Shown here piece by piece: positions 1 through 64,000 of a stretch of DNA of 64,000 nucleotides. Position 1 is the stretch's first letter. Each line of letters begins with the position of its first letter. This DNA comes from Nitrospinaceae bacterium (lineage in GTDB: Bacteria; Nitrospinota; Nitrospinia; Nitrospinales; VA-1): the NCBI GenBank assembly GCA_021604505.1, contig BQJC01000001.1, forward strand, positions 1,447,501 to 1,511,500, read 5' to 3'. Made by a program: the position numbers and the translations under genes. Under the pieces are notes generated by a model that was not told the DNA's origin, ran no database searches, and saw only the letters and a program-made list of their open reading frames with translations.

Positions 1-1
1 G

Positions 2-2290
2 GCGGATTTTCCAGAGGAAACTCATTCGGAACGCTCTTTTTTGAAAAAGACAGCCGATTTCGTCACGCCTCGCAAAAAGTCACCCTCTCTCCTTCCCTAT
101 CAAAAAGATTTGCGGCAGGCCCGCTATCAATACAATCTGCAAAATTATGACCTGGCGGAATTTTATCTGAAAAAAACCTTGTTGCAGGTTGGCGATGAGC
201 CTTCGGCGCTGAAACTTCTTGCCTGGACCTATTTCTTCCAGAAGCGTTACGACAAAGCACTACTGGCTTTCGAACGCAACCACACGATCCATCCGCGGGA
301 ACCCTCCTTTTTGATCGGAATGGGATGGTGTTATTTGAGCTTGAACAATCACCAACAGGCCCTCAAAACGTTTTCAAAAGCGGAGAAATTTTCTGACCGC
401 ATTTATGATCTTCACAAAGGCAAAGCCATCATCCACCTAAAACAAAAAAATCCTGAGAAAGCGTTGCCTTCCCTGAAAAAAATATACAGTCCCTACGAGG
501 TCGAATCCATTTTAACCTTTTGGCAAAGCCATGAAGATCTGAAAGCGGATGCAGCCCTGCCAGTGCTTCCCACTCAATCCGGGGACCCTTCGCTTTTCAC
601 CTTGCCGGTAGAACACCCCCGGTATCGGAGCATTCTATGGCCTTTGAACCGGCATGAAGATGAGGCCCTGGAAAAAGCATGGCGTTATTTTCGCAAAAAA
701 CTCTACCGGAGATCGCTCAAAGCGTTTCAGGATCTGCCGGAACCTTTGTTTCATTCCCTGGATGCCCAGAATGGCATGGCCTGGAGTTACCTTAAACTGA
801 AAAAAATCGTAAAAGCCGAGCAGGTTTTTAAAAGTTTGTCCCGAAGACATCCCAATTTCATCGGCATTGTGAAAGGCATGCAGGAGTCCAAAAACATCAA
901 AATGAAAAAAGGCGCTTTTGCTGAATACTATCTGGATCTGGGGAAGGCGCGGATCGCGGAGAAAAAATTTGAAGACTTAGTGGATGAGTACCCCGATTGG
1001 GCTTATCCCTACACGCAACTCGGAATGCTCGAGCTGAAAAACGGCAATCTTGAAGAAGCCAACGAATATTTTCAAGAATCCCTGGAGTTGGAACCTGGAA
1101 ATCAGGAAGGGCTCAAGGGACTTGAGGAGTTAGAGAAAATCAAAGCGCCAAAGCTGTATGCCGCAAACCAGGCGCGCAAAGCGGGGGATCATAAGGAAGC
1201 CGCATCGCTCTATTTCCACTATATTGAAGGCCAGCAGATCCAGGAACGTCTGACCGAACCTCAGGCCAGCGCCTACAGCGGACTGGGGTGGAGCCAGTAT
1301 GAAAAGGGACAATACGCCCTGGCCATCGAAAAATTCAAACAGGCCCGCAGACATAAAAAGTATCAAGCGGATGCCATCAAAGGACTCGGGTTTTCTTATT
1401 CCCGGTTAAAAAAATACAGGGAAGCCGCGTACTATTTAGAAATCGCTCACAGAATTTTTCCTGAGGAAGAACAAGTTTCGCATCGTCTGGACTGGGTTAT
1501 CTTAAAGAGTTGGAGAACCCCGAAAGCGCAACGCTATTTCGAAAAGGAATTGCAAACAAATCCGCTACGCCCTTCTTTGTACATGGGACTGGGCTGGGTG
1601 AATTTCCAACAAGACAAACCGGATCTGGCGGTGGAATATTTTTTGAAATCGATTTCCCTCGACCCGGATTCCGCCGTGTCCGAGGAGTTTTCCGAATTTC
1701 TGAGAAGCCAGCGCTTCGGTTGGCAGGTATATAACCGCCTGGGATGGGCTTATTACCACCAAAAAGATTTTGAAAAATCCAGCGAGATGTTCAAGGTGTC
1801 GATCCGGGAGCGTCCCGATCAGTCAGAAGCCAACAAAGGCATGGGCTACAATTTATACCAAACAAAACAGTATGAGACCGCCATCGAATATTTAAAGAAA
1901 GCTCTTGCCATCAATCAAAAACCCAATCCGGTGGTGGAAACCGTCAGCGATGACATGGGCCCTTTCAAAAAGCAGACCACCGTGCGAAGCAAACTGGCAA
2001 AAGCGTATTTTCATACCGGAGATCACGCGCAAGCCATTCGATATTACCAGAAGGCTCTGGCGCATACCCCTGGCCTGCCGGACGCGTATGACGGATTGGG
2101 CTGGGTTTATTTGCAGTTGCACCGCCTGACGGAATCCCGCGCGGCTTTCACCCAGGCGATCAGGCTCGATCCTTTAAACCGTTTATCGCATAAAGGCTTG
2201 CGCGAGGTCAAACAATCGCTGGCAACTCAAAATATTCGCATAAAACAATCGGATTTTTCCGAAAATTCCATGAGTCATCCACCCGCCTGA
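2..2290 (+). CDS. TPR-repeat protein, 5' end outside window
   Basis: The frame is open from base 2 with no stop, so the gene starts before the window. A TTG at 41 is the first possible internal start, but no ribosome site sits correctly before it. More than 750 residues consist almost wholly of tetratricopeptide repeats: A/G-x-x-Y helix pairs spaced about 34 residues, with a recurrent GLGW or GMGW signature (for example GLGWSQYEKGQYALAIEKF). TPR arrays form superhelical scaffolds that bind partner proteins. No enzymatic domain, signal peptide or membrane span is visible in this part. The partner is unknown. The TPR family call is secure; the cellular role is not. Confidence 0.85.
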   Translation, partial: ADFPEETHSERSFLKKTADFVTPRKKSPSLLPYQKDLRQARYQYNLQNYDLAEFYLKKTLLQVGDEPSALKLLAWTYFFQKRYDKALLAFERNHTIHPREPSFLIGMGWCYLSLNNHQQALKTFSKAEKFSDRIYDLHKGKAIIHLKQKNPEKALPSLKKIYSPYEVESILTFWQSHEDLKADAALPVLPTQSGDPSLFTLPVEHPRYRSILWPLNRHEDEALEKAWRYFRKKLYRRSLKAFQDLPEPLFHSLDAQNGMAWSYLKLKKIVKAEQVFKSLSRRHPNFIGIVKGMQESKNIKMKKGAFAEYYLDLGKARIAEKKFEDLVDEYPDWAYPYTQLGMLELKNGNLEEANEYFQESLELEPGNQEGLKGLEELEKIKAPKLYAANQARKAGDHKEAASLYFHYIEGQQIQERLTEPQASAYSGLGWSQYEKGQYALAIEKFKQARRHKKYQADAIKGLGFSYSRLKKYREAAYYLEIAHRIFPEEEQVSHRLDWVILKSWRTPKAQRYFEKELQTNPLRPSLYMGLGWVNFQQDKPDLAVEYFLKSISLDPDSAVSEEFSEFLRSQRFGWQVYNRLGWAYYHQKDFEKSSEMFKVSIRERPDQSEANKGMGYNLYQTKQYETAIEYLKKALAINQKPNPVVETVSDDMGPFKKQTTVRSKLAKAYFHTGDHAQAIRYYQKALAHTPGLPDAYDGLGWVYLQLHRLTESRAAFTQAIRLDPLNRLSHKGLREVKQSLATQNIRIKQSDFSENSMSHPPA

Positions 2291-2471
2291 AGTTAGTCCA
2301 AAATATCAAAAAAACGGATATTTTAAATAAAATCAAAACTTTTTCTTTGACAGCCTGTCAAGGAATGGTAAACTTGTACTCAACCATCATTAAAACAATC
2401 TTGTAGCTTTTCGAATATTCAGTTGATGGGGGGGGAGGGGTACCTTTCTCTTTTCACAGCGGAGTGGAAAG

Positions 2472-2502
2472 TCATGGAGTTGAATACATTTCAACTCCAT
2501 GA
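2472..2502. terminator. Inverted repeat between convergent genes
   Basis: A perfect 12-bp stem (TCATGGAGTTGA at 2472-2483 and TCAACTCCATGA at 2491-2502) encloses a 7-base loop. It is flanked by an outer pair GGAGTG/CACTCC at 2461-2466 and 2516-2521. It lies between the convergent TPR and acs genes and could stop both transcripts, but no T-tract follows on either strand. A protein-binding site is an alternative. A G-rich run (8 G, A, 4 G) lies at 2428-2440. Confidence 0.4.
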
Positions 2503-2566
2503 TCCCGCAGTGAATCACTCCAAATATTCCTGCCTTTTGGAAAATTGCAAACTTTTTTGATCCACC

Positions 2567-4555
2567 CTACGCTCCCTTCTGCTTTAACTTTCCATAAGAA
2601 TCTTTCAATTCTTCAACCACCGAAGGGTCCGCCAAAGTAGAAATATCGCCCAATTGGTCCGCTTCGTCGGCGGCGATTTTTCGAAGAATGCGGCGCATGA
2701 TTTTTCCAGAACGGGTTTTAGGAAGCGACGGGGCCCACTGAATAACATCCGGCGAGGCGATGGGGCCGATCTCCTTGCGTACAAAATTTTGCAGTTCCTT
2801 CCCCAGTTCGTTGCTGTACTCAATTCCATCCATCAACGAAACATACGCATAAATCCCCTGGCCCTTGATCTCATGGGGAAAACCAACCACTGCCGCTTCG
2901 GAAACCGCTTCATGCAGAACCAGGGCCGATTCCACCTCAGCCGTGCCAATACGATGGCCGGATACGTTGATAACGTCATCCACCCGCCCCGTGATCCAGT
3001 AATAACCGTCTTTATCTCGACGGCATCCGTCGCCGGTGAAATAGTAACCCGGATAGAGCTTGAAATAGGTTTCTTCAAACCGGTCGTGATCCCCGTAGAT
3101 CGTCCGCGCCTGACCCGGCCAGGGTTCCGAAAGCGCCAGGACTCCCGCGACCCCGTCGCCTTCCGCCACCTTTCCGGTTTCAGATGTGATGACGGCGGGT
3201 TTTATCCCGAAAAAAGGAAACGTTGCCGAACCGGGCTTCAAGGGAGTGCATCCCGGAAGCGGAGTGATCATGATCCCTCCCGTTTCCGTTTGCCACCAGG
3301 TATCGACGACGGGACATTTTCCGCGTCCGATATTCTTATGATACCAGCGCCAGGCCTCGGGATTGATGGGCTCACCAACCGACCCCAGAACCTTGAGCGA
3401 TGAAAGATCATAGCGGCCCGGGATTTCTTCGCCATGCGACATCAGCGCACGAATCGCCGTTGGAGCCGTGTAGAACTGGGTGACCCTGTATTTGTCCACC
3501 ACCTCCCAGAAACGTCCCGCATCGGGATAGGTGGGGATGCCTTCAAACATGATCGTTTGAGCGCCGTTGGCCAAAGGTCCGTAAATAATGTAGGAATGGC
3601 CCGTCACCCAGCCGATGTCCGCCGTGCACCACCAGATATCGCCATCATGGTAATCAAAAATATATTTGTGAGTGAGCGCCGTAAAGATCATGTAGCCGGC
3701 CACATTGTGCTGAACCCCTTTGGGCTTCCCCGTGGACCCGGATGTGTATAGAAGAAACAGAGGGTCTTCCGCATCCATCGGTTCGGCGCCGCAAACGGGG
3801 GACATTCCCTTCATTTCGTCGTGCCACCAGAAATCTCGTCCCGGTTTCATCGTGACATCAATTTCGGACCCGACGCGCCCCACGACGATGCATTTTTTAA
3901 CCTCTTTCCCTTTTCGCTGGGAAATTTTCATGGCCTCGTCGGCATTGGTTTTCAGAGGTACGGGTTTGGTGCCCCGAAAGGCGCCGTCGGTGGTGACCAG
4001 CAAGTCGGACGATGAGTTCTGAATTCTCTCCGCCAGCGCGGTTGCAGAAAAGCCACCAAAAACAATAGAGTGGACCGCTCCTATCCGGGCACAGGCCAGC
4101 ATGGCCACCGCCAGCTCCACCACCATCGGCATATAGATGGTGACGCGATCGCCTTTTTTAACACCATGCGTTTTAAGCACATTGGCAAACTTGCAGACTT
4201 GTCTGTGCAGTTCCCGGTAAGTGAGTGTTTTATCCGTCCCCGGTTCGTTTCCTTCCCACAGGATCGCCGGCTGGTCGCCCTTCGTCTCCAGATGGCGGTC
4301 CAGACAATTCAAAGTGATATTGGTCTGCCCGCCGATAAACCACTGGATGGATATCGGTCCGTTTTTAACATTGTAATTATAGTCAAGAACCCGGTCCCAT
4401 TTTTTAAACCAGCGGAATTTTTCCGCTTCCTGTGCCCAGAACGTTTCAGGGTCGTCAATCGACCGCTGATACATTTCTCTATACTGATCCATATTTTGAA
4501 AAAAGGCCGCGTCGCTGGCGGCTTTTGACGGATTATAGATTTCATTATCGCTCAT
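2567..4555 (-). CDS. acs: Acetyl-CoA synthetase (AMP-forming)
   Basis: This 662-residue cytosolic enzyme activates acetate with ATP to acetyl-AMP and then acetyl-CoA. The length is standard for Acs. Visible motifs are the nucleotide loop [15 protein letters not shown], the acetate-pocket region [17 protein letters not shown], the hinge [15 protein letters not shown] and the C-terminal [11 protein letters not shown], whose lysine is the usual regulatory acetylation site. The ATG at 4555 follows a GGGAGA ribosome site. The gene lies 32 bp behind a DUF1566 gene on the same strand, so the two may be co-transcribed. Its job here is probably acetate scavenging or overflow recycling. Confidence 0.97.
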
Positions 4556-4587
4556 TCCAGGATCTCCCTAGATAACTGCTTTTTAGA

Positions 4588-5019
4588 TTATTGGTTGTCG
4601 ATATTGCGAACAGCCCGGGCCGCTTCCGCCAGGGTCCACAGTCCATCCGGTTGCGTGTACTCACCATCCCTGAGATTAAAGACCCACGTACGCATCCGCC
4701 CTGGAACCTGTTGGGCCACCATGGAAAATCCCCCCCCAGGTGCAAAGCAATCATTGATGTGAATATCTTTACCAAATTTGTCCTTTACGGACCAGGCTTT
4801 GTCGTAGATGGTACAAAGCTCATCGCGCGTGGGCAACCGCCAATTGTCGTACCCGGCGAATTTTTGTTCATTCAGTTCCCTGGCATAATCGGCGCTTTCC
4901 TGATAGTTGACCCATTTCGCCAGGTCACCCATGGAATCGGATTTTTTCCACATGAGGTTTTTTTCGCTATCGGTCACAGTACCGTCGCCGTTATCAATGA
5001 ATCGGTTGTTATCGCTCAC
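4588..5019 (-). CDS. DUF1566 (Lcl C-terminal-like) domain protein
   Basis: The 143-residue protein opens with the family hallmark FIDNGDGTVTDSEKNLMW, followed by the YDNWRLPTRDEL segment of DUF1566. This domain is common in bacterial surface and exported proteins, such as the C-terminus of Legionella Lcl, but its biochemical role is not defined. No signal peptide is visible, so this copy looks cytosolic or leaderless. The start is GTG at 5019, chosen because AGAGG lies six bases upstream. It sits directly upstream of acs on the same strand. Confidence 0.8.
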   Translation of the reverse strand: MSDNNRFIDNGDGTVTDSEKNLMWKKSDSMGDLAKWVNYQESADYARELNEQKFAGYDNWRLPTRDELCTIYDKAWSVKDKFGKDIHINDCFAPGGGFSMVAQQVPGRMRTWVFNLRDGEYTQPDGLWTLAEAARAVRNIDNQ

Positions 5020-5247
5020 GAAGCCTCTTCAATTTATAATTTAAAAATTCTGTGAATTGAACAAAACTAGCACTTTTCGCTGTTAAATTCAAAACATATT
5101 GATTTAATTAGGTTTGTAGATTATATTCGATAATTGAGCCGGTTGCTGTAACATGGTTGAAACTAATAATCCTATGCTGCCATCAACCGGTTGCATGACG
5201 GCTCATAGAATGTGACATCGTTTCGGCTTGTCGCGCATCCAAACAAA

Positions 5248-5646
5248 ATGAACCCCTCCAACCCCGGTCAACCCTCACCAAAAATTCTGCTGACCCATTT
5301 TCAGTGGACCGTCGACCGTTTTGAAGAAATTCTTAAAAATGAAAAAACCGATTATTACCGGGATGCGGCGCTTCAGCGCTTCACCTTCACCTGTGACATG
5401 GCATTGAAACTGTTGCGTTCTCTAGCGGCGGAAAAAGGAGAACATCATGAAAGTCCGCAACGGTGTTTCCAGTGGGCGGTGGGCAACCAATGGGTGTCCA
5501 AAGATGCTCCCTGGCAGGAAATGATCGAGTCCTACGGTCTCGCCGCCAAAAAGATCAAAGGTGAGGAGGCCGACCGGGAGTATGAAAAGCTGGCGGCGTA
5601 TTGCTCGTTGATGAAAAATATTTATAAACACTTGCAAAACTTGTGA
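5248..5646 (+). CDS. HI0074-like nucleotidyltransferase substrate-binding protein
   Basis: The segment DYYRDAALQRFTFTCDMALK matches the core helix of the HI0074/NTase_sub_bind family, four-helix proteins that pair with a small MNT nucleotidyltransferase to form two-component antitoxin-like or modifying enzymes. No nucleotidyltransferase gene is adjacent, so the usual partner is missing and this may be an orphan. The frame also allows a GTG start at 5212. I prefer the ATG at 5248; neither has a clear ribosome site. Neighbours are a divergent DUF1566 gene and a sensor kinase. Confidence 0.65.
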   Translation: MNPSNPGQPSPKILLTHFQWTVDRFEEILKNEKTDYYRDAALQRFTFTCDMALKLLRSLAAEKGEHHESPQRCFQWAVGNQWVSKDAPWQEMIESYGLAAKKIKGEEADREYEKLAAYCSLMKNIYKHLQNL

Positions 5647-5808
5647 CTCTCAGCCTTTCACAGTTGCCTTCTGGATAACTCCCTGGCCAATTGACTATCT
5701 TTCGCGCTAAGTATATTATTTTCCCCCTGACAAACTGCCGTTCCGCAATTTAATTTTGCCAATGGTAACTACCCTTTAGCAAATGCAGTTTTTCCTAAGC
5801 TCCTGCTA

Positions 5809-7302
5809 ATGTTTGCAAACCGCCTATTCTTGCCCGTCGTACTGATTTTTGTTTTAACTTTTGGTTTGGGATGCTTTTTAATCTATTTATTGGAAACCAA
5901 ACGAGAGTTCGAAACTCGTGCGATAGCAACCCTCATTGCAACCTCGCATGCCAAATCCCTTGAAAAACAACTTTCCCGTTCCTTATCGGCCACCTTCGCA
6001 CTCGCGGCGATTCTAAAGCAGAACAAATCGATCCCGGATTTTGACACCCTGGCAGAGGATTTGATCGGTCGCTATGGCGGAATCAGTAATCTGCAATTGG
6101 CCCCGAAAGCCATTGTCAGCCAGATTTTTCCATTAAAAGGAAATAAACCCGCCATAGGATATGATTTAAGTAAAAACCCCGCGGCGGTCGCCGCGATCCA
6201 ATCAAAAAAATTAACCTTAGAGGGACCCATTGAGTTGTTGCAGGGAGGAATTGCGGTCATAGGCAGATATCCGGTGTTTTTACCCAATGCGAAAACCGGT
6301 GAGGATGAATTTTGGGGGTTCACCACGGCCTTGATTGATTTATCCAAACTACTGGAAGCTGTGGATATCCACGGACTGATAGCCAAGAACTACCATTTCA
6401 ATTTGTCGCGAGTTGATCCCGAGGCCGGCCACTACGTGCCTTTCGCAAAATCCCAAAAGGAAATTCTGGAAGAGCCGGTTTCTGTTGAAATCCATATTCC
6501 GAATGGCAAATGGATGCTGTCCATTGTTCCTAAGGAAGGGTGGTTTTCATACGATTACCTCGCATTGGAAGGATTGTTGGTCCTTCTTTTTTGTGGAGCG
6601 TTATCATTTTTGGGCTATGGCCATTTTCATAAAACAAATGAGTTGCGTCGATACAAGGAAAATCTGGAAAATTCCCTTGAAGAAAAGGAACTGCTTCTCA
6701 GAGAAGTGCATCACCGTACCAAGAATAATATGCAGATCATTTCCAGCCTGCTTTGGTTGCAGTCAAAAGATATCAAAGAAAAAAAATACCTCCAGATGTT
6801 CCACGACTGCTCCAGTAGAATTTTATCAATGGCGCTCGTACATGAACAGATGTATGAATCCACGGATTTTTCAAAAATTAACTTTCAGGAGTACCTGAAT
6901 TCATTGGGAAGAGATATTTTTAAGTCTTTTGGAATAACGCCAGGCAAAATAAAGTTGACCGTAAATTCCAACAATGTTTTTCTCGATATTGATTCCGTAG
7001 TTACCTGCGGCCTTTTGATTCAGGAATTGATATCTAATTCCATCAAGCACGCCTTTCCCGGTGAGAGGCAGGGGGAAATCAGAATTTCCCTTCGTTCTCT
7101 TGGAAAAAGTGAATTAGAATTGATGGTAGGTGATGACGGTGTCGGGTTTCCGAAAGGGATTGATCTGTTGGATACGTCCTCGGTGGGTTTGAGCCTGGTC
7201 ACTACATTGGTGAAAAAACAGCTCTGCGGAACGATAACCCTTAAAAAGGATCAGGGAGCAAAATTTATCATAATTTTTGCAAACAGGATAAATCCTGATT
7301 GA
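5809..7302 (+). CDS. CHASE-domain sensor histidine kinase (HisKA_2 type)
   Basis: This 497-residue inner-membrane sensor has a transmembrane helix at about residues 8-28 and an extracytoplasmic CHASE domain at about 60-210 ([34 protein letters not shown]). A second helix lies near 249-270. The HisKA_2 dimerisation domain follows, with phospho-acceptor His301 in [11 protein letters not shown]. The ATPase domain shows N-box ([14 protein letters not shown]) and G-box ([11 protein letters not shown]) motifs. CHASE domains bind small extracellular ligands; which one cannot be told from sequence. No response regulator is adjacent, so it is an orphan kinase. Confidence 0.9.
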
Positions 7303-7361
7303 GATCTATTCTTTGCAAGCGTGTGTTGTAAAAGAGGGCTGAGATTCGACGGCTTCTTCGC

Positions 7362-7919
7362 TTAAATTAATTTCTTCAAAGCCTCAAAAGCCCGCTTTCG
7401 GTGGGAAATAGCATTTTTTTCTTCTGCCGGCATTTCCGCATAAGTGCGCTCATAGCCTTCAGGGATAAAAAACACGTCCCAGCCGAATCCATTGCTTCCC
7501 TTTAAACCGTCCGCCACCCTGCCCCGCACTTCGCCCCGGGCGATTTTAATAGTCTCCCCATCATGATAACCCACCGTGCACAAGGCAAAGGCTTCTCTAT
7601 CATCGAACGATTCGAGCATTTTGAGCATTCCCGCGCAACCCACGGTGGTTTCGAACCATTTTACCAGAGCCCCCGGAAGCCCGTTCCACGCTGAAAACAC
7701 CAGACCGGAATCTTCCACCAATACCGGGCCGTTGACCGCCTGGTAGGCCTGGCGAACCTTGTGTTCGACGATTTCGGTCAGATCATTGGTCTGAAGCTCA
7801 TGCATTTCAGGCACATTCACCTGCTCCAAATCAACCCCGAGGATTTCACCCGCCTCGCGGACTTTATTGGGATTGCCGGTCACGAATTTGATATTTTTAA
7901 AGACAGTTTGAGAATTCAT
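7362..7919 (-). CDS. rdgB: Non-canonical purine NTP pyrophosphatase (RdgB/HAM1 family)
   Basis: This 185-residue cytosolic house-cleaning enzyme hydrolyses ITP, dITP and XTP to monophosphates, keeping deaminated purines out of nucleic acids. Family motifs are present in order: FVTGNPNKVREA at the N-terminus, VLVEDSGLVFSAWNGLPG carrying the metal and substrate residues, GFGWDVFFIPEG, and the C-terminal EKNAISHRKRAF. The length is a little under the E. coli enzyme. It stands alone on the minus strand, facing the CHASE kinase gene. Confidence 0.93.
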   Translation of the reverse strand: MNSQTVFKNIKFVTGNPNKVREAGEILGVDLEQVNVPEMHELQTNDLTEIVEHKVRQAYQAVNGPVLVEDSGLVFSAWNGLPGALVKWFETTVGCAGMLKMLESFDDREAFALCTVGYHDGETIKIARGEVRGRVADGLKGSNGFGWDVFFIPEGYERTYAEMPAEEKNAISHRKRAFEALKKLI

Positions 7920-8008
7920 GCTTCATCCTGGATGGCCCTTGCACGGACCATGCGACTGTGATATAAAATTCCACCTTTCAAATCAATAAATTAAGGTTCG
8001 GCGGTTTC

Positions 8009-8794
8009 ATGACCCAGTTTAACATTTCCCGGTTGTTTTTTTCCTTATTCCTGCTTTTTTTCACGGCATCCTGTTCCCAGCTTTTTGAAACCGACGTGGA
8101 TGTCCAGGCAAAAAAGGCTTTGACGGATCTCATGGAAATCCAGGAAACCTTCTATTCTGAAAACCAACGTTACGCCCGCAACCTCGTTGAAATCGACAAA
8201 TACAACCTGAAATACCACAGCGGCCTGGTTTATCTTGAAATCGAATCTGCGGGGAAAGACAGTTACCGCGCCATTTCCCTTCCCGCGGAATCGCTAACGG
8301 CGCGGGTATTTGCTTTCGATACCAGCAAGGGCGGGTATTATGAGATGGACGAGATTGAAGTGTCCCAGTATGTTTTGGGCGCTTTGAACCATATCCGCAA
8401 GGTGCAGTCAAATAAAAGAATCAGTGAATACTTTTTCTTTTTTCTACTGGCGATACTGTTTATTTTTGGAATCCGCTTTCAAATGAGTTTCAAAGGCACG
8501 ACGAACAGTCTGGTTTTTACGGCATTTTACCTGAGTCTGATTCCGCTCATTTGGTCTTTTTCGGTTTTAAACTACATGTCGACGGACATCGTCTTTAGCG
8601 GTACCTTGGCCGGGATATCGGGGGGAGCGCTTATTCTGGCGGTGCTGGCGATACTGATCGGCATTGGCTGGCTCAAAGGGAAAAAAATAATAGAAACGCC
8701 TTCCTCCCTCTTGAGTTTGCTGGGAATGACCTTGATCATTTCCATTTTCGATGCCGGAGTGATGGTGCACACCTTTTTAAAATATTCGGCGTAA
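8009..8794 (+). CDS. Lipoprotein with pilin-like segment and four membrane helices
   Basis: I do not recognise this 261-residue protein as a family. A lipoprotein signal ends at a lipobox-like TASC (Cys near residue 22). The next 120 residues resemble the globular part of type IV pilins and pseudopilins (AKKALTDLMEIQETFYSENQ, a Tyr-Ala pair, then short strands). The C-terminal half has four hydrophobic spans (about 141-158, 167-190, 197-220 and 233-256). The architecture therefore looks like an extracytoplasmic sensor or scaffold tethered to a small membrane domain. It converges with the J-domain gene 15 bp away. Confidence 0.6.
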   Translation: MTQFNISRLFFSLFLLFFTASCSQLFETDVDVQAKKALTDLMEIQETFYSENQRYARNLVEIDKYNLKYHSGLVYLEIESAGKDSYRAISLPAESLTARVFAFDTSKGGYYEMDEIEVSQYVLGALNHIRKVQSNKRISEYFFFFLLAILFIFGIRFQMSFKGTTNSLVFTAFYLSLIPLIWSFSVLNYMSTDIVFSGTLAGISGGALILAVLAILIGIGWLKGKKIIETPSSLLSLLGMTLIISIFDAGVMVHTFLKYSA

Positions 8795-8809
8795 CCAGGA
8801 ATCCTTATT

Positions 8810-9673
8810 TCATACAAAATGAACCGTCACCACATGGCTCGCGGGGTGGACGGAATTTTTGTTTGGCTTGGATTTCAAAACAAAATTTTGCCCGTCCCTG
8901 GTGTTGCGGGGTAAAACAAATTTTATCGGACCATAAACGGAATCGAGGGTCAACACTCTTGAAGTTTTGATTTTTTCGCGAGGAACATCAAGTTCATAAA
9001 AGAATTTATTATCACCGGCATGGATCTGCTCTGCATTGACCACTTGAATATTTAAAAGAAGGTCGCCTCGTTTTTTCCCGAACAGGCTGGATTCCCCCTT
9101 TTCAGGAATACGCAAAGACATACGGTTCCAGGACCCGGAAGGAATTTTAACCTGGAAGGTTTCCTTCCCCTTGCTCAACCGGACAAACCCGCCATGAGCG
9201 GCAGTCTGAGAATGGACCCGGATATTTTTTTGAATATCCAATAGAAACAGCTTTCTTTCGTATTTGGTTAGGTTTTGCTGAAGACGCCGGACCCAGCCGT
9301 TCCATCCGCCCGTTTTCCTGGGTGGATTCAATGACCCACCCATTGGATGGACCTTACTGTCATCCAGGAGGTGGGATTCAAAGAGGGAAGACTTTTCCTT
9401 TATGACTGGCTCCCTGGGTGGATGTCCGGGACGGACCGGGGCGTCCCGGTCCTGGTTTTTCTCCTGACACCTGTAATGTTTTTCCAGAACCTTGAAGGCA
9501 AGAGTGATTTCTTTCAATTTGTTTTCGTAGGCGAAGTTGCCTGGGTGGCGATCGGGATGGTATTGTTTGGCAAGCAAATAATAGGATTTTCGGACCGCTT
9601 CCCATTTGTCACCTGGAGAAACATTTAACGCCTTGAAGCAACGGGGAAGATTCAGTGTGGTAATATGGTTCAT
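8810..9673 (-). CDS. DnaJ-like co-chaperone without zinc finger
   Basis: The J domain occupies about residues 8-70, with the HPD tripeptide at 39-41 that stimulates DnaK. A charged linker follows. The C-terminus (about 155-287) resembles the DnaJ substrate-binding barrels (VKIPSGSWNRMSLRIPEKG, GDLLLNIQV, GPIKFVLPRNTRDGQNFVLK). No zinc-finger CXXCXGXG repeats exist, so this is a CbpA-like (type II) J-protein, truncated to about one and a half C-terminal domains. Start ATG 9673 is preferred over a TTG one codon upstream. No dnaK is nearby. Confidence 0.82.
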   Translation of the reverse strand: MNHITTLNLPRCFKALNVSPGDKWEAVRKSYYLLAKQYHPDRHPGNFAYENKLKEITLAFKVLEKHYRCQEKNQDRDAPVRPGHPPREPVIKEKSSLFESHLLDDSKVHPMGGSLNPPRKTGGWNGWVRRLQQNLTKYERKLFLLDIQKNIRVHSQTAAHGGFVRLSKGKETFQVKIPSGSWNRMSLRIPEKGESSLFGKKRGDLLLNIQVVNAEQIHAGDNKFFYELDVPREKIKTSRVLTLDSVYGPIKFVLPRNTRDGQNFVLKSKPNKNSVHPASHVVTVHFV

Positions 9674-10059
9674 CAACTCATCCGGGAAACAGGGTTGCAG
9701 GTTTCCGTCATTATGCAGCCAGGCATAACAATGGGTTGCTTCTGGGGTGATTATTGGCCTGAATTAGCCGCCCTCAGTGGAAATAAAATAATTCTGGAAT
9801 TTACTGCAAAACGCTTTGGCGGGCCGCGGATACAAAAGGAGGGTGGGCATCAAGAAATATTACCCGTCGGCCTCCTCCAAAGCCTAAAAGGTTATTATCC
9901 CGAATCGCCCCGCATAGGAACTATAAGAGAACATCAAAAAAGGGAAACTTTCATTGCACCCCGCACCCATCGAACTTCAATACCGGGACCAGCGTTACAC
10001 GGGTTTGAGGCGCTCCTTAAATTTCAATCCAATACTACCCTTTTTAATTTCGAAATGAA
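9674..10059. other. Divergent intergenic region, no supported gene
   Basis: This 386-bp stretch separates the J-domain gene (minus) from rlmN (plus) and presumably contains both promoters. A plus-strand frame of 135 codons crosses it from 9665 to 10072, but it overlaps both neighbouring start regions and shows no recognisable protein features. I see no RNA gene or strong hairpin. Confidence 0.5.
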
Positions 10060-11106
10060 ATGGAAAATTTAATAGGAACTTCAGAAAAAAAGTTATTGGA
10101 TTGTTTCGCGCAGTGGCAGGAGAAACCCTACCGTGCCCATCAGGTGTTCACCTGGCTTTACCACCGGGGTGTTCGAAATTTTGATCTCATGACCAATCTG
10201 TCTAAAGATCTGCGCAAGCGCTTGAGTGAAAGTTTTCACATGTCCCTTCCCCGTCTCCTGAAAAAAATTATTTCCGAGGACGGGACCCTAAAATATTTGT
10301 TTGAATTAGAGGACGGGTCCACAATCGAAAGCGTGTGGATGCCATCCGGGCAGAGAAAAACGCTTTGCATTTCCACACAAGTCGGGTGCCGCCTGGCTTG
10401 TTCGTTTTGCAAAACCGCAACACTTGGGTTAAAACGTAACCTGACCGCCGGTGAAATCATCGGTCAATTCATGAAAGTAAACGAAGATCTTCCTGAAGAA
10501 GACCGCACCACCAATGTGGTCATCATGGGAATGGGCGAACCCCTGGATAACTACCAGCCGCTGGTGGATGCCCTGCGGTTGATGGTGTCCCCGCAGGCCA
10601 TGAAAATTTCGACGAGAAAGATCACCCTTTCCACATCGGGCCTGGTCGACAAAATAAAAGCCTTTCAGGATGAAGATATCCATGTCAATCTTGCCATTTC
10701 ATTGAACGCGACCTTGGATGAAGTGCGGAATCAAATCATGCCGATCAACAAAAAATACCCGATCGAAACTTTAATGGATACGCTTAGAAGTTACCCCTTA
10801 AAACCGACGCGCAAGCTCACATTTGAATATGTATTGCTTGCGGGGATCAACGACACAGACGAAGATGCAAAACGGCTGGCCCGGCTGCTCCACGGAATTC
10901 CCAGTAAGATCAATCTGATTCCGTTCAACCACTACGAACCCAGCGATTACCATCCTCCTTCTGAAGAAAGGATTTTGTCGTTCCAGAATTATTTATTGTC
11001 GAAACACTATTCCGTTTTTATCCGAAAAAACCGCGGCACTGATATTTTAGGCGCCTGCGGACAACTCGCCGCTCAACCTGTTTCCTGCGCCACATCCTCT
11101 AAATAA
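10060..11106 (+). CDS. rlmN: 23S rRNA (adenine-2503-C2)-methyltransferase
   Basis: This 348-residue radical-SAM enzyme methylates C2 of A2503 in 23S rRNA, and A37 of some tRNAs, tuning the peptidyl-transferase exit region. The cluster motif is CRLACSFCKTATLG (CX3CX2C). The downstream SAM-binding GMGEPLDN and the C-terminal cysteine in ILGACGQLAAQ, which forms the methyl-carrying residue, are present. The N-terminal accessory domain YRAHQVFTWLYHRG is typical. RlmN and not Cfr is favoured by length and housekeeping context. A glycosyltransferase gene follows 15 bp downstream. Confidence 0.95.
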   Translation: MENLIGTSEKKLLDCFAQWQEKPYRAHQVFTWLYHRGVRNFDLMTNLSKDLRKRLSESFHMSLPRLLKKIISEDGTLKYLFELEDGSTIESVWMPSGQRKTLCISTQVGCRLACSFCKTATLGLKRNLTAGEIIGQFMKVNEDLPEEDRTTNVVIMGMGEPLDNYQPLVDALRLMVSPQAMKISTRKITLSTSGLVDKIKAFQDEDIHVNLAISLNATLDEVRNQIMPINKKYPIETLMDTLRSYPLKPTRKLTFEYVLLAGINDTDEDAKRLARLLHGIPSKINLIPFNHYEPSDYHPPSEERILSFQNYLLSKHYSVFIRKNRGTDILGACGQLAAQPVSCATSSK

Positions 11107-11121
11107 TTTCAGAAACCTGCA

Positions 11122-11865
11122 ATGAGCCCATCTGAATCCGGTCCACAAAATACCACTCTCGACCTTTCCGTTGTGATTCCTATATACAACGAACGCGAAA
11201 ACCTCGTGGCTCTGGAAGAAAAACTGAATGAGAACCTGCCAAACTTGAATCTGAACTATGAAGTGGTTCTCGTGGATGATGGAAGTCTGGACGGAAGTGA
11301 TCAATTGATCCGCAGTCTGAAGAAACAGAATGCTTCTTTGCGCTTGATCCGTTTTGTCAGAAATTTTGGCCAGTCTGCCGCCTTCATTGCAGGATTTCGA
11401 GCGGCACGCGGGCGAATCATCGTCACGATGGATGCGGATTTGCAAAATGACCCGGCGGACATCCCCCTTCTGTTGGAGAAAATTGAGGAATTCGATGTGG
11501 TCTGCGGCTGGCGGCACAAGCGCAATGACCCGTGGATAAAAAAGATCTCTTCCAAAATCGCCAATGCAGTGCGCAATAAATTGAGCGACGAAACCATTTC
11601 CGACACCGGCTGCTCCCTGAAAGCGTTTCGCAGGGAATGCTTTGACAAAATTATCCTGTTTAACGGGATGCACCGTTTTTTTCCAACGTTGGTGAAAATG
11701 GAAGGGTTTTCAGTCACCGAAGTCAAGGTCAGCCATCATTCCAGACTTCACGGCAAATCGAAATACAACATCAGGAACCGGCTATGGTCTTCCTTGAAGG
11801 ATCTTCTGGCGGTCCGTTGGTTGAAAAAAAGGAGAATGATTTATGATATTATTGAGGAGGATTAG
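11122..11865 (+). CDS. Family 2 glycosyltransferase (DPM1/ArnC-like)
   Basis: The 247-residue protein has a GT-A fold: SVVIPIYNERENL at the N-terminus, VVLVDDGSLDGS, and the metal-binding TMDADLQNDP. It carries no C-terminal transmembrane pair, unlike ArnC, so it resembles soluble dolichol-phosphate-mannose-synthase-type enzymes, which transfer a sugar to a polyprenyl phosphate. It abuts the LABN gene with no gap, an arrangement known for lipid-sugar modification clusters. Substrate is unknown. The usual third member, an ArnT/PMT transferase, is not in the window. Confidence 0.85.
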   Translation: MSPSESGPQNTTLDLSVVIPIYNERENLVALEEKLNENLPNLNLNYEVVLVDDGSLDGSDQLIRSLKKQNASLRLIRFVRNFGQSAAFIAGFRAARGRIIVTMDADLQNDPADIPLLLEKIEEFDVVCGWRHKRNDPWIKKISSKIANAVRNKLSDETISDTGCSLKAFRRECFDKIILFNGMHRFFPTLVKMEGFSVTEVKVSHHSRLHGKSKYNIRNRLWSSLKDLLAVRWLKKRRMIYDIIEED

Positions 11866-12156
11866 ATGACCGCAAGTTATTGGATCGTGGTCGGTTTGGT
11901 AGGGCAAGCCTGTTTTTTCATGCGGTTTCTCATTCAGTGGATCGTCTCCGAGAAAAAGGGCGAAAGCATCATTCCCCTGCCCTTTTGGTATTTCAGCATC
12001 GGCGGCAGTTTAATATTATTGTCCTATTCCATTCATCGGCAGGACCCTGTGTTTATTCTCGGGCAAAGTGTCGGATCGGTGATCTATATCCGCAATTTGA
12101 TTCTCATTGCCCGTAAGAAAAAGGCTCTGGAAATAGCCGACATCAGAAATGAATAG
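11866..12156 (+). CDS. Lipid-A-disaccharide-synthase N-terminal (LABN) domain membrane protein
   Basis: This 96-residue protein has three likely membrane helices and the LABN signatures RFLIQWIVSEKKGES, PFWYFSIGGSLILLSYSIH and DPVFILGQSVGSVIYIRNL. The domain is found alone beside GT2 and ArnT-like genes and in front of some LpxB proteins. It is thought to act in polyprenyl-linked sugar handling at the inner membrane. The ATG directly follows the TAG of the glycosyltransferase gene, implying translational coupling. Confidence 0.88.
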   Translation: MTASYWIVVGLVGQACFFMRFLIQWIVSEKKGESIIPLPFWYFSIGGSLILLSYSIHRQDPVFILGQSVGSVIYIRNLILIARKKKALEIADIRNE

Positions 12157-12364
12157 ATGGACTCTGCGCCTCATTGGCCTGGCAAGTTTGATATTGGGTG
12201 GAATCTTATTTGTCTATTCTGTGAAAAGTATGACCGCGGAATGGCCGCAGATATTTGTGGGCCTGCTCTCCGTATTTTTTTCCGCCATGGGTTTTGGCCT
12301 GCTCATCATGCCTCTGGACTCTCCAGAAAAAACGTTTTCCAAGGACGAATCCAACCCGAAATAA
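12149..12364 (+). CDS. Small two-helix membrane protein
   Basis: This 71-residue protein has two hydrophobic spans (about residues 6-25 and 34-54) and a charged tail. Its ATG overlaps the end of the LABN gene by eight bases, which supports expression from the same operon. No family is recognised. A role with the glycosyltransferase and LABN pair is inferred from position only. Confidence 0.55.
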   Translation: MNRWTLRLIGLASLILGGILFVYSVKSMTAEWPQIFVGLLSVFFSAMGFGLLIMPLDSPEKTFSKDESNPK

Positions 12365-12677
12365 ACCCACCTGTCCCCAGGCATTTTTGAAAATAGCAAA
12401 AGCCCTTCAATTTCCGCAAAATAACCATTTTTATTGGACTTTAATTTTCTTGACTTTGCAAAATCCCTATGATATTTCTCTACACTATTTTAATGCGACG
12501 TGTGTTATTCGAAACAATATTAAAGGTCGTGTTTACAAGGGATTACCCTTCATTCGAAAAATAAAAAAGGCGCTTGAACCGAAGAGGACGAGCCCGGAAC
12601 AGGGGCTTTTTATTGTATTGGCGCTTGAGTTATAACGAAACAAATCTTCCAATCATCTGGCGGTAAAGGATGCCCTG
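12365..12677. other. Intergenic region before the bd-like gene
   Basis: This 313-bp A/T-rich stretch carries a weak terminator-like hairpin at 12591-12611 (AGCCC, 7-base loop, GGGCT, TTTTT) and two copies of GGCGCTTGA at about 12569 and 12620. A 126-codon plus-strand frame passes through it but looks non-coding. The AAAGGA at about 12663-12668 is the ribosome site of the next gene. Confidence 0.45.
12591..12611 (+). terminator. Weak rho-independent terminator or attenuator
   Basis: A 5-bp stem AGCCC/GGGCT with a 7-base loop is followed by a T run. It lies 227 bp after the small membrane-protein gene and 66 bp before the bd-like gene, so it could end the upstream operon or attenuate the next one. 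Confidence 0.35.
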
Positions 12678-14798
12678 ATGGACAGTTCTCGTAGCCTGCA
12701 AAAAAAATCGACTTTTTTTACAGTAATTTTCTCCCTGTTTTTGATCTATGGCCTGGTACACCTCGCACCCGAGCCTTTTTCATCTTCTTCACCGTTCTCT
12801 TCCCTGACCGGCCCGGTTAAAGCTTATGCTCAGGAAGAGGATGAATTCGAAGAGTTTGACGAATTTGAAGAATTTGAAGAAGAGGAAGGCGGTGAAGAGG
12901 AAGGTGGAGAGGAAGAATCTGCAGAAGGCGAAGAAGGCGCCGAAGGTGAAGAAGAGGAAGACCTGTCCTACTTGACGGATATAGGCCCTGCCGCTGAGCA
13001 CGAATTTGAGCCTTATTCCTTCCTGGGAATGAGCAACCGGAAATTTACCTGGACAGCGGCCCAATTACATATCCTGTTCGCCTCTTTCATCCTGGGCTGT
13101 CCGATGTTCGTGGTCATCATGGAGGTCATGGGGGCGCGCCGCACTCAGGGAGTCCGTAAAGCCATCATTGTTTCAAATGTCTTTCTTGGCGTTCTGATCG
13201 GCGTGGTCATTGGTATCACCGGAGAGATCATCGTAGGAATCCATCACGGGGTTCTCTATGGCTTATGGGCTTGCGCCTTTGGCGCCCTGATCGTCAGTTT
13301 CCTGAATTATTTCCACCGCTTGATGGACGTCAAGGCTTCCACTGTGGTGGGCGCTGTTTTCGGAACGGTGATCGCCATTCCTCTCACTCCCGTTGAGCAC
13401 ATTGAAACATCCGGGATCATTCTGGCAATCATAAACGGCGCGGTCGGCGGCATCCTTTCCAACATGATCATGTTTGCCAAGTCGGACTTTAAGTTCGAGC
13501 GCCTGGCCCACGAAATCACCAAAGTCATTGGCATGTGTTACAGCTTCACCGCCCTCACCGGTGGGTTGTTCCTGTTTGTGATGATCGTTCTCTACCAGGA
13601 TTTTATTACCTATCTGGTACAAAGTTTTCCGGTGCTATTCATGGTGGGTTATCCCACCCTGTTCATCCTGGAAACCATCGTGATGTACATCTACGTGTAC
13701 TCCTGGGACCCGCTCAACCAGCAAAACAAAAAAGGCCGGCACATCATCTGCGGGGTTGTCTTGAATATTCTGGGGCTTACTTTGCTGTGCGCCCTGGACG
13801 GTCCCGCCACCTATATGCAAACGCCTCCGAAACCGCTCGATCAACTCATGGCCATCAGTGAATGGGACCGGATTGCTACCTCCACCTGGATGCCGCTCAA
13901 TTATCACCGTCTGGTGGGTAATGGCACCTTTGGGGGGTATATGGTGGGAATCATCGGCGCTTACATGTATCTGTGGTCGACTAAAAAGGAAGAAAAGGAA
14001 TACTACGACTGGGTCGGTTACATGGGCAACATCATCGGCGTAGGCATCATGATTCCCCTGCCTGCAATGGGTTATATTTTTGTCCGCGAAATTTATGAAT
14101 ACGACGCCACCATCGGCATGTACATCATGTCCGACAGGGAATCCATGTTCATGCTCGTTCAAGGGTTGCTGGTAGGAACCATGTTCAGCGCCAGTAACAT
14201 CTATATGTGGGTGAGTATGAAGCGCATCGAGAATGCGCAGCGCTTTTTCCCGGCCATGAAATTTGGATTCATACTGATCGTCATATCCGCGGCGATATGG
14301 TTCACTCCACGGCGGTTCTTCGCAACGATGCTGCCCGAACCGGGAATGAACCCGGACATGGTGCTTCCTGACAACCTGGCGTTCCTGGCATTGATGATTT
14401 CAAAGAATACGGCGGCATTCGCACTGGTGACGGTGACGTTTATCAACTACATCTTCTATACCATCGCCACCAAAACCGGGAAGGTGCATTACGGCAAAAT
14501 CAATCCTTTAGGGATTTACGTTCTCATTTTCCTCGGATTCGCCGACATCTGGCTGATGAGCTGGATGGGGACCATCCGCGAACTCTCGCGAATGAACTGG
14601 CACATATATAAAGTCTTTAAAGACGTGACCCCGGAAAAATTTGCACCGACTCTGGCGGAATCCGGGTTTCATGTCACCACCATTGTGTGGACGTTCTTTA
14701 TTATCATGACGGCGACGATCTGGATCGCCATCAAATACCCAAAGACCAAGAAAAAAGCGGAAATACCGACTTCGGCAGCGCCGCAAATGGCGGAATAA
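12678..14798 (+). CDS. Cytochrome bd-like oxidase homologue with acidic periplasmic N-terminus
   Basis: This is a 706-residue polytopic protein. A signal peptide ends at AYA-Q (residues 49-52). An extreme acidic tract follows (residues 53-95, 29 of 43 Asp/Glu, with repeated EEF), then about 14 membrane spans. The first span carries WTAAQLHILFASFILGCP with His131, which matches the haem-ligand helix of CydA-like proteins. The canonical quinol loop motif GRQPW is absent and the protein is longer than CydA. This fits the bd-like oxidases of Nitrospira/Nitrospina and anammox bacteria, whose exact reaction is debated. The membrane cytochrome c 17 bp downstream suggests electron exchange with cytochrome c, not quinol. 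Confidence 0.72.
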   Translation: MDSSRSLQKKSTFFTVIFSLFLIYGLVHLAPEPFSSSSPFSSLTGPVKAYAQEEDEFEEFDEFEEFEEEEGGEEEGGEEESAEGEEGAEGEEEEDLSYLTDIGPAAEHEFEPYSFLGMSNRKFTWTAAQLHILFASFILGCPMFVVIMEVMGARRTQGVRKAIIVSNVFLGVLIGVVIGITGEIIVGIHHGVLYGLWACAFGALIVSFLNYFHRLMDVKASTVVGAVFGTVIAIPLTPVEHIETSGIILAIINGAVGGILSNMIMFAKSDFKFERLAHEITKVIGMCYSFTALTGGLFLFVMIVLYQDFITYLVQSFPVLFMVGYPTLFILETIVMYIYVYSWDPLNQQNKKGRHIICGVVLNILGLTLLCALDGPATYMQTPPKPLDQLMAISEWDRIATSTWMPLNYHRLVGNGTFGGYMVGIIGAYMYLWSTKKEEKEYYDWVGYMGNIIGVGIMIPLPAMGYIFVREIYEYDATIGMYIMSDRESMFMLVQGLLVGTMFSASNIYMWVSMKRIENAQRFFPAMKFGFILIVISAAIWFTPRRFFATMLPEPGMNPDMVLPDNLAFLALMISKNTAAFALVTVTFINYIFYTIATKTGKVHYGKINPLGIYVLIFLGFADIWLMSWMGTIRELSRMNWHIYKVFKDVTPEKFAPTLAESGFHVTTIVWTFFIIMTATIWIAIKYPKTKKKAEIPTSAAPQMAE

Positions 14799-14815
14799 CC
14801 ATTTAGGAGTTAGTA

Positions 14816-16111
14816 ATGCAGGAAAAATCGTTCATGCAAAAAGCGGCTAAAATTGTACCCATTTCACTGGTTCTGGCGGCTGTTTTCTGGTTTGGTGGAG
14901 CAGCCATCGGCTTGACGGACGCAGTGATTCAGCGGTTGGCTGGAATCACGATAGTGGTCATGATCTATGCCCTTCTATTGGCCATTCCCAAATCGGAATT
15001 TAAAGAGAAAAACTTCTTTCAGAATTTAAAATTTAAAATTCCGGTCATAGCAATCATTTCGGTCATTATATGGTATGTTGCCGGGTATTTTGGTTTTCCC
15101 ATCTGGTGGCAGATCGAATTCGTCGCGTTTGCTCTGGTGGGCCTGACTTATTTTGTGCTTCTGGATTTACGGGCCATGAAACCTGAAAAAAGTCAGGTGC
15201 AAACCACGATCCGGCTGATAGGAACCTATGCGATTGCTTCCGTTCTGTTTATTGTTATCACCGCCCAGCTTCCGCAATTTGATCCCGCTTTCGAAATAGA
15301 AAAACTCAACCGACCCCCGGTTAAATTATCCGGACTGGCAGGCCCTGAAGTCATCGCCGCGGGCAGGGAAGTTTTTGAAGCCAACAAATGTTTCAACTGC
15401 CATAAAGTTTTCTGGGAAGGCAACTCCGATCGTGGCCCTAATCTGGGCACCAAGCAAATCGGCCTGTATTCGGACGATTACATCAAAGAGCAGATTCTGG
15501 AACCCCGCAAAACGCAATCGCCAGGTTTTGAGGATGCCAAATCCAAGAAAGCCATGCCAACCTACTACGGGGAAGATATCAGTGACGACGAAATGACGGC
15601 CCTGGTGGCTTATTTGAAGACGATGCGCGACCCCACCAACATTCCCGTTGAAGGTAAATTCCCGAACCAATGGACCTGGTGGGACGATCCGCAAATCCTT
15701 GAGGAGGGGAAAGTGGTTTTTGAAGGGGCCGAACCCGCGACTGAGGGTCTCAATTGCGCCGTATGTCATGGCAAGGATGGCATCCCCATGATGACCGGGG
15801 CGATGGATTTTAGAAATGGAGAACAGCCCGATACCAAAAAAATGCCGGACCATCTTCCCGATGTTAAACTCAAAGACTGGCCGGACGGCTTGTGGTACAA
15901 GCGGGTCACGCGCGGCGTCACGGGAACCCCAATGGCGCCCTGGGGCACGATCTTTCCGCATCTCTATCTGTGGAAGGCCGAAGCCTATGCCCGCACCTTT
16001 CACGATCCGCTGGATAAACGCACCGAAAAACGGCCCGTTCCTCCGGTTCCAACCAAAGAGGACATAGAAAAGTGGAAAGCCGAAGAATTATTCCTCGATC
16101 CGCTGCTTTAA
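14816..16111 (+). CDS. Membrane-anchored di-haem cytochrome c
   Basis: The 431-residue protein has five N-terminal membrane helices (about 14-34, 42-58, 75-94, 100-118 and 132-150). Two periplasmic cytochrome c domains follow. Haem motifs are CFNCH (192-196) and CAVCH (314-318); likely axial methionines are Met247 (KKAMPTY) and Met373 (TPMAPW). It lies 17 bp behind the bd-like gene, and a GGAGT ribosome site precedes its ATG. It probably forms a complex with that protein, passing electrons to or from a soluble carrier. It is not a CcoP homologue by its membrane part. The operon ends at the terminator just downstream. Confidence 0.85.
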   Translation: MQEKSFMQKAAKIVPISLVLAAVFWFGGAAIGLTDAVIQRLAGITIVVMIYALLLAIPKSEFKEKNFFQNLKFKIPVIAIISVIIWYVAGYFGFPIWWQIEFVAFALVGLTYFVLLDLRAMKPEKSQVQTTIRLIGTYAIASVLFIVITAQLPQFDPAFEIEKLNRPPVKLSGLAGPEVIAAGREVFEANKCFNCHKVFWEGNSDRGPNLGTKQIGLYSDDYIKEQILEPRKTQSPGFEDAKSKKAMPTYYGEDISDDEMTALVAYLKTMRDPTNIPVEGKFPNQWTWWDDPQILEEGKVVFEGAEPATEGLNCAVCHGKDGIPMMTGAMDFRNGEQPDTKKMPDHLPDVKLKDWPDGLWYKRVTRGVTGTPMAPWGTIFPHLYLWKAEAYARTFHDPLDKRTEKRPVPPVPTKEDIEKWKAEELFLDPLL

Positions 16112-16126
16112 CAAAGTTTTAAATAC

Positions 16127-16158
16127 GGCCGGTCCCTTTTCAGGGGCCGGCTTTTTTT
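16127..16158 (+). terminator. Strong rho-independent terminator
   Basis: A GC-rich stem (GCCGGTCCC with GGGGCCGGC, one G-U pair) has a short loop and is followed by seven T. It starts 16 bases after the cytochrome stop codon and closes the bd-like/cytochrome c operon. Confidence 0.9.
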
Positions 16159-16239
16159 ATGGCTTTAAAAACCTTTCTACCGGCGCTTTTCTGTTAAAAT
16201 AAGACCATCTAAAGACTTGAAGGAAATCAGGAGAACTTA

Positions 16240-16719
16240 ATGAGTAAAATTGACGATCTGATCAAAGAGAATCTGACCCCGGACGGAGAAGTGCTGACCC
16301 TGCGGGAAAAATTTTTGGGAGTTCGCGGCTTGATGCGATTGGCGGAATGCCCGGCCCTGGCCACGGTCAAGAAACTGGTTCTGCCGGCAAATCAGGCGAG
16401 CGACGAAGGGGCGGAGGCTTTGGCAAATTCCCCTTACCTGGGCAATATGGAGCACCTCAATTTGAACCACAATGAAATCGGTGATGAGGGCGCAATCGCT
16501 ATTGCCAATTCCGACAAATTCCCGAAGCTCACTGATTTGACCATGTTCGGAAATGCCATTGGCGATGAGGGAGCCAAGGCGTTTGCCAATTCTCCACACA
16601 GCAAAAAATACGTCAAACTGGATCTCTACAAAAACCAGTTCGGCAACGACGGCTACCGGGCCTTGACGGAGTCAGAAAACTTGAAAAATTGCGAGGAACT
16701 GGAAATCTACCGCGATTAA
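16240..16719 (+). CDS. Leucine-rich-repeat protein (ribonuclease-inhibitor type)
   Basis: This 159-residue protein has no signal peptide and about four LRRs of the RNase-inhibitor subtype, about 28 residues each (VKKLVLPANQASDEGAEALA, MEHLNLNHNEIGDEGAIAIA, LTDLTMFGNAIGDEGAKAFA, VKLDLYKNQFGNDGYRAL). Such repeats give a curved protein-binding surface. An AGGAGA site precedes the ATG. It is monocistronic, between the respiratory terminator and convergent bolA. The partner is unknown. Confidence 0.85.
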   Translation: MSKIDDLIKENLTPDGEVLTLREKFLGVRGLMRLAECPALATVKKLVLPANQASDEGAEALANSPYLGNMEHLNLNHNEIGDEGAIAIANSDKFPKLTDLTMFGNAIGDEGAKAFANSPHSKKYVKLDLYKNQFGNDGYRALTESENLKNCEELEIYRD

Positions 16720-16751
16720 GAGAAGCCGCAGGCGTGGGGTGCTGCCAGGCC

Positions 16752-17042
16752 TTAAGATCCCTTAGCGGTTTCCCATTCTTTCGGAGTCAGGGTTTTTATT
16801 TGCAGAGCGTGGATCAGTTTGGGAGTTCCTGTGATCTGTTCGTCCAAAGCGCTGTAAACCAGCCGTCTTTGATCGATGAGATTCACGTTTTCAAATTGCG
16901 ATGAAACCACGGTGACGTGATAGTGCCCTCCCCCGCCTGCCGCTTTATGGCCACGGTGGAGATGACTTTCGTCGATGATGGCCACATGCTGGGCCTCCAG
17001 CTTTTCTTTCAGTATTTTATCTATAATTTCAGTGTCTTGCAT
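16752..17042 (-). CDS. BolA-family protein
   Basis: This 96-residue protein carries the BolA core: VAIIDESHLHRGH, HYHVTVVSSQFE, LIDQRRLVYSAL and LIHALQIKTLTPKEW. BolA proteins partner with monothiol glutaredoxins in Fe-S trafficking, and some bind DNA. The His-rich loop (HLHRGHKAAGGGGHYH) contains the conserved C-terminal-type histidine used with the glutaredoxin cluster. It sits 26 bp behind a small zinc-ribbon gene, likely one operon. Confidence 0.9.
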   Translation of the reverse strand: MQDTEIIDKILKEKLEAQHVAIIDESHLHRGHKAAGGGGHYHVTVVSSQFENVNLIDQRRLVYSALDEQITGTPKLIHALQIKTLTPKEWETAKGS

Positions 17043-17068
17043 GGACGAATTCCTTCGGTATCGGTTGC

Positions 17069-17284
17069 TTATTTGTCAGAATCGGAACGCAGTCCGAAAC
17101 CCGGCAAATTGAGAAAATTGTTGAGAGATTGACTGTATTTGGCGTGGACCTCGTTTTCGTCCTGTTTCACCAACGGGGTTTTACATTTCGCGCACACCGG
17201 GGTCTGTTCCGAATGATAGCCCTTGATCCGGTTTTTGACCTGGCAGTTGGGACAGGGTAGAATAATAAATGGCGCGTTTTCCAT
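17069..17284 (-). CDS. Small zinc-ribbon protein
   Basis: The 71-residue protein has two CXXC pairs (Cys11/14 and Cys31/34) in the arrangement CPNCQVKNRI...CAKCKTPL. This resembles the N-terminal zinc ribbon of thioredoxin 2 (TrxC), but no thioredoxin domain follows. The rest is a short helical tail. It precedes bolA on the same strand. Function is unknown; a redox or metal role is suggested only by context. Confidence 0.65.
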   Translation of the reverse strand: MENAPFIILPCPNCQVKNRIKGYHSEQTPVCAKCKTPLVKQDENEVHAKYSQSLNNFLNLPGFGLRSDSDK

Positions 17285-17347
17285 GACTCATGATAGCAAA
17301 CTGACGAAGTAAAGAAAACCCAATCTAAAAGAGACGACCATAAAACC

Positions 17348-17617
17348 ATGAACTATTATCAGTCGACCCAATTCAGCTCCATACCCTTGAAGACCAAAAT
17401 ATCCTTAGGCTTGGGTGCCATACTGGTTCTCGGCCTGCTGTTCTTTTTTGCGTTCACCTTTTTCCTGATCGCCCTGCTATCTGCGGTGGTGCTCTTTATT
17501 TTCAACTTATTTCAAAGGGCCACGGGGAACCTTGGTCCCGGTCAGACACCACCACAAGGTCAAAAACCCTATCATCGCCCAGCCTCCAAAAATAACGACG
17601 ATGTGATCGATATTTAA
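17348..17617 (+). CDS. Small membrane protein
   Basis: This 89-residue protein has one long or two short hydrophobic spans (about residues 19-54) and a Pro/Gln-rich soluble tail ending in acidic residues. I do not recognise it. It is divergent from the zinc-ribbon gene, and its stop is six bases from the convergent lpdA stop. Confidence 0.55.
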   Translation: MNYYQSTQFSSIPLKTKISLGLGAILVLGLLFFFAFTFFLIALLSAVVLFIFNLFQRATGNLGPGQTPPQGQKPYHRPASKNNDDVIDI

Positions 17618-17623
17618 CCCGGA

Positions 17624-19018
17624 TTATTTCTTTTTGTAACTATGAGGAGATTTCCCCAGATAGGCTTCAGCGGCTTCTTTCAGAGTTTCCGAAAGGGTGG
17701 GATGGGGATGGATGGAAAATGCAAGGTCCTGGGCTACCGCTCCCATTTCAATAGCCAGAACCGCTTCGCTGATTAATTCTCCGGCGCCGCTTCCAACGAT
17801 TCCGACACCGAGGATTCTATCGGTTTCAGGGTCCAGGATCATTTTGGTGCTTCCATCCGGACGCCCCAGAGTCTGCGCCCGGCCCGACCCGCCCCAGGGA
17901 AATTTGGATATTTTGATCTCCCTTCCTGCCTGCCTGGCTTCCGTCTCTGTGAGCCCGCACCAGGCGATCTCTGGGTCAGTGAACACCACTGCGGGAACAG
18001 CTCTGTAGTCGAATTTTCCAGGTTGACCGGAAACGGTTTCCACCGCGACATGCGCTTCCGCCGAGGCTTTGTGGGCCAGCATGGCCCCTCCCACAACATC
18101 CCCAATGGCTAAAATGGCGGGGTCCGTGCTTATCTGCCGGTCGTCGATATGCACAAAACCTTTTGCATCCATTTTGACTTGAGTGCTTTCCAGTCCGATT
18201 CCATTGGAATTGGGTTGACGTCCCACCGCTACCAGAATGCGGTCAAACGTTTCCTCGGTTTTTCCCGTTGATGATTCTAAAACAACCGTAACTCCTTGAG
18301 AATTATTTTTCGCATCGACAACTTTTGTGTCCAGCAGAATATTTTCAAAATCTTTTTTCAACCGGGCTTGCAGAAGACGAACCAGATCACGATCCACACC
18401 TGGAAGCAGCCCCGAGGTCATCTCCACCACCGTCACCCGGCTTCCCAGCGCCGCGTAAACGGTCCCCATTTCCAGACCGATGTATCCGCCTCCAACTATC
18501 AATAGACTTCCTGGAATAACATCCAACTCCAGGGCCGAGGTGGAGTCCAGCATTACAGAATCCAGACCAGAAAACATTTCAGGAATTATCGGTCGCGAAC
18601 CGGTGGCCAGAACGCAGTGATCGAAAGCGATTTTTTCCTTACCCGACACCTCCAGTGTGTGCGAATCGAGAAACACACCCTTACCCCGGATAACAGTGAC
18701 GTTTCTTTGCCTGGCGAGTGTTGTCAACCCTCCGGACATTTTGCCGATCACCTCATTCTTCCAATTTCCCAGCTTTTCAAGGTCAATTCGGGGTTCACCG
18801 AAATCCAACCCCCAGCCCCTGGCTTCCCGCGTTTCATTGATCAGTTTAGCGATGTGAAGCAGGGCCTTGGAAGGGATGCAACCGCGGTTGAGACACACAC
18901 CCCCTAAATTGGCGTCGGAATCCACCATCGTCACCTTCATTCCCAAATCGGCGGCCAGAAAAGCGGCGGCGTAACCACCAGGCCCGGCCCCTAAAACCAA
19001 AAGATCGGTATGGCTCAT
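17624..19018 (-). CDS. lpdA: Dihydrolipoyl dehydrogenase (E3)
   Basis: This 464-residue flavoprotein reoxidises dihydrolipoyl groups with NAD+. It has the FAD motif VLGAGPGGYAAAF, redox cysteines 42 and 47 in GGVCLNRGCIPSKAL (Arg replaces the usual Val/Glu between them), an NAD motif IVGGGYIGLEMG, GDVVGGAMLAHKA, and the C-terminal dimer-interface His in HPHPTLSETL. The start is ATG 19018 with AAGGAAA upstream, not the longer in-frame start at 19072, which would run into aceF. It is the last gene of the aceE-aceF-lpdA operon, 13 bp behind aceF. Confidence 0.95.
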   Translation of the reverse strand: MSHTDLLVLGAGPGGYAAAFLAADLGMKVTMVDSDANLGGVCLNRGCIPSKALLHIAKLINETREARGWGLDFGEPRIDLEKLGNWKNEVIGKMSGGLTTLARQRNVTVIRGKGVFLDSHTLEVSGKEKIAFDHCVLATGSRPIIPEMFSGLDSVMLDSTSALELDVIPGSLLIVGGGYIGLEMGTVYAALGSRVTVVEMTSGLLPGVDRDLVRLLQARLKKDFENILLDTKVVDAKNNSQGVTVVLESSTGKTEETFDRILVAVGRQPNSNGIGLESTQVKMDAKGFVHIDDRQISTDPAILAIGDVVGGAMLAHKASAEAHVAVETVSGQPGKFDYRAVPAVVFTDPEIAWCGLTETEARQAGREIKISKFPWGGSGRAQTLGRPDGSTKMILDPETDRILGVGIVGSGAGELISEAVLAIEMGAVAQDLAFSIHPHPTLSETLKEAAEAYLGKSPHSYKKK

Positions 19019-19031
19019 GTCCGTTTCCTTG

Positions 19032-20396
19032 TTACCCTTCAAGCAAGAGTTCCTGGAAAGTTTCCAGTTCATGAGCGATGGACCGGGAAAACCTCACCCC
19101 ATCTGCCCCGTCAATGACCCGGTGATCGTAAGACACACTGAAAGGCATGATCAACCTGGGTTCCAAGGTTTCATTTTTCCATACGGGAGAAACCCTGCTT
19201 CGTGAAAGACCCACCACCGCGACATCCGGAGGATTCACCAGGGGAGTGAATCCGGTTCCCCCTATGCCTCCAAGGTTTGAAATCGAAATGTTTCCCCCGC
19301 GCAGTTCTTCCAGCGAAACCTTACGGTCTCTGGCTCTTTTCGATAATTCCGACAATTCGATGGCCAGTTCGGTAAAACTTTTACCATCCACGTTTTTAAT
19401 AACGGGAACAATCAGGCCGGAAGGCGTGTCGACCGCCACACCAACATTAAAATACTTTTTATAAATGAGTTCCCCTGTTTTCAGGTCCAGACTGGCGTTA
19501 AATTGCGGGAAGGCTTTTAAAGAGGCGACCACCGCTTTGAGGATAAAAACAGTGATGGTCAACTTACCGCCTCTCTCAGTTACATAGGCGGAGTTTTTTT
19601 TCCTCATCTTTTCCAGTTCGGTAATATCGGCCTCATCGAACTGAGTCACAAGAGGAACGGAAGACCAGGCGGCGCTGAGGTTTTCTGCAACTTTCCTGCG
19701 CAAGGAAGACAAAGGTTTTCGTTCGACAGGCCCCCATTGTGAAAAGTCAGGCAACTCTTTTACAGGCGCCTTGCCGGCGACTTGTGCAGACCTCAAATGG
19801 TTTTTGACATAGGATTTGACATCCTCCAGAGTGATCCGGCCGCCCCTCGCGGATCCTTCCACCGCGGAAAGTTTGACCCCCAATTCGCGGGCCAGCTTTC
19901 GGGTCGCTGGACCTGCCGGAATCGTATCTCCGGCCTGGTCCTCTTCGGCGTGCATGGGCGGCGGTTCGTCAGTTTTTATCTCCTTTTTGGAATCCTGTTC
20001 TTGATCCGGGATCGATTTCTTTTCTCCCCCCTCCTTATCCTTTTTCGAAGATTCTTTCTTTTCGGGTTCCTGTTTTTTGCTCTCGGCTTTTGATGATTCC
20101 CTCCGGGATACCTGCTTTTTAGAATCCCCTTCCGGCTTTTTGTTATCTTCCTTATTTTCTTTAGAATCCAAGGTGAATAAAACCTGGCCGACTTTGATAG
20201 TATCCCCTACTTTAATACGGATTTCAGTGATACGCCCCGATTGGGGAGACGGAAAATCAAAAACAGCTTTTTCGGTTTCTAATTCAAAAACAGTAGAATC
20301 TTTCTCAACTTCATCTCCTTCAGAAACCGAAACACTCACCACATCGGCGGATTCGATTCCATCCCCCAGCTCGGGCAAAACGATCTCTTCGCTCAT
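19032..20396 (-). CDS. aceF: Pyruvate dehydrogenase E2, dihydrolipoyl acetyltransferase
   Basis: This 454-residue protein has one N-terminal lipoyl domain (lipoyl Lys43 in LETEKAVFDF). A long Lys/Glu-rich flexible linker (about 83-148) follows, then the E1/E3-binding domain (PATRKLARELGVKLSAVEGS). The catalytic domain ends with the active-site DHRVIDG (His425, Asp429). It forms the core of the complex and transfers acetyl to CoA. Its ATG overlaps the aceE stop by four bases, indicating coupled translation. A single lipoyl domain is fewer than the three of E. coli. Confidence 0.95.
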   Translation of the reverse strand: MSEEIVLPELGDGIESADVVSVSVSEGDEVEKDSTVFELETEKAVFDFPSPQSGRITEIRIKVGDTIKVGQVLFTLDSKENKEDNKKPEGDSKKQVSRRESSKAESKKQEPEKKESSKKDKEGGEKKSIPDQEQDSKKEIKTDEPPPMHAEEDQAGDTIPAGPATRKLARELGVKLSAVEGSARGGRITLEDVKSYVKNHLRSAQVAGKAPVKELPDFSQWGPVERKPLSSLRRKVAENLSAAWSSVPLVTQFDEADITELEKMRKKNSAYVTERGGKLTITVFILKAVVASLKAFPQFNASLDLKTGELIYKKYFNVGVAVDTPSGLIVPVIKNVDGKSFTELAIELSELSKRARDRKVSLEELRGGNISISNLGGIGGTGFTPLVNPPDVAVVGLSRSRVSPVWKNETLEPRLIMPFSVSYDHRVIDGADGVRFSRSIAHELETFQELLLEG

Positions 20397-23092
20397 GACA
20401 TCACCGGACTCTTTCTCTCTGGGTCAATTTCAAGGTCTTTAATGGCTTTTTTAACCCGTTCCTTTTCAATTTTACCCATTTTTAAAAGAGCATCCAAAGT
20501 TGCAAGGGTTATCCATTCCGCATCCACCTCAAAAAAACGCCTTAAATCGGCTCTGGAATCACTCCTGCCAAAACCGTCTGTTCCCAAAACGGTCAACCCG
20601 CCCGGGACCCAGGGATGAATTTGTTCGGCTACCAGTTTCATGTAATCGGTAACGGCTATAAACGGGCCCTCCTCTTTTTCCAGTGCGGACTCGATAAAGG
20701 ACGATTTAGGTGGTTCCATGGGGTGCAATCGGTTCCACCGTTGAGTCTCCAAAGCGTCTTTCCTCAATTCCTTATAACTGGTCACACTCCAGACATCCGC
20801 AGACACGTTATAATCATCCGATAAAATGGTCTGGGCGCGCAGGGCTTCGTTGATCAAACTGCCGCTGGCAAAAAGATGGGCCTTATTCATTTTAGGTTTC
20901 TCAGGACCGGTTTTGAATTTGTAAATTCCCTTTAAAATCCCCTCACGAATATTATCCGCCATTTCGGGCATTTTATAATTTTCATTGCCGACCGTGATGT
21001 AATAAAAAATATCTTCCTGATTTTCATACATTCTCTTCAAACCATCTTGAATGATGATCGCTATTTCATAGGCAAATGCGGGATCGTATGCGACCACATT
21101 GGGAACGGTAGTTGCCAGAAGGTGACTGTGGCCGTCCTGGTGCTGCAGGCCTTCGCCATTTAAAGTGGTCCGGCCTGAAGTTCCTCCTAAAAGAAACCCA
21201 CGGGTCCGCATATCCCCGGCGGCCCAGATCAAATCACCGATGCGTTGAAACCCGAACATGGAATAGAAAATAAAGAATGGAATCATATTGATACCGTGGG
21301 TGGCATAAGCGGTTCCCGCGGCTATAAAAGAAGCCATGGACCCCGCTTCATTGATTCCTTCTTCCAGAATTTGACCGTCCTTCGCTTCTCTGTAATACAA
21401 AAGCTGATTGGAATCCACAGGTTCGTAAAGCTGGCCCTGACTGGCATAGATCCCGTATTTTCGAAACAAAGCTTCCATTCCAAACGTCCGTGCTTCATCT
21501 GGAATAATGGGAACAACGAACCTGCCAATTTTCTCGTGAGCCAAAAGCCGGTTTAAAATTTGAACGAAGGCCATAGTCGTGGAAACTTCCCGCTCCGCCG
21601 AGCCGTCAAAAAATTCCTTGAATAAAGCCTCCTGCGGCAGCTTTAAGGGCTTGGCTTTTTTAGAATTCCTTTTTGGCAGATTCCCTCCCAGGGCTTTTCG
21701 TCGTTCTTTCAGATATTTGATCTCTTCGCTGTCCTCTGGAGGCTTGTAGAAAGGGGCCTCGGCTACCTCCTCATCTTTTAAGGGAATTCCAAAACGGGAA
21801 CGAAATTTAAGCAATTCATTTTCGTTTAACTTTTTCTGTTGATGGGTAACATTTCGTCCCTCGGCGACTTCTCCAAATCCGTAACCCTTAATCGTTTTGG
21901 CGAGAATGACCGTCGGTGCGCCTTGATGATGAACCGCGGCATGATAAGCGGCATAGATTTTTTCGAGATCGTGTCCGCCGCGCCGCATGCGTTCCAGGTT
22001 TTCGTCGCTAAGATGTTCCACCATTTTGAGCAATTCGGAATGCGCCCCAAAGAAATGATCGCGGATGAATTTGCCCGATTCCGTGCTGTATTTCTGGTAC
22101 CAGCCGTCCACCACTTCCAGCATTCTTTTTTTAAGAAGTCCTTTTTCATCCTTCTCCAGCAACGAATCCCAGTCCTTTCCCCAAAGCACTTTGAGAACGT
22201 TCCACCCTGCCCCGCGAAATGCAGCCTCCAACTCCTCTATGATCTTGCCGTTTCCTCGAACGGGACCATCAAGCCGTTGCAAATTACAGTTGACCACAAA
22301 AATGAGATTGTCCAGTTTTTCTCTGGCGGGGAGGGTCAGGCTACCCATGCTTTCGGGTTCATCCGTTTCGCCATCGCCAACAAACACCCAGACTTTTGAT
22401 TTTGAGGTATTCAGTAAACCGCGGTTTTCGAGATAACGGTTGAACCGGGCCTGGTAGATCCCCATAAGGGGGCCAAGACCCATTGAAACGGTTGGAAATT
22501 CCCAAAATTCCGGCATCAACCAGGGGTGCGGATAGGAAGACAATCCGCCTCCCGCCTGTAATTCTCTGCGAAAATTTTCAAGTTGTTTTTCAGAAAGGCG
22601 GCCTTCCAAATAAGCGCGGGCGTAAATTCCGGGAGAAGCGTGCCCTTGGAAAAAAACATGGTCTCCAGAAAACCCTTTCTCCCCACCGCGAAAAAAATGG
22701 TTAAACCCTACATCCAGCAGCATAGCCAAGGATGCAAAGGTGGAAAGGTGCCCGCCAATTCCAGGACACGCCCGGTTTGCGCGCACCACCATGGCCATGG
22801 CATTCCACCTTATGAAGCTTCGAATACTTTTTTCAATGTCTATGTTTCCCGGATAGAGCGGTTGAGAATCCGTCGGGATACTGTTTATATAAGGGGTGTT
22901 CGCTGTGAAAGGTACAGGGTGACCCGCTTGGATCATTTCTTCATGCAGTTGGTTGAGAATAAATGCAGCCCTTTCCGGTCCGACTTCCTTTAAAAGGTAC
23001 TCCAGGGATTCAATCCATTCCCGCGTCTCTTCCGGGTCAAGGTCCTTGGGTTGAAAAGCTTCCGTTCCCTTACCGCCGATTTTATTATTCAT
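20393..23092 (-). CDS. aceE: Pyruvate dehydrogenase E1, homodimeric
   Basis: This 899-residue thiamine-diphosphate enzyme decarboxylates pyruvate and acetylates the E2 lipoyl group. The homodimeric AceE type is shown by length and motifs: GGHLSTFASLAMLLDVGFNHF, a ThDP-binding GDGETDEPESMGS, GHSHLLATTVPNVVAYDP and FGRSDSRADLRRFFEVD. I take ATG 23092; a TTG 14 codons upstream would add an unlike extension. It leads the pdh operon, with a hypothetical gene and a MOSC gene upstream on the same strand. Confidence 0.95.
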   Translation of the reverse strand: MNNKIGGKGTEAFQPKDLDPEETREWIESLEYLLKEVGPERAAFILNQLHEEMIQAGHPVPFTANTPYINSIPTDSQPLYPGNIDIEKSIRSFIRWNAMAMVVRANRACPGIGGHLSTFASLAMLLDVGFNHFFRGGEKGFSGDHVFFQGHASPGIYARAYLEGRLSEKQLENFRRELQAGGGLSSYPHPWLMPEFWEFPTVSMGLGPLMGIYQARFNRYLENRGLLNTSKSKVWVFVGDGETDEPESMGSLTLPAREKLDNLIFVVNCNLQRLDGPVRGNGKIIEELEAAFRGAGWNVLKVLWGKDWDSLLEKDEKGLLKKRMLEVVDGWYQKYSTESGKFIRDHFFGAHSELLKMVEHLSDENLERMRRGGHDLEKIYAAYHAAVHHQGAPTVILAKTIKGYGFGEVAEGRNVTHQQKKLNENELLKFRSRFGIPLKDEEVAEAPFYKPPEDSEEIKYLKERRKALGGNLPKRNSKKAKPLKLPQEALFKEFFDGSAEREVSTTMAFVQILNRLLAHEKIGRFVVPIIPDEARTFGMEALFRKYGIYASQGQLYEPVDSNQLLYYREAKDGQILEEGINEAGSMASFIAAGTAYATHGINMIPFFIFYSMFGFQRIGDLIWAAGDMRTRGFLLGGTSGRTTLNGEGLQHQDGHSHLLATTVPNVVAYDPAFAYEIAIIIQDGLKRMYENQEDIFYYITVGNENYKMPEMADNIREGILKGIYKFKTGPEKPKMNKAHLFASGSLINEALRAQTILSDDYNVSADVWSVTSYKELRKDALETQRWNRLHPMEPPKSSFIESALEKEEGPFIAVTDYMKLVAEQIHPWVPGGLTVLGTDGFGRSDSRADLRRFFEVDAEWITLATLDALLKMGKIEKERVKKAIKDLEIDPERKSPVMS

Positions 23093-23173
23093 AGAAATTT
23101 TATCCAATGACTTGAGAGTCTGCGCCCGGGCCAATAGTATCTTTGCAATTTTTGCTCAAGGACCTCTTGAATC

Positions 23174-23737
23174 TTATCGATGCCGCTTGCGGCTGAGTTG
23201 CTCCCACTTTTTGGGTTCCGCTTTCCGTTGGGTTTGGCTGAGGATGAAATTGAAAATTAATCTTGCGTCCTTCGGTTGGGTGTATTCTCCCTGCAAGCGG
23301 GTCAGAGTTTCCTTTTCAAAATCCAGAAAAGGCTTCAATTGCCGGCCCACTTTTTTGACGATCTGCAGATTGCTCAAATCCGAAGCAACTTCCGGTTTCT
23401 TTGCTGAAGCTTGCGGGACCGGCGGTTTTTCGGTCTTCGCCGAGGAGGGTTTGGGCCGTCGGCCTAAAAAATAAGCCACCGCAAACCCTTGTTCAGTTAA
23501 ACTCAGAGCCTCCAGCCGATCCCGGATCTCCTTCTCAGTCCGGGCCTGGTTTTTTTCCCCTCCGCCTAGTTTCCAGCGGTTTTCATCCAAAGGCTCGAGG
23601 ATTCCCAGATCAGCAAAATGGTGCATGAAAGCAAGGACTCCAGCGGCTTCTAAATCAGCCGGCGCCAACGTTTCTTTAAACCACACAGCCCATTGATCGA
23701 GCTCATGGGGTTCACTCAGAGCCAATTCTAAACTCAT
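23174..23737 (-). CDS. Uncharacterised protein upstream of aceE
   Basis: This 187-residue protein matches no family I recognise. The N-terminal 95 residues look helical and acidic, and may form a winged-helix-like unit (HELDQWAVWFKETL, FADLGILEPLDENRWKL). A Pro/Lys/Ala-rich linker follows (about 96-120), then a basic helical tail. No signal or membrane span is seen. It starts seven bases after the MOSC gene and ends 81 bp before aceE, so co-transcription with the pdh operon is possible. Confidence 0.6.
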   Translation of the reverse strand: MSLELALSEPHELDQWAVWFKETLAPADLEAAGVLAFMHHFADLGILEPLDENRWKLGGGEKNQARTEKEIRDRLEALSLTEQGFAVAYFLGRRPKPSSAKTEKPPVPQASAKKPEVASDLSNLQIVKKVGRQLKPFLDFEKETLTRLQGEYTQPKDARLIFNFILSQTQRKAEPKKWEQLSRKRHR

Positions 23738-23744
23738 CCCGGTT

Positions 23745-24428
23745 TCAAACTCCCTTCAACCTGAGCTGAGTATCCTCTGGCACACCGTTCTTTAACCGCT
23801 TTTGAAACGTTTCCTTCCAACTGTCCGACAGCGCCGTCACCGAGAGAATTTCGTGAATCCCATCCCAATCCTTTTTATTTTTGTGCATGAGGCCGTTGGC
23901 CCTTTCAATGGAAATTCTGGCGGGATCTTTTTTTAGAAGTGTAACTTCGCAATTTGCTTGCACCCAGCCGGGTTTTAGCACTCTGAGATAAAAGCCGCTA
24001 AATCCCGTGGTTTGCACCCGGCAGGCCATGGCCTGAAAATCGAATATTTTATTGAGTTTGTGGCAGGGTTGCCGGGGTTGAGTGCATTGCACCTCCGCCT
24101 CCCCGATGCGGAACACGTCACCGATATGAACTTCATGCTCGGTCCATCCTCTGACACTCAGGTTTTCGCCAAAGGCCCCGAAATGCAGGTCCCGGTCCAA
24201 CTCTTTTTCCCAGAAAGAGAAATGGTCCACGCAATAAGCGCACACCGCCTTATCGCCGCCGCCGTGATACCGGTCATCCGCCACTCCGTCGCCGTGAAAG
24301 CCGAGATTGTCGAGGAAAACTTTTCCCAGGACGGGTTTTTTCAGGATTCCAGAGAACATCTTTTTGTTCCCGGCGACCACCACTTGCCCCGGAACGGCGA
24401 TATTGATCGATTGAATCGTCGGCGTCAC
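23745..24428 (-). CDS. MOSC-domain protein (YiiM-like)
   Basis: The 227-residue protein has a MOSC domain with GFHGDGVADDRYHGGGDKAV and the key cysteine in CTQPRQPCHKL, then a C-terminal three-helix extension as in YiiM. MOSC proteins bind the molybdenum cofactor or carry sulfur and reduce N-hydroxylated compounds. Here the substrate is unknown. The start is probably GTG 24428, with AGGGGA upstream. It is the first gene of the run leading into the pdh operon. Confidence 0.85.
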   Translation of the reverse strand: MTPTIQSINIAVPGQVVVAGNKKMFSGILKKPVLGKVFLDNLGFHGDGVADDRYHGGGDKAVCAYCVDHFSFWEKELDRDLHFGAFGENLSVRGWTEHEVHIGDVFRIGEAEVQCTQPRQPCHKLNKIFDFQAMACRVQTTGFSGFYLRVLKPGWVQANCEVTLLKKDPARISIERANGLMHKNKKDWDGIHEILSVTALSDSWKETFQKRLKNGVPEDTQLRLKGV

Positions 24429-24618
24429 TTCAAATTTATCCCCTAGTTGTGATGAAAAGTGCCCCTAAACTTCTTTTATACACACTTTATCAAAGTTTTG
24501 CCGTCAATGGGATTGAATTTAATTATCGGAAAGGGGAATCAGGTTCAATTCCCAAAAAGCGGAGCGCTCCAAAAGGGTAGAAATTAAGGTGCCGACCGGA
24601 GATAGAGAGCAAGAGATT

Positions 24619-24819
24619 TTACAATTTGGCCAGAGCCGCCTTCAATTTCTTAGCGGCATCTTCATAGGCTTTTTTTTCTCCAGCCGAAAATTCAACTTTG
24701 TAAAGCTCCCATTTTGCAGATGCGGCTTTTCTACGTTTTTCAGCCTCTTCCGCTAACTCCGTAAAACTACCAATAAATTCCTGCATAACCTCTTTCGATG
24801 TTTTTGTGGATTCTGTCAT
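24619..24819 (-). CDS. Small helical protein
   Basis: This protein of 66 residues is Lys/Glu/Ala-rich and almost entirely helical, with no membrane span. ATG 24819 is chosen over a TTG at 24834. The family is not recognised. It lies 50 bp downstream of a small secreted-protein gene on the same strand, and the two may form an operon. A hairpin (GGGAAT/ATTCCC, 24534-24553) and the palindrome GGAGCGCTCC lie beyond its 3' end. Confidence 0.5.
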   Translation of the reverse strand: MTESTKTSKEVMQEFIGSFTELAEEAEKRRKAASAKWELYKVEFSAGEKKAYEDAAKKLKAALAKL

Positions 24820-24869
24820 TGAGTCGTACCCCAAATAAAGGTTGTAAAATTAAAATCTAAAAAAACGTG

Positions 24870-25181
24870 TCAGCCTCTATCCGCCGATTTAAAGGAAGGC
24901 AATGCGTCTATTTTTCTGTCAATCCCCTTAACCGTTAATTGAATGTCATTGACCGAAGATTCGATGTATCTCAATAATCTTTCGACGCCTTTTACGTCCT
25001 GCAGACTATTCTCAGAGCTATTCCCGGAAGAAGAGCAGTCAGCATTTTTATTGTTTCCAGAAATTTCGGTATTTTCTTTTGCAACGGCTTTGGGAGGATG
25101 GATCCATGGATTAACTCCATTTAAAAATAAAGCCAATATAAAAACAGTCATCATAATTTTCGCACAGCGATCGACAGTCAT
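24870..25181 (-). CDS. Small exported protein
   Basis: This 103-residue protein has an N-terminal hydrophobic signal or anchor (about residues 9-26) and a Ser/Asn-rich linker. A helical C-terminus (VERLLRYIESSVNDIQLTVK) looks like a short coiled coil. A very good AAGGAGAG site precedes ATG 25181. No family is recognised. It is upstream of the small helical gene and downstream of rpsU on the same strand. Confidence 0.55.
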   Translation of the reverse strand: MTVDRCAKIMMTVFILALFLNGVNPWIHPPKAVAKENTEISGNNKNADCSSSGNSSENSLQDVKGVERLLRYIESSVNDIQLTVKGIDRKIDALPSFKSADRG

Positions 25182-25292
25182 TGTTCTCTCCTTCGTTATT
25201 TAAAGGGTGTTGAACCGCAAGCAGAATGCTCTTTTGAATGAGTGAAAGAAAACCCTCATTTCGACATAGTTCAAATGACTATTCTGATTTTG

Positions 25293-25497
25293 TCACTGCC
25301 AGAAAGATCTCGAACGCCGATTCGCCGCTTTTCGTTTTTTTTTGGCCTCTTTAATCTTCAGTTTTTTCTTCATGGAAGGCTTTACAAAAAACCGTCTACG
25401 TTTAAGTTCTTTGAACAAACCCTCCTTGCTGAGTTGGCGTTTCAAAACTTTCAAGGCTTTATCGACCTGATTTTGGTAAACGGTAACTTGTAGAATA
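25293..25497 (-). pseudogene. rpsU: Ribosomal protein S21 gene with lost start codon and frameshift
   Basis: Two minus-strand frames together encode an S21-like protein: QVTVYQNQVDKALKVLK, then in the next frame RQLSKEGLFKELKRRRFF and KPSMKKKLKIKEAKKKRKAA. The join is a four-A run (plus-strand T 25440-25443); one base fewer would restore a 67-residue protein. Upstream of the first frame there is no ATG, GTG or TTG before the stop TGA. The only near-start is ATT at 25497-25495, six bases after GGAG. S21 binds the 30S platform near the anti-Shine-Dalgarno region. A decayed copy, an assembly error, or ATT initiation with +1 frameshifting are all possible. Confidence 0.75.
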
Positions 25498-25511
25498 GAA
25501 CACTCCTTTTT

Positions 25512-25697
25512 TCAAAGTTGTGGCACTTTTGATTTTTCAAGGTCCTTAGGAGATTTTGCCCAAGGCCTTCCATTTCGCTTGTTTTTCTTAAAAAGAGATG
25601 GAAATTCCAATTGCTTTAGGGACCTGATGTTCAGCTTTTTTACCGAAATCACTTTTTTCAAATTTCCGCAACCGTCATACACCTTAACTTCATGCAT
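25512..25697 (-). CDS. Small protein upstream of rpsU
   Basis: This 61-residue basic protein begins MHEVKVYDGCGNLKKVISVK. The ATG at 25697 has GAGGT at the right spacing, which supports translation. It lies just upstream of the rpsU locus on the same strand (14 bases apart), so they probably share a transcript. The family is not recognised with certainty; it has no signal or membrane span. Confidence 0.5.
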   Translation of the reverse strand: MHEVKVYDGCGNLKKVISVKKLNIRSLKQLEFPSLFKKNKRNGRPWAKSPKDLEKSKVPQL

Positions 25698-25739
25698 ATA
25701 ATACCTCGTTTTAACCTGTTTAGTTTCTAACTTTACTTG

Positions 25740-25769
25740 AAAAAAAAAGCCACTCCAAAAAGGAATGGC
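25740..25769 (-). terminator. Terminator with no visible gene upstream
   Basis: On the minus strand GCCATTCC, a TTTTT loop and GGAGTGGC (one G-U pair) are followed by nine T. It is a well-formed rho-independent terminator 43 bases before the ATG of the small protein at 25512-25697. Nothing annotated is transcribed into it, so it is either a leader attenuator for the small protein/rpsU transcript or the end of a small RNA. Confidence 0.75.
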
Positions 25770-26231
25770 AAATATTTTAGGTCCTTTACGATTTTTTGAA
25801 GCCTTGCCTCGGGTCAGTTACTTGGAGGAAAGTATCGACAGGGTATCATGCGTTGACAAAGTTACAAGGAGTTTTAAATTATTATTTTTTAATGTTCAAA
25901 ATGAGGCCTAAAAGCTGAAATGAAGGACTTTAAGCTCGTTTTTAAATTAATTTCCTCATTAAAATATTAAATTAGGATATTCCTGGTATTCATGATAGCT
26001 TGCTTGCATTAACAGGGTTGTCAGTTGCAGTGTAAGTAGATTCCTTCTAGTTTCTCGCCCACAGCAAACCTATAAGCGCAATTTGGTCGAATAGACCAAA
26101 GGAAGTTGGTTTTTTCTTGAAGTGGTTCTCTAAAAGTCCTTGCATCCATCCAACCCAATTTAAAAATAGGGAGAGCATTGTCCGGATTTTCTGGAAGTGT
26201 ATTCTCGCTCAATTGCAGGAGAGTATTTATT
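25770..26231. other. Leader region without protein gene
   Basis: About 460 A/T-rich bases separate the orphan terminator (minus) from the cold-shock gene (plus). A plus-strand promoter candidate lies at 25853-25880. The rest could hold a minus-strand small RNA ending at 25740 and a long 5' leader for the cold-shock mRNA. No credible open frame is seen. Confidence 0.45.
25853..25880 (+). promoter_or_regulatory. Candidate sigma-70 promoter upstream of the cold-shock gene
   Basis: A perfect TTGACA at 25853-25858 is followed after 16 bases by TAAATT (25875-25880, four of six consensus). Transcription from here would give the cold-shock gene a leader of roughly 345 bases, long even for a csp mRNA. 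Confidence 0.4.
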
Positions 26232-26432
26232 ATGGCAACAGGAACAGTAAAATGGTTTAACGAAAGCAAGGGTTATGGATTCATTGAGTCCGAGAGCGGC
26301 AAAGATCTCTTTGTTCATTTTTCGGAAATTCAAGGGGACGGTTTCAAGACTCTTACAGAGGGCCAGGCGGTCGAGTTCGAAGAAGGTATGGGCCAGAAAG
26401 GTCCACAAGCCACCAAGGTGGTATCCAAATAA
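26232..26432 (+). CDS. Cold-shock domain protein
   Basis: This 66-residue single-stranded RNA/DNA-binding chaperone of the CspA family has [18 protein letters not shown] at the N-terminus with RNP1 (KGYGFIE) and RNP2 (LFVHFSEI). The start is ATG 26232 with AGGAGAG eight bases upstream; a longer in-frame start at 26178 would add a non-family extension. A long leader, as in csp mRNAs whose folding senses temperature, is consistent with the gene-free region upstream. A stable hairpin ends the transcript. Confidence 0.93.
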
Positions 26433-26498
26433 GAACTCCCGGACAACCATCCGGCGGAATGTGAATACGCTGGAGTCCTATCAGTTCCATTTTTATGT

Positions 26499-26530
26499 AA
26501 AAGGGTTTGGCCGAAAGGCCAGGCCCTTTT
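26499..26530 (+). terminator. GAAA-capped terminator of the cold-shock gene
   Basis: A continuous 14-bp stem (AAAAGGGTTTGGCC with GGCCAGGCCCTTTT, two G-U pairs) is capped by a GAAA tetraloop and ends in TTTT. It starts 66 bases after the cold-shock stop codon. The unusually stable tetraloop stem may also protect the mRNA 3' end. Confidence 0.8.
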
Positions 26531-26638
26531 ACGTGCCGCATTCAATTTTATTGCATTCCCGAAAGCGCCACGCCGCCCAAATATAAAGGCTCCATCGCAT
26601 GAAGGAGTCCACCCCGGGGGCATCAACTGATTTTGAGT

Positions 26639-28591
26639 CTAATCCCTCGCAATGCTTTTTTGAGCATCAAAAAACTGGTAGCAGTTCTTCCCTTGTTTTT
26701 TAGCGGCGTAGAGGGCATCGTCCGCGTGTTTCAAAAGAGTGGTGCTGTTTTCCCCGTCCCTGGGGTAAAGGGCGACACCCACACTGAGCGTGATTTGAAG
26801 TTCATGCTCCTGGATATGAATCGGCTGACTCACTGCATGCAGGAGTTTTTTCGCCAGATGATCGGCATCGGCGGGAGAATTGATCTCCGGCAACAGAAGA
26901 ATAAATTCATCGCCGCCCAGCCGCGCCACGGTGTCCTGATTTCGAAGACATTTTTTTAGCCGGGCTCCAACGCTTTTCAGCACTTGATCCCCCACCCCAT
27001 GCCCCAGGTTATCGTTGATCTTTTTGAAGTGATCAAAATCCAAAAACAAAACCGCAAGCAGGCTTTGGCTGCGCTGAGCCTGGGCCAGGGCCATTTCGAG
27101 ACGGTCATTCAAAAGAATACGATTCGGCAGTCCGGTCAGGGCATCATGATAAGCCATATTCCGTATCAAACCCTCAGTGCGTTTACGTTCCAGCTCCGCT
27201 CCCGCCCTGGCGGCAAATACTTTCAGAATAGAAATTGTCTTTTGCCTGTCCAACATGGGTTGGTCATGCATCACCGATAAATGGCCGATTATTTTACAAT
27301 GAGAGTCAAAACAGGGGACCCCGGCATAGCTCCTGATATTGCCGTTTCCAAAGCAGACCGGGCCGTCAAATTTTTCCTGCAGGCAATCCGGATGGAATGA
27401 GATCATCCCGGCCAGCACTTCTTCATACGGGGTATTTTTTATACTGAACGTATGCTCGTCTACAAACGCGCCATTGTCCCAACCTGAAATGATAGAGCAT
27501 TCAGATGAATTGTAACTGATCATTTCCGACACATAAACTTTGTTAACGCCAAGCGCTGAGGCCAGATGCCGGACCAGAGACCGAAAAAAATCATCCCCCA
27601 CGCGCGATGACGTCCCCTCCACGATGGAATGAAATGCCGCCTGCTCATTGTGACGCCGGATTTCACTGCCAATATTTGCGGCCATGGTTTTCAATAGAGA
27701 TTCCTGATTGCGGGACCAGTCCCTCTGCGATTGCGAATCCGCAAACACAAGAAAACCCCAAAATCTCCCATCTATGATGACAGGGGCGATGGAAAGCGAA
27801 ATAATGCCCTGCTTTTGCATCGGCTCTGCGACTTGAACGGGCAGACCCTTGACTAAAATCTGAACGAATTCGCCTTTCCTCAGGGAAGTAAAGCAGTCTT
27901 CGGTTTGAAAATCTTTTATGGTCTGGTTTTGGAAAAAACTTTCTAGGTTTCGTGCCTGGTTCGAATTCCGGTTCCAGGAAAAAGACTTTATAAATTTTTG
28001 CGGTTCACTGGAATTTTCACCATTTTGGTAAATCTCAATGGTATTCACATTCAGTGAATTGCCCAGAATATCGAGAGCTTTTTCTATGGCCTCGCGGTGA
28101 TTATTCCCGACCAATAAACAGTTGGTCGCATCTGACATGGCTTGCAGTAATTTATCCTGCGCACTCAGGGCATTTTCAGCCTTACGGCGGTTTTCCTCTT
28201 CTTCCTGGATTCTGAGCGCCTGATGAATGGAATGCGCCAGGGACTCTCCGGACAGACCGCTTTTTGCAAGATAATCGCTGGCTCCGGATTTCATGACTTC
28301 CACGGCGATTTCTTCATCGCCCCTGCCGGTCAACAGGATCACTGGCAGAGTATGCCCCTTTTGGCGTATACTGCGAAGCAGTTCCAAACCATTGATTTCC
28401 CCCAATCTGAAATCAAAAAGGCAGAGGTCGTATTTGTTGTTTTCCAGGCGGGAAAAAGTATCCGCGGAAGACTTGGCCCAGTCAAACTGCGGGTTTGTGC
28501 CGGGAAATCCATCGCGAACCAGCTCCCGGATCAAAACGACATCATCCTCGTCATCTTCGGCGATCAATATTTTTAGATCTTTCACCTGCAT
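26639..28591 (-). CDS. Response regulator with GAF domains and diguanylate cyclase (GGDEF)
   Basis: The 650-residue protein starts with a receiver domain (acidic pair near 13-14, phospho-acceptor Asp60 in CLFDFRLGE). Two GAF-like regions follow (about 145-305 and 320-465), then a GGDEF domain with an intact active site RLGGDEF (559-563). An RNQD inhibitory-site motif lies just before it. It should make cyclic-di-GMP from GTP when phosphorylated or ligand-bound, with product feedback. No EAL domain or membrane span is present. No kinase is adjacent; the orphan CHASE kinase at 5.8 kb is too far away to assign. Confidence 0.88.
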   Translation of the reverse strand: MQVKDLKILIAEDDEDDVVLIRELVRDGFPGTNPQFDWAKSSADTFSRLENNKYDLCLFDFRLGEINGLELLRSIRQKGHTLPVILLTGRGDEEIAVEVMKSGASDYLAKSGLSGESLAHSIHQALRIQEEEENRRKAENALSAQDKLLQAMSDATNCLLVGNNHREAIEKALDILGNSLNVNTIEIYQNGENSSEPQKFIKSFSWNRNSNQARNLESFFQNQTIKDFQTEDCFTSLRKGEFVQILVKGLPVQVAEPMQKQGIISLSIAPVIIDGRFWGFLVFADSQSQRDWSRNQESLLKTMAANIGSEIRRHNEQAAFHSIVEGTSSRVGDDFFRSLVRHLASALGVNKVYVSEMISYNSSECSIISGWDNGAFVDEHTFSIKNTPYEEVLAGMISFHPDCLQEKFDGPVCFGNGNIRSYAGVPCFDSHCKIIGHLSVMHDQPMLDRQKTISILKVFAARAGAELERKRTEGLIRNMAYHDALTGLPNRILLNDRLEMALAQAQRSQSLLAVLFLDFDHFKKINDNLGHGVGDQVLKSVGARLKKCLRNQDTVARLGGDEFILLLPEINSPADADHLAKKLLHAVSQPIHIQEHELQITLSVGVALYPRDGENSTTLLKHADDALYAAKKQGKNCYQFFDAQKSIARD

Positions 28592-28736
28592 ATGGGATTG
28601 TGGGTGAGGGATGGAAAAGCCTTATTTAATGGTAAGTTGAATTGCCCTTAAAATCAATTAAATCGCCACGGACGAGCGGCCTGCCGGGAAGGAAAATCAT
28701 TGAAAAACCATCCGCTGGTTTCTATAAGGATATTTT

Positions 28737-29711
28737 TCACGGCATCCACAAATACATGAAATGCGGCGAGGTCCTATCGAGATTGAGGCCCAGATCGATG
28801 TTGAGTAAATTGAGGGTCGGAGATGCCGGAATCGAGGAATACAGAGTGGGTTTGTAATCTCCGGGGCGTAGATAAGTCACGACTTTAACCTCAGACAGGC
28901 CGAGTTCTTTTTTGATCAGGTCCAGGCTGTCGTCCAGATAACCGATGTGATCGATCAGTTTAGCCTCCAGAGCCTGCTCAGCGTTATAAACCCGGCCATC
29001 CGCCAGCGGTTTTATTTTGGATAACCCAAGCTCCGGACGGTTCTCCGCGATCACGGCAACAAACCGGTTGTGAAAGCTGTCAATGGTCAGTTGAAACAAC
29101 TTCATTTCTTCATCGGTCAGAGGACGCAGGGGAGAAAGGAAATCCTTTTTATCCCCCGACTTAACCACTTCCCAATCCACACCGATTTTGCTCATCAAAC
29201 CTTCGACATTGATCTTGACCGCGATGACCCCGATACTCCCTGTAAGGGAAGTTGGATGACCCATGATCGAATCGCCCGCCATCGCAATGTAATACCCCCC
29301 CGATGCCGCAAGGTCGACGATGGAAACATAAACCTTAATTTTTTTCCGCGCTTTGAAAGCTTTGATCTCATGGTAAATGATATCGCTGGACGTCACCGTG
29401 CCTCCGGGGCTGTTGATCCTCAGGAGCAGGGCCTTTAGGTTTTTATCCTTCTCGGCTTTGCGCAAAATTTCACGGACCCTTTCCACCATTCCAATCTCGA
29501 TGGGAAATCCAGTAAAGGCGCGTTTTTCCTTGTTGCTGATGAGACCTTGAATATCGACCAGCAAAACTTTATCGGAGCCCTTACCAAGAACGGTCTTCTC
29601 CTTCAACGGCTCTATGGAAGGGCCGAAGTTGAATGTGGCGCATCCGCTCGCGGTCAGCCAGAACCCAAAAAGTATGGCAACTTTACAACCCAGTTTTATA
29701 AACTTCCCCAC
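28737..29711 (-). CDS. sppA: Signal peptide peptidase SppA, lipoprotein form
   Basis: This 324-residue S49-family serine protease degrades cleaved signal peptides at the membrane. The catalytic Ser137 lies in DLAASGGYYIAM and the general-base lysine is near 189 (SGDKKDF), with the 52-residue spacing of the short (Bacillus-type) SppA. RINSPGGTVTSSD is also present. The N-terminus has a lipobox-like LTASGC (Cys24), so it is probably a lipoprotein and not a transmembrane protein. The start is GTG 29711 with GAGGT upstream. It lies 12 bp behind a helical-protein gene. Confidence 0.87.
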   Translation of the reverse strand: MGKFIKLGCKVAILFGFWLTASGCATFNFGPSIEPLKEKTVLGKGSDKVLLVDIQGLISNKEKRAFTGFPIEIGMVERVREILRKAEKDKNLKALLLRINSPGGTVTSSDIIYHEIKAFKARKKIKVYVSIVDLAASGGYYIAMAGDSIMGHPTSLTGSIGVIAVKINVEGLMSKIGVDWEVVKSGDKKDFLSPLRPLTDEEMKLFQLTIDSFHNRFVAVIAENRPELGLSKIKPLADGRVYNAEQALEAKLIDHIGYLDDSLDLIKKELGLSEVKVVTYLRPGDYKPTLYSSIPASPTLNLLNIDLGLNLDRTSPHFMYLWMP

Positions 29712-29723
29712 TGTGACCTCGTT

Positions 29724-30650
29724 TTAATTGTTTTGGCCGCTCAAAAGATCATAAAAAGGTTTCAGTTTTGACAAAACCCTTTCCGATTCGTCTTTAGGAA
29801 ATTCATCAAACGATTCTTCGATGCGGCCCCTGATTTTATGAATGACTTCGTAGTTGCGCTGGTCTTCCTGCTTTTGAAGATATTCCGCCAGCGTGTGCAG
29901 GCTGTAAATCATTTCTTTCAACTTCACGGTTTCTCTGGCGACCCGCATTCTCCAGGTCTTTCTTGCAATGACATCATGAGTGGGAGGGATCTCGTTTTCA
30001 ACCTTCTTGCCAAATTTGACCCGCTCAATGATTCCTTCGTGCACGCCGTTTAAAACCGATTCCTCGATCCCTGTGTTTTTCAAATTGTCAAAAATAATAT
30101 GGATGCCCTGCAACACCTTCACGAGGTGCATCTGGTTCATGGCCTCTTTGTCGATACCATACTTACTTTGCAACTCATCGGGACTCATGGTTTTTGATGT
30201 TTCCAGTTCCTTGTTCAGAGTAAGCACCAGTTTGTCCACTGCCGACTCAAGGTTTTCCTTGCTCTTGGAACGGGTTTGTTCGATTCTGGCATTGAAATCA
30301 TCCAGACACCCTTTTACCCGGTAAAGCTCCTGGAATTTTTGGACCATTTGCCCGATGATCAATTCCATCTCTTCATGAAGATTGGAAAGCACCCTGACCT
30401 TTCTCTCTTCATTCAAGGGAACTTGAAATTTCAGTCTTATGGTTTGTTCCAGCTTGAGAATGTCTTTAGGGATGGACCGCAACAATCGGTCATAGGAGGC
30501 ATAAAGTTCATCCAGATGCTCAATGGAGTTTTTTTTGTTATTTTTAGTTTGCCGGATATTGATTTTCTTAAAGCGGACGGAGTTATCCTGAATCAGGGTG
30601 AATAGTTTTTCCCGGCACATCGTGTCGATTTTTACATCCAGATCCTCCAT
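29724..30650 (-). CDS. Helical cytosolic protein of unknown function
   Basis: This 308-residue, highly charged protein is predicted helical throughout, with several coiled-coil-like stretches (LYASYDRLLRSIPKDILKLE, KMIYSLHTLAEYLQKQEDQ type). No catalytic motif, signal or membrane span is seen. ATG 30650 is chosen over a start at 30761 because the latter would overlap the FGE-like gene. It lies between the FGE-like gene and sppA on one strand, with gaps of 49 and 12 bp, so a three-gene operon is likely. I do not recognise the family. Confidence 0.6.
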   Translation of the reverse strand: MEDLDVKIDTMCREKLFTLIQDNSVRFKKINIRQTKNNKKNSIEHLDELYASYDRLLRSIPKDILKLEQTIRLKFQVPLNEERKVRVLSNLHEEMELIIGQMVQKFQELYRVKGCLDDFNARIEQTRSKSKENLESAVDKLVLTLNKELETSKTMSPDELQSKYGIDKEAMNQMHLVKVLQGIHIIFDNLKNTGIEESVLNGVHEGIIERVKFGKKVENEIPPTHDVIARKTWRMRVARETVKLKEMIYSLHTLAEYLQKQEDQRNYEVIHKIRGRIEESFDEFPKDESERVLSKLKPFYDLLSGQNN

Positions 30651-30699
30651 AGGCCTGCTTCTTTCCTGTAGAATAAACGTGGTTGGTAGAATTACGGTA

Positions 30700-31485
30700 T
30701 CAATCCAAAGCCGATTTGGCGCAACGGCACCCGATTCCGTAGAAATCCTTGGCATCGTCATAGCCGTAGCGACTGCTTGATCTCAGATATCCCGGCAGGC
30801 TGTTCCAGGCGCCTCCACGGATCACGCGGTATTTTCCCTTTTCCGGACCCGTTGGATTGTGGGATGGACTCACCTTGTAGTAGTTTTTATCATACCAATC
30901 GGCAACCCATTCAGCAATATTTCCGGCCAAATCATAAATATCATCGGGGGTTTTACCCAGCTTCAAATGGCCAACGTCCTGCAGGACCTTCCCCTTCATG
31001 ATGAAACAGCAACGGCCGTAATTGGCTCTGGAGGGATCAGGCGGCTCGTTGCCCCAGGGATACTTCCGGCCTTCGATCCCCTTTGCCGCTCTTTCCCATT
31101 CGGCTTCGGTGGGAAGGCGCTTCCCCGCCCAGACGCAGTAGTCCCGGCAACGCTTCCAGGTCAGGCCGATCACCGGCCGTTGAGCCATGTCGGGACGGAC
31201 TTTCCGGTCATACCATCCGGTGATGGTCGGGTGAACTTTCGGTTGATCGTCCATATAAGCCTCAAAATCCTTGCCGGTCGTTTCATAGCGGTCGATATAA
31301 TAGGCATCGAGACCGACCCGGTGGACCGGACGTTCATCCTTTCGCCCCTCACCCTCTTCGCTTCCCATGATGAATTCCCCGGCGGGAATCAGGACCATCG
31401 GAGACCCTCTTTCGCTGGCCGCCGCAAATGAAAAAATCCATAAAATCGCGGAGAAGGCGATCGATAGTACTAGAATTCTGGACAT
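30700..31485 (-). CDS. Exported FGE-sulfatase (SUMF1-like) domain protein
   Basis: This 261-residue protein has an N-terminal signal peptide (about 1-24) and an FGE-sulfatase fold: MVLIPAGEFIMGSEEGEGR, PVIGLTWKRCRDYCVWAGKR, LPTEAEWERAAKG, DLAGNIAEWVADW, VIRGGAWNS and a terminal CRCAKSALD. True formylglycine-generating enzymes oxidise a sulfatase cysteine using a copper-binding Cys pair. The cysteines here do not convincingly match it and no sulfatase is nearby, so a structural or binding role is equally possible. It is upstream of the helical protein and sppA. Confidence 0.8.
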   Translation of the reverse strand: MSRILVLSIAFSAILWIFSFAAASERGSPMVLIPAGEFIMGSEEGEGRKDERPVHRVGLDAYYIDRYETTGKDFEAYMDDQPKVHPTITGWYDRKVRPDMAQRPVIGLTWKRCRDYCVWAGKRLPTEAEWERAAKGIEGRKYPWGNEPPDPSRANYGRCCFIMKGKVLQDVGHLKLGKTPDDIYDLAGNIAEWVADWYDKNYYKVSPSHNPTGPEKGKYRVIRGGAWNSLPGYLRSSSRYGYDDAKDFYGIGCRCAKSALD

Positions 31486-31642
31486 GGTCTCTCGGATTGC
31501 AATTAAAACATTGTGCCTCTTTGACTTAGGTATTATTATAAACAGTGAAACTGCCTTCGTCAGGAGAAATTTTCACGTTCTCCATTGCGATATTTTTTAT
31601 CGGCAACCCCTTCAAGTCGGGCCAACCCTTTTTAGACCTCGC

Positions 31643-32131
31643 GTGCGACTCATCCGACAAATAGAAACCATCCTGGCAAAGATCGAAACGCTCTCGGTCA
31701 CGCTATTGCTTTCCCTGATGATCCTTTTTTCCTTTAGCCAGGTGATTCTGAGAAACTTTTTTAACGATGGAATTCTGTGGGCGGACATTTTCATCAGACA
31801 ACTGGTATTGTGGGTGGGGTTCCTGGGGGCTTCCCTGGCGGTTCGGGAAAGCAAACACATCTCCATCGATTTCCTGCCAAATATTCTGCCCAAATCCTGG
31901 GGCAAATGGATCCAATGCATCGTCGACCTGACCGCCGGGATTGTGAGCGCTTTTTTAGCCTGGGCGGCATGGCGGTTTGTGCAGTTTGAAATGGAAGGCG
32001 AAGCCACGCTTTTTCTGGACATTCCCGTCTGGGTTTTCCAGACCATTCTTCCTTACAGCTTTGTGGTTATTTCCGCGCGCTTCCTTCTTAAATCGTTTCA
32101 GGTTCTTCCTTCGTCAGGAAAGTCCAGCTAA
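31643..32131 (+). CDS. dctQ: TRAP transporter small permease (DctQ family)
   Basis: This protein of about 162 residues has four membrane helices and the DctQ signatures FSQVILRNFF, WADIFIRQLVLWVGFLGAS, RESKHISIDFLP and LDIPVWVFQTILPYSF. It forms the small membrane subunit of a TRAP transporter, which imports organic acids using an ion gradient. The frame is open back to 31367, into the divergent FGE-like gene. GTG 31643 gives a normal family length, but no clear ribosome site supports it. It directly abuts dctM. Confidence 0.85.
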   Translation: MRLIRQIETILAKIETLSVTLLLSLMILFSFSQVILRNFFNDGILWADIFIRQLVLWVGFLGASLAVRESKHISIDFLPNILPKSWGKWIQCIVDLTAGIVSAFLAWAAWRFVQFEMEGEATLFLDIPVWVFQTILPYSFVVISARFLLKSFQVLPSSGKSS

Positions 32132-33406
32132 ATGACTCTTTTCATCATTGCCGGCATTATAATCCTGGCTTTCCTTGGCACCCCCTTATACGCCGTCATC
32201 GGGCTGGGCGCACTTTTGGCGTTTCATTACGCGGAAATCGATCCCGCGGCTATTTTTATCGAATTGTACCGGGTCACGAGCAATCCCACCCTTGTCGCGA
32301 TTCCGTTATTCACCTTCGCCGGGTTCATTCTGGCCAACGGGAAAACTCCGGACCGCTTGACCCGGCTGTCACAGGCATTTCTGGGTGGTTTGACGGGCGG
32401 CGTGCCTCTGGTCGTCCTGGCCGCTTGCGCCTTCTTCACCGCCTTCACGGGGGCTTCAGGCGTCACCATCATTGCCCTTGGCGGACTTCTGTACCCGCTG
32501 ATGATCAAGGAAATGTATTCAAAAAACTTTTCCCTCGGGCTGATGACCTCTTCAGGCAGTCTGGGGCTGTTGTTTCCTCCATCGATTCCCTTGATCCTGT
32601 ATGGGCTCATCGCGCAAGTGAGTGTCGATGAGCTGTTTTTGGCGGGAATCGTTCCCGGAACTCTGATGATTCTAATCATCGGCGCTTACAGCATGCTTAA
32701 AAGCAGAAATTTTCAGATAAAAAAGAAACCGTTTCATTGGAATGAAACCGCGAGTTCGGTGCGGGAAGCCATCTGGGAAATTCCGCTTCCCTTCATCATT
32801 CTGTTTGGCATCTACGGAGGGGTCATCACCGTGGGAGAAGCCGCGGCGGTTACCGTGGCTTATGTGATCGTGGTGGAATCCTTTATATACAAAGATCTGC
32901 ACCCCATTCAGGACCTTCCGCGCATCATGCGTGAAAGCATGGTTCTGGTGGGCGCTATCCTGATCATATTGGGAACGGCAATGGGCTTCACCAATTACCT
33001 GATCGACGAGCAGATTCCCATGCAACTGCTCGGTTTCATGAAACAGTATATCAACGATCCCTTGACCTTCCTCATCGCGCTCAATGTGTTCCTGCTGATC
33101 GTGGGTTGCATGATGGATATCTTTTCCGCGATCATCGTGGTGGTGCCCCTCATCATCCCCATTGCAAAAAGTTTCGATATCAACATGGTGCATCTGGGAA
33201 TCATATTTTTAACCAACCTGGAAATCGGCTACTCGACGCCGCCTGTCGGGATCAATTTGTTCATCGCCGCATCACGATTCAACGAGCCCATCGTCAGATT
33301 GTATCGAGCCGCCCTGCCCTTTTTGGGCCTCCGGATTCTGGGCCTGCTGGCCATCACCTATTTTCCCTTTCTCAGCCTGTTTTTACTCGATTGGTTTAAA
33401 GGTTAA
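32132..33406 (+). CDS. dctM: TRAP transporter large permease (DctM family)
   Basis: The 424-residue polytopic protein carries DctM motifs such as AIPLFTFAGFILANG, FTAFTGASGVTIIALGGLLYP, SSGSLGLLFPPSIPLILYG and LEIGYSTPPVGINLFIA. It is the transport channel subunit. Its ATG follows the dctQ stop with no gap. The periplasmic substrate-binding DctP normally encoded beside it is missing from the window, so the substrate and partner are unknown. A Tat-exported PHP protein follows 111 bp downstream. Confidence 0.92.
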   Translation: MTLFIIAGIIILAFLGTPLYAVIGLGALLAFHYAEIDPAAIFIELYRVTSNPTLVAIPLFTFAGFILANGKTPDRLTRLSQAFLGGLTGGVPLVVLAACAFFTAFTGASGVTIIALGGLLYPLMIKEMYSKNFSLGLMTSSGSLGLLFPPSIPLILYGLIAQVSVDELFLAGIVPGTLMILIIGAYSMLKSRNFQIKKKPFHWNETASSVREAIWEIPLPFIILFGIYGGVITVGEAAAVTVAYVIVVESFIYKDLHPIQDLPRIMRESMVLVGAILIILGTAMGFTNYLIDEQIPMQLLGFMKQYINDPLTFLIALNVFLLIVGCMMDIFSAIIVVVPLIIPIAKSFDINMVHLGIIFLTNLEIGYSTPPVGINLFIAASRFNEPIVRLYRAALPFLGLRILGLLAITYFPFLSLFLLDWFKG

Positions 33407-33517
33407 TGCCGGTTTTTCAACAATTTGCATCATTAGATTTGACAAAGCCGGTTTCACCCGCCAATATTATGGGCTCCACTCTATTACTATAAAAACAACA
33501 GGATAGCTTTAAATCCT

Positions 33518-34426
33518 ATGGATCGTAGAAGCTTTTTAAAATCAATCGCCGGATTGACGGTGGGTTTGGCCGGAGCGCATCTGGCCATTCCGACGAGCGC
33601 CAAGTGCAAAGTGGTCGCCCCAATGACGGATATCGTCGGCAAAGCATTTTTGGACCGGCGAATCAAAAATGATATCGACAAAATAAAACAGGCCAATCCC
33701 GGATTGATGCTCGGAGAAACCCATTGCCATTCCAATTACTCCGACGGCACCTATTCTGTCGATCAAATCATGAATCGCGCCGCTAATCTGGGGCTCGATT
33801 ATTTGATCATCACCGAGCATGTCACCCCAGGCTATTACCCCATTGGGCCCAGTCTGACATCCATCAAAGAACGCTGGCGCTGCTGCCAGGAGTGGACCAA
33901 TCCGAAAGTGGCGCCTATCGACGTTTATCCCGCTTTTGAGATAAGCACTCAACAGGGCCACTTGATTGTGGTCATGGATAAAGATTACATGAAACCCCGA
34001 TATCTGAGAGATCTGCACACGCAATTTAATAAATGCGAAAAAATAATGGTTTCCATGGAAGAAGCGGCTACAATGGTGAGACCCTTTGGAGGGGTGTCCA
34101 TCATTCCCCATCCTGAGATTCAAAGGAGCTACCCGTTCGGCGTTCCCATCTCGTTCGTAAAGCAAAACCTGACGGGATTGATAGACGCCATTGAGGATAA
34201 GTCGACGGGACACGGGTTTGATGAAGACTATTCAGGGGAACTCGGAATCGCCTCCATCGGTTCCAGCGACGATCATTTCAACCTCATCATCGGAACAACC
34301 GTGACTGGCTATGATTCCCGGCGGCACCCGGATTTTCTATCCGCCGTCAGGGCCCGTGAAACCCAGGCGATCAAGGTCAATGATTCCCTGGACGATGTTC
34401 TTGGCATGGCGCGAATGATTCTGTGA
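33518..34426 (+). CDS. Tat-exported PHP-domain metal-dependent hydrolase
   Basis: This 302-residue protein has an N-terminal twin-arginine signal (DRRSFLKSIAG, then a hydrophobic stretch to about residue 28). The PHP domain has metal-binding GETHCHSNYSDG (His69, His71), an ITEHVTP motif, Glu in PAFEIST and IIPHPE, and GSSDDHFN. PHP proteins are phosphoesterases or related hydrolases; export to the periplasm is uncommon. The position behind dctQM invites the idea that it frees a substrate for import, which is inference. The next gene starts one base after its stop. Confidence 0.8.
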   Translation: MDRRSFLKSIAGLTVGLAGAHLAIPTSAKCKVVAPMTDIVGKAFLDRRIKNDIDKIKQANPGLMLGETHCHSNYSDGTYSVDQIMNRAANLGLDYLIITEHVTPGYYPIGPSLTSIKERWRCCQEWTNPKVAPIDVYPAFEISTQQGHLIVVMDKDYMKPRYLRDLHTQFNKCEKIMVSMEEAATMVRPFGGVSIIPHPEIQRSYPFGVPISFVKQNLTGLIDAIEDKSTGHGFDEDYSGELGIASIGSSDDHFNLIIGTTVTGYDSRRHPDFLSAVRARETQAIKVNDSLDDVLGMARMIL

Positions 34427-34427
34427 A

Positions 34428-34964
34428 ATGGCAAAACGGAAATTAAAATCTTCCCTTTCTAACCCGATCTATTACACCACGCTCAAAACTAAAACCCCCT
34501 TGGGGTTGATAGGAATTGCAGGTTCCGAAAAAGGCCTTTTAAAAATCGTCTTTAAACTAGCGCATGAATCGCAGTTCAAAAGCGATTTAATAGATTCCTA
34601 CAGCAACAAATGCCAAAAGAATCCGACTTTCTTCGACGCCGTGGCTGAGCAGTTGAATCTATATTTCGCCGGTGAACTAAAAAAATTCACCTGCAAACTG
34701 GATTTAAGTCAAGGCACGCCCTTCCAACAGAAAGTCTGGCGAAAATTGACCACCATTCCTTACGGTAAAACTCGAAGCTATCGAACTCTGGCGGAAGCCA
34801 TTGGTCATCCACGGGCTTTTCGGGCAACCGGCAACGCCAATGGGAAAAACCCGTTGCCTCTCATCATCCCCTGCCATCGCGTTATCCGGGAAAACGGCGG
34901 TCTTGGCGGGTACAGTTGCGGGCTGCCGATCAAACGGTTCCTGCTGGATCTGGAAAGCGTCTGA
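34428..34964 (+). CDS. ogt: Methylated-DNA-protein-cysteine methyltransferase
   Basis: This 178-residue suicide repair protein transfers the methyl from O6-methylguanine to its own Cys149 in LIIPCHRVIRENGGLGGYS. The helix-turn-helix region GTPFQQKVWRKLTTIPYGKT and arginine-finger segment HPRAFRATGNANGKNP are intact. There is no Ada regulatory domain, so it is an Ogt-type single-domain enzyme. It starts one base after the PHP gene and ends one base before the recO ATG, within a tight operon. Confidence 0.93.
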   Translation: MAKRKLKSSLSNPIYYTTLKTKTPLGLIGIAGSEKGLLKIVFKLAHESQFKSDLIDSYSNKCQKNPTFFDAVAEQLNLYFAGELKKFTCKLDLSQGTPFQQKVWRKLTTIPYGKTRSYRTLAEAIGHPRAFRATGNANGKNPLPLIIPCHRVIRENGGLGGYSCGLPIKRFLLDLESV

Positions 34965-34965
34965 A

Positions 34966-35724
34966 ATGCCATTGTACCGAACCAAAGGAATCGTTTTACG
35001 AAGTATCAATCTTTCTGAAACAGATAAGCTGGTCACGTTCATGACCGAGCATTTCGGCAGGGTCAAGTGCGTGGCCAAAGCGGCGAGAAAAATCAAAAGC
35101 AAATTCATTGGTTCTCTGGAACCCATGTCCTATGTTCATTTGATTTATTTTGGCAAGGAAAGCCAAACCCTGCACCGTTTAAACAATGCCGACATCATTC
35201 AGTCGTTTCAGGCCGTACGCGAAGATTTTCAAAAACTGTACACCGGAATCTATATGAACGAGTTGGTGGACGCAATGGCGCCTGAAGGCCATCAGGAAAT
35301 AAAAGTTTTCCAGCTTCTTTTGGATTCCCTGGAAGCGTTGCAAGATCAAAACAACCGGGAACTCCTATGCCGCATGTTTGAAATACGGCTTTTGTCGCTT
35401 TCAGGGTACCGGCCCGAACTGAACCATTGCACCGTGTGTAAATCGACCCGCGTCAACGGCTGGGTCGGGTTCAGTTATAATAGGAGAGGCATCGTTTGCG
35501 GAACCTGCATGAAAAGCAACGGCTCTGAGATAAAATTCACGACAGGAACCTGGAATTACTTAAAAAAAATGCTGACCCTGGAAATTAAAGTTTCGGGCCG
35601 GCTCAAATTTCCTAAAGGCATGGATGAGGAAGTTGAAAAAGTGACCCATCGCCTCATATTGTCGCACGTGGGCCGCGAATTAAAATCCTATCCCTTCATC
35701 AAAAAAATGGCCGAACTGGCATAG
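34966..35724 (+). CDS. recO: DNA repair protein RecO
   Basis: This 252-residue protein loads RecA onto SSB-coated DNA with RecR and anneals strands. The N-terminal OB fold has LYRTKGIVLRSINLSETDKL and FGRVKCVAKAARK. A zinc site is formed by Cys155, Cys158, Cys178 and Cys181. The start is ATG 34966, immediately after the ogt stop; the open frame upstream to 34801 is only overlap with ogt. Pairing with an alkyl-DNA repair gene makes this a small repair operon. Confidence 0.93.
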   Translation: MPLYRTKGIVLRSINLSETDKLVTFMTEHFGRVKCVAKAARKIKSKFIGSLEPMSYVHLIYFGKESQTLHRLNNADIIQSFQAVREDFQKLYTGIYMNELVDAMAPEGHQEIKVFQLLLDSLEALQDQNNRELLCRMFEIRLLSLSGYRPELNHCTVCKSTRVNGWVGFSYNRRGIVCGTCMKSNGSEIKFTTGTWNYLKKMLTLEIKVSGRLKFPKGMDEEVEKVTHRLILSHVGRELKSYPFIKKMAELA

Positions 35725-35740
35725 AAAAATAGAGGTGATC

Positions 35741-36124
35741 ATGGAGAAGAAAACGATCAACACGGATAAGGCGCCGGCGGCAATTGGCCCTTACGAGCAG
35801 GCCATACTGGTGAACGGATTTCTGTTCACGTCCGGGCAAATCGCTCTTGAGCCGGGGTCGGGGAAATTTCTTCAGGGTGAAATCGAAGAAGAAACCGAAC
35901 TCACCATCAAAAATCTCCAAGCCATTTTAGAGGCCGCCGGACTATCGCTAAAGAGCGTCATCAAGACAACCGTCTATCTGGCGGATCTCAATCATTTCGC
36001 ACGAATGAATGCGGTCTATGAGAAATTTTTTACGCAAAGCAAACCCGCCCGTGCCTGTGTTCAGGTGGCCGCTCTTCCCAAAGGGGCAAAGGTCGAAATA
36101 GACGCCGTCGCGGTTTCCCACTAA
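35741..36124 (+). CDS. ridA: RidA-family enamine/imine deaminase
   Basis: This 127-residue trimeric enzyme hydrolyses reactive 2-aminoacrylate and related imines made by PLP enzymes. Signatures are APAAIGPYEQAILVNGFLFT, SGQIALEPGSG, and the catalytic arginine region PARACVQVAALPKGAKVEID. ATG 35741 is preferred over a GTG two codons upstream because GAGGTG then has good spacing. It lies 16 bp after recO and 24 bp before a small cytochrome gene. Confidence 0.93.
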   Translation: MEKKTINTDKAPAAIGPYEQAILVNGFLFTSGQIALEPGSGKFLQGEIEEETELTIKNLQAILEAAGLSLKSVIKTTVYLADLNHFARMNAVYEKFFTQSKPARACVQVAALPKGAKVEIDAVAVSH

Positions 36125-36148
36125 AAGATCACAGGATCACCTTATTCC

Positions 36149-36394
36149 ATGGCAAAAAAAACCGGACAAAGAAATTTTTTCAGGGCCATGACCCTGATCG
36201 GAGTGGTTGTGATCGGAGGGTTAGGATACAGCTTTTTGGGCTCCGCCCCTGAATTGAATGATTCAGAATATCACAAGAACGCCGCCAGCGCGGAAGCCTG
36301 CCTCAACTGCCACGTGCGCAACATAGACCAGGCTCCCATCATGCCGCATCGCCCCATGGGTTCCTGCACCTTCTGCCACAGTCCCCAGGATTGA
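36149..36394 (+). CDS. Small membrane-anchored di-haem cytochrome c
   Basis: The 81-residue protein has an N-terminal membrane anchor (about 13-32) and two haem motifs, CLNCH (near 51-55) and CTFCH (near 73-77), followed only by SPQD. The spacing of 22 residues with histidines between (MPHRPMG) suggests bis-His ligation as in small multihaem cytochromes. It is unusually short for a c-type protein. It is last in the ogt-recO-ridA run and convergent with the UDP-glucose dehydrogenase gene 12 bp away. Redox partner is unknown. Confidence 0.75.
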   Translation: MAKKTGQRNFFRAMTLIGVVVIGGLGYSFLGSAPELNDSEYHKNAASAEACLNCHVRNIDQAPIMPHRPMGSCTFCHSPQD

Positions 36395-36406
36395 CTCAAT
36401 GTAATT

Positions 36407-37789
36407 TTAGAAATGCTGCAGGGGAGGTTTTCCAATCGGGTAAACGTTGAAACCGATTTCATGCAGTTTCTGATGATCGACATGGTTTCTTCCGTCGAAA
36501 AAGAACGCGGGTTTTTCCATGGAATCGAAAATTTTCTTATAATCCAGCGACCGGTATTGATCCCAGCCGGTCAACAGGGCAATACAATGAGCGTCCTTCG
36601 CCGCTTCATAAGGATCCAGGATGTACTCGACATTGTCCAGGCCTTCAAGATCCTTCTTTGCGTTTTCCAAAGCGTGCGGATCGGAAATGCTGAGGTGGGC
36701 CTTTTCTTCCAGTAATTGTTTGCTCAGGTAAATGGCCGGAGTGTCCCGCGTGTCTCCCGTATCCGGTTTGAACGCGAATCCCAAAACGGCGATTTTTTTG
36801 CCGACCAGCGTGTTGAACATGGCGCGCAACATGCGTTTGACAAACCGCTTGACCTGATAATCATTGATTGCTACCACCTGCTTCCAGAACTCGGCAATTT
36901 CGTTCAAACGGTAATATTCGCAAAGATAAACCAGATTGAGAATATCCTTCCTGAAACACGAACCGCCAAATCCGATTCCGGCCTGCAGGAATTTTTCACC
37001 GATCCGGCTGTCTTTGCCCACCGCAAAAGCCACTTCCTGAACATCCGCTTCAGTCGCCTCGCACACAGCCGAAATACTGTTGATGGACGATATTCGCTGC
37101 GCCAGAAACGCATTGGACACCAGCTTGGAAAGCTCACTGCTCCACAGATTGGTGGTGATCAGCTTTTCTTTCGGTACCCAATGGGAGTAAATTTTCATCA
37201 ACTCATCCCGGGCCGCCTCTCCCGAAGGGGTTTCCTTGGAACCAATCAGCACCCGGTCCGGATTTTCCATATCCGAGATAGCGGTTCCCTCAGCCATGAA
37301 CTCCGGGTTGGAAAGGATTTCAAACTCAACGGAATTATTTCCCGAGTGCAAAATCGTCGCTAAAGCTTCCGCATTACGCACAGGGAGCGTGCTTTTCTCG
37401 ATGACGATTTTATTAGATTTCGAATTTTCTTTGATGCGCCGGGCAGTCAATTCCACAAATTGCAGATCGGCGGCCTTGCCCGCGCCTTCACCGAAGGTTT
37501 TGGTTGGAGTGTTGACAGAAACAAAAATGATATCGGCTTCCGCGATTTCTTTGTCCACCTCGGTTGAAAAAAACAGGTTTTTCCCTCTGGATTTTAAAAC
37601 CCGGTCTTTAAGCCCCGGCTCAAATATAGGCAGGTTGTCTGAGTTCCAGGCATCGATGCGCGGTTTGTTTATATCGACGATGGTGACCTTATAGTCCGGG
37701 CATTTGTTGGCAATGACGGTCATCGTCGGACCGCCAACATATCCCGCACCTATGCATACGATTTTTTTATAGAAATTCCCTGTACTCAT
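36407..37789 (-). CDS. ugd: UDP-glucose 6-dehydrogenase, eukaryote-like type
   Basis: This 460-residue enzyme oxidises UDP-glucose to UDP-glucuronate with two NAD+. It has [19 protein letters not shown] at the N-terminus, [27 protein letters not shown], the catalytic Cys278 in [14 protein letters not shown], and [14 protein letters not shown]. The length and the GGPTM and NLVYLC features match the animal/plant-type class more than the shorter bacterial Ugd. The product feeds acidic polysaccharide or lipid A-type sugars. It stands alone behind a terminator of the upstream cytochrome gene. Confidence 0.93.
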
Positions 37790-37819
37790 TTCGACCTCTG
37801 CCAGATTGTTGATATGGAT

Positions 37820-37857
37820 AAAAAAAGAGGTCTGACCTTGAAAAAAGGCCAGACCTC
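37820..37857 (-). terminator. Strong terminator of the tetrahaem cytochrome gene
   Basis: On the minus strand GAGGTCTGGCCTT pairs with AAGGTCAGACCTC (13 bp, one G-U pair) and seven T follow. It lies 21 bases past the cytochrome stop and before ugd, so it isolates the two genes. Confidence 0.9.
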
Positions 37858-37878
37858 AAATTCAGGAAGGAAAAATAA

Positions 37879-38712
37879 TCATTCTTTATAATTAAAAGAT
37901 TTTTTCTTTTTGTTGTAAGGCATGGACTTCGATTTGAACAGGAGTTTGCCCTTTTTCTCTGCAAAGTCCTCAATCACAAGAGGTTTCTTTTCTGACATCG
38001 CCACCTCTTTTTTACGATCTTTGACTTTCTCGAGCTTTTGATCCTCATTATCTTCGTTCCAGTACTTGTCCTTTTCATGAACTTTCAACTTTCGCTCTTC
38101 AAAGTTGAATTTGTACTTGTCATGCACATCCGGTTTAAAAGGCGTCTTGGGATGGGTATGGCAACGTGTACAAACGTTGGCATAATCCCATCTTTGCCCG
38201 TACTTTTCGATATCGGCCTTTGTGAAATCCCCCTTGGTGTTTTTCATCACTACCCGAAGCTGGGCTCCACCGGCAACCGAATGGCACATCTCACAGCCAA
38301 CCTGCTCCAGATTGGGTTCATCCGGGTCAATGGATGTACTGATATCCTTGCCTTTTTTAGTCTTGGTCCCAGCCGGTTTAAATCCCCCTTTTTGGCGGTA
38401 ACCGGTGGTGTGACAGCGCAGACACAAGGGAGTGGTGGTATAATCTTTTTGCGGATCGAGTTTAACCCTTTTTTTAGCTTCTTCACGCACTCCGGGTTTC
38501 AAGAGGTTATAGGTATTCCCGTGGGGAGATTTTACCCACGCCTGATAATAGGCGTCATGACAGCTTCCGTTACATTTGACCGCACCTACATAAGACGGAC
38601 TCTTGGGTATTTTCTTTTTCTTTTTCTTTTTTGCATCCGCTTCTCCCGCCGCGCCTACGATCAAGGCAAAGGAGAGCACAATCAAGCTCAAAAATTTAAA
38701 GGTCTTCCCCAT
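37879..38712 (-). CDS. Periplasmic tetrahaem cytochrome c (c554-like)
   Basis: This 277-residue exported protein has a signal peptide ending near AGEADA (about residue 27), a lysine-rich stretch, then YVGAVKCNGSCHDAYYQAWV. The c554-like fold usually has CXXCH here, but this site is CX3CH (Cys47, Cys51, His52). Three standard motifs follow: CLRCH (97-101), CEMCH (140-144) and CTRCH (181-185). The last 90 residues are very rich in Lys, Glu and Asp and carry no haem. ATG 38712 follows an excellent GGAGGA. It is monocistronic. It probably shuttles electrons in the periplasm. Confidence 0.85.
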   Translation of the reverse strand: MGKTFKFLSLIVLSFALIVGAAGEADAKKKKKKKIPKSPSYVGAVKCNGSCHDAYYQAWVKSPHGNTYNLLKPGVREEAKKRVKLDPQKDYTTTPLCLRCHTTGYRQKGGFKPAGTKTKKGKDISTSIDPDEPNLEQVGCEMCHSVAGGAQLRVVMKNTKGDFTKADIEKYGQRWDYANVCTRCHTHPKTPFKPDVHDKYKFNFEERKLKVHEKDKYWNEDNEDQKLEKVKDRKKEVAMSEKKPLVIEDFAEKKGKLLFKSKSMPYNKKKKSFNYKE

Positions 38713-38885
38713 TATTTCCTCCAATCCACAAACAAGAAATTTTTTCCTTTTAAAGGTCAACCTCCGAAGAATAATATAATTCCCCAGGGGGGTCAACCAC
38801 AAATTAAGGCAAGTAATTGTAAAGACTTCCGGCGATTTTCCATTTCGTCACACAATAGATTTTCATCTTAAGGAAAGCGGTTCCC

Positions 38886-39932
38886 ATGAAGTTATCGGAT
38901 TTTGATTTTGACCTGCCCCAGGAGCTGATCGCCCAAAAACCCGCAGAGGTGCGGGACCAATCCCGCTTAATGGTGGTGAACCGGCTGACCTCAACCATCT
39001 CGCACGACACGTTCTCGAATTTCAGCAACTACCTGACACACCACCCACTCCTGGTATTCAACGACACGCGTGTCATTCCCGCAAAACTCCCCGGATTCAA
39101 AAAGGACACCGAAAAACCCGTGGAAGTCCTTCTCATCCGCGAGCAGGAGCCGGATCTCTGGGAAGCCCTCATTAAGGGATTAGGAAAAATGAAGCCGGGG
39201 ACTCAGCTGATCCTCTGTGATAAATCTCTAACAGCCACCCTGATAGAGCGAAAGGACGGACGGGGCCTTCTGAAGCTGGATTACCAGGGCGATCTCCGCC
39301 CTCTATTGGAAAGGGCCGCAAGGATGCCCCTGCCGCCCTATATTCGTCGCAAAACCCACGACAATGAAGATCTTGTGGCAATGGACCGGGAACGCTATCA
39401 AACCGTTTACGCGGCCAGTGAGGGGGCGATTGCCGCTCCTACAGCCGGGTTGCACTTCACCCCCCATTTATTGGACAAAATCAGGGCTGAGAAGGCGGAT
39501 CTGGCATTTTTGACCCTGCATGTCGGGGTCGGAACCTTCCTACCGTTACGCACAGAGGACGTCCATGAACACCGAATGGAGAAGGAGCGTTTTCATCTTT
39601 CTCAGGACGCGGGCAATCAAATTTATCAGGCTAAGAAAAAGGGGCAGAAGGTCCTTGCGGTGGGAACCACAACCACCCGGGTATTGGAGTCGTTGTTGTT
39701 TGATGCTCCCATTCAAGGGGATATCTCAGGAGAGACGGATAAATTTATTTTTCCAGGGGTGGATTTTAGAACGGTGGATCAATTGCTGACAAACTTTCAT
39801 TTACCGAAGTCAACCCTTTTCCTGCTGGCATGTGCCTTTTCAGGCACAGAATTGATGCGCCGGGCTTATCAGGAGGCTATAGAACAAAAATATCGTTTTT
39901 TCAGTTACGGAGACGCCATGCTGATTCTCTAA
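38886..39932 (+). CDS. queA: S-adenosylmethionine:tRNA ribosyltransferase-isomerase
   Basis: This 348-residue cytosolic enzyme transfers and rearranges the ribosyl of SAM onto preQ1 in tRNA, giving epoxyqueuosine. It has FDLPQELIAQKPAEVRDQSR, FNDTRVIPAKLPG, the SAM-binding YASEGAIAAPTAGLHFT, LTLHVGVGTFLPLR, and the C-terminal TNFHLPKSTLFLLACAFSG. The length is normal. The start ATG 38886 lacks a clear ribosome site. It is convergent with the HU/IHF gene; no other queuosine gene is in the window. Confidence 0.96.
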   Translation: MKLSDFDFDLPQELIAQKPAEVRDQSRLMVVNRLTSTISHDTFSNFSNYLTHHPLLVFNDTRVIPAKLPGFKKDTEKPVEVLLIREQEPDLWEALIKGLGKMKPGTQLILCDKSLTATLIERKDGRGLLKLDYQGDLRPLLERAARMPLPPYIRRKTHDNEDLVAMDRERYQTVYAASEGAIAAPTAGLHFTPHLLDKIRAEKADLAFLTLHVGVGTFLPLRTEDVHEHRMEKERFHLSQDAGNQIYQAKKKGQKVLAVGTTTTRVLESLLFDAPIQGDISGETDKFIFPGVDFRTVDQLLTNFHLPKSTLFLLACAFSGTELMRRAYQEAIEQKYRFFSYGDAMLIL

Positions 39933-39937
39933 ACCGC

Positions 39938-39960
39938 TTTTCCCCGCCATTGGGGGGAAA
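39938..39960. terminator. Hairpin between convergent queA and HU/IHF genes
   Basis: TTTCCCC (39939-39945) pairs with GGGGAAA (39954-39960) across an eight-base loop. It fits exactly between the two stop codons and may end both transcripts, though no T-tract follows. Confidence 0.45.
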
Positions 39961-39963
39961 TTC

Positions 39964-40245
39964 TCACTCGTCTTCGTTCACCGCTTGCTTGAAATGTTTG
40001 CCTGACTTGAAGCGGACGACTTTCCGGGCGGTAATTTCTGCCTCTTCACCGGTTTTGGGGTTTCGCCCCACGCGCTTTGTTTTGGCTCTGACCTGAAACG
40101 TTCCAAACCGTCGCAAAATCACAGGCTCGCCATGACCAAGGGATTCTTTGATCAATTCGATAACTGTTTCAACAGCTTCTTCAGCTTTAGACCGGGACAG
40201 GCTTGCCCTGGAAGAAACTTGATTAATAATATCTTGCTTGGTCAT
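39964..40245 (-). CDS. HU/IHF-family DNA-binding protein
   Basis: This 93-residue architectural protein bends DNA as a dimer. Signatures are MTKQDIINQVSSRASLSRSK, LRRFGTFQVRAKTKRVGRNP, TGEEAEITARKVVRFKSGK. The RVGRNPKTGE arm and the R-K-V-V-R-F-K segment resemble IHF-alpha-like members, but HU and IHF cannot be separated surely without phylogeny. ATG 40245 follows AAGGAGGAG. It is preceded by a long A/T-rich gene-free stretch, where its promoter must lie. Confidence 0.92.
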   Translation of the reverse strand: MTKQDIINQVSSRASLSRSKAEEAVETVIELIKESLGHGEPVILRRFGTFQVRAKTKRVGRNPKTGEEAEITARKVVRFKSGKHFKQAVNEDE

Positions 40246-40793
40246 GACTCCTCCTTAAGAAAGACAATGATGTTTCAGTTTTTTTGAATCAAGTAATGGC
40301 CGGACCGTAATAATATATTTAACAATTTCAGTGTGTTATTGCACTCAAATGAATCAGGGCGCTTAAAATTCCCCTTTGAATGAGGGGTTTCCCCAGCCTC
40401 TTTCAGTTTAGAAAAACTAAAGCATGCCGAATGGACTGCTACTCTATGCGGGTTCCGCCCCACAATAAAATTAATTTAATAGGTGATGACCCTACTTTAC
40501 CATTTAAATTAAAAATTTCAATACCTTATTGAATTTTTTATGGGAAAATCGCTATACCGATTATATTTCAAATATTTAACATTAAAAAATTTTAATGAAA
40601 CCGTAAAAAACCCGACCACTTAAACCATTGAAAAACTGGTTCTTCGCCATTGAGGTCTAATTAAGTATTTGCTTATGGACCCAGTATAACATAACTGTAT
40701 GAAAATAAAGGTCTTTTTTTATTTTCTTCGGTGCAGGGAAAGAAGGCGGGCAAACTTTGGGAGGCCAGACGGCCGCCACTGGCAATTCCCCGG
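40246..40793. other. A/T-rich intergenic region with several inverted repeats
   Basis: No credible gene is seen in these 548 bases. Hairpins include AAAAATT/AATTTTT-type arms at about 40511-40539 and a perfect 9-bp repeat GAAAATAAA/TTTATTTTC at 40701-40709 and 40718-40726, which lies 68 bases past the ftsB stop and may end the eno-ftsB transcript. CCCCT/AGGGG is a further short stem at about 40371-40387. The HU/IHF promoter should also lie here. Confidence 0.45.
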
Positions 40794-41099
40794 TCAGGGA
40801 TTGCTTTGCGGTGCGGGGATAGTTTGAACGATCTGATAGACGGTTTCCCCTGGTTTGACCCAGTTAAACTTCTCTCGGGCAAGCTTTTCAACTGCCAGGG
40901 GATTGGATTTTAACGCTTCGATGTCGGCGTGGATTTTGAGATTTTTTTCATACAACACCGTATTGCTTTTTTTCAACTCTGTCATCTGATCCTGTAACTT
41001 TAAAACCGTGAGGATGCCCTCATCGTGAAAGACCGCAATCAGAATCAGCAGAACGAAAAATGAAAAGGTCAACAAAAGGATTTGATGGTATCGCGCCAT
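40794..41099 (-). CDS. ftsB: Septum formation initiator FtsB/DivIC
   Basis: This 101-residue bitopic cell-division protein has an N-terminal membrane helix (about 6-25), a coiled coil (about 35-65) and the family box NPLAVEKLAREKFNWVKPGE. It links FtsQ and FtsL in the divisome and helps activate septal wall synthesis. It lies 39 bp downstream of eno on the same strand; eno-ftsB pairing is common in bacteria, which supports the call. Confidence 0.9.
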   Translation of the reverse strand: MARYHQILLLTFSFFVLLILIAVFHDEGILTVLKLQDQMTELKKSNTVLYEKNLKIHADIEALKSNPLAVEKLAREKFNWVKPGETVYQIVQTIPAPQSNP

Positions 41100-41138
41100 G
41101 AGTGGATTGGGTTTTCGTCAGATTGGGTATTCGTCAGC

Positions 41139-42434
<1,296 letters not shown>

Positions 42435-42464
42435 TCATCATTTCCCGTATGCAATTGGTTCGTT

Positions 42465-43754
42465 TTATTCCCTGGCTTTTTTCAACGCCGTGTGGTTTGC
42501 CTGAATGGTTTGCTCAATATCTTCATCCGAATGAACCGCGGACATGAATCCGGCTTCAAACTGCGAAGGCGCAATGTAGATCCCCTCTTCCAGCATGGCA
42601 TTGAAGTAGCGCTTGAAAAACTCGGTGTCGCAGGTCTTAACGGAATGAAAGTCAACGATCGATTCCTGAGTAAAAAACATGGAAAACATCGAACCCACTC
42701 GCGTGAACCGGGCAGGGACACCCAACTGCCGGGCATTTTCCTGGAATCCCAGGCAAAGTTTGTCGGATTTTCTTTCAAGGTCCTCATAGACCCCTGAGGT
42801 GGACAAAAGGTCCAGCATTTTATTCCCGGCAGTCATGGCCAGGGGATTCCCTGAAAGCGTTCCTGCCTGATAGACGGATCCCGTTGGAGAAATCTCATCC
42901 ATTATTTTTTTCGTTCCGCCGTAGGCGCCCACTGGCAATCCACCGCCTATAATTTTCCCGAGACAGGTGAGATCCGGATGGACTTCATAAAGCGCCTGAG
43001 CTCCTCCCAGGCCCACCCGGAATCCTGAAATGACTTCGTCAAAAATCAACAGAGCGCCGGAACGTTCGGTCACATCCCTGAGAGTTTGCAAAAACCCAGG
43101 TTGCGGGGGAACCACGCCCATATTGCCGGCAATCGGTTCGACAATCACACAGGCGATTTCCTCGCCCTGATCGGAAAACAGTTTTTCGACGCCGGACGCA
43201 TCGTTGTAAGAAAGGGTCAATGTATTTTTGGCGAGGTCGGCCACAATTCCCGGACATTCGGGAATTCCAAGAGATATCAAGCCCGATCCGGCCTTGACCA
43301 GCAGACTGTCGGAGTGACCGTGGTAACAACCTTCAAATTTCAGAATTTTGTCTCTCCCGGTAACGCCGCGCGCCAGGCGAATAGCGCTCATCACCGCTTC
43401 CGTGCCGGAATTCACCATCCGCACCACGTCCATGGAGGGAACCGCTTGAACCACTTTTTCAGCCAGCGTGATTTCCAGTTTGGTGGAAGCGCCAAAGCTT
43501 GTCCCCCGTTCAGCCTGGTCTTTAATCGCCTGCACGATCTCCGGGTGGGCGTGGCCAAAGATCAAGGGCCCCCAGGAGGAAACAAAGTCGATAAATTCAT
43601 TGCCGTCGACATCGGTGATTCGCGATCCGCGTCCGCTTTTCAGGAACAGAGGATTGCCGCCCACCGCTTTAAAAGCGCGGACAGGGCTGTTGACGCCTCC
43701 CGGCATCACGCTTTGAGCGCGGGAGAATAATTCTTCCGATTTGGTGGTTTTCAA
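42465..43754 (-). CDS. hemL: Glutamate-1-semialdehyde 2,1-aminomutase
   Basis: This 429-residue PLP enzyme makes 5-aminolevulinate from glutamate semialdehyde (C5 tetrapyrrole pathway), supplying haem for the cytochromes seen here. It has [46 protein letters not shown] and the PLP-lysine segment [16 protein letters not shown]. Its ATG follows the mtnP stop by two bases, so the two are translationally close although metabolically unrelated. Confidence 0.96.
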
Positions 43755-43756
43755 AA

Positions 43757-44599
43757 TTAAATCTCGAATAAAATTGAAAGATCTTTTTTAAGCCGGGCGG
43801 GGATGAGTTTTTTGTCCGTGACGATAGCCGTGGCGGCGGCGGACGCACACGCGCATCCCGGCTGACCCGAAAAGCCTGCGACCAGTTCCTTGACCGCTAT
43901 CTGAGCTTTTTCCACATTTTCACCCATGATCTGCAGGATCGCCTCCAGGGTGACCGGTTCTTCTTCCACCAGCCAGCAATCGTAATCGGTGACGAGCGCC
44001 AGTGTGGCGTAACACATTCCCGCTTCTCTCGCCAGTTTCGCTTCGGTCACGTTGGTCATGCCAATGATATCCACTCCCCACTGCCGGTACAAGTTCGATT
44101 CGGCGCGGGTGGAAAATTGCGGCCCCTCAATACAGATATAGGTCCCGCCTTCGTGGACTTCAGTGCCGGCTTTTTTTGCGGAATCCGCCAATGACTGAGC
44201 AAGATCAGCGCAAACAGGCTCGGCCAGGCTGACATGCCCCACGAGGCCGGTGGTGAAAAACGTACTGATTCGGCGGGTCGTCCGGTCTATGAATTGATCG
44301 GGGATGGAAAAATGCCCCGGCGCCAACTCCTCTTTCATACTGCCGACCGCGCTCACGGATAAAATACGTTCCACTCCGATTTTCTTGAGCGCAAAAATAT
44401 TAGCACGAAAGTTGATTTCCGAAGGAGGAATGAAGTGACCGGTTCCGTGGCGGGGCAGAAATGCCAGCCGGACGCCCATCAGTTCGCCTAAAACCACCTG
44501 ATCCGAAGGAGCCCCGTAAGGTGTTTCCACGGTCACCTTTTCAAGGATTTTCAGCTCCTTCATGGAGTAAAGGCCACTACCCCCGACAACCCCTAGCAT
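43757..44599 (-). CDS. mtnP: S-methyl-5'-thioadenosine phosphorylase
   Basis: This 280-residue enzyme cleaves methylthioadenosine with phosphate to adenine and methylthioribose-1-phosphate in methionine salvage. It shows [30 protein letters not shown], the SAVGSM loop, [19 protein letters not shown] and [17 protein letters not shown]. The last motif plus TDYDCW is typical of MTA phosphorylase over purine nucleoside phosphorylase. A methylthioinosine-specific variant cannot be excluded. It lies upstream of hemL and downstream of the giant coiled-coil gene. Confidence 0.92.
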
Positions 44600-44641
44600 T
44601 TCGCCTCATCTGAAAACAATATTTCTTCCTGAACGCCCCGG

Positions 44642-46945
44642 TCACTCAACTTCTTCCTCCTCCACTTCCGCGCCCTGCTTAACCTTATTGGCCTGGCTCA
44701 GAAGGAATTTAAGCTCCGCAATCTGCTCGCCGGCAACCCGTATCGTGGCTTTTTCTTTATTCAGGCTCTGGATTTTCATATTGACGTCTTCGGCGATCAG
44801 GTTCAGGTTGCTCAACCGCTTGTCGACATCATCCAGCATGCCGATCTTATTGTTCAGAACGTCAATTTTTGTTTCGGCTTCTTCGGTGATCGAGTTCAAT
44901 TTATCGATATTGAGGTTGATCCGGTTCATATTTTCGCGCTCTTTGTCGATCCGGTCTTTCTCGGAATTGACGCGGGCGATCACATTGTCCAACTTGCCGA
45001 GGGCCACCTCGGTCTCTTTGACTTTTTCTTCACTGGCCGCAACCTGCTTGATTCTCTTTTCCACTTGAGCCATCAAACCGTTGAGGTGCTCGACCTTCTT
45101 TTCGGACTGCACGATGAGTTCGTCTTTATCGTCCAGAACCTCCTGCCTAAGCTTCAAGTCCTTCAAAATATGGTCGAGTTCACTGAGTTTATTTTCAACG
45201 GTCAGGACTTTCAACGATTCTTTACTCAAATCGTCCATCTTGTTTTCAAAAGTGCTGGACACCTCTCCCAGGTCTTCCCGGATCTGGCTGATCTTATTGA
45301 TTTCCTCCTTGGCCTCCGACAAGTCCTTAAACCTGGAGCGCAATTCGGTTTCCAATATACTGTGTTTGGTGGCCAGGCTGTTCATCCGTTTTTCCTGCGC
45401 GTCGATAGCGGATTTTTCCTTGGCGATATCCAGAATCTTTTCCTCCACTGTATTGGACATGGTTTTTAACCCTTCCAGCTTGCTGTCCATTTTATCGAGA
45501 AAATCGATTTTCTTACTGACCTTGGCGATCTTGATATTCGCCTCCTCAATGAAGAAATCCAGCCCGTCGACCTTTTTCTCCAGTTTTTCGATCAAGGCTT
45601 TTCTCTGCATCTGGGTTTCCATCTTGACATCCAGGCTGATCACCATGGAGCTGAGATCGTTGATTTTCTTGTCGACCTGATCCACAAGGTTCTGCTTGCG
45701 GATGATTTCATCCATTTGCAGCCGGGTGGATTCGCTGATCGATTCAATCTGCTGCAGGATGGCGCCTACCGAATCCAGTTTTTCAATTTCGCCGTCCAGA
45801 CGCCGGACCTTTTGCTCCGCTTCCTCGGCCATCACGTTGAACCGGTTCATCTTTTCATTGGCAACATCGATATTTTTCATTTCCTCTTTCAGGAGAATCA
45901 TTTTATTGCTCAGATTGTCCATGAGGAAGGCGTTCAGCTTATTGATTTTCTCTTCGGTCTTTTCAATGACCACCTTTTCATCCAGAATTCTGGAGATTTT
46001 GGTCTCGACATCAACCGACAAGGCATCGAGATCCCTCAGCCTGCCGCTGATACTGCGTATCATTTCATTTTTTACGGAAATATTTTTGGATTCAACTTTG
46101 AGGTCGCTGATTTCCTGGCTGAGGTTATTCAGGGAATCGTGGGTTTCACGAACGATGTGGCTTTTTCCTAAAACCGTTTCATAATCCTCCTTCACCAATT
46201 CCAGCGTTCGCTTCAAATCCTCCGTGTCTTTCGTGTAGTTTGAGATGACCTCTTTTTCCTGAAGAATCCTGGCAAACCGCGAGTCCAGTTCAACCAGAGT
46301 GGTTTTCATCTCTGCGACCTTGTCCGAGCCGGTTTTCATCATCGCTTTAAAACTGACGATCTCATCCACCTTGTCGGACACAGAATTGAGCATATTCTCC
46401 AACCGGCTGATACCCCGGTCGGCGCTTTTGATCAGCTTATTTTCATCTTTAAGCTTTTTGATTTTGGAGTCCATGTCCCAAACGAGGACATTGAGACGTC
46501 CGGCATCATCGTTGGCCTTTTCAACAAGGCTCCTTTGCTGATGCAAACTTCGGATTTTGTGATCGACGTGCTCGCTCAATAAGTGCAGCTCATCCAACTC
46601 GCGCTTCAACACGTTATAGTTGGACTCCAGTTCCTTGGACACCTTCTGAAAATCGCGGACCCGAACGTCAAAGGTTTTGACTTCCTGGAAACGCTCGTCA
46701 AAGGCACTGAGTTTATTCAGGGTATCTGGAACCTGGCTCTCAATTTTTTCAAAGAAATGCTTTTTCTCATCCAACTCCTCGCTTTTGCGCTCAAAATATT
46801 CCACGAGGAGTTGCAGGTTTTTCCGCTCATGGGCGGCGACATCGATCAACCCTTTAAATTCTGTCACATTTAAATTTTCGGAACTGGCTGGATTTTTCTG
46901 ACCGGATGAGCCTTCCGGCTCGTTTTGCTTGGTGTCTTCTGGCAT
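44642..46945 (-). CDS. Giant coiled-coil protein with 20 tandem 31-residue repeats
   Basis: This 767-residue protein has no signal or membrane span. A Gln/Ser/Glu-rich head (1-26) and a helical lead-in (27-117) precede 20 tandem units. All units are 31 residues except number 8 (32) and number 15 (35), covering residues 118-742. The unit pattern is N/D-x-L at the start, K-I or K-V around 13-14 and a hydrophobic residue at 31 (for example DGLDFFIEEANIKIAKVSKK). The tail is acidic (EVEEEEVE). A rod-like or filament-forming role is inferred; the family is unknown to me. AAGGAA precedes the ATG and a good promoter lies at 47016-47045. Confidence 0.8.
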   Translation of the reverse strand: MPEDTKQNEPEGSSGQKNPASSENLNVTEFKGLIDVAAHERKNLQLLVEYFERKSEELDEKKHFFEKIESQVPDTLNKLSAFDERFQEVKTFDVRVRDFQKVSKELESNYNVLKRELDELHLLSEHVDHKIRSLHQQRSLVEKANDDAGRLNVLVWDMDSKIKKLKDENKLIKSADRGISRLENMLNSVSDKVDEIVSFKAMMKTGSDKVAEMKTTLVELDSRFARILQEKEVISNYTKDTEDLKRTLELVKEDYETVLGKSHIVRETHDSLNNLSQEISDLKVESKNISVKNEMIRSISGRLRDLDALSVDVETKISRILDEKVVIEKTEEKINKLNAFLMDNLSNKMILLKEEMKNIDVANEKMNRFNVMAEEAEQKVRRLDGEIEKLDSVGAILQQIESISESTRLQMDEIIRKQNLVDQVDKKINDLSSMVISLDVKMETQMQRKALIEKLEKKVDGLDFFIEEANIKIAKVSKKIDFLDKMDSKLEGLKTMSNTVEEKILDIAKEKSAIDAQEKRMNSLATKHSILETELRSRFKDLSEAKEEINKISQIREDLGEVSSTFENKMDDLSKESLKVLTVENKLSELDHILKDLKLRQEVLDDKDELIVQSEKKVEHLNGLMAQVEKRIKQVAASEEKVKETEVALGKLDNVIARVNSEKDRIDKERENMNRINLNIDKLNSITEEAETKIDVLNNKIGMLDDVDKRLSNLNLIAEDVNMKIQSLNKEKATIRVAGEQIAELKFLLSQANKVKQGAEVEEEEVE
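44720..46594 (-). repeat. Coding tandem repeats, 20 units of about 93 bp
   Basis: These are the DNA of the 31-residue units described for the 767-residue protein. Units 1-7 fill residues 118-334, unit 8 has 32 residues, units 9-14 fill 367-552, unit 15 has 35 residues (553-587) and units 16-20 fill 588-742. Protein similarity is in pattern, not identity: the nucleotide units have diverged strongly, so expansion is old. Confidence 0.75.
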
Positions 46946-47015
46946 GGTTGGGTTCCTTGAAGGTAGATAAAAAACGAGGAAAAATTAAGTGACTTGCTTC
47001 AATAAGTGGCAATTA

Positions 47016-47045
47016 TATATACACTTAGTGGCCGCATCCTGTCAA
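47016..47045 (-). promoter_or_regulatory. Sigma-70-type promoter of the coiled-coil gene
   Basis: On the minus strand a perfect TTGACA (47045-47040) is followed after 18 bases by TATATA (47021-47016) inside a TATATATAAT stretch. Transcription would begin about 65 bases before the ATG at 46945. It is the best promoter match I found in the window. Confidence 0.65.
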
Positions 47046-47098
47046 GGGCAAGTGCTCGGGATAGAGGAATTTATAACGGGTTTTTGAATATTTGTCAG

Positions 47099-48121
47099 TT
47101 ATTGACGGTGTACAATCGTTTCGGCGATCTGAACCGCATTCAACGCCGCTCCTTTTCTCAGATTGTCCGAAACCACCCAGAAGTTGATGGCATTTTCTCT
47201 GGAAATGTCGTTTCGCAGACGTCCGACAAACACCTCATCCTTTCCCTCTGCATTCGTTGCCAGAGGGTATTCGCATTTTTCAGGATCATCCACCACGCGA
47301 ATGCCAGGGAGTTTTGCCAGCAGTTGTTTCACATCTTCCGCCTGGATGGGTTTTTCGGTTTCGACGTTGATCGACTCTGAATGGGAATAAAACACCGGAA
47401 CACGAACGGTGGTCGGTGAAACCTGAATGGATTCGTCTTCAAGAATCTTTCGTGTTTCATTCACCATTTTCATTTCTTCTTTAGTATAGCCGTTTTCCAT
47501 AAAAACGTCGATGTGTGGAAGACAATTGAAGCCGATTTGATGAGGATAAACCTGCTTGTCGATTTCCTTGTCTTCCATAATATTTTTGGTCTGTTGCACC
47601 AGTTCGGCGATGGCCTTTTGCCCTGATCCGGAAACCGATTGATAGGTGGACACCACCACCCGTTTGATCCGGTACTTTTTATGAATGGGATGAAGCGCCA
47701 TCACCATCTGAATCGTGGAGCAATTGGGGTTGGCGATGATGCCCGGCTGGTCTCCGATGGCGTGCGGGTTCACCTCCGGAACCACCAGGGGGACGTCTTT
47801 TTCCATGCGGAACGCACTGCTGTTGTCGATCACGATACACCCTGCCTTGACGGCGCTGTCGGCAAATTGTTTACTTATCGACGCTCCGGCGGAAAACAGG
47901 GCAAAATCCAAGCCCTGAAAGGAATCCTCTGTCAGTGTTTCGACTTCGATGGATTGCCCGTTGAATGACATGACCTGGCCTGCCGAGCGCGAGGACGCGA
48001 GAAGCGACAAACGGTCCACCGGAAATTTTCTTTCTTCCAGAATGGAAATCATTCTTATCCCGACCGCTCCGGTGGCGCCAACCACGCCGACGTTGTATTT
48101 TTCTTTGTGCTTAAAAGCCAT
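47099..48121 (-). CDS. asd: Aspartate-semialdehyde dehydrogenase
   Basis: This 340-residue NADPH enzyme reduces aspartyl phosphate to aspartate semialdehyde, leading to lysine, diaminopimelate, threonine and methionine. It has the nucleotide motif [15 protein letters not shown], the catalytic cysteine in [13 protein letters not shown], and the later [12 protein letters not shown] and [10 protein letters not shown] segments. Its ATG overlaps the leuB end by 11 bases, showing coupled expression. The leuB-asd order is common in many bacterial phyla. Confidence 0.96.
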
Positions 48122-49202
48122 TTTTTTCCATTTCCTGCGCTACGAGATCGCCCATTTCCGAGGTTCCCACTTCTTTCATTCCCTTGGACATGATGTCCGG
48201 CGTGCGGACTCCCTGATCCAGAACCGATTCCACGGCTCTTTCAATCCATTGATCCGGCTCTTCCTGATTGAAGGAATATTTAAACATCATCCCGACCGAA
48301 AGGATCGTCGCCAGCGGATTGGCCTTGCCCTGTCCGGCAATATCCGGAGCGCTTCCATGAATGGGTTCGTACATTCCGGTTTCTCCGCCCACACTGGCGG
48401 ACGGCAGCATGCCGATGGACCCCGTCAGCATCGAGGCCTCGTCGCTTAATATATCTCCAAACATATTGGTGGTCACGATGACGTCGAACTGTTTCGGGTT
48501 TCGCACCAACTGCATGGCGCAATTATCCACGTACATGTGTTGAAGCTCAATGTCGGAGAAATCTTTATGCGTCCGGGTGACGATTTCCCTCCACAGACCG
48601 GTGGTTTCCAGCACATTGGCCTTGTCCACCGACATCACTTTTTTGTTGCGCTTTTGGGCCACTTCAAAAGCGATACGGGCGATGCGCTCAATTTCGCTTT
48701 CCGAATAGACCAGAGTATTTCTGCCTTCGCGGGTACCGTCAGGCAACGTCTGAATGCCTCTAGGCTCGCCAAAATAAATGCCCCCCGTCAACTCGCGGAC
48801 CACCAGAATATCCAGCCCCTCCACCACTTCCCGTTTCAGGGTGGATGCTTCGACGAGGGCGGGGAAAATCTTTGCCGGACGCAGATTCGCGTAAAGTTGC
48901 AACGAAGACCGGAGCCCCAGCAAGGCTCTTTCAGGACGCAGGGAAAAATCCAACTTTTCCCATTTGGGCCCGCCGACTGCGCCAAGCAGAACCGCATCGG
49001 CATTTTTAGCGGCAGTCAAAGACTCCTCCGGCAACGGATGCCCGGTTGCTTCGTACCCGGCGCCTCCCACGGGGACGGTATCCATCTCGAGCACAAAATC
49101 CAGTTTGGACTCAAGAACCTTCAGTATCTTTACCGCTTCCTTAATGACCTCAGGGCCGATGCCGTCGCCCGGCAAGAGGGCGATCTTATATTTTTCCTTC
49201 AT
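48111..49202 (-). CDS. leuB: 3-isopropylmalate dehydrogenase
   Basis: This 363-residue enzyme oxidises and decarboxylates 3-isopropylmalate in leucine synthesis. Motifs are [60 protein letters not shown], the Mg-binding [20 protein letters not shown] and [18 protein letters not shown]. The start is ATG 49202, one codon inside a TTG, with CAGGAAA upstream. It heads the leuB-asd pair; the other leucine genes are not in the window. Confidence 0.96.
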
Positions 49203-49358
49203 CAATTGTGTTTCCTGTTTTTAAATTGGGTGTTGTCCGGAATTCGAAGGTCTCCCCTGCCCCATTACCGAAATCAAGTTGCAGACGTTGCGTCAAAAGG
49301 CTTTAACACAGGCTTCCGCAAGGGGTCAACCCCGGCAAGTATAGCCGCATTAAACTCA

Positions 49359-49386
49359 TTGTAAATATTTTTTTTTGCCTTATGAT
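49359..49386 (+). promoter_or_regulatory. Candidate promoter of the glycosyltransferase gene
   Basis: TTGTAA (49359-49364), a 16-base T-rich spacer and TATGAT (49381-49386) form a sigma-70-like pair 75 bases before the ATG at 49461. The 11 bases TATGATACGGT at 49381 recur exactly at 54384 upstream of the Mrp gene. Confidence 0.45.
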
Positions 49387-49460
49387 ACGGTCCGCAGAGC
49401 CCGGTTTCCCGAAAATTATCAATGCTATGAAACCCGATTAACCGTCAAACCGCGAGCCCG

Positions 49461-50228
49461 ATGATAAATGGAAAACGCATCACCGTGGTGATGCCGGCAT
49501 ACAATGCCGAAAAAACACTGCGAAGGACGTATCAGGAAATCCCCAGGGACGTGGTGGACGAAGTCATCCTCACCGATGACGCCAGCCAGGACAAAACCGT
49601 TCAAATTGCCAGGGAACTCAATATCCACACCCTCGCCCATTCGCGCAATAAAGGCTACGGAGCCAACCAGAAAACCTGTTATCAGGAAGCGGTTCTGAGG
49701 GGATGCGACATAGTCATCATGCTTCACCCGGACTACCAATACACGCCAAAGCTGATAACGGCCATGGCCTCGATGATCGCCGAAGGCGTTTTCGATGTGG
49801 TGATCGGATCCCGGATTCTGGGCAACCAGGCGATGTCGGGGGGCATGCCGGTTTACAAATACTATTCGAACCGGTTTCTAACCTTCGCCGAAAACTTACT
49901 CATAAATCAAAAACTTTCCGAATACCACACCGGCTACCGGGCCTTCAGCGTAAAAACATTGACCACCATCCCCCTCATGGAAAACTCGGATGATTTCGTT
50001 TTCGACAATGAAATGCTTTTGCAGGCTTTGTATTTCGGATTCAACGTCGGGGAAGTGTCCTGTCCCGCCAAGTATTTTGAAGAGGCCTCCTCCATCAGTT
50101 TTCGAAGAAGCGTGAAATATGGTCTGGAAGTTTTAAAAACCGCGGCCAAATACTTCCTCGCCCAAAAGAACCTGCAGTCTTCTCCTATTTTTAATCCAAA
50201 CGGGCAAAAACTAAAAATCAACCCCTGA
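49461..50228 (+). CDS. Family 2 glycosyltransferase
   Basis: This 255-residue GT-A protein has ITVVMPAYNAEKTLRRT, VILTDDASQDKT, and a catalytic DXD-like segment MLHPDYQY in place of the usual DADxQ. RNKGYGANQKTCYQEA and HTGYRAFS match the polyprenyl-phosphate-glucosyltransferase-like subgroup. There is no membrane span. It is monocistronic or pairs with the secreted protein 117 bp downstream. Sugar and acceptor are unknown. Confidence 0.87.
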   Translation: MINGKRITVVMPAYNAEKTLRRTYQEIPRDVVDEVILTDDASQDKTVQIARELNIHTLAHSRNKGYGANQKTCYQEAVLRGCDIVIMLHPDYQYTPKLITAMASMIAEGVFDVVIGSRILGNQAMSGGMPVYKYYSNRFLTFAENLLINQKLSEYHTGYRAFSVKTLTTIPLMENSDDFVFDNEMLLQALYFGFNVGEVSCPAKYFEEASSISFRRSVKYGLEVLKTAAKYFLAQKNLQSSPIFNPNGQKLKINP

Positions 50229-50345
50229 AAAAATCCCCTCCAAAGAGGGAATATTCCCGCCCGCCCTGCCCTCTTATTTGATAGAGTCAACTGATCTTTC
50301 CTGTTTGAAATTGCAGGTTTTCAACCTTTCAAAAAAGTGTCCTGA

Positions 50346-50984
50346 ATGAAAAATGCTTTTCAGGTTTTTAAGCGAATCCTGTTTATCCTGATCGCCTTTT
50401 CTCTTGTGAGTGCGGACGCCTGGGCACTGGGTCAATTGACCCTGATCGCCAGAACGGAGGACGGCAAAATCAAATTATCCCTCATCGAAGAGGAAGGCCA
50501 TTATTTTGGCGAGATCCGCGAAGGCCTCACTGTCGTGACACCGATCGAAGCCATTTATGATCTGAAAACGCTAAAAATCGGTATTGGCGAGCTGGACTAT
50601 ATCATCGAGCGCTGGCAACTGGGAAAATACATCAGTTATGGCGGCGTCATTCAGGACGAAAGGGGAATCTCCGCACAAGCCGAATTTGCCGGGCCGAAAA
50701 TGACCATTTCAGGAACCATCGAAGACGATTTGAATAAACTTATCGAATTTGAAGTTGTGGTCAATGACAAAAAAGGCTCTATGGAATTGCATTGGGATGA
50801 AAAATATTTATTTTTAAAAAAGACCCCGAAAAACAAGCCAGGAACCTGCCGGGGAGGATTAATACAGGAGGATTTGAACCGTTTAGGCCGCTTTTGGTGT
50901 TCCAGCTCGGGAAGCCTTCAAGACGCTTTTTTTAAAGACCCGGACCAGATTCTCGCCTGGATCGTTGCGTTGTTTGTTAAGTAA
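50346..50984 (+). CDS. Exported protein of unknown function
   Basis: This 212-residue protein has a signal peptide (about 1-28, cleavage after ADAWA likely). The next ~120 residues are rich in beta strands, and the C-terminus carries two cysteines (PGTCRGGLI and FWCSSSG) that could form a disulfide. It has no known domain. Located between a glycosyltransferase and truA (convergent), it is likely periplasmic. Confidence 0.6.
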   Translation: MKNAFQVFKRILFILIAFSLVSADAWALGQLTLIARTEDGKIKLSLIEEEGHYFGEIREGLTVVTPIEAIYDLKTLKIGIGELDYIIERWQLGKYISYGGVIQDERGISAQAEFAGPKMTISGTIEDDLNKLIEFEVVVNDKKGSMELHWDEKYLFLKKTPKNKPGTCRGGLIQEDLNRLGRFWCSSSGSLQDAFFKDPDQILAWIVALFVK

Positions 50985-51017
50985 GATTGCAATAACGGAA
51001 TTTCTTGTAGACCTATT

Positions 51018-51776
51018 TTAAGAGTCTCCTCTCTGCTCATCATAAAAAACCTCGACCAGACATAGCCCGTAAGGTCTTGCGGTGGGTCCGGCGTTGTTCC
51101 GGTCGCGGGATTCCAGAATGCGTTCCACGTCTTCCGGCTGCATTTTCCCCCGCCCCACCATCACCAGGGTTCCCACTATGTTTCGCACCATGTATTTGAG
51201 AAATCCGTTGCCGTCAAAATGAAGCTCAATGAAATCTCCGTTTTTGCAAATATCGATTTTGTTGATTTCGCGGACAGGGTTTCTGGCCTCACAGTTTGAT
51301 GCCCGGAATGCGGAAAAATCGCGCTTGCCTTCCAGATAGGCTTTCGCCTCCCGCATGGCTTCGATATCCAGTGGATATTGAATGAACCAGCACCGGTCGT
51401 GGTCGAGCGCCGAGGGATAGTCGCGGTTTAAAATCGTGTAGCGGTATATTTTACGGACTGCGGATCGTTGCGCGTGAAAAGTCTCCGCAACTTCGGCAAC
51501 CTCTTTTACGACGATATCGTGCGGCAAAAGGCTGTTAAAAGCCATCAGGAATTGATGCGGGGTCATTTGCGATTGGGTTTCGAAATGAGCCACCTGCCCC
51601 TGGGCATGCACCCCGGCGTCGGTTCTGCCGGAACCGATAACCGGTTTTTTTTCTTTCGTGATCTTTTTAAGACAATCCTGAAGGACTTCCTGAATGCTGA
51701 TGCCATTGGGCTGGACCTGCCATCCGTGGTAACGGGTCCCTTCATATTCGACGACGAGTTTTATTCTCCGGGTCAC
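51018..51776 (-). CDS. truA: tRNA pseudouridine(38-40) synthase
   Basis: This 252-residue enzyme isomerises uridines 38-40 in the tRNA anticodon arm. The catalytic Asp53 lies in IGSGRTDAGVHAQGQVAHF; other blocks are VEYEGTRYHGWQVQPN, RKIYRYTILN, DFSAFRASNCEARNPVR and FLKYMVRNIVGTLVMVGRG. The start is GTG 51776 with AAAGAG upstream. A strong hairpin 28 bases upstream isolates it from the helicase gene on the same strand. Confidence 0.96.
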   Translation of the reverse strand: MTRRIKLVVEYEGTRYHGWQVQPNGISIQEVLQDCLKKITKEKKPVIGSGRTDAGVHAQGQVAHFETQSQMTPHQFLMAFNSLLPHDIVVKEVAEVAETFHAQRSAVRKIYRYTILNRDYPSALDHDRCWFIQYPLDIEAMREAKAYLEGKRDFSAFRASNCEARNPVREINKIDICKNGDFIELHFDGNGFLKYMVRNIVGTLVMVGRGKMQPEDVERILESRDRNNAGPTARPYGLCLVEVFYDEQRGDS

Positions 51777-51803
51777 AACGAATTCTCTTTAGAAAAATGC
51801 AAT

Positions 51804-51838
51804 AAAAAACGCGTTACTATGAGAGTAACGCGTTTTTT
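51804..51838. terminator. Perfect bidirectional terminator
   Basis: A perfect 15-bp stem (AAAAAACGCGTTACT with AGTAACGCGTTTTTT) around a five-base loop gives six T on either strand. It lies between the helicase stop (52080) and the truA start (51776), most likely ending the helicase transcript with a long 3' tail. The rest of 51777-52079 shows no gene. Confidence 0.88.
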
Positions 51839-52079
51839 CTCTTTTTGTAGCTCCGGGGTCAGTCTTCACCCGGGTATGTCCAGAATTATAAATGGACTTT
51901 TATGCTTTGAATTTTAACATCCTTGCAAGGTGGACTTTCTGCTTCTATAAGCACCTCCTTGTTCAAGTTTGTCTCAAACCCTCCAGTATGCAATATAGTT
52001 CCGTTCCCTGGTTTCGCAATACATTTTTACGCAACTGAAGAAAAATATTAATCCGCGTGAAACCTGCCAATAAAATGGG

Positions 52080-54215
52080 TTAACCATCGAGTACTTTTGA
52101 AAAATTTTTCGTTCCCACCAGCATCAGTTCGTCCTCCGCACGGGTGATGGCCACGTAAAGCATGTTCCGGCTTTCGGGCCGGGTGAGAGGATAATTTTCC
52201 TCGCTCGGCTCAACGATGCACACGGCGTCAAACTCCAGACCCTTCACCTGGTGCACATTGGTGGCAATGATGCCGGGTTCGAATGAAAACTTGTCCCTGA
52301 GGCCCAGTCGTACCCCGCCGGGGATCATTTCATCGATGTCCTCTTTCAATTCCATCGCCTGTTTGGGATTGCGGCAAATGAGGGCGATCAGCTTGTTGGG
52401 TCCGCTGGCCTGAACCGTCTCAACCCAATTGGCGATGGTTTCCAGCAGATCGTCCCTATCGGCAACTTTCTGAAAAAGTGGCTGCGGCCCCTGCCTGCCT
52501 TCAACGGCTTTGTAATCGCCGGCCACCCTTGTCGCCAGAGTCATGATCTGCGCCGTGCACCGGAAAGAAACCTCCAGGCGGATCAAATCGCTTTCCTCAA
52601 GCCCCAGGCTGTCAATGATCTTGTCCCAGCCGATAAAACGCCGGGCAAACAAAATTTTCTGACTGACGTCGCCGACGATGGTGATATGGCGTCTGTCCTG
52701 AACCGCCTGCACCATGATGGCGAACTCGACGGGGCCGAAGTCTTGGGCTTCATCGATGACCAAGTGATCAAGAGAAATGATCTCACCGTTTTTATCGGGC
52801 AATCCACCGTTTTTCTGCTGGATATTGCACAAAATGAGGGACATGTCGAAGTAATCCAGATTGTTGTGCCTGCGATTCTTTTGCGTGCGGTTGCGTAAAT
52901 ATTCCAGATGATAATCCAGCTTCGCATCGGGCTTGAGATGCTGGCGCAAATGATCGGAATCGGCCAGTAAGTCGTAAATATCGTTGATATAGTCTTCCAT
53001 TTTGCCCAGCAGGGATCGCAGGGAAACCATGAGAGTTTTCTTTTCCTTATCTGGCAGCTTGGCGCCATTGACTTCGTGCTGGAAGTTGCGTATCCGCGGA
53101 AGGACTGCCTTTTCTTTATCATCATTCCACTTGCGAATGAGGTTCGGCCAGCGCGAAAAAGTATCACGCACCCATTGATCGGTCCGCTGAGTTTGTTTTT
53201 TAACCTGCCCTGAAATGGCTGATAAAATTTCTTCTGAAAATTTGATCTTCTCCACAAAATCGGGGAGCTGATGAAATTTGAAAAACGCTTTTCCCCGCGT
53301 CAATTTCCGAATGATAGAAAGCGCCCAGCTGTTGAATGTCGATGTTTCCACCCCGTGAATTCCCAGAGAAGGCAGAGTGGAATCCACATAAATCTGCAGG
53401 GATTTATTCATCACCAAAACCCGCGTCTTTTCTGGGCGCGCGAAGGAATTTTCCTCGTGCAGCAACCACGCAAGCCTGTGAAACGCCACAGTTGTTTTTC
53501 CAGAGCCAGCGGAACCCTGAATGATCACCGGGCGGTCGGGATGACTGGTAATGAGTTCGAACTGGTCTTTGGTAATCAAGGACAGAATATTGGGTAGTCT
53601 CTTGTCCTGGGAACCGACGCTTCTCGATTTGTGAGCCGCAATTTCCGCGTCAACATCCAGCTTTTGCCAGCCCTGATCGCTCCAGTGATACACTCCCTCC
53701 GGCGTATCGATCTGCACCAGCTTTCCCGCTTCAATCCGGTAAGAACGCCTGAGCTTGATCCTGCCGCTCCGCTCCCGTTCGTTGATTTCCTCAAAAAACT
53801 CCTCCCCCTGCTGATAATTGAAATAAAGCGCGGAAATCGGACCGTTTCGCCAATCGACGATCCCCGATTGGATGTTGCTTTTTTTGCCGATCAGGAAAGC
53901 CACTTCCTTGCCATCCTCTTCAGAGGTCACAACCCGGCCAAAATAAGGTTCGCGGATCAATTCCAGTAAGGTCTGGTCGCTGTTTTTACGGATATCGGAC
54001 ACCCGGTGGGCCACGGCTTCATCCGAAACCAGGGGCTGGCGCTCTTCATGGTTCCATTCACCGACCAGTTGTTGAGTCAATTCTCTGGCCACCTGATTGG
54101 CCGAAATTTTAGAAGCCTGAACCTGGGGAAGCTCTCCGCAAAGAGATTCTATAGTCTTGGAAAACAGGGATTCTTCCTCTGCAATGAGCTTTTTTTCTTC
54201 TTCCGATAATTCCAT
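52080..54215 (-). CDS. HelD-like superfamily 1 helicase/ATPase
   Basis: This protein of 711 residues resembles HelD. The N-terminal coiled region (about 1-60) and the block YFGRVVTSEEDGKEVAFLIG / GIVDWRNGPISALYFN are HelD hallmarks. Walker A is IIQGSAGSGKTTVAFHRLAW, Walker B VIDEAQDFGPVEF, and later motifs are EVSFRCTAQIM, HQVKGLEFDAV and YVAITRAEDELMLVG. HelD clears stalled RNA polymerase from DNA and is best known in Gram-positives. A plain UvrD/Rep-type repair role is the alternative. ATG 54215 is preferred over a TTG at 54227. Confidence 0.82.
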   Translation of the reverse strand: MELSEEEKKLIAEEESLFSKTIESLCGELPQVQASKISANQVARELTQQLVGEWNHEERQPLVSDEAVAHRVSDIRKNSDQTLLELIREPYFGRVVTSEEDGKEVAFLIGKKSNIQSGIVDWRNGPISALYFNYQQGEEFFEEINERERSGRIKLRRSYRIEAGKLVQIDTPEGVYHWSDQGWQKLDVDAEIAAHKSRSVGSQDKRLPNILSLITKDQFELITSHPDRPVIIQGSAGSGKTTVAFHRLAWLLHEENSFARPEKTRVLVMNKSLQIYVDSTLPSLGIHGVETSTFNSWALSIIRKLTRGKAFFKFHQLPDFVEKIKFSEEILSAISGQVKKQTQRTDQWVRDTFSRWPNLIRKWNDDKEKAVLPRIRNFQHEVNGAKLPDKEKKTLMVSLRSLLGKMEDYINDIYDLLADSDHLRQHLKPDAKLDYHLEYLRNRTQKNRRHNNLDYFDMSLILCNIQQKNGGLPDKNGEIISLDHLVIDEAQDFGPVEFAIMVQAVQDRRHITIVGDVSQKILFARRFIGWDKIIDSLGLEESDLIRLEVSFRCTAQIMTLATRVAGDYKAVEGRQGPQPLFQKVADRDDLLETIANWVETVQASGPNKLIALICRNPKQAMELKEDIDEMIPGGVRLGLRDKFSFEPGIIATNVHQVKGLEFDAVCIVEPSEENYPLTRPESRNMLYVAITRAEDELMLVGTKNFSKVLDG

Positions 54216-54360
54216 GCGTGTTCCCAAAGGGGGATGAATAAATTCCTGAAAATTTCAAGACCTAAATCCTCTAATGTAGATAGAAACTCCTTTACGGTCA
54301 ATGGAAAAGTCAAAAAATCAGGGCTTGTTTTGCCGTGTCTGCCGCTTTCCAAAGTTACCC

Positions 54361-54389
54361 TTTAAAACAAGGCCGGTTTTCTATATGAT
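54361..54389 (+). promoter_or_regulatory. Candidate promoter of the Mrp/PCP_red operon
   Basis: TTTAAA (54361-54366), 17 bases and TATGAT (54384-54389) form a sigma-70-like pair 60 bases before the Mrp ATG. TATGATACGGT is shared exactly with the promoter region at 49381. Confidence 0.4.
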
Positions 54390-54448
54390 ACGGTAAAATA
54401 ATTGTATTGATTTTAAGTCCAAACACTTATCGTTTTTCAGGAGCCATC

Positions 54449-55339
54449 ATGAAAACCTATGAAGATCTGGCGGGAGACGGCGGTTCCAATATCATCAGCC
54501 AGGTGGTTTCCCAGCGGGAAAAACTTCGCGCCCGGCTGGACAAAATAAAACATAAAGTCGCTCTGATGAGTGGCAAGGGCGGCGTCGGTAAAAGTTCGAT
54601 CACAGCCAACATTGCCGCCTGCCTGGCCGATCAGGGCCATAAGGTCGGAATTCTCGACGCGGATTTGAACGGTCCCAGCATCGGTCATCTGCTTGGAGTT
54701 GGAAACGAGCAGAAACTGGAAATTAACGAAGAAGGTATTCAACCCGGTTCGGGCGCCATGGGGATTAAAATCATGTCCATGGACATGCTGGTGTCCAGCC
54801 CCGACACCCCCGTCATGTGGACCGAAGACGCCGGAGCCACCTCGGTCTGGGTGAGCACCATGGAATCGACCGCGCTTCGGGAACTATTGGCCGATACCAA
54901 CTGGGGAGAACTGGATTATCTGTTGATCGACATGCCGCCGGGAAGCGACCGCATCGACAACATCCGCGATTTGATTCCTGAGCTAGCCGGCGTGGTCGAA
55001 ATCACCATTCCCTCTCCACTTTCCCAGCACATCGTTTCAAAGTCGATCACTAAGAACAACACGATGGGCGTTCCCATCATCGGATTGATCGAGAACATGG
55101 CCACCTATGTGTGCCCGCATTGCGACCAGGAAGGAAAACTCTTCGAAGGACAGGACGTTGAAAATTTGACCAGCCAGAAGGGAGTCAACTTCATCGGAAA
55201 AATTCCTTTCGATACGCGGGTATCGCGGAAAACCGATTCGGGCACCTTATTTTACGCCGAGAATAAAGATTCCATAACCGGGAAGGCCATCGCCTCGGCG
55301 GTCAACTATATAACCAATTTTATTGAAAATAAATCCTAG
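54449..55339 (+). CDS. Mrp/NBP35-family P-loop ATPase (no MIP18 domain)
   Basis: This 296-residue protein has the deviant Walker A SGKGGVGKSSITANIA (about 41-56), DADLNGPSIGHLLG, LLIDMPPGSD and a CXXC pair (Cys222/Cys225 in VCPHCDQEG) that can hold a bridging Fe-S cluster. Mrp ATPases carry and insert Fe-S clusters. This copy lacks the N-terminal MIP18 domain of the second Mrp at 59.2 kb and instead has a 35-residue helix. AGGAG precedes ATG 54449. It lies eight bases upstream of a PCP_red protein gene, its likely partner. Confidence 0.88.
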   Translation: MKTYEDLAGDGGSNIISQVVSQREKLRARLDKIKHKVALMSGKGGVGKSSITANIAACLADQGHKVGILDADLNGPSIGHLLGVGNEQKLEINEEGIQPGSGAMGIKIMSMDMLVSSPDTPVMWTEDAGATSVWVSTMESTALRELLADTNWGELDYLLIDMPPGSDRIDNIRDLIPELAGVVEITIPSPLSQHIVSKSITKNNTMGVPIIGLIENMATYVCPHCDQEGKLFEGQDVENLTSQKGVNFIGKIPFDTRVSRKTDSGTLFYAENKDSITGKAIASAVNYITNFIENKS

Positions 55340-55347
55340 GGGGAACG

Positions 55348-55782
55348 ATGAAATTCCTTTGTATACCGTGTGACGAGCAAATGGAGACTCAAACCGACGG
55401 CATCATGCCGGCGGAGAATAAAAACCTGGCCATGAAGTTCAAATGCAAGAAATGCGGCCACATGATCGCCATGCTGACCAACAAGTTTGAAACCGAGTTT
55501 GTCAGTAAACTCGGAGTGGAAGCCGGCGGCGCCTCCAGTGTCGGAACAGGCCCCCTCAGCATGGTCGGCTCGCAGTTGGCTCAGGCTAAAAAAGAACTCG
55601 ATAAGGGCAAGCCGGAAGACAATCTCGTGTGGACGGAAGAAGCTCAGGAGCGAATCAAAAGAGTTCCGTTTTTCGTCCGCAACATGGCGAAAAAAACCGT
55701 GATCAATTTCGCCCTCGAAAAAGGCGCGACCTTGATCGACGGAAAATTGATGGATGAAGTTCGTGAAAAAGTGGGTATGTAG
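55348..55782 (+). CDS. Zinc-ribbon plus PCP_red domain protein
   Basis: This 144-residue protein has an N-terminal CXXC pair (Cys5/Cys8) and a second (Cys33/Cys36 in KCKKCGHM), forming a zinc-ribbon or cluster site. The C-terminal domain (about 92-144; WTEEAQERIKRVPFFVRNMA, VINFALEKGATLIDGKLMD) matches the PCP_red domain found at the end of protochlorophyllide reductase ChlB/BchB. No other chlorophyll gene is present, so the domain serves another purpose. It is preceded by GGGGGAA and translationally close to the Mrp ATPase, which suggests a joint role in cofactor or cluster assembly. Confidence 0.82.
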   Translation: MKFLCIPCDEQMETQTDGIMPAENKNLAMKFKCKKCGHMIAMLTNKFETEFVSKLGVEAGGASSVGTGPLSMVGSQLAQAKKELDKGKPEDNLVWTEEAQERIKRVPFFVRNMAKKTVINFALEKGATLIDGKLMDEVREKVGM

Positions 55783-56193
55783 GCAGAAGATCTCCGCTGC
55801 CAAACTCTGAAGCTCCCTGCGGTCTGGGATGTAAACCGCAAAAATCGTGCAGGCAATTGGGATCAAACCTTCTCACATGAAGGCGTTCGGCATTCCAATT
55901 TTATACAGGCAGGGTTACGGCTTCGGCCAGAACCTTGAAGGCTATCCTGAGCAAACCGAATGAATCGGAGCGGACCTTCTTGTTCAGCCGTCGTCAGGGT
56001 AGTTCTTTTGAGCCTGGTTTCTCCAACGAAATACCGCGCGGTCGACGGGCATGACCCCCGCCGCTAAGGGCATTCGTCCTTGCAGGCGCCGACGGGGTAC
56101 GAATTGGCGATAACGGCTCAGGATTCTGACCGTCACCCATTCCTTCCTGATAGTAAAGTCAACTGTGAAAAGTCAAATTTTGGTTCAGGTTTG
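55783..56193. other. GC-rich intergenic region without supported gene
   Basis: This 411-bp stretch follows the PCP_red gene. It contains a hairpin TGCGGT/ACCGCA (55818-55840), possibly a weak terminator. A minus-strand frame of 29 codons at about 55999-56090 ends in NQAQKNYPDDG; it could be a remnant of an older gene but has no recognisable family. Its base composition is visibly more GC-rich than the A/T-rich gaps elsewhere. Confidence 0.4.
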
Positions 56194-56814
56194 ATGAAAA
56201 CCATAGAAAAAATCGGGCGGCTGAAAATTGTCCAGGAAAGATCGAAAGGCAAAAAGATTGCTATTGCCTGCATGCTGGGAATCGGATCGTTGGTGGTTTT
56301 TGGTCAGCTTCTCTCAACGAAATACAGCGTCATTAGAATCAAACACATCAAAGCCAGGCCGGCAGTTATATTTCCGTACCTAAACGATTTGAAAAAATGG
56401 GAAAGCTGGTTTCCCTGGAAAAATTTAGATGAAAATCTGAAGTTTCAATTTGGAGAAATCACATCTGGCGTCGGGGCCAATCTAAGCTGGACAGGTCAGG
56501 GCGGCCAGGGAACGTTGACATTCATAAAATCGACACCCGAAAAAGGAATTGATTACCAATTTTCCCTTCACGACGGGTACTATAAATGTGATGTTTATTT
56601 CCACTACACCGAGTTGAAGGAAGGGAATACATATATTACCTGGACCGTGAAGGGTGATCTCGACAGGCCCATCGTCGGCGGTTATTTGACCTTGCTGATG
56701 GAGCCTGTGCTGGGCGCCATCCTGGAACGCGGGTTGAGTCGGCTGAAGTACACGGTCAAACAGGACATTAAAAAACGAGACCAGCTAAGGCACGCAGCAG
56801 AAAAAAAACAATGA
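56194..56814 (+). CDS. Membrane-anchored SRPBCC protein, copy 1
   Basis: This 206-residue protein has a basic N-terminal segment and one membrane helix (about 24-42). The SRPBCC-like (START/polyketide-cyclase) domain reads HIKARPAVIFPYLNDLKKW, SGVGANLSWTGQGGQGTLTF, KGIDYQFSLHDGYY, TYITWTVKGDL. Such domains bind hydrophobic ligands in a deep cavity. ATG 56194 is preferred; the upstream in-frame extension to 56080 lies in non-coding-looking sequence. It is followed by a clear paralogue. Confidence 0.78.
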   Translation: MKTIEKIGRLKIVQERSKGKKIAIACMLGIGSLVVFGQLLSTKYSVIRIKHIKARPAVIFPYLNDLKKWESWFPWKNLDENLKFQFGEITSGVGANLSWTGQGGQGTLTFIKSTPEKGIDYQFSLHDGYYKCDVYFHYTELKEGNTYITWTVKGDLDRPIVGGYLTLLMEPVLGAILERGLSRLKYTVKQDIKKRDQLRHAAEKKQ

Positions 56815-56880
56815 GGCAAATTTTGTCTCATTATCAACGGTCCACTTCAAAAAAAGCCTTCAAAACCGGGCACCTGCCTT

Positions 56881-57396
56881 ATGAAAAAAGTCGGAACTAT
56901 TTTTGCGGTGCTGGTTGGAATCGTTATCCTTTTAGGTTTACTGTTGCCGTCCCAATACACGGTCACACGCTCCCAGATCATACAGGCTCCGTCCGCATCC
57001 ATCCATCCCCATGTCAACGACCTCAATAAATGGAAGGCCTGGGCTCCCTGGAAAGAAGACGACCCAAGCCTGGTGGTCACCCTGGGAAATATATCATCGG
57101 GTGTTGGAGCCCATCAATCCTGGGTTGGCAAGGACGGCAAAGGGTCCCTGACATTCACCCGGTCGTCTCCTGATAAAGGAATTGATTATCAATTATCCTT
57201 TGACGACACCTACCGGTGCGAAGCTTCCCTGCATTATGACGAAAAAGAAAACGACACTCTCGTGACCTGGGAAATGAAGGGCGACATGGATATTCCCCTG
57301 TTTGGGGGTTATTTTGCGGTGATGATGGATGGGATGGCAGGACCGATGTTTGAAAAGGGGTTGTCCAATTTGAAAAAGATCGTCGAGGAAAGTTAA
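56881..57396 (+). CDS. Membrane-anchored SRPBCC protein, copy 2
   Basis: This 171-residue paralogue of the preceding gene has one N-terminal membrane helix (about 5-23) followed by the same blocks: IIQAPSASIHPHVNDLNKW, SGVGAHQSWVGKDGKGSLTF, KGIDYQLSFDDTYRC, TLVTWEMKGDM. The two are a tandem duplication with strong pattern conservation. The gap is 66 bp. A lipid or isoprenoid ligand is possible but not shown by the sequence. Confidence 0.78.
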   Translation: MKKVGTIFAVLVGIVILLGLLLPSQYTVTRSQIIQAPSASIHPHVNDLNKWKAWAPWKEDDPSLVVTLGNISSGVGAHQSWVGKDGKGSLTFTRSSPDKGIDYQLSFDDTYRCEASLHYDEKENDTLVTWEMKGDMDIPLFGGYFAVMMDGMAGPMFEKGLSNLKKIVEES

Positions 57397-57404
57397 CAAA
57401 ACCT

Positions 57405-57716
57405 TCAGCTATAAACACCTCTTCGCTGAGTTTCACTCAACCAATCCAGCCATCGGGGTTTCGGTTCCGGTTTTCGAAGCGGAAGACGATTCAAAAACTC
57501 TTCATAGTCTATTTCCTCATTCTCCGGACTGTACGTATAAACAGGAATCGCATCCTCGGAAGTTGGTCCCGCCACACGAATCTCATCCACGCGCTCAGCC
57601 GACAGGAACGTAATCAGAACAAACACTAAAGAAGCCGCTGCAAATTTGATACTGAAATGGATGGTCTCAGGAAGTCGTTTTACGACGGAGCCCTGCATCT
57701 CGCAAAGCTCGATCAA
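57405..57716 (-). CDS. Single-span membrane protein coupled to the XRE regulator
   Basis: This 103-residue protein has one hydrophobic span (about 25-41) and an acidic, Pro-rich tail (YTYSPENEEIDYEEFLNRLP). It is unrecognised. Its ATG overlaps the XRE regulator stop by four bases (57713-57716), so the two are translationally coupled and probably act together, for example as regulator plus membrane partner. Confidence 0.6.
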   Translation of the reverse strand: MIELCEMQGSVVKRLPETIHFSIKFAAASLVFVLITFLSAERVDEIRVAGPTSEDAIPVYTYSPENEEIDYEEFLNRLPLRKPEPKPRWLDWLSETQRRGVYS

Positions 57717-58162
57717 CCCGCCTGCTTTTTTGAGGGTTTACTTCCCTTTCGTTCTTCCATTTCGGCCAGACGAGCTTCCAGCTCCTGAATTTTTCCCTGT
57801 TGCGACTCGATTTTATCGCGTTGCAGTTCGATGATTTGATTTTTGTCTTTGATCATCTCAGCCTCCCAGTGGGTATCTGGTTTATTCTCCTCGCCCCTTT
57901 CTTTATTTTCAACAGGTAAATGCGTGATTTTGGAATTTTCCCGCCGGTCCAGGTTTTTGGGGTTCTTCCCGGACGCCAGCCAGGTTTCGGTGGTATCGAG
58001 AGCACGGGCCAGTTTTATAAGGGATTCAACGCTGGGAACGTTTTTGCACTTTTCCCAATCGCTGATATCGGGAGGATGACACCCCACCCGCTGGGCAAGC
58101 TCCTTGCCCTTCAACCCCAGTTCTTTCCTGCGCTCAACTATCCTGGACCCTATGGTTTTCAT
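57713..58162 (-). CDS. XRE-family transcriptional regulator with C-terminal coiled coil
   Basis: The 149-residue protein has a Cro/C1-type helix-turn-helix (residues 5-60: IVERRKELGLKGKELAQRVG, DISDWEKCKNVPSVESLIKL). A hydrophilic linker follows, then a long coiled coil (about 100-138, QIIELQRDKIESQQGKIQEL) for oligomerisation. Nothing like a peptidase or phage module is nearby. It is divergent from the small gene at 58428 across an A/T-rich stretch with a palindrome, a likely self-regulatory site. Confidence 0.85.
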   Translation of the reverse strand: MKTIGSRIVERRKELGLKGKELAQRVGCHPPDISDWEKCKNVPSVESLIKLARALDTTETWLASGKNPKNLDRRENSKITHLPVENKERGEENKPDTHWEAEMIKDKNQIIELQRDKIESQQGKIQELEARLAEMEERKGSKPSKKQAG

Positions 58163-58296
58163 GGCAAAAATTAAAAATTATTAACTTGATAAAATTTTAG
58201 TGTTAATGCTAATATTTATCGTAGTCTTGGCTTGTGAGCGGCATAAATAACTAATTCTATCGCAAAAAGGTCAGTTTTTCAAGGTTTATTAGCGAG

Positions 58297-58308
58297 TTTA
58301 TTAATAAA
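58297..58308. promoter_or_regulatory. Palindrome in divergent regulator promoter region
   Basis: TTTATTAATAAA is a perfect 12-bp palindrome in the A/T-rich gap (58163-58427) between the XRE gene and the divergent small gene. It is a plausible operator for the XRE protein, but A/T-rich palindromes also arise by chance. Confidence 0.35.
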
Positions 58309-58427
58309 TTAATGACCTTACTATTCTCCCGCCGAATTTCGTAATGAAAAGTATCGATACTTTGCCGCCATCTTATGAACCTCACCAATAAATATTTGTT
58401 GAAGCCACCTGGCAAAAGGAGAAAGCT

Positions 58428-58685
58428 ATGGATGTGAATATGGAACCGGAAATTGCCAGCGGGTTGGAAACATTGGTGGGCAGGCGGATTACCTTGTTTT
58501 GTGTCAACTACATCTATACCGGAAAGTTAACTGGAGTGAACGACTCTTTTGTTGTCTTGACCGATCCGGCGATCGTGTTCGAAACAGGCCCTTTGGGGAG
58601 TAAAAAATGGAAAGATGCGCAAAATCTGCCCAAAGACTGGTACGTGCAACGCCATTCCATCGAGTCGTTTGGAGTATTGAAATGA
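58428..58685 (+). CDS. Small protein with possible Sm-like fold
   Basis: This 85-residue protein is preceded by AAGGAG. The central part (GRRITLFCVNYIYTGKLTGV, NDSFVVLTDPAIVFETG) has the five-strand rhythm of an Sm/Hfq-like barrel, with a loop before DWYVQRHSIESFGVLK. The fold is an inference from strand pattern only. It is divergent from the XRE operon. No nucleic-acid-binding residues can be named with confidence. Confidence 0.6.
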   Translation: MDVNMEPEIASGLETLVGRRITLFCVNYIYTGKLTGVNDSFVVLTDPAIVFETGPLGSKKWKDAQNLPKDWYVQRHSIESFGVLK

Positions 58686-58893
58686 TAAGACGAAATAGAT
58701 TTCGGTCGCGAATCTGGGTGGGATCTTCTTCCGGGTTAAAATCATGGACCAGTTCCTGGGCGGGGCCTTTTACCGCTTATTGGCCCTTCTCCTGGTCTGG
58801 GAAAAATTCGTGTTCAACTTCCTGGCTGGGCTGAACCTCTCCAGAAACGTCGCCCACTGTTTTATAATGAGGGGTTCTACCTTCGTGCACCGC

Positions 58894-59235
58894 TCAGGTC
58901 TTTTTACAGATAGCACACTCGCAAAGTTTTCTCAGCAGTTCATGCGGATACAACCCCGTATCGTGCCCATCATTCCATGAAAACTGAATCGCATACAAAC
59001 CAACGGATTTTAAGCCCTTCGGACGAATGGCGTCGGTGATCATCCCCGGTTTGATTCTTTTCTCTCCAGTCCACTCGTCGATGCAGTTGGCGCACGGGCA
59101 ACTCTCCCGCAGTTTTTTGACGGAGTAAACTGACTCATGCCCATCGGTCCAGGTGATCCCCAAGGTGGTGGGATCGATCTGGGTAATATTTTTTGGCGAG
59201 GGATGGCTGGAATCTACTTTGGCCTGTTCGGTCAT
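58894..59235 (-). CDS. DUF971 protein (gamma-butyrobetaine-hydroxylase-like N-terminal domain)
   Basis: This 113-residue protein has the zinc/cysteine block LRESCPCANCIDEWTGEKR and ends LCECAICKKT. Core blocks are LGITWTDGHESVYSVKKLR, VGLYAIQFSWNDGHDTGLYP. The domain occurs alone in bacteria and is often encoded beside mrp, suggesting a role in Fe-S protein assembly. It is three bases behind the mrp stop, clearly one operon. The frame stays free of stops for 38 codons beyond the TGA, but another stop follows. Confidence 0.9.
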   Translation of the reverse strand: MTEQAKVDSSHPSPKNITQIDPTTLGITWTDGHESVYSVKKLRESCPCANCIDEWTGEKRIKPGMITDAIRPKGLKSVGLYAIQFSWNDGHDTGLYPHELLRKLCECAICKKT

Positions 59236-59238
59236 CGT

Positions 59239-60333
59239 TTATTCCTTCCAGGCCATCTCAAAGGTACTCTCAGCTTTATCTTCTTTCGCCTGCTGGATAC
59301 TCAATTGCGCCGCCACCTGGCCCGCCAGTTGCTGGTAAGCGATACTCGCCGGTGATTCCGGGTCGGTCATTAAAATCGGAACGCCTGAATCCCCGCCGTC
59401 GACGACCTGACTGATGATGGGGATTTCGCCAAGAAGGGGAATATTAAAAGTATCTGCCAATGTCTTCCCGCCGCCGCTTTTGAAGATGTGGTGCTTTTTA
59501 TCGCACCCGTCACAGATAAAATAGCTCATGTTTTCCACGACGCCAAGCAGAGGAACCTTCACCTGCTGAAACATTTTCACGCCCTTATCGGCATCGATCA
59601 GGCTAACTTCCTGCGGCGTGGTGACCACGACGGCTCCAGAAAGGGGCGCTCTCTGAGTCAGAGTCAATTGCACATCGCCGGTTCCGGGGGGCAGGTCGAT
59701 CACCAGGTAGTCCAGCTCTCCCCACTCGACATTTTGCAAAAACTGCTGAATGATGCCGCCCAACATGGGGCCTCGCAACATCAAAGGTTGGCCCTGCTTG
59801 GTCAAAAAAGCCGCGGACACAACCTTCATGCCGTATTTTTCATGCGGAAAAAACTTATTGTCCGCTCCGGCTTTCGGAGAAGTGATGGGAATGCCCAGCA
59901 TTTGCGGAATACTGGGTCCGTAAACATCTGCATCCATCAACCCCACGCTGGCGCCGGATAATTTTAAAGCGATCGCTAAATTAGTACTGACAGTCGATTT
60001 CCCAACGCCGCCCTTGCCGCTGGCAACCGCGATGATATTTTTGACTCCCGTCAAAATGGGCTGGTTGTGTTGCGAAGAGCGAACCACCGCCGTCATATTG
60101 ACGTCCACACTCGAAACCCCTTCAATGGCCTTGGTTTTGGTTTCGCATTCAGATTTGAGTTGTTCTTTAACCGGGCAGGCGGGAGTGGTCAGTTCTACAT
60201 CATAACTGACGCTCCCGTTATCCACTTTCATATTCTTCACAAAACCCAGACTCACAATGTCTCTATTTAAATCCGGGTCCTTGACGGTTTTCAATGCTTC
60301 AATTATTTTTTCCTGCAACGCTTGATCTGACAT
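59239..60333 (-). CDS. mrp: Mrp Fe-S carrier ATPase with MIP18 domain
   Basis: The 364-residue protein has an N-terminal MIP18/DUF59 domain (about 5-80: LKTVKDPDLNRDIVSLGFVK, TTPACPVKEQL) and a P-loop ATPase (SGKGGVGKSTVSTNLA, MDADVYGPSIPQMLG, VIDLPPGTGDVQLTLTQ). CDGC follows ENMSYFI and holds the bridging cluster. It binds and transfers [4Fe-4S] clusters. ATG 60333 has GGGAG at eight bases; an in-frame start at 60366 is less likely. It pairs with DUF971 downstream. Confidence 0.94.
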   Translation of the reverse strand: MSDQALQEKIIEALKTVKDPDLNRDIVSLGFVKNMKVDNGSVSYDVELTTPACPVKEQLKSECETKTKAIEGVSSVDVNMTAVVRSSQHNQPILTGVKNIIAVASGKGGVGKSTVSTNLAIALKLSGASVGLMDADVYGPSIPQMLGIPITSPKAGADNKFFPHEKYGMKVVSAAFLTKQGQPLMLRGPMLGGIIQQFLQNVEWGELDYLVIDLPPGTGDVQLTLTQRAPLSGAVVVTTPQEVSLIDADKGVKMFQQVKVPLLGVVENMSYFICDGCDKKHHIFKSGGGKTLADTFNIPLLGEIPIISQVVDGGDSGVPILMTDPESPASIAYQQLAGQVAAQLSIQQAKEDKAESTFEMAWKE

Positions 60334-60910
60334 GTATTTACTCCCGATAAATGGAACCAGCCGCAAACTGGATGAGATAATTTGTTATAGTAAAACTTGA
60401 AGATCGGTGGTAATAATCTCTGGTGAACCGTGCTTTGCCTTTAAGATGGTCAAATCCTGAAAAAGGTTTAAAGTAAGGGTACCTAATTGCAAAACCGTCC
60501 ATTATCCCCTTAGTCATTGTTTTTTCTTGCTTTATTTTAAAAAGGGGTCTTATACTAAATTCAGTTGATCAAATGGCGGGTACGAAAATTTGAAAAACAG
60601 ATTTTCATCCAGAACGCCGGATTCCATAAAAAAGTAAGGTTAGAGAGGTTTTCATCCGAAACATAGGGTGATTACGCCAAATTTACATAAACTTAACGGC
60701 AAGAGAGATGGTACTGGTCTAAAGAAGATATAAAATCGATCGACCGGCATGTCAAGACTTGCGAATGAAAAACTTGCGATCAACCGTTTCATAAATTCCA
60801 TTCGTTAACCGGCCTGAATATTAGATTCACATTCCAGACAATCTGTAGCTTTAAATCATCTGTTCTACTTGCTCCATTATCAATCAAAATTTTAATCCCC
60901 ACAAAAAATC
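60334..60910. other. Long A/T-rich intergenic region upstream of parC
   Basis: This 577-bp divergent gap has no supported gene. It holds a promoter-like pair at 60527-60556 and two copies of TTTTCATCC (about 60601 and 60648). If the promoter serves parC, the leader would be about 350 bases. A small RNA is possible but not visible by structure. Confidence 0.45.
60527..60556 (+). promoter_or_regulatory. Candidate promoter in the parC leader
   Basis: TTGCTT (60527-60532), 18 bases and TATACT (60551-60556) resemble a sigma-70 promoter. It is about 355 bases upstream of the parC ATG. Confidence 0.35.
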
Positions 60911-63229
60911 ATGGCGAAGGAAAATATTGCTGACATTCAGGAGGAGCTGGAAAGCCGCTTTCTCACCTATGCGTTGTCTACCATTGTATCCCGGTCCCTT
61001 CCAGATGTGCGCGATGGTTTGAAACCCATTCATCGCCGGATTTTATACGCCATGAACGCCATGGGAGTGAACGAAGCGGCAAAATTCGTTAAATCGGCAA
61101 AAATCATCGGAGAAGTGCTGGGTAAATATCACCCGCATGGAGACGCGTCTACCTATGAATCCATGGTCCGCATGGCTCAGGACTTTTCACTGCGCTATCC
61201 TCTCGTGGATGGAAAAGGAAATTTCGGCTCCCTCGACGGGGACCCACCGGCGGCCTACCGGTACACCGAGGGAAGACTGCACTCCATAAGCACCTATTTA
61301 TTGCAGGACCTCAAAAAAGAGACGGTGGACTTCAAGCAAAACTATGACAACACGCTAAAAGAACCGGTGGTTCTGCCTTCGAAGATTCCCAATCTGTTAA
61401 TCAACGGAGCTTCCGGGATCGCGGTCGGCATGGCCTGCTCCTTTCCGAGCCACAACCTGCGCGAGGTCAATAACGCCCTTGTCGATCTCATAGACAACCC
61501 CGACAACACCGTGGCGCAATTGATGAAACATATCAAGGGACCGGATTTTCCCACGGGCGCCATCATTCTCAATTCCAAGACGGAAATCCGCAAGGCTTAC
61601 CAGGATGGGTCAGGCGCGGTAAAGATGCGTGGCGAATGGAAACGGGAGGATCTCCCGAGAGGAAAACAGCAGATCATCATCACTTCCATTCCCTATGGCG
61701 TCAATAAAGCCAAGATGATCGAAAAGATCGCCGAAATCATCATCGCCAAAAAACTTCCCCCCCTCATAGATATCCGCGATGAAAGCGACGAAAAAATCCG
61801 CATCGTGCTGGAAATGAAAGCCAATTCAAATGCGGATAAGATCATGAGCTACATTTTCAAGCACAGCGATATGGAGTCCAATTTTCAGCTGAATTTCACC
61901 TGCCTGAAGCCCAACGGGGAACCGGGCCGGTTATCTCTTTTAGAAATCTGCCGCTACTTCCTGGATTTCCGCAAAGAGGTGATCATCCGAAGATTGAAGT
62001 ATGAGCTGGCTCTGATAGAAAAACGCCTGCATATCCTGGCGGCTTTCGCCATTATTTTCGACAACCTCGACAAAGCCCTGAAATTGATCCGCTCATCGAC
62101 GTCCCGCAAGGAGGCGCACGAAAAACTTGCAAACGCCTTTGATCTGGATGATGAACAGACCAGCGCCATCCTCGAAATTCCGCTCTACCGGCTGGTTTCG
62201 ATGGAGATCGACAAAATCATCGCCGAGCAACAGGAAAAATTAAAAGAGAAGAAACGGATTGAAGGCATTCTAAAGTCCGACAAAAAAATATGGGGCGTGG
62301 TCAAAGAGGAATTGCAGGAAATCAGCGAAAAATTTGGCGACAAACGCAAAACCACCATCAAGCAGATCGAAAGCGTTGAATACAACGCGGAAGATTTTAT
62401 CCAGCATGAAGATGTTTCGCTGGTGATCAGCAAAAACGGCTGGTTGAGGAAGTTAAAAACTCTGAACGACCCAGGAACCCTGAAATTTAAAGAAAATGAC
62501 GAACTTCTTGGAACCCTGAAATCCAATACAAAAGAACTGGCCGCATTTTTCACTTCCCAGGGTATGGTGTATGTGCAAAAGATTCACAATTTCCCGCACA
62601 CCCGCAGCGGTTTTGGCGAACCCATTCAGAATCTGTTTAAATTCGCCGACGGTGAACAGGTGCTGAAAATGATGTCCCTGAATCCTCAGGATTTATTAGC
62701 CGGAATAGCACCGAAGGCAGGTAAAAAATCATCCAAAGCCAAAACTAAAACCGCACAAGCCTCTTTGGACTTTTCCGCCGACGAAGCCGATTCCGATGCC
62801 ATCATGGAAAAACTGGAATTCATGGTCATGAGCGAAGCGGGTTATGGCCTGCGGTTTCCCGCATCCAATCTGACGGAAACCACTAAAGCCGGTAGAAAAA
62901 TAATGAACTTGAAAGGAGACGACCGCATGGTGGGCATCTCCCTGGTTCAAGCCGATCACGTTTTTATGGCGACCGCCGATGGCAAAGGACTGCGAATCGC
63001 CACCGATCAGGTTTCCAAACTCACCGGGTCTGGAATGGGAGTCAAATTGATCAAGATTCAGGACAGCCCGGTTGTGGGATTTAAATTTGTGAATAAGAAA
63101 GACAAGATCACCCTTGCTTTTGAAAGCGGAAAGACCAAAGAAATCTTAGCGAATAAGGTTCCCGTATACAACCGTGGAAGCCAGGGAGTGATCATCGCCA
63201 GACGCAATAAAATCATCCACATTGTTTAA
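60911..63229 (+). CDS. parC: Type IIA topoisomerase subunit A (topoisomerase IV ParC-like)
   Basis: This 772-residue protein has the DNA-cleavage Tyr118 in [27 protein letters not shown], and [17 protein letters not shown]. The C-terminal part (about 490-772) forms GyrA-like blades but shows no GyrA-box QRRGGKG, so decatenating topoisomerase IV is favoured over gyrase. The site matching E. coli GyrA Ser83 is Ala79, a residue linked to lower quinolone sensitivity in other species. A charged Lys/Ala insertion lies at about 600-625. It is followed 12 bp later by the B subunit. Confidence 0.88.
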
Positions 63230-63241
63230 CTAAAAGGAATT

Positions 63242-64000
63242 ATGGGGACTTACAGCGCAGACGACATACAGATTTTAGAAGGCCTGGAGCCGGTCCGGAA
63301 GCGGCCTGGAATGTACATTGGGTCGACCTCATCCACGGGACTGCACCACCTGTTGTGGGAAATTCTCGACAATTGCGTGGATGAAGCGTTGAACGGGCAT
63401 TGCAACATGATCGAAATTTCTCTCGATAAAGACGATGGAGTCACGATCACCGATAACGGGCGCGGAATTCCCATCGACATGTTCCGCAAAACCAAACGCA
63501 GCGCCATGGAAATCCTGTTCACCACCTTGCATTCCGGAGGCAAGTTCAGCCAGGACAACTACAAAGTCTCAGGCGGCCTGCACGGTGTGGGCATGGCTGT
63601 GGTCTGTGCCCTGTCGGAAACCTTGAAGGCAACCTCGCGCCGCGACGGGTTCGAATGGACACAAACCTATTCCTGCGGAAAACCGACCTCAAAATTAAAA
63701 AAAGGCAAAGCGGTCCGTAATTACGGAACCACGGTCTACTTCAAGCCGGATAAAAAAATATTTAAAAAGGTCGAGTTCAATACAAAATTGATTCTCGAAC
63801 AGGCGGAGTCCAAGGCTTTTTTAAATAAAGGCCTGAAAATCATCGTCCAGGAGAAAGGCAAAAAACACACCTTCGAGTATCCTGAGGGAATCAAAGACTA
63901 TATTCAAAAAATCACCGGCGACCTGCCCACCCTCATGGAAGAACCTTTTTATATCGAAAAGGAAGATTCCAATATGAAAGTGGAAACCGCCTTCCTTTGG
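63242..64000 (+). CDS. parE: Type IIA topoisomerase subunit B (ParE-like), 3' end outside window
   Basis: The first 253 codons are open to the window end. The GHKL ATPase domain is clear: ADDIQILEGLEPVRKRPGMY, the Mg-binding EILDNCVDEAL, ITDNGRGIP and SGGLHGVGMAVVCALSE. AAAAGGAATT precedes ATG 63242. With the adjacent A subunit (gap 12 bp) it forms a topoisomerase IV-type ATP-driven enzyme. GyrB cannot be excluded from the N-terminal half alone; the A-before-B order and lack of a GyrA-box argue for ParE. Confidence 0.88.
   Translation, partial: MGTYSADDIQILEGLEPVRKRPGMYIGSTSSTGLHHLLWEILDNCVDEALNGHCNMIEISLDKDDGVTITDNGRGIPIDMFRKTKRSAMEILFTTLHSGGKFSQDNYKVSGGLHGVGMAVVCALSETLKATSRRDGFEWTQTYSCGKPTSKLKKGKAVRNYGTTVYFKPDKKIFKKVEFNTKLILEQAESKAFLNKGLKIIVQEKGKKHTFEYPEGIKDYIQKITGDLPTLMEEPFYIEKEDSNMKVETAFLW

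Follow-up and report, generated by a model that had tools for sequence, protein, structure and literature searches.

The window analysed here is a stretch of 64,000 nucleotides (G000:C1:1447501-1511500) from the 3.64 Mb genome of a member of the Nitrospinaceae, hereafter the source genome (G000). Two open reading frames separated by a 17 bp gap encode a bd-like membrane protein and a membrane cytochrome c (Table 1), and the hairpin and T run downstream of them agree with the preliminary description of this DNA, in which the pair had been given a terminator of its own. The surroundings are housekeeping genes encoding RlmN, a glycosyltransferase, a lipid A N-terminal-domain protein, a leucine-rich-repeat (LRR) protein and Lpd, and NXR genes do not adjoin the pair. 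In nearly every genome of the order to which the source genome belongs, the gene for the small LRR protein (16240-16719) comes next after the pair.

Table 1 Features of the bd-like/cytochrome c gene pair, in window positions
Feature	Position	Strand	Basis
bd-like (CydA superfamily, OR-N kind) membrane protein, 706 aa	12678..14798	+	translation; Pfam PF01654; fold matches
Predicted signal peptide, residues 1-51, cleaved after AYA	12678..12830	+	hydrophobic stretch, then AxA immediately before acidic tail in orthologues
Hyperacidic periplasmic tail (predicted), residues 52-95	12831..12962	+	residue count
H131, equivalent of E. coli CydA H19, active-site haem ligand	13068..13070	+	aligned column, invariant
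Predicted four-membrane-helix insert, residues 155-268, with conserved H189, H190, H213	13140..13481	+	AF2 model; relatives
E332, equivalent of E. coli E107	13671..13673	+	alignment
H410, equivalent of E. coli H186, haem b558 ligand	13905..13907	+	alignment
M573 to K576: K576 at the M393 column, M573 one helical turn off	14394..14405	+	alignment; both invariant in OR-N rows
W629-M630 at the position of haem b595 ligand E445; E445 lost, M630 invariant	14562..14567	+	alignment
H642, candidate extra haem ligand; invariant in OR-N rows, not in canonical CydA	14601..14603	+	alignment
AGGAG ribosome-binding site of the cytochrome gene	14805..14809	+	sequence reading
Membrane dihaem cytochrome c subunit, 431 aa	14816..16111	+	Pfam PF00034 7.4e-17; adjacency in orthologues
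Five predicted membrane helices of the cytochrome, residues 6-150	14831..15265	+	AF2 model
Haem c site 1 CFNCH (192-196), likely Met ligand M247	15389..15403	+	conservation
Haem c site 2 CAVCH (314-318), likely Met ligand M373	15755..15769	+	conservation
Intrinsic-terminator-like hairpin	16127..16152	+	11 pairs (8 G-C), 4-nt loop, then T run

Fold, haem ligands and cytochrome partner

The Pfam CydA profile matches the bd-like protein weakly and over residues 262-455 alone (E 2.4e-6, 26.8 bits against a cut-off of 26.2). In a fold search with the AF2 model (core pTM 0.79, pLDDT 77.7) all nine matches of probability 1.00 were cytochrome bd subunit I, TM-scores by target length reached 0.60, and no haem-copper oxidase (COX1 fold) was among the 50 matches listed, so that the search lends no support to a haem-copper-like nature of the protein. 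Searching the PDB with a profile built from the bd-like alignment returned low-complexity acidic matches only, and no PF02322 match to a CydB partner was found in the source genome.

In E. coli CydA, H19 is the ligand of the active-site haem, H186 and M393 bind haem b558 and E445 binds haem b595, with K252, E257 and a GRQPW motif forming the canonical quinol site. Alignment of the bd-like protein with canonical CydA shows that H19, H186 and E107 are retained, the H19-type histidine lying in AAQLHILFASFILG, and the CydA-type haem helix reported in the preliminary description is thus kept. The absence of GRQPW noted there likewise holds, and with I and S in the columns of K252 and E257 the alignment recovers no canonical quinol site. 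In the C-terminal half the register is uncertain because identity to canonical CydA is low; as aligned, the M393 column holds K576 one turn from an invariant Met and the E445 column holds W629, and the loss of E445 together with a lysine in place of M393 leaves the second active-site haem in doubt. Across 27 OR-N sequences, some of them only about 30% identical, H131, H355, H410, H642, E332, M573, K576 and M630 are invariant, H642 having no counterpart in canonical CydA. From the pattern of loop charges in the model we infer that the tail and the haem ligands lie on the periplasmic side. The protein conforms to the published description of the bd-like (OR-N) class, in which the quinol site is absent, the haem histidines are present and extra membrane helices take the place of the Q-loop (PMC3578206).

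The downstream gene encodes a membrane cytochrome c with two CxxCH motifs and five predicted membrane helices (6-30, 35-56, 67-91, 96-119 and 127-150 in the AF2 model), in line with the five-helix dihaem cytochrome of the preliminary description. At the first haem site C192, C195, H196 and M247 are invariant in six divergent relatives, and the second site together with M373 is at least 90% conserved in 18 rows. The global confidence of the cytochrome model is low (pTM 0.44) and its fold matches are suggestive of dihaem c4-like domains. A dihaem gene lies directly downstream in 25/25 scored orthologues and is adjacent throughout in further loci with enough downstream sequence; the partner, like the acidic tail, is universal in the order.

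Acidic tail, insert and distribution of the pair

The mature N-terminus of the bd-like protein contains 29 Asp/Glu among 43 residues (53-95), the same count as first reported, with no Lys, Arg, His or Cys. When all six frames of the window were scanned in open frames of at least 90 codons this was the sole stretch with at least 16 acidic residues in 30, and the tail is thus no chance effect of composition. It is present in all 41 distinct complete orthologue N-termini, where the best 30 residues contain a minimum of 16, a median of 23 and a maximum of 28 acidic residues, and a single one of these stretches includes any K, R or H. A stricter set of 29 distinct tails, which are 24-59 aa long with a median acidic share of 71% and 3 basic residues between them, was collected with a narrow pattern that misses some orthologues and clips the tail of L008, and the count of 41 was used for presence. 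Of the two forms of conservation raised in the preliminary description, that of charge was borne out while length, like sequence, proved variable. As length and sequence drift and the charge stays, selection for charge is the simplest interpretation.

Between CydA-core helices 1 and 2 the model contains an insert that the preliminary description had missed, with predicted membrane helices at residues 159-186, 191-209, 218-236 and 244-265; its three histidines are conserved. The insert was found in 55 of the 77 genomes searched, all 55 belonging to this order and always in this gene, and in the genomes of the order without it the bd-like gene is fragmentary or missing. None of the six window-type relatives from outside the order, at 46-54% identity, has the insert. 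It has no Pfam match, and neither a separate gene in the 77 genomes nor a known Pfam domain corresponding to it was found. Most simply the insert would be a structural module or docking surface, with which the paralogue encoded in the NXR cluster may associate.

That paralogue (G000:C4:299980-301785) is of the same family and shares the invariant histidines, but it is 31% identical to the window protein, lacks the insert, has an N-terminus that is merely mildly acidic and is flanked by genes for a dihaem cytochrome, a monohaem cytochrome and an alternative NxrC. The bd-like protein or its paralogue is carried by 57/60 relatives searched, and a profile of the bd-like protein has matches in 72/77 genomes of the phylum. 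The gene is near-universal in the order, with 75-89% identity to the window protein in the rows aligned. Records of the 55 named loci with a close relative carry the labels Nitrospina, Nitrospinaceae, Nitrospinia, Nitrospinota or Nitrospinae, the one exception being a Nitrospirae record; a scan of viral contigs found no further relatives. Bd-like proteins elsewhere in the phylum include two with a fused C-terminal haem c motif (L039:5709-8258, 849 aa; L128:634-3006, 790 aa).

The window-type proteins come out as a single group in a maximum-likelihood tree (support 100/100), and the bd-like protein groups with those of NXR clusters, apart from canonical CydA. A tailed but insert-free protein from G056 joins the clade of the order (90/92), a placement that the program marks as potentially a long-branch join. 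The likely order of gain is pairing with cytochrome c, then the acidic tail, then the insert. Untailed relatives retain the rest of the complex, and in three of them the bd-like gene lies directly downstream of what appears, judged from sequence, to be a molybdenum oxidoreductase operon with an FeS subunit, which suggests that the module may serve as electron acceptor of such oxidoreductases. These loci are from other Nitrospinota (L037:6451-11850, L122:488-6060 and L123:1413-6943); at L123 apparent sulfur genes, read by eye, are also near the bd-like gene.

Other oxidases and cytochromes c in the order

Full-length COX1 is present in 5/64 genomes of the order (G000, G008, G039, G042, G048) and CydB also in 5/64 (G008, G037, G040, G048, G050). 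Neither was found in 56/64 genomes, of which some 21 reach 90% completeness, in a tally made by hand from tables, with short COX1 fragments (e.g. G012, G053) left out and with incomplete assemblies able to hide genes. Because these 56 genomes show neither enzyme, the bd-like protein and its NXR-cluster paralogue are the main candidates for O2 reductase. The literature on cbb3 in the phylum is divided: it is reported from all Nitrospinota nitrite oxidisers of oxygen-deficient zones examined in one study (PMC11373643), which disagrees with our survey, and from only a few Nitrospinia in another (PMC10839748), which agrees with it. According to PMC8115632 the enzyme behind the O2 affinity of Nitrospinae has yet to be identified.

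The source genome encodes a cbb3 in addition to exactly two CydA-family proteins. Its cbb3 is a fused protein of 940 aa with three CxxCH motifs (G000:C3:177946-179211; L150:2920-5742) resembling that described for Nitrospina gracilis, and most relatives are without it. Many Nitrospinaceae, some of them lacking a complete haem-copper oxidase, also encode a short protein with a weak match that is confined to the first third of COX1; such ORFs occur in the G000:C1:816956 region, at L149:2430-3362 (310 aa) and in similar form in many genomes of the order. PF14711, tried as an NXR marker, had no match anywhere in the phylum and was uninformative.

The source genome encodes many small cytochromes c, mostly basic. 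Small monohaem cytochromes starting CPQ.R(K/A)T, with a net charge of up to +15, are present in several copies per Nitrospinaceae genome (L165 and L168 in the source genome, L198-L200 in G037) and are candidate soluble electron carriers. The window itself contains a c554-type tetrahaem cytochrome (37879-38802, - strand; three CxxCH and one CxxxCH, pI 9.7, lysine-rich stretches), proposed in the preliminary description as a partner of the tail; with so many small basic cytochromes c in the genome it has no special claim to that role. A link between the tail and basic small cytochromes across genomes was not borne out: in a small sample, with signal peptides removed by a fixed rule, no significant difference in their charge separated tailed from untailed genomes (p = 0.14), and the two small cytochromes examined from the tailed genome G056 are both acidic.

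Proposed function and alternatives

The best reading of the pair is a complex that takes electrons from cytochrome c. We judge the chances about evenly balanced that the pair, as an OR-N member of the cytochrome bd superfamily, reduces O2 with electrons fed by cytochrome c, a proposition drawn from the CydA fold, the lost quinol site, the kept haem ligands, the constant dihaem pairing and the scarcity of alternative oxidases. Cytochrome c as donor of the bd-like class is not a new proposal, OR-N having been described as conserved in Nitrospinota and probably cytochrome-c-linked (PMC10839748), and we found no biochemistry for any OR-N enzyme in the literature. Counting against O2 reduction is the cbb3 of the source genome; as proposed for the pair, cbb3 (CcoN/CcoO/CcoP) is a cytochrome-c-linked membrane oxidase with c-haem subunits, but its catalytic fold differs. 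Nor is OR-N membership proof of O2 reduction, as the NXR cluster of anaerobic anammox bacteria also carries a relative (PMC3578206).

In the proposed scheme nitrite electrons would leave periplasmic NXR at high potential and pass to small cytochromes c in solution, a large number of which are basic. These would be captured and concentrated by the acidic tail, taken to be disordered and held at the periplasmic surface by its attachment immediately ahead of helix 1. Electrons would then move through the two c haems of the partner to b-type haems of the bd-like subunit that lie close to its periplasmic side, and here O2 would be reduced with cytoplasmic protons, replacing a haem-copper oxidase. 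A docking role of the tail is plausible given the basic small cytochromes of the source genome and the analogy with yeast Qcr6, the hinge protein of complex III, whose disordered residues 41-73, about 90% of them Glu or Asp, bind cytochrome c (PMC11413003). Qcr6 is likewise a strongly acidic site where basic cytochrome c docks, but it is unrelated to the tail and a separate subunit, and the likeness is one of analogy only. We consider it distinctly unlikely that the tail instead binds metal (Ca or Cu) or reflects salt adaptation: the lineage is largely marine and Kustd1711, a strongly acidic cytochrome of the anammox NXR cluster, has its haem potential tuned by bound Ca, yet the authors of that work suggest that the negative charge serves protein contacts (PMC11791136), the window tail is free of His and Cys, and untailed relatives keep the remainder of the complex.

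The pair might also run backwards, with electrons from cytochrome c driven by proton motive force to reduce quinone in the manner of alternative complex III. Such reverse electron transport has been proposed for bd-like proteins on account of the anaerobic anammox NXR cluster (PMC3578206), and from the apparent molybdenum-enzyme operons upstream of the pair at L037, L122 and L123 electrons could reach either quinone or O2. Here it seems improbable, since every recognisable quinol-binding residue is lost, the gene cluster that matches the anammox arrangement is that of the paralogue and most genomes of the order would be left with no O2 reductase save that paralogue. If the window protein instead formed a CydAA'-type heterodimer with its paralogue from the NXR cluster (G000:C4), joined by the dihaem cytochrome as a third subunit and with neither protein working alone, this would accord with the published hypothesis of OR-N1 plus OR-N2 (PMC10839748, PMC12342949), with the presence of just these two CydA-family proteins in the source genome and with their alignment across the whole core. 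We nevertheless think it unlikely, the genes being unlinked and each having cytochrome partners of its own.

The cytochrome-c-fed O2 reductase that we favour would belong to a class already described. With the Nitrospira, Nitrospina and anammox bd-like proteins the window protein shares a divergent CydA with core haem histidines and no quinol site, extra helices replacing the Q-loop and c-type cytochrome neighbours, the family being conserved in Nitrospinota (PMC10839748). With canonical cytochrome bd subunit I (CydA, qOR) it has the fold and the H19, H186 and E107 equivalents in common and differs in lacking the quinol site, E445 and CydB partner. In the OR-N literature that we found there is no mention of the acidic tail, the four-helix insert or the fixed two-gene unit, which is no proof of novelty. 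New here are the tail in all 41 N-termini, the constant dihaem adjacency, the insert confined to the order and the survey of oxidases in which 56/64 genomes have neither COX1 nor CydB.

Nitrospinota are major marine nitrite oxidisers living down to very low O2, and after our survey most genomes of the order are left with two candidates for the O2 reductase. The pair is a leading candidate for the O2-respiring enzyme of most Nitrospina-group nitrite oxidisers. The fuller proposal, that the general terminal oxidase still missing from marine Nitrospinota nitrite oxidisers is this pair, a bd-superfamily enzyme which would oxidise cytochrome c, gather its soluble cytochrome donors with a built-in disordered acidic tether and have gained its own four-helix membrane module, is put forward tentatively, and the constant architecture of tail, insert and dihaem partner makes the window protein directly testable. 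If the pair is an oxidase, cytochrome-c-driven O2 reduction outside the haem-copper family would carry much of marine nitrite oxidation.
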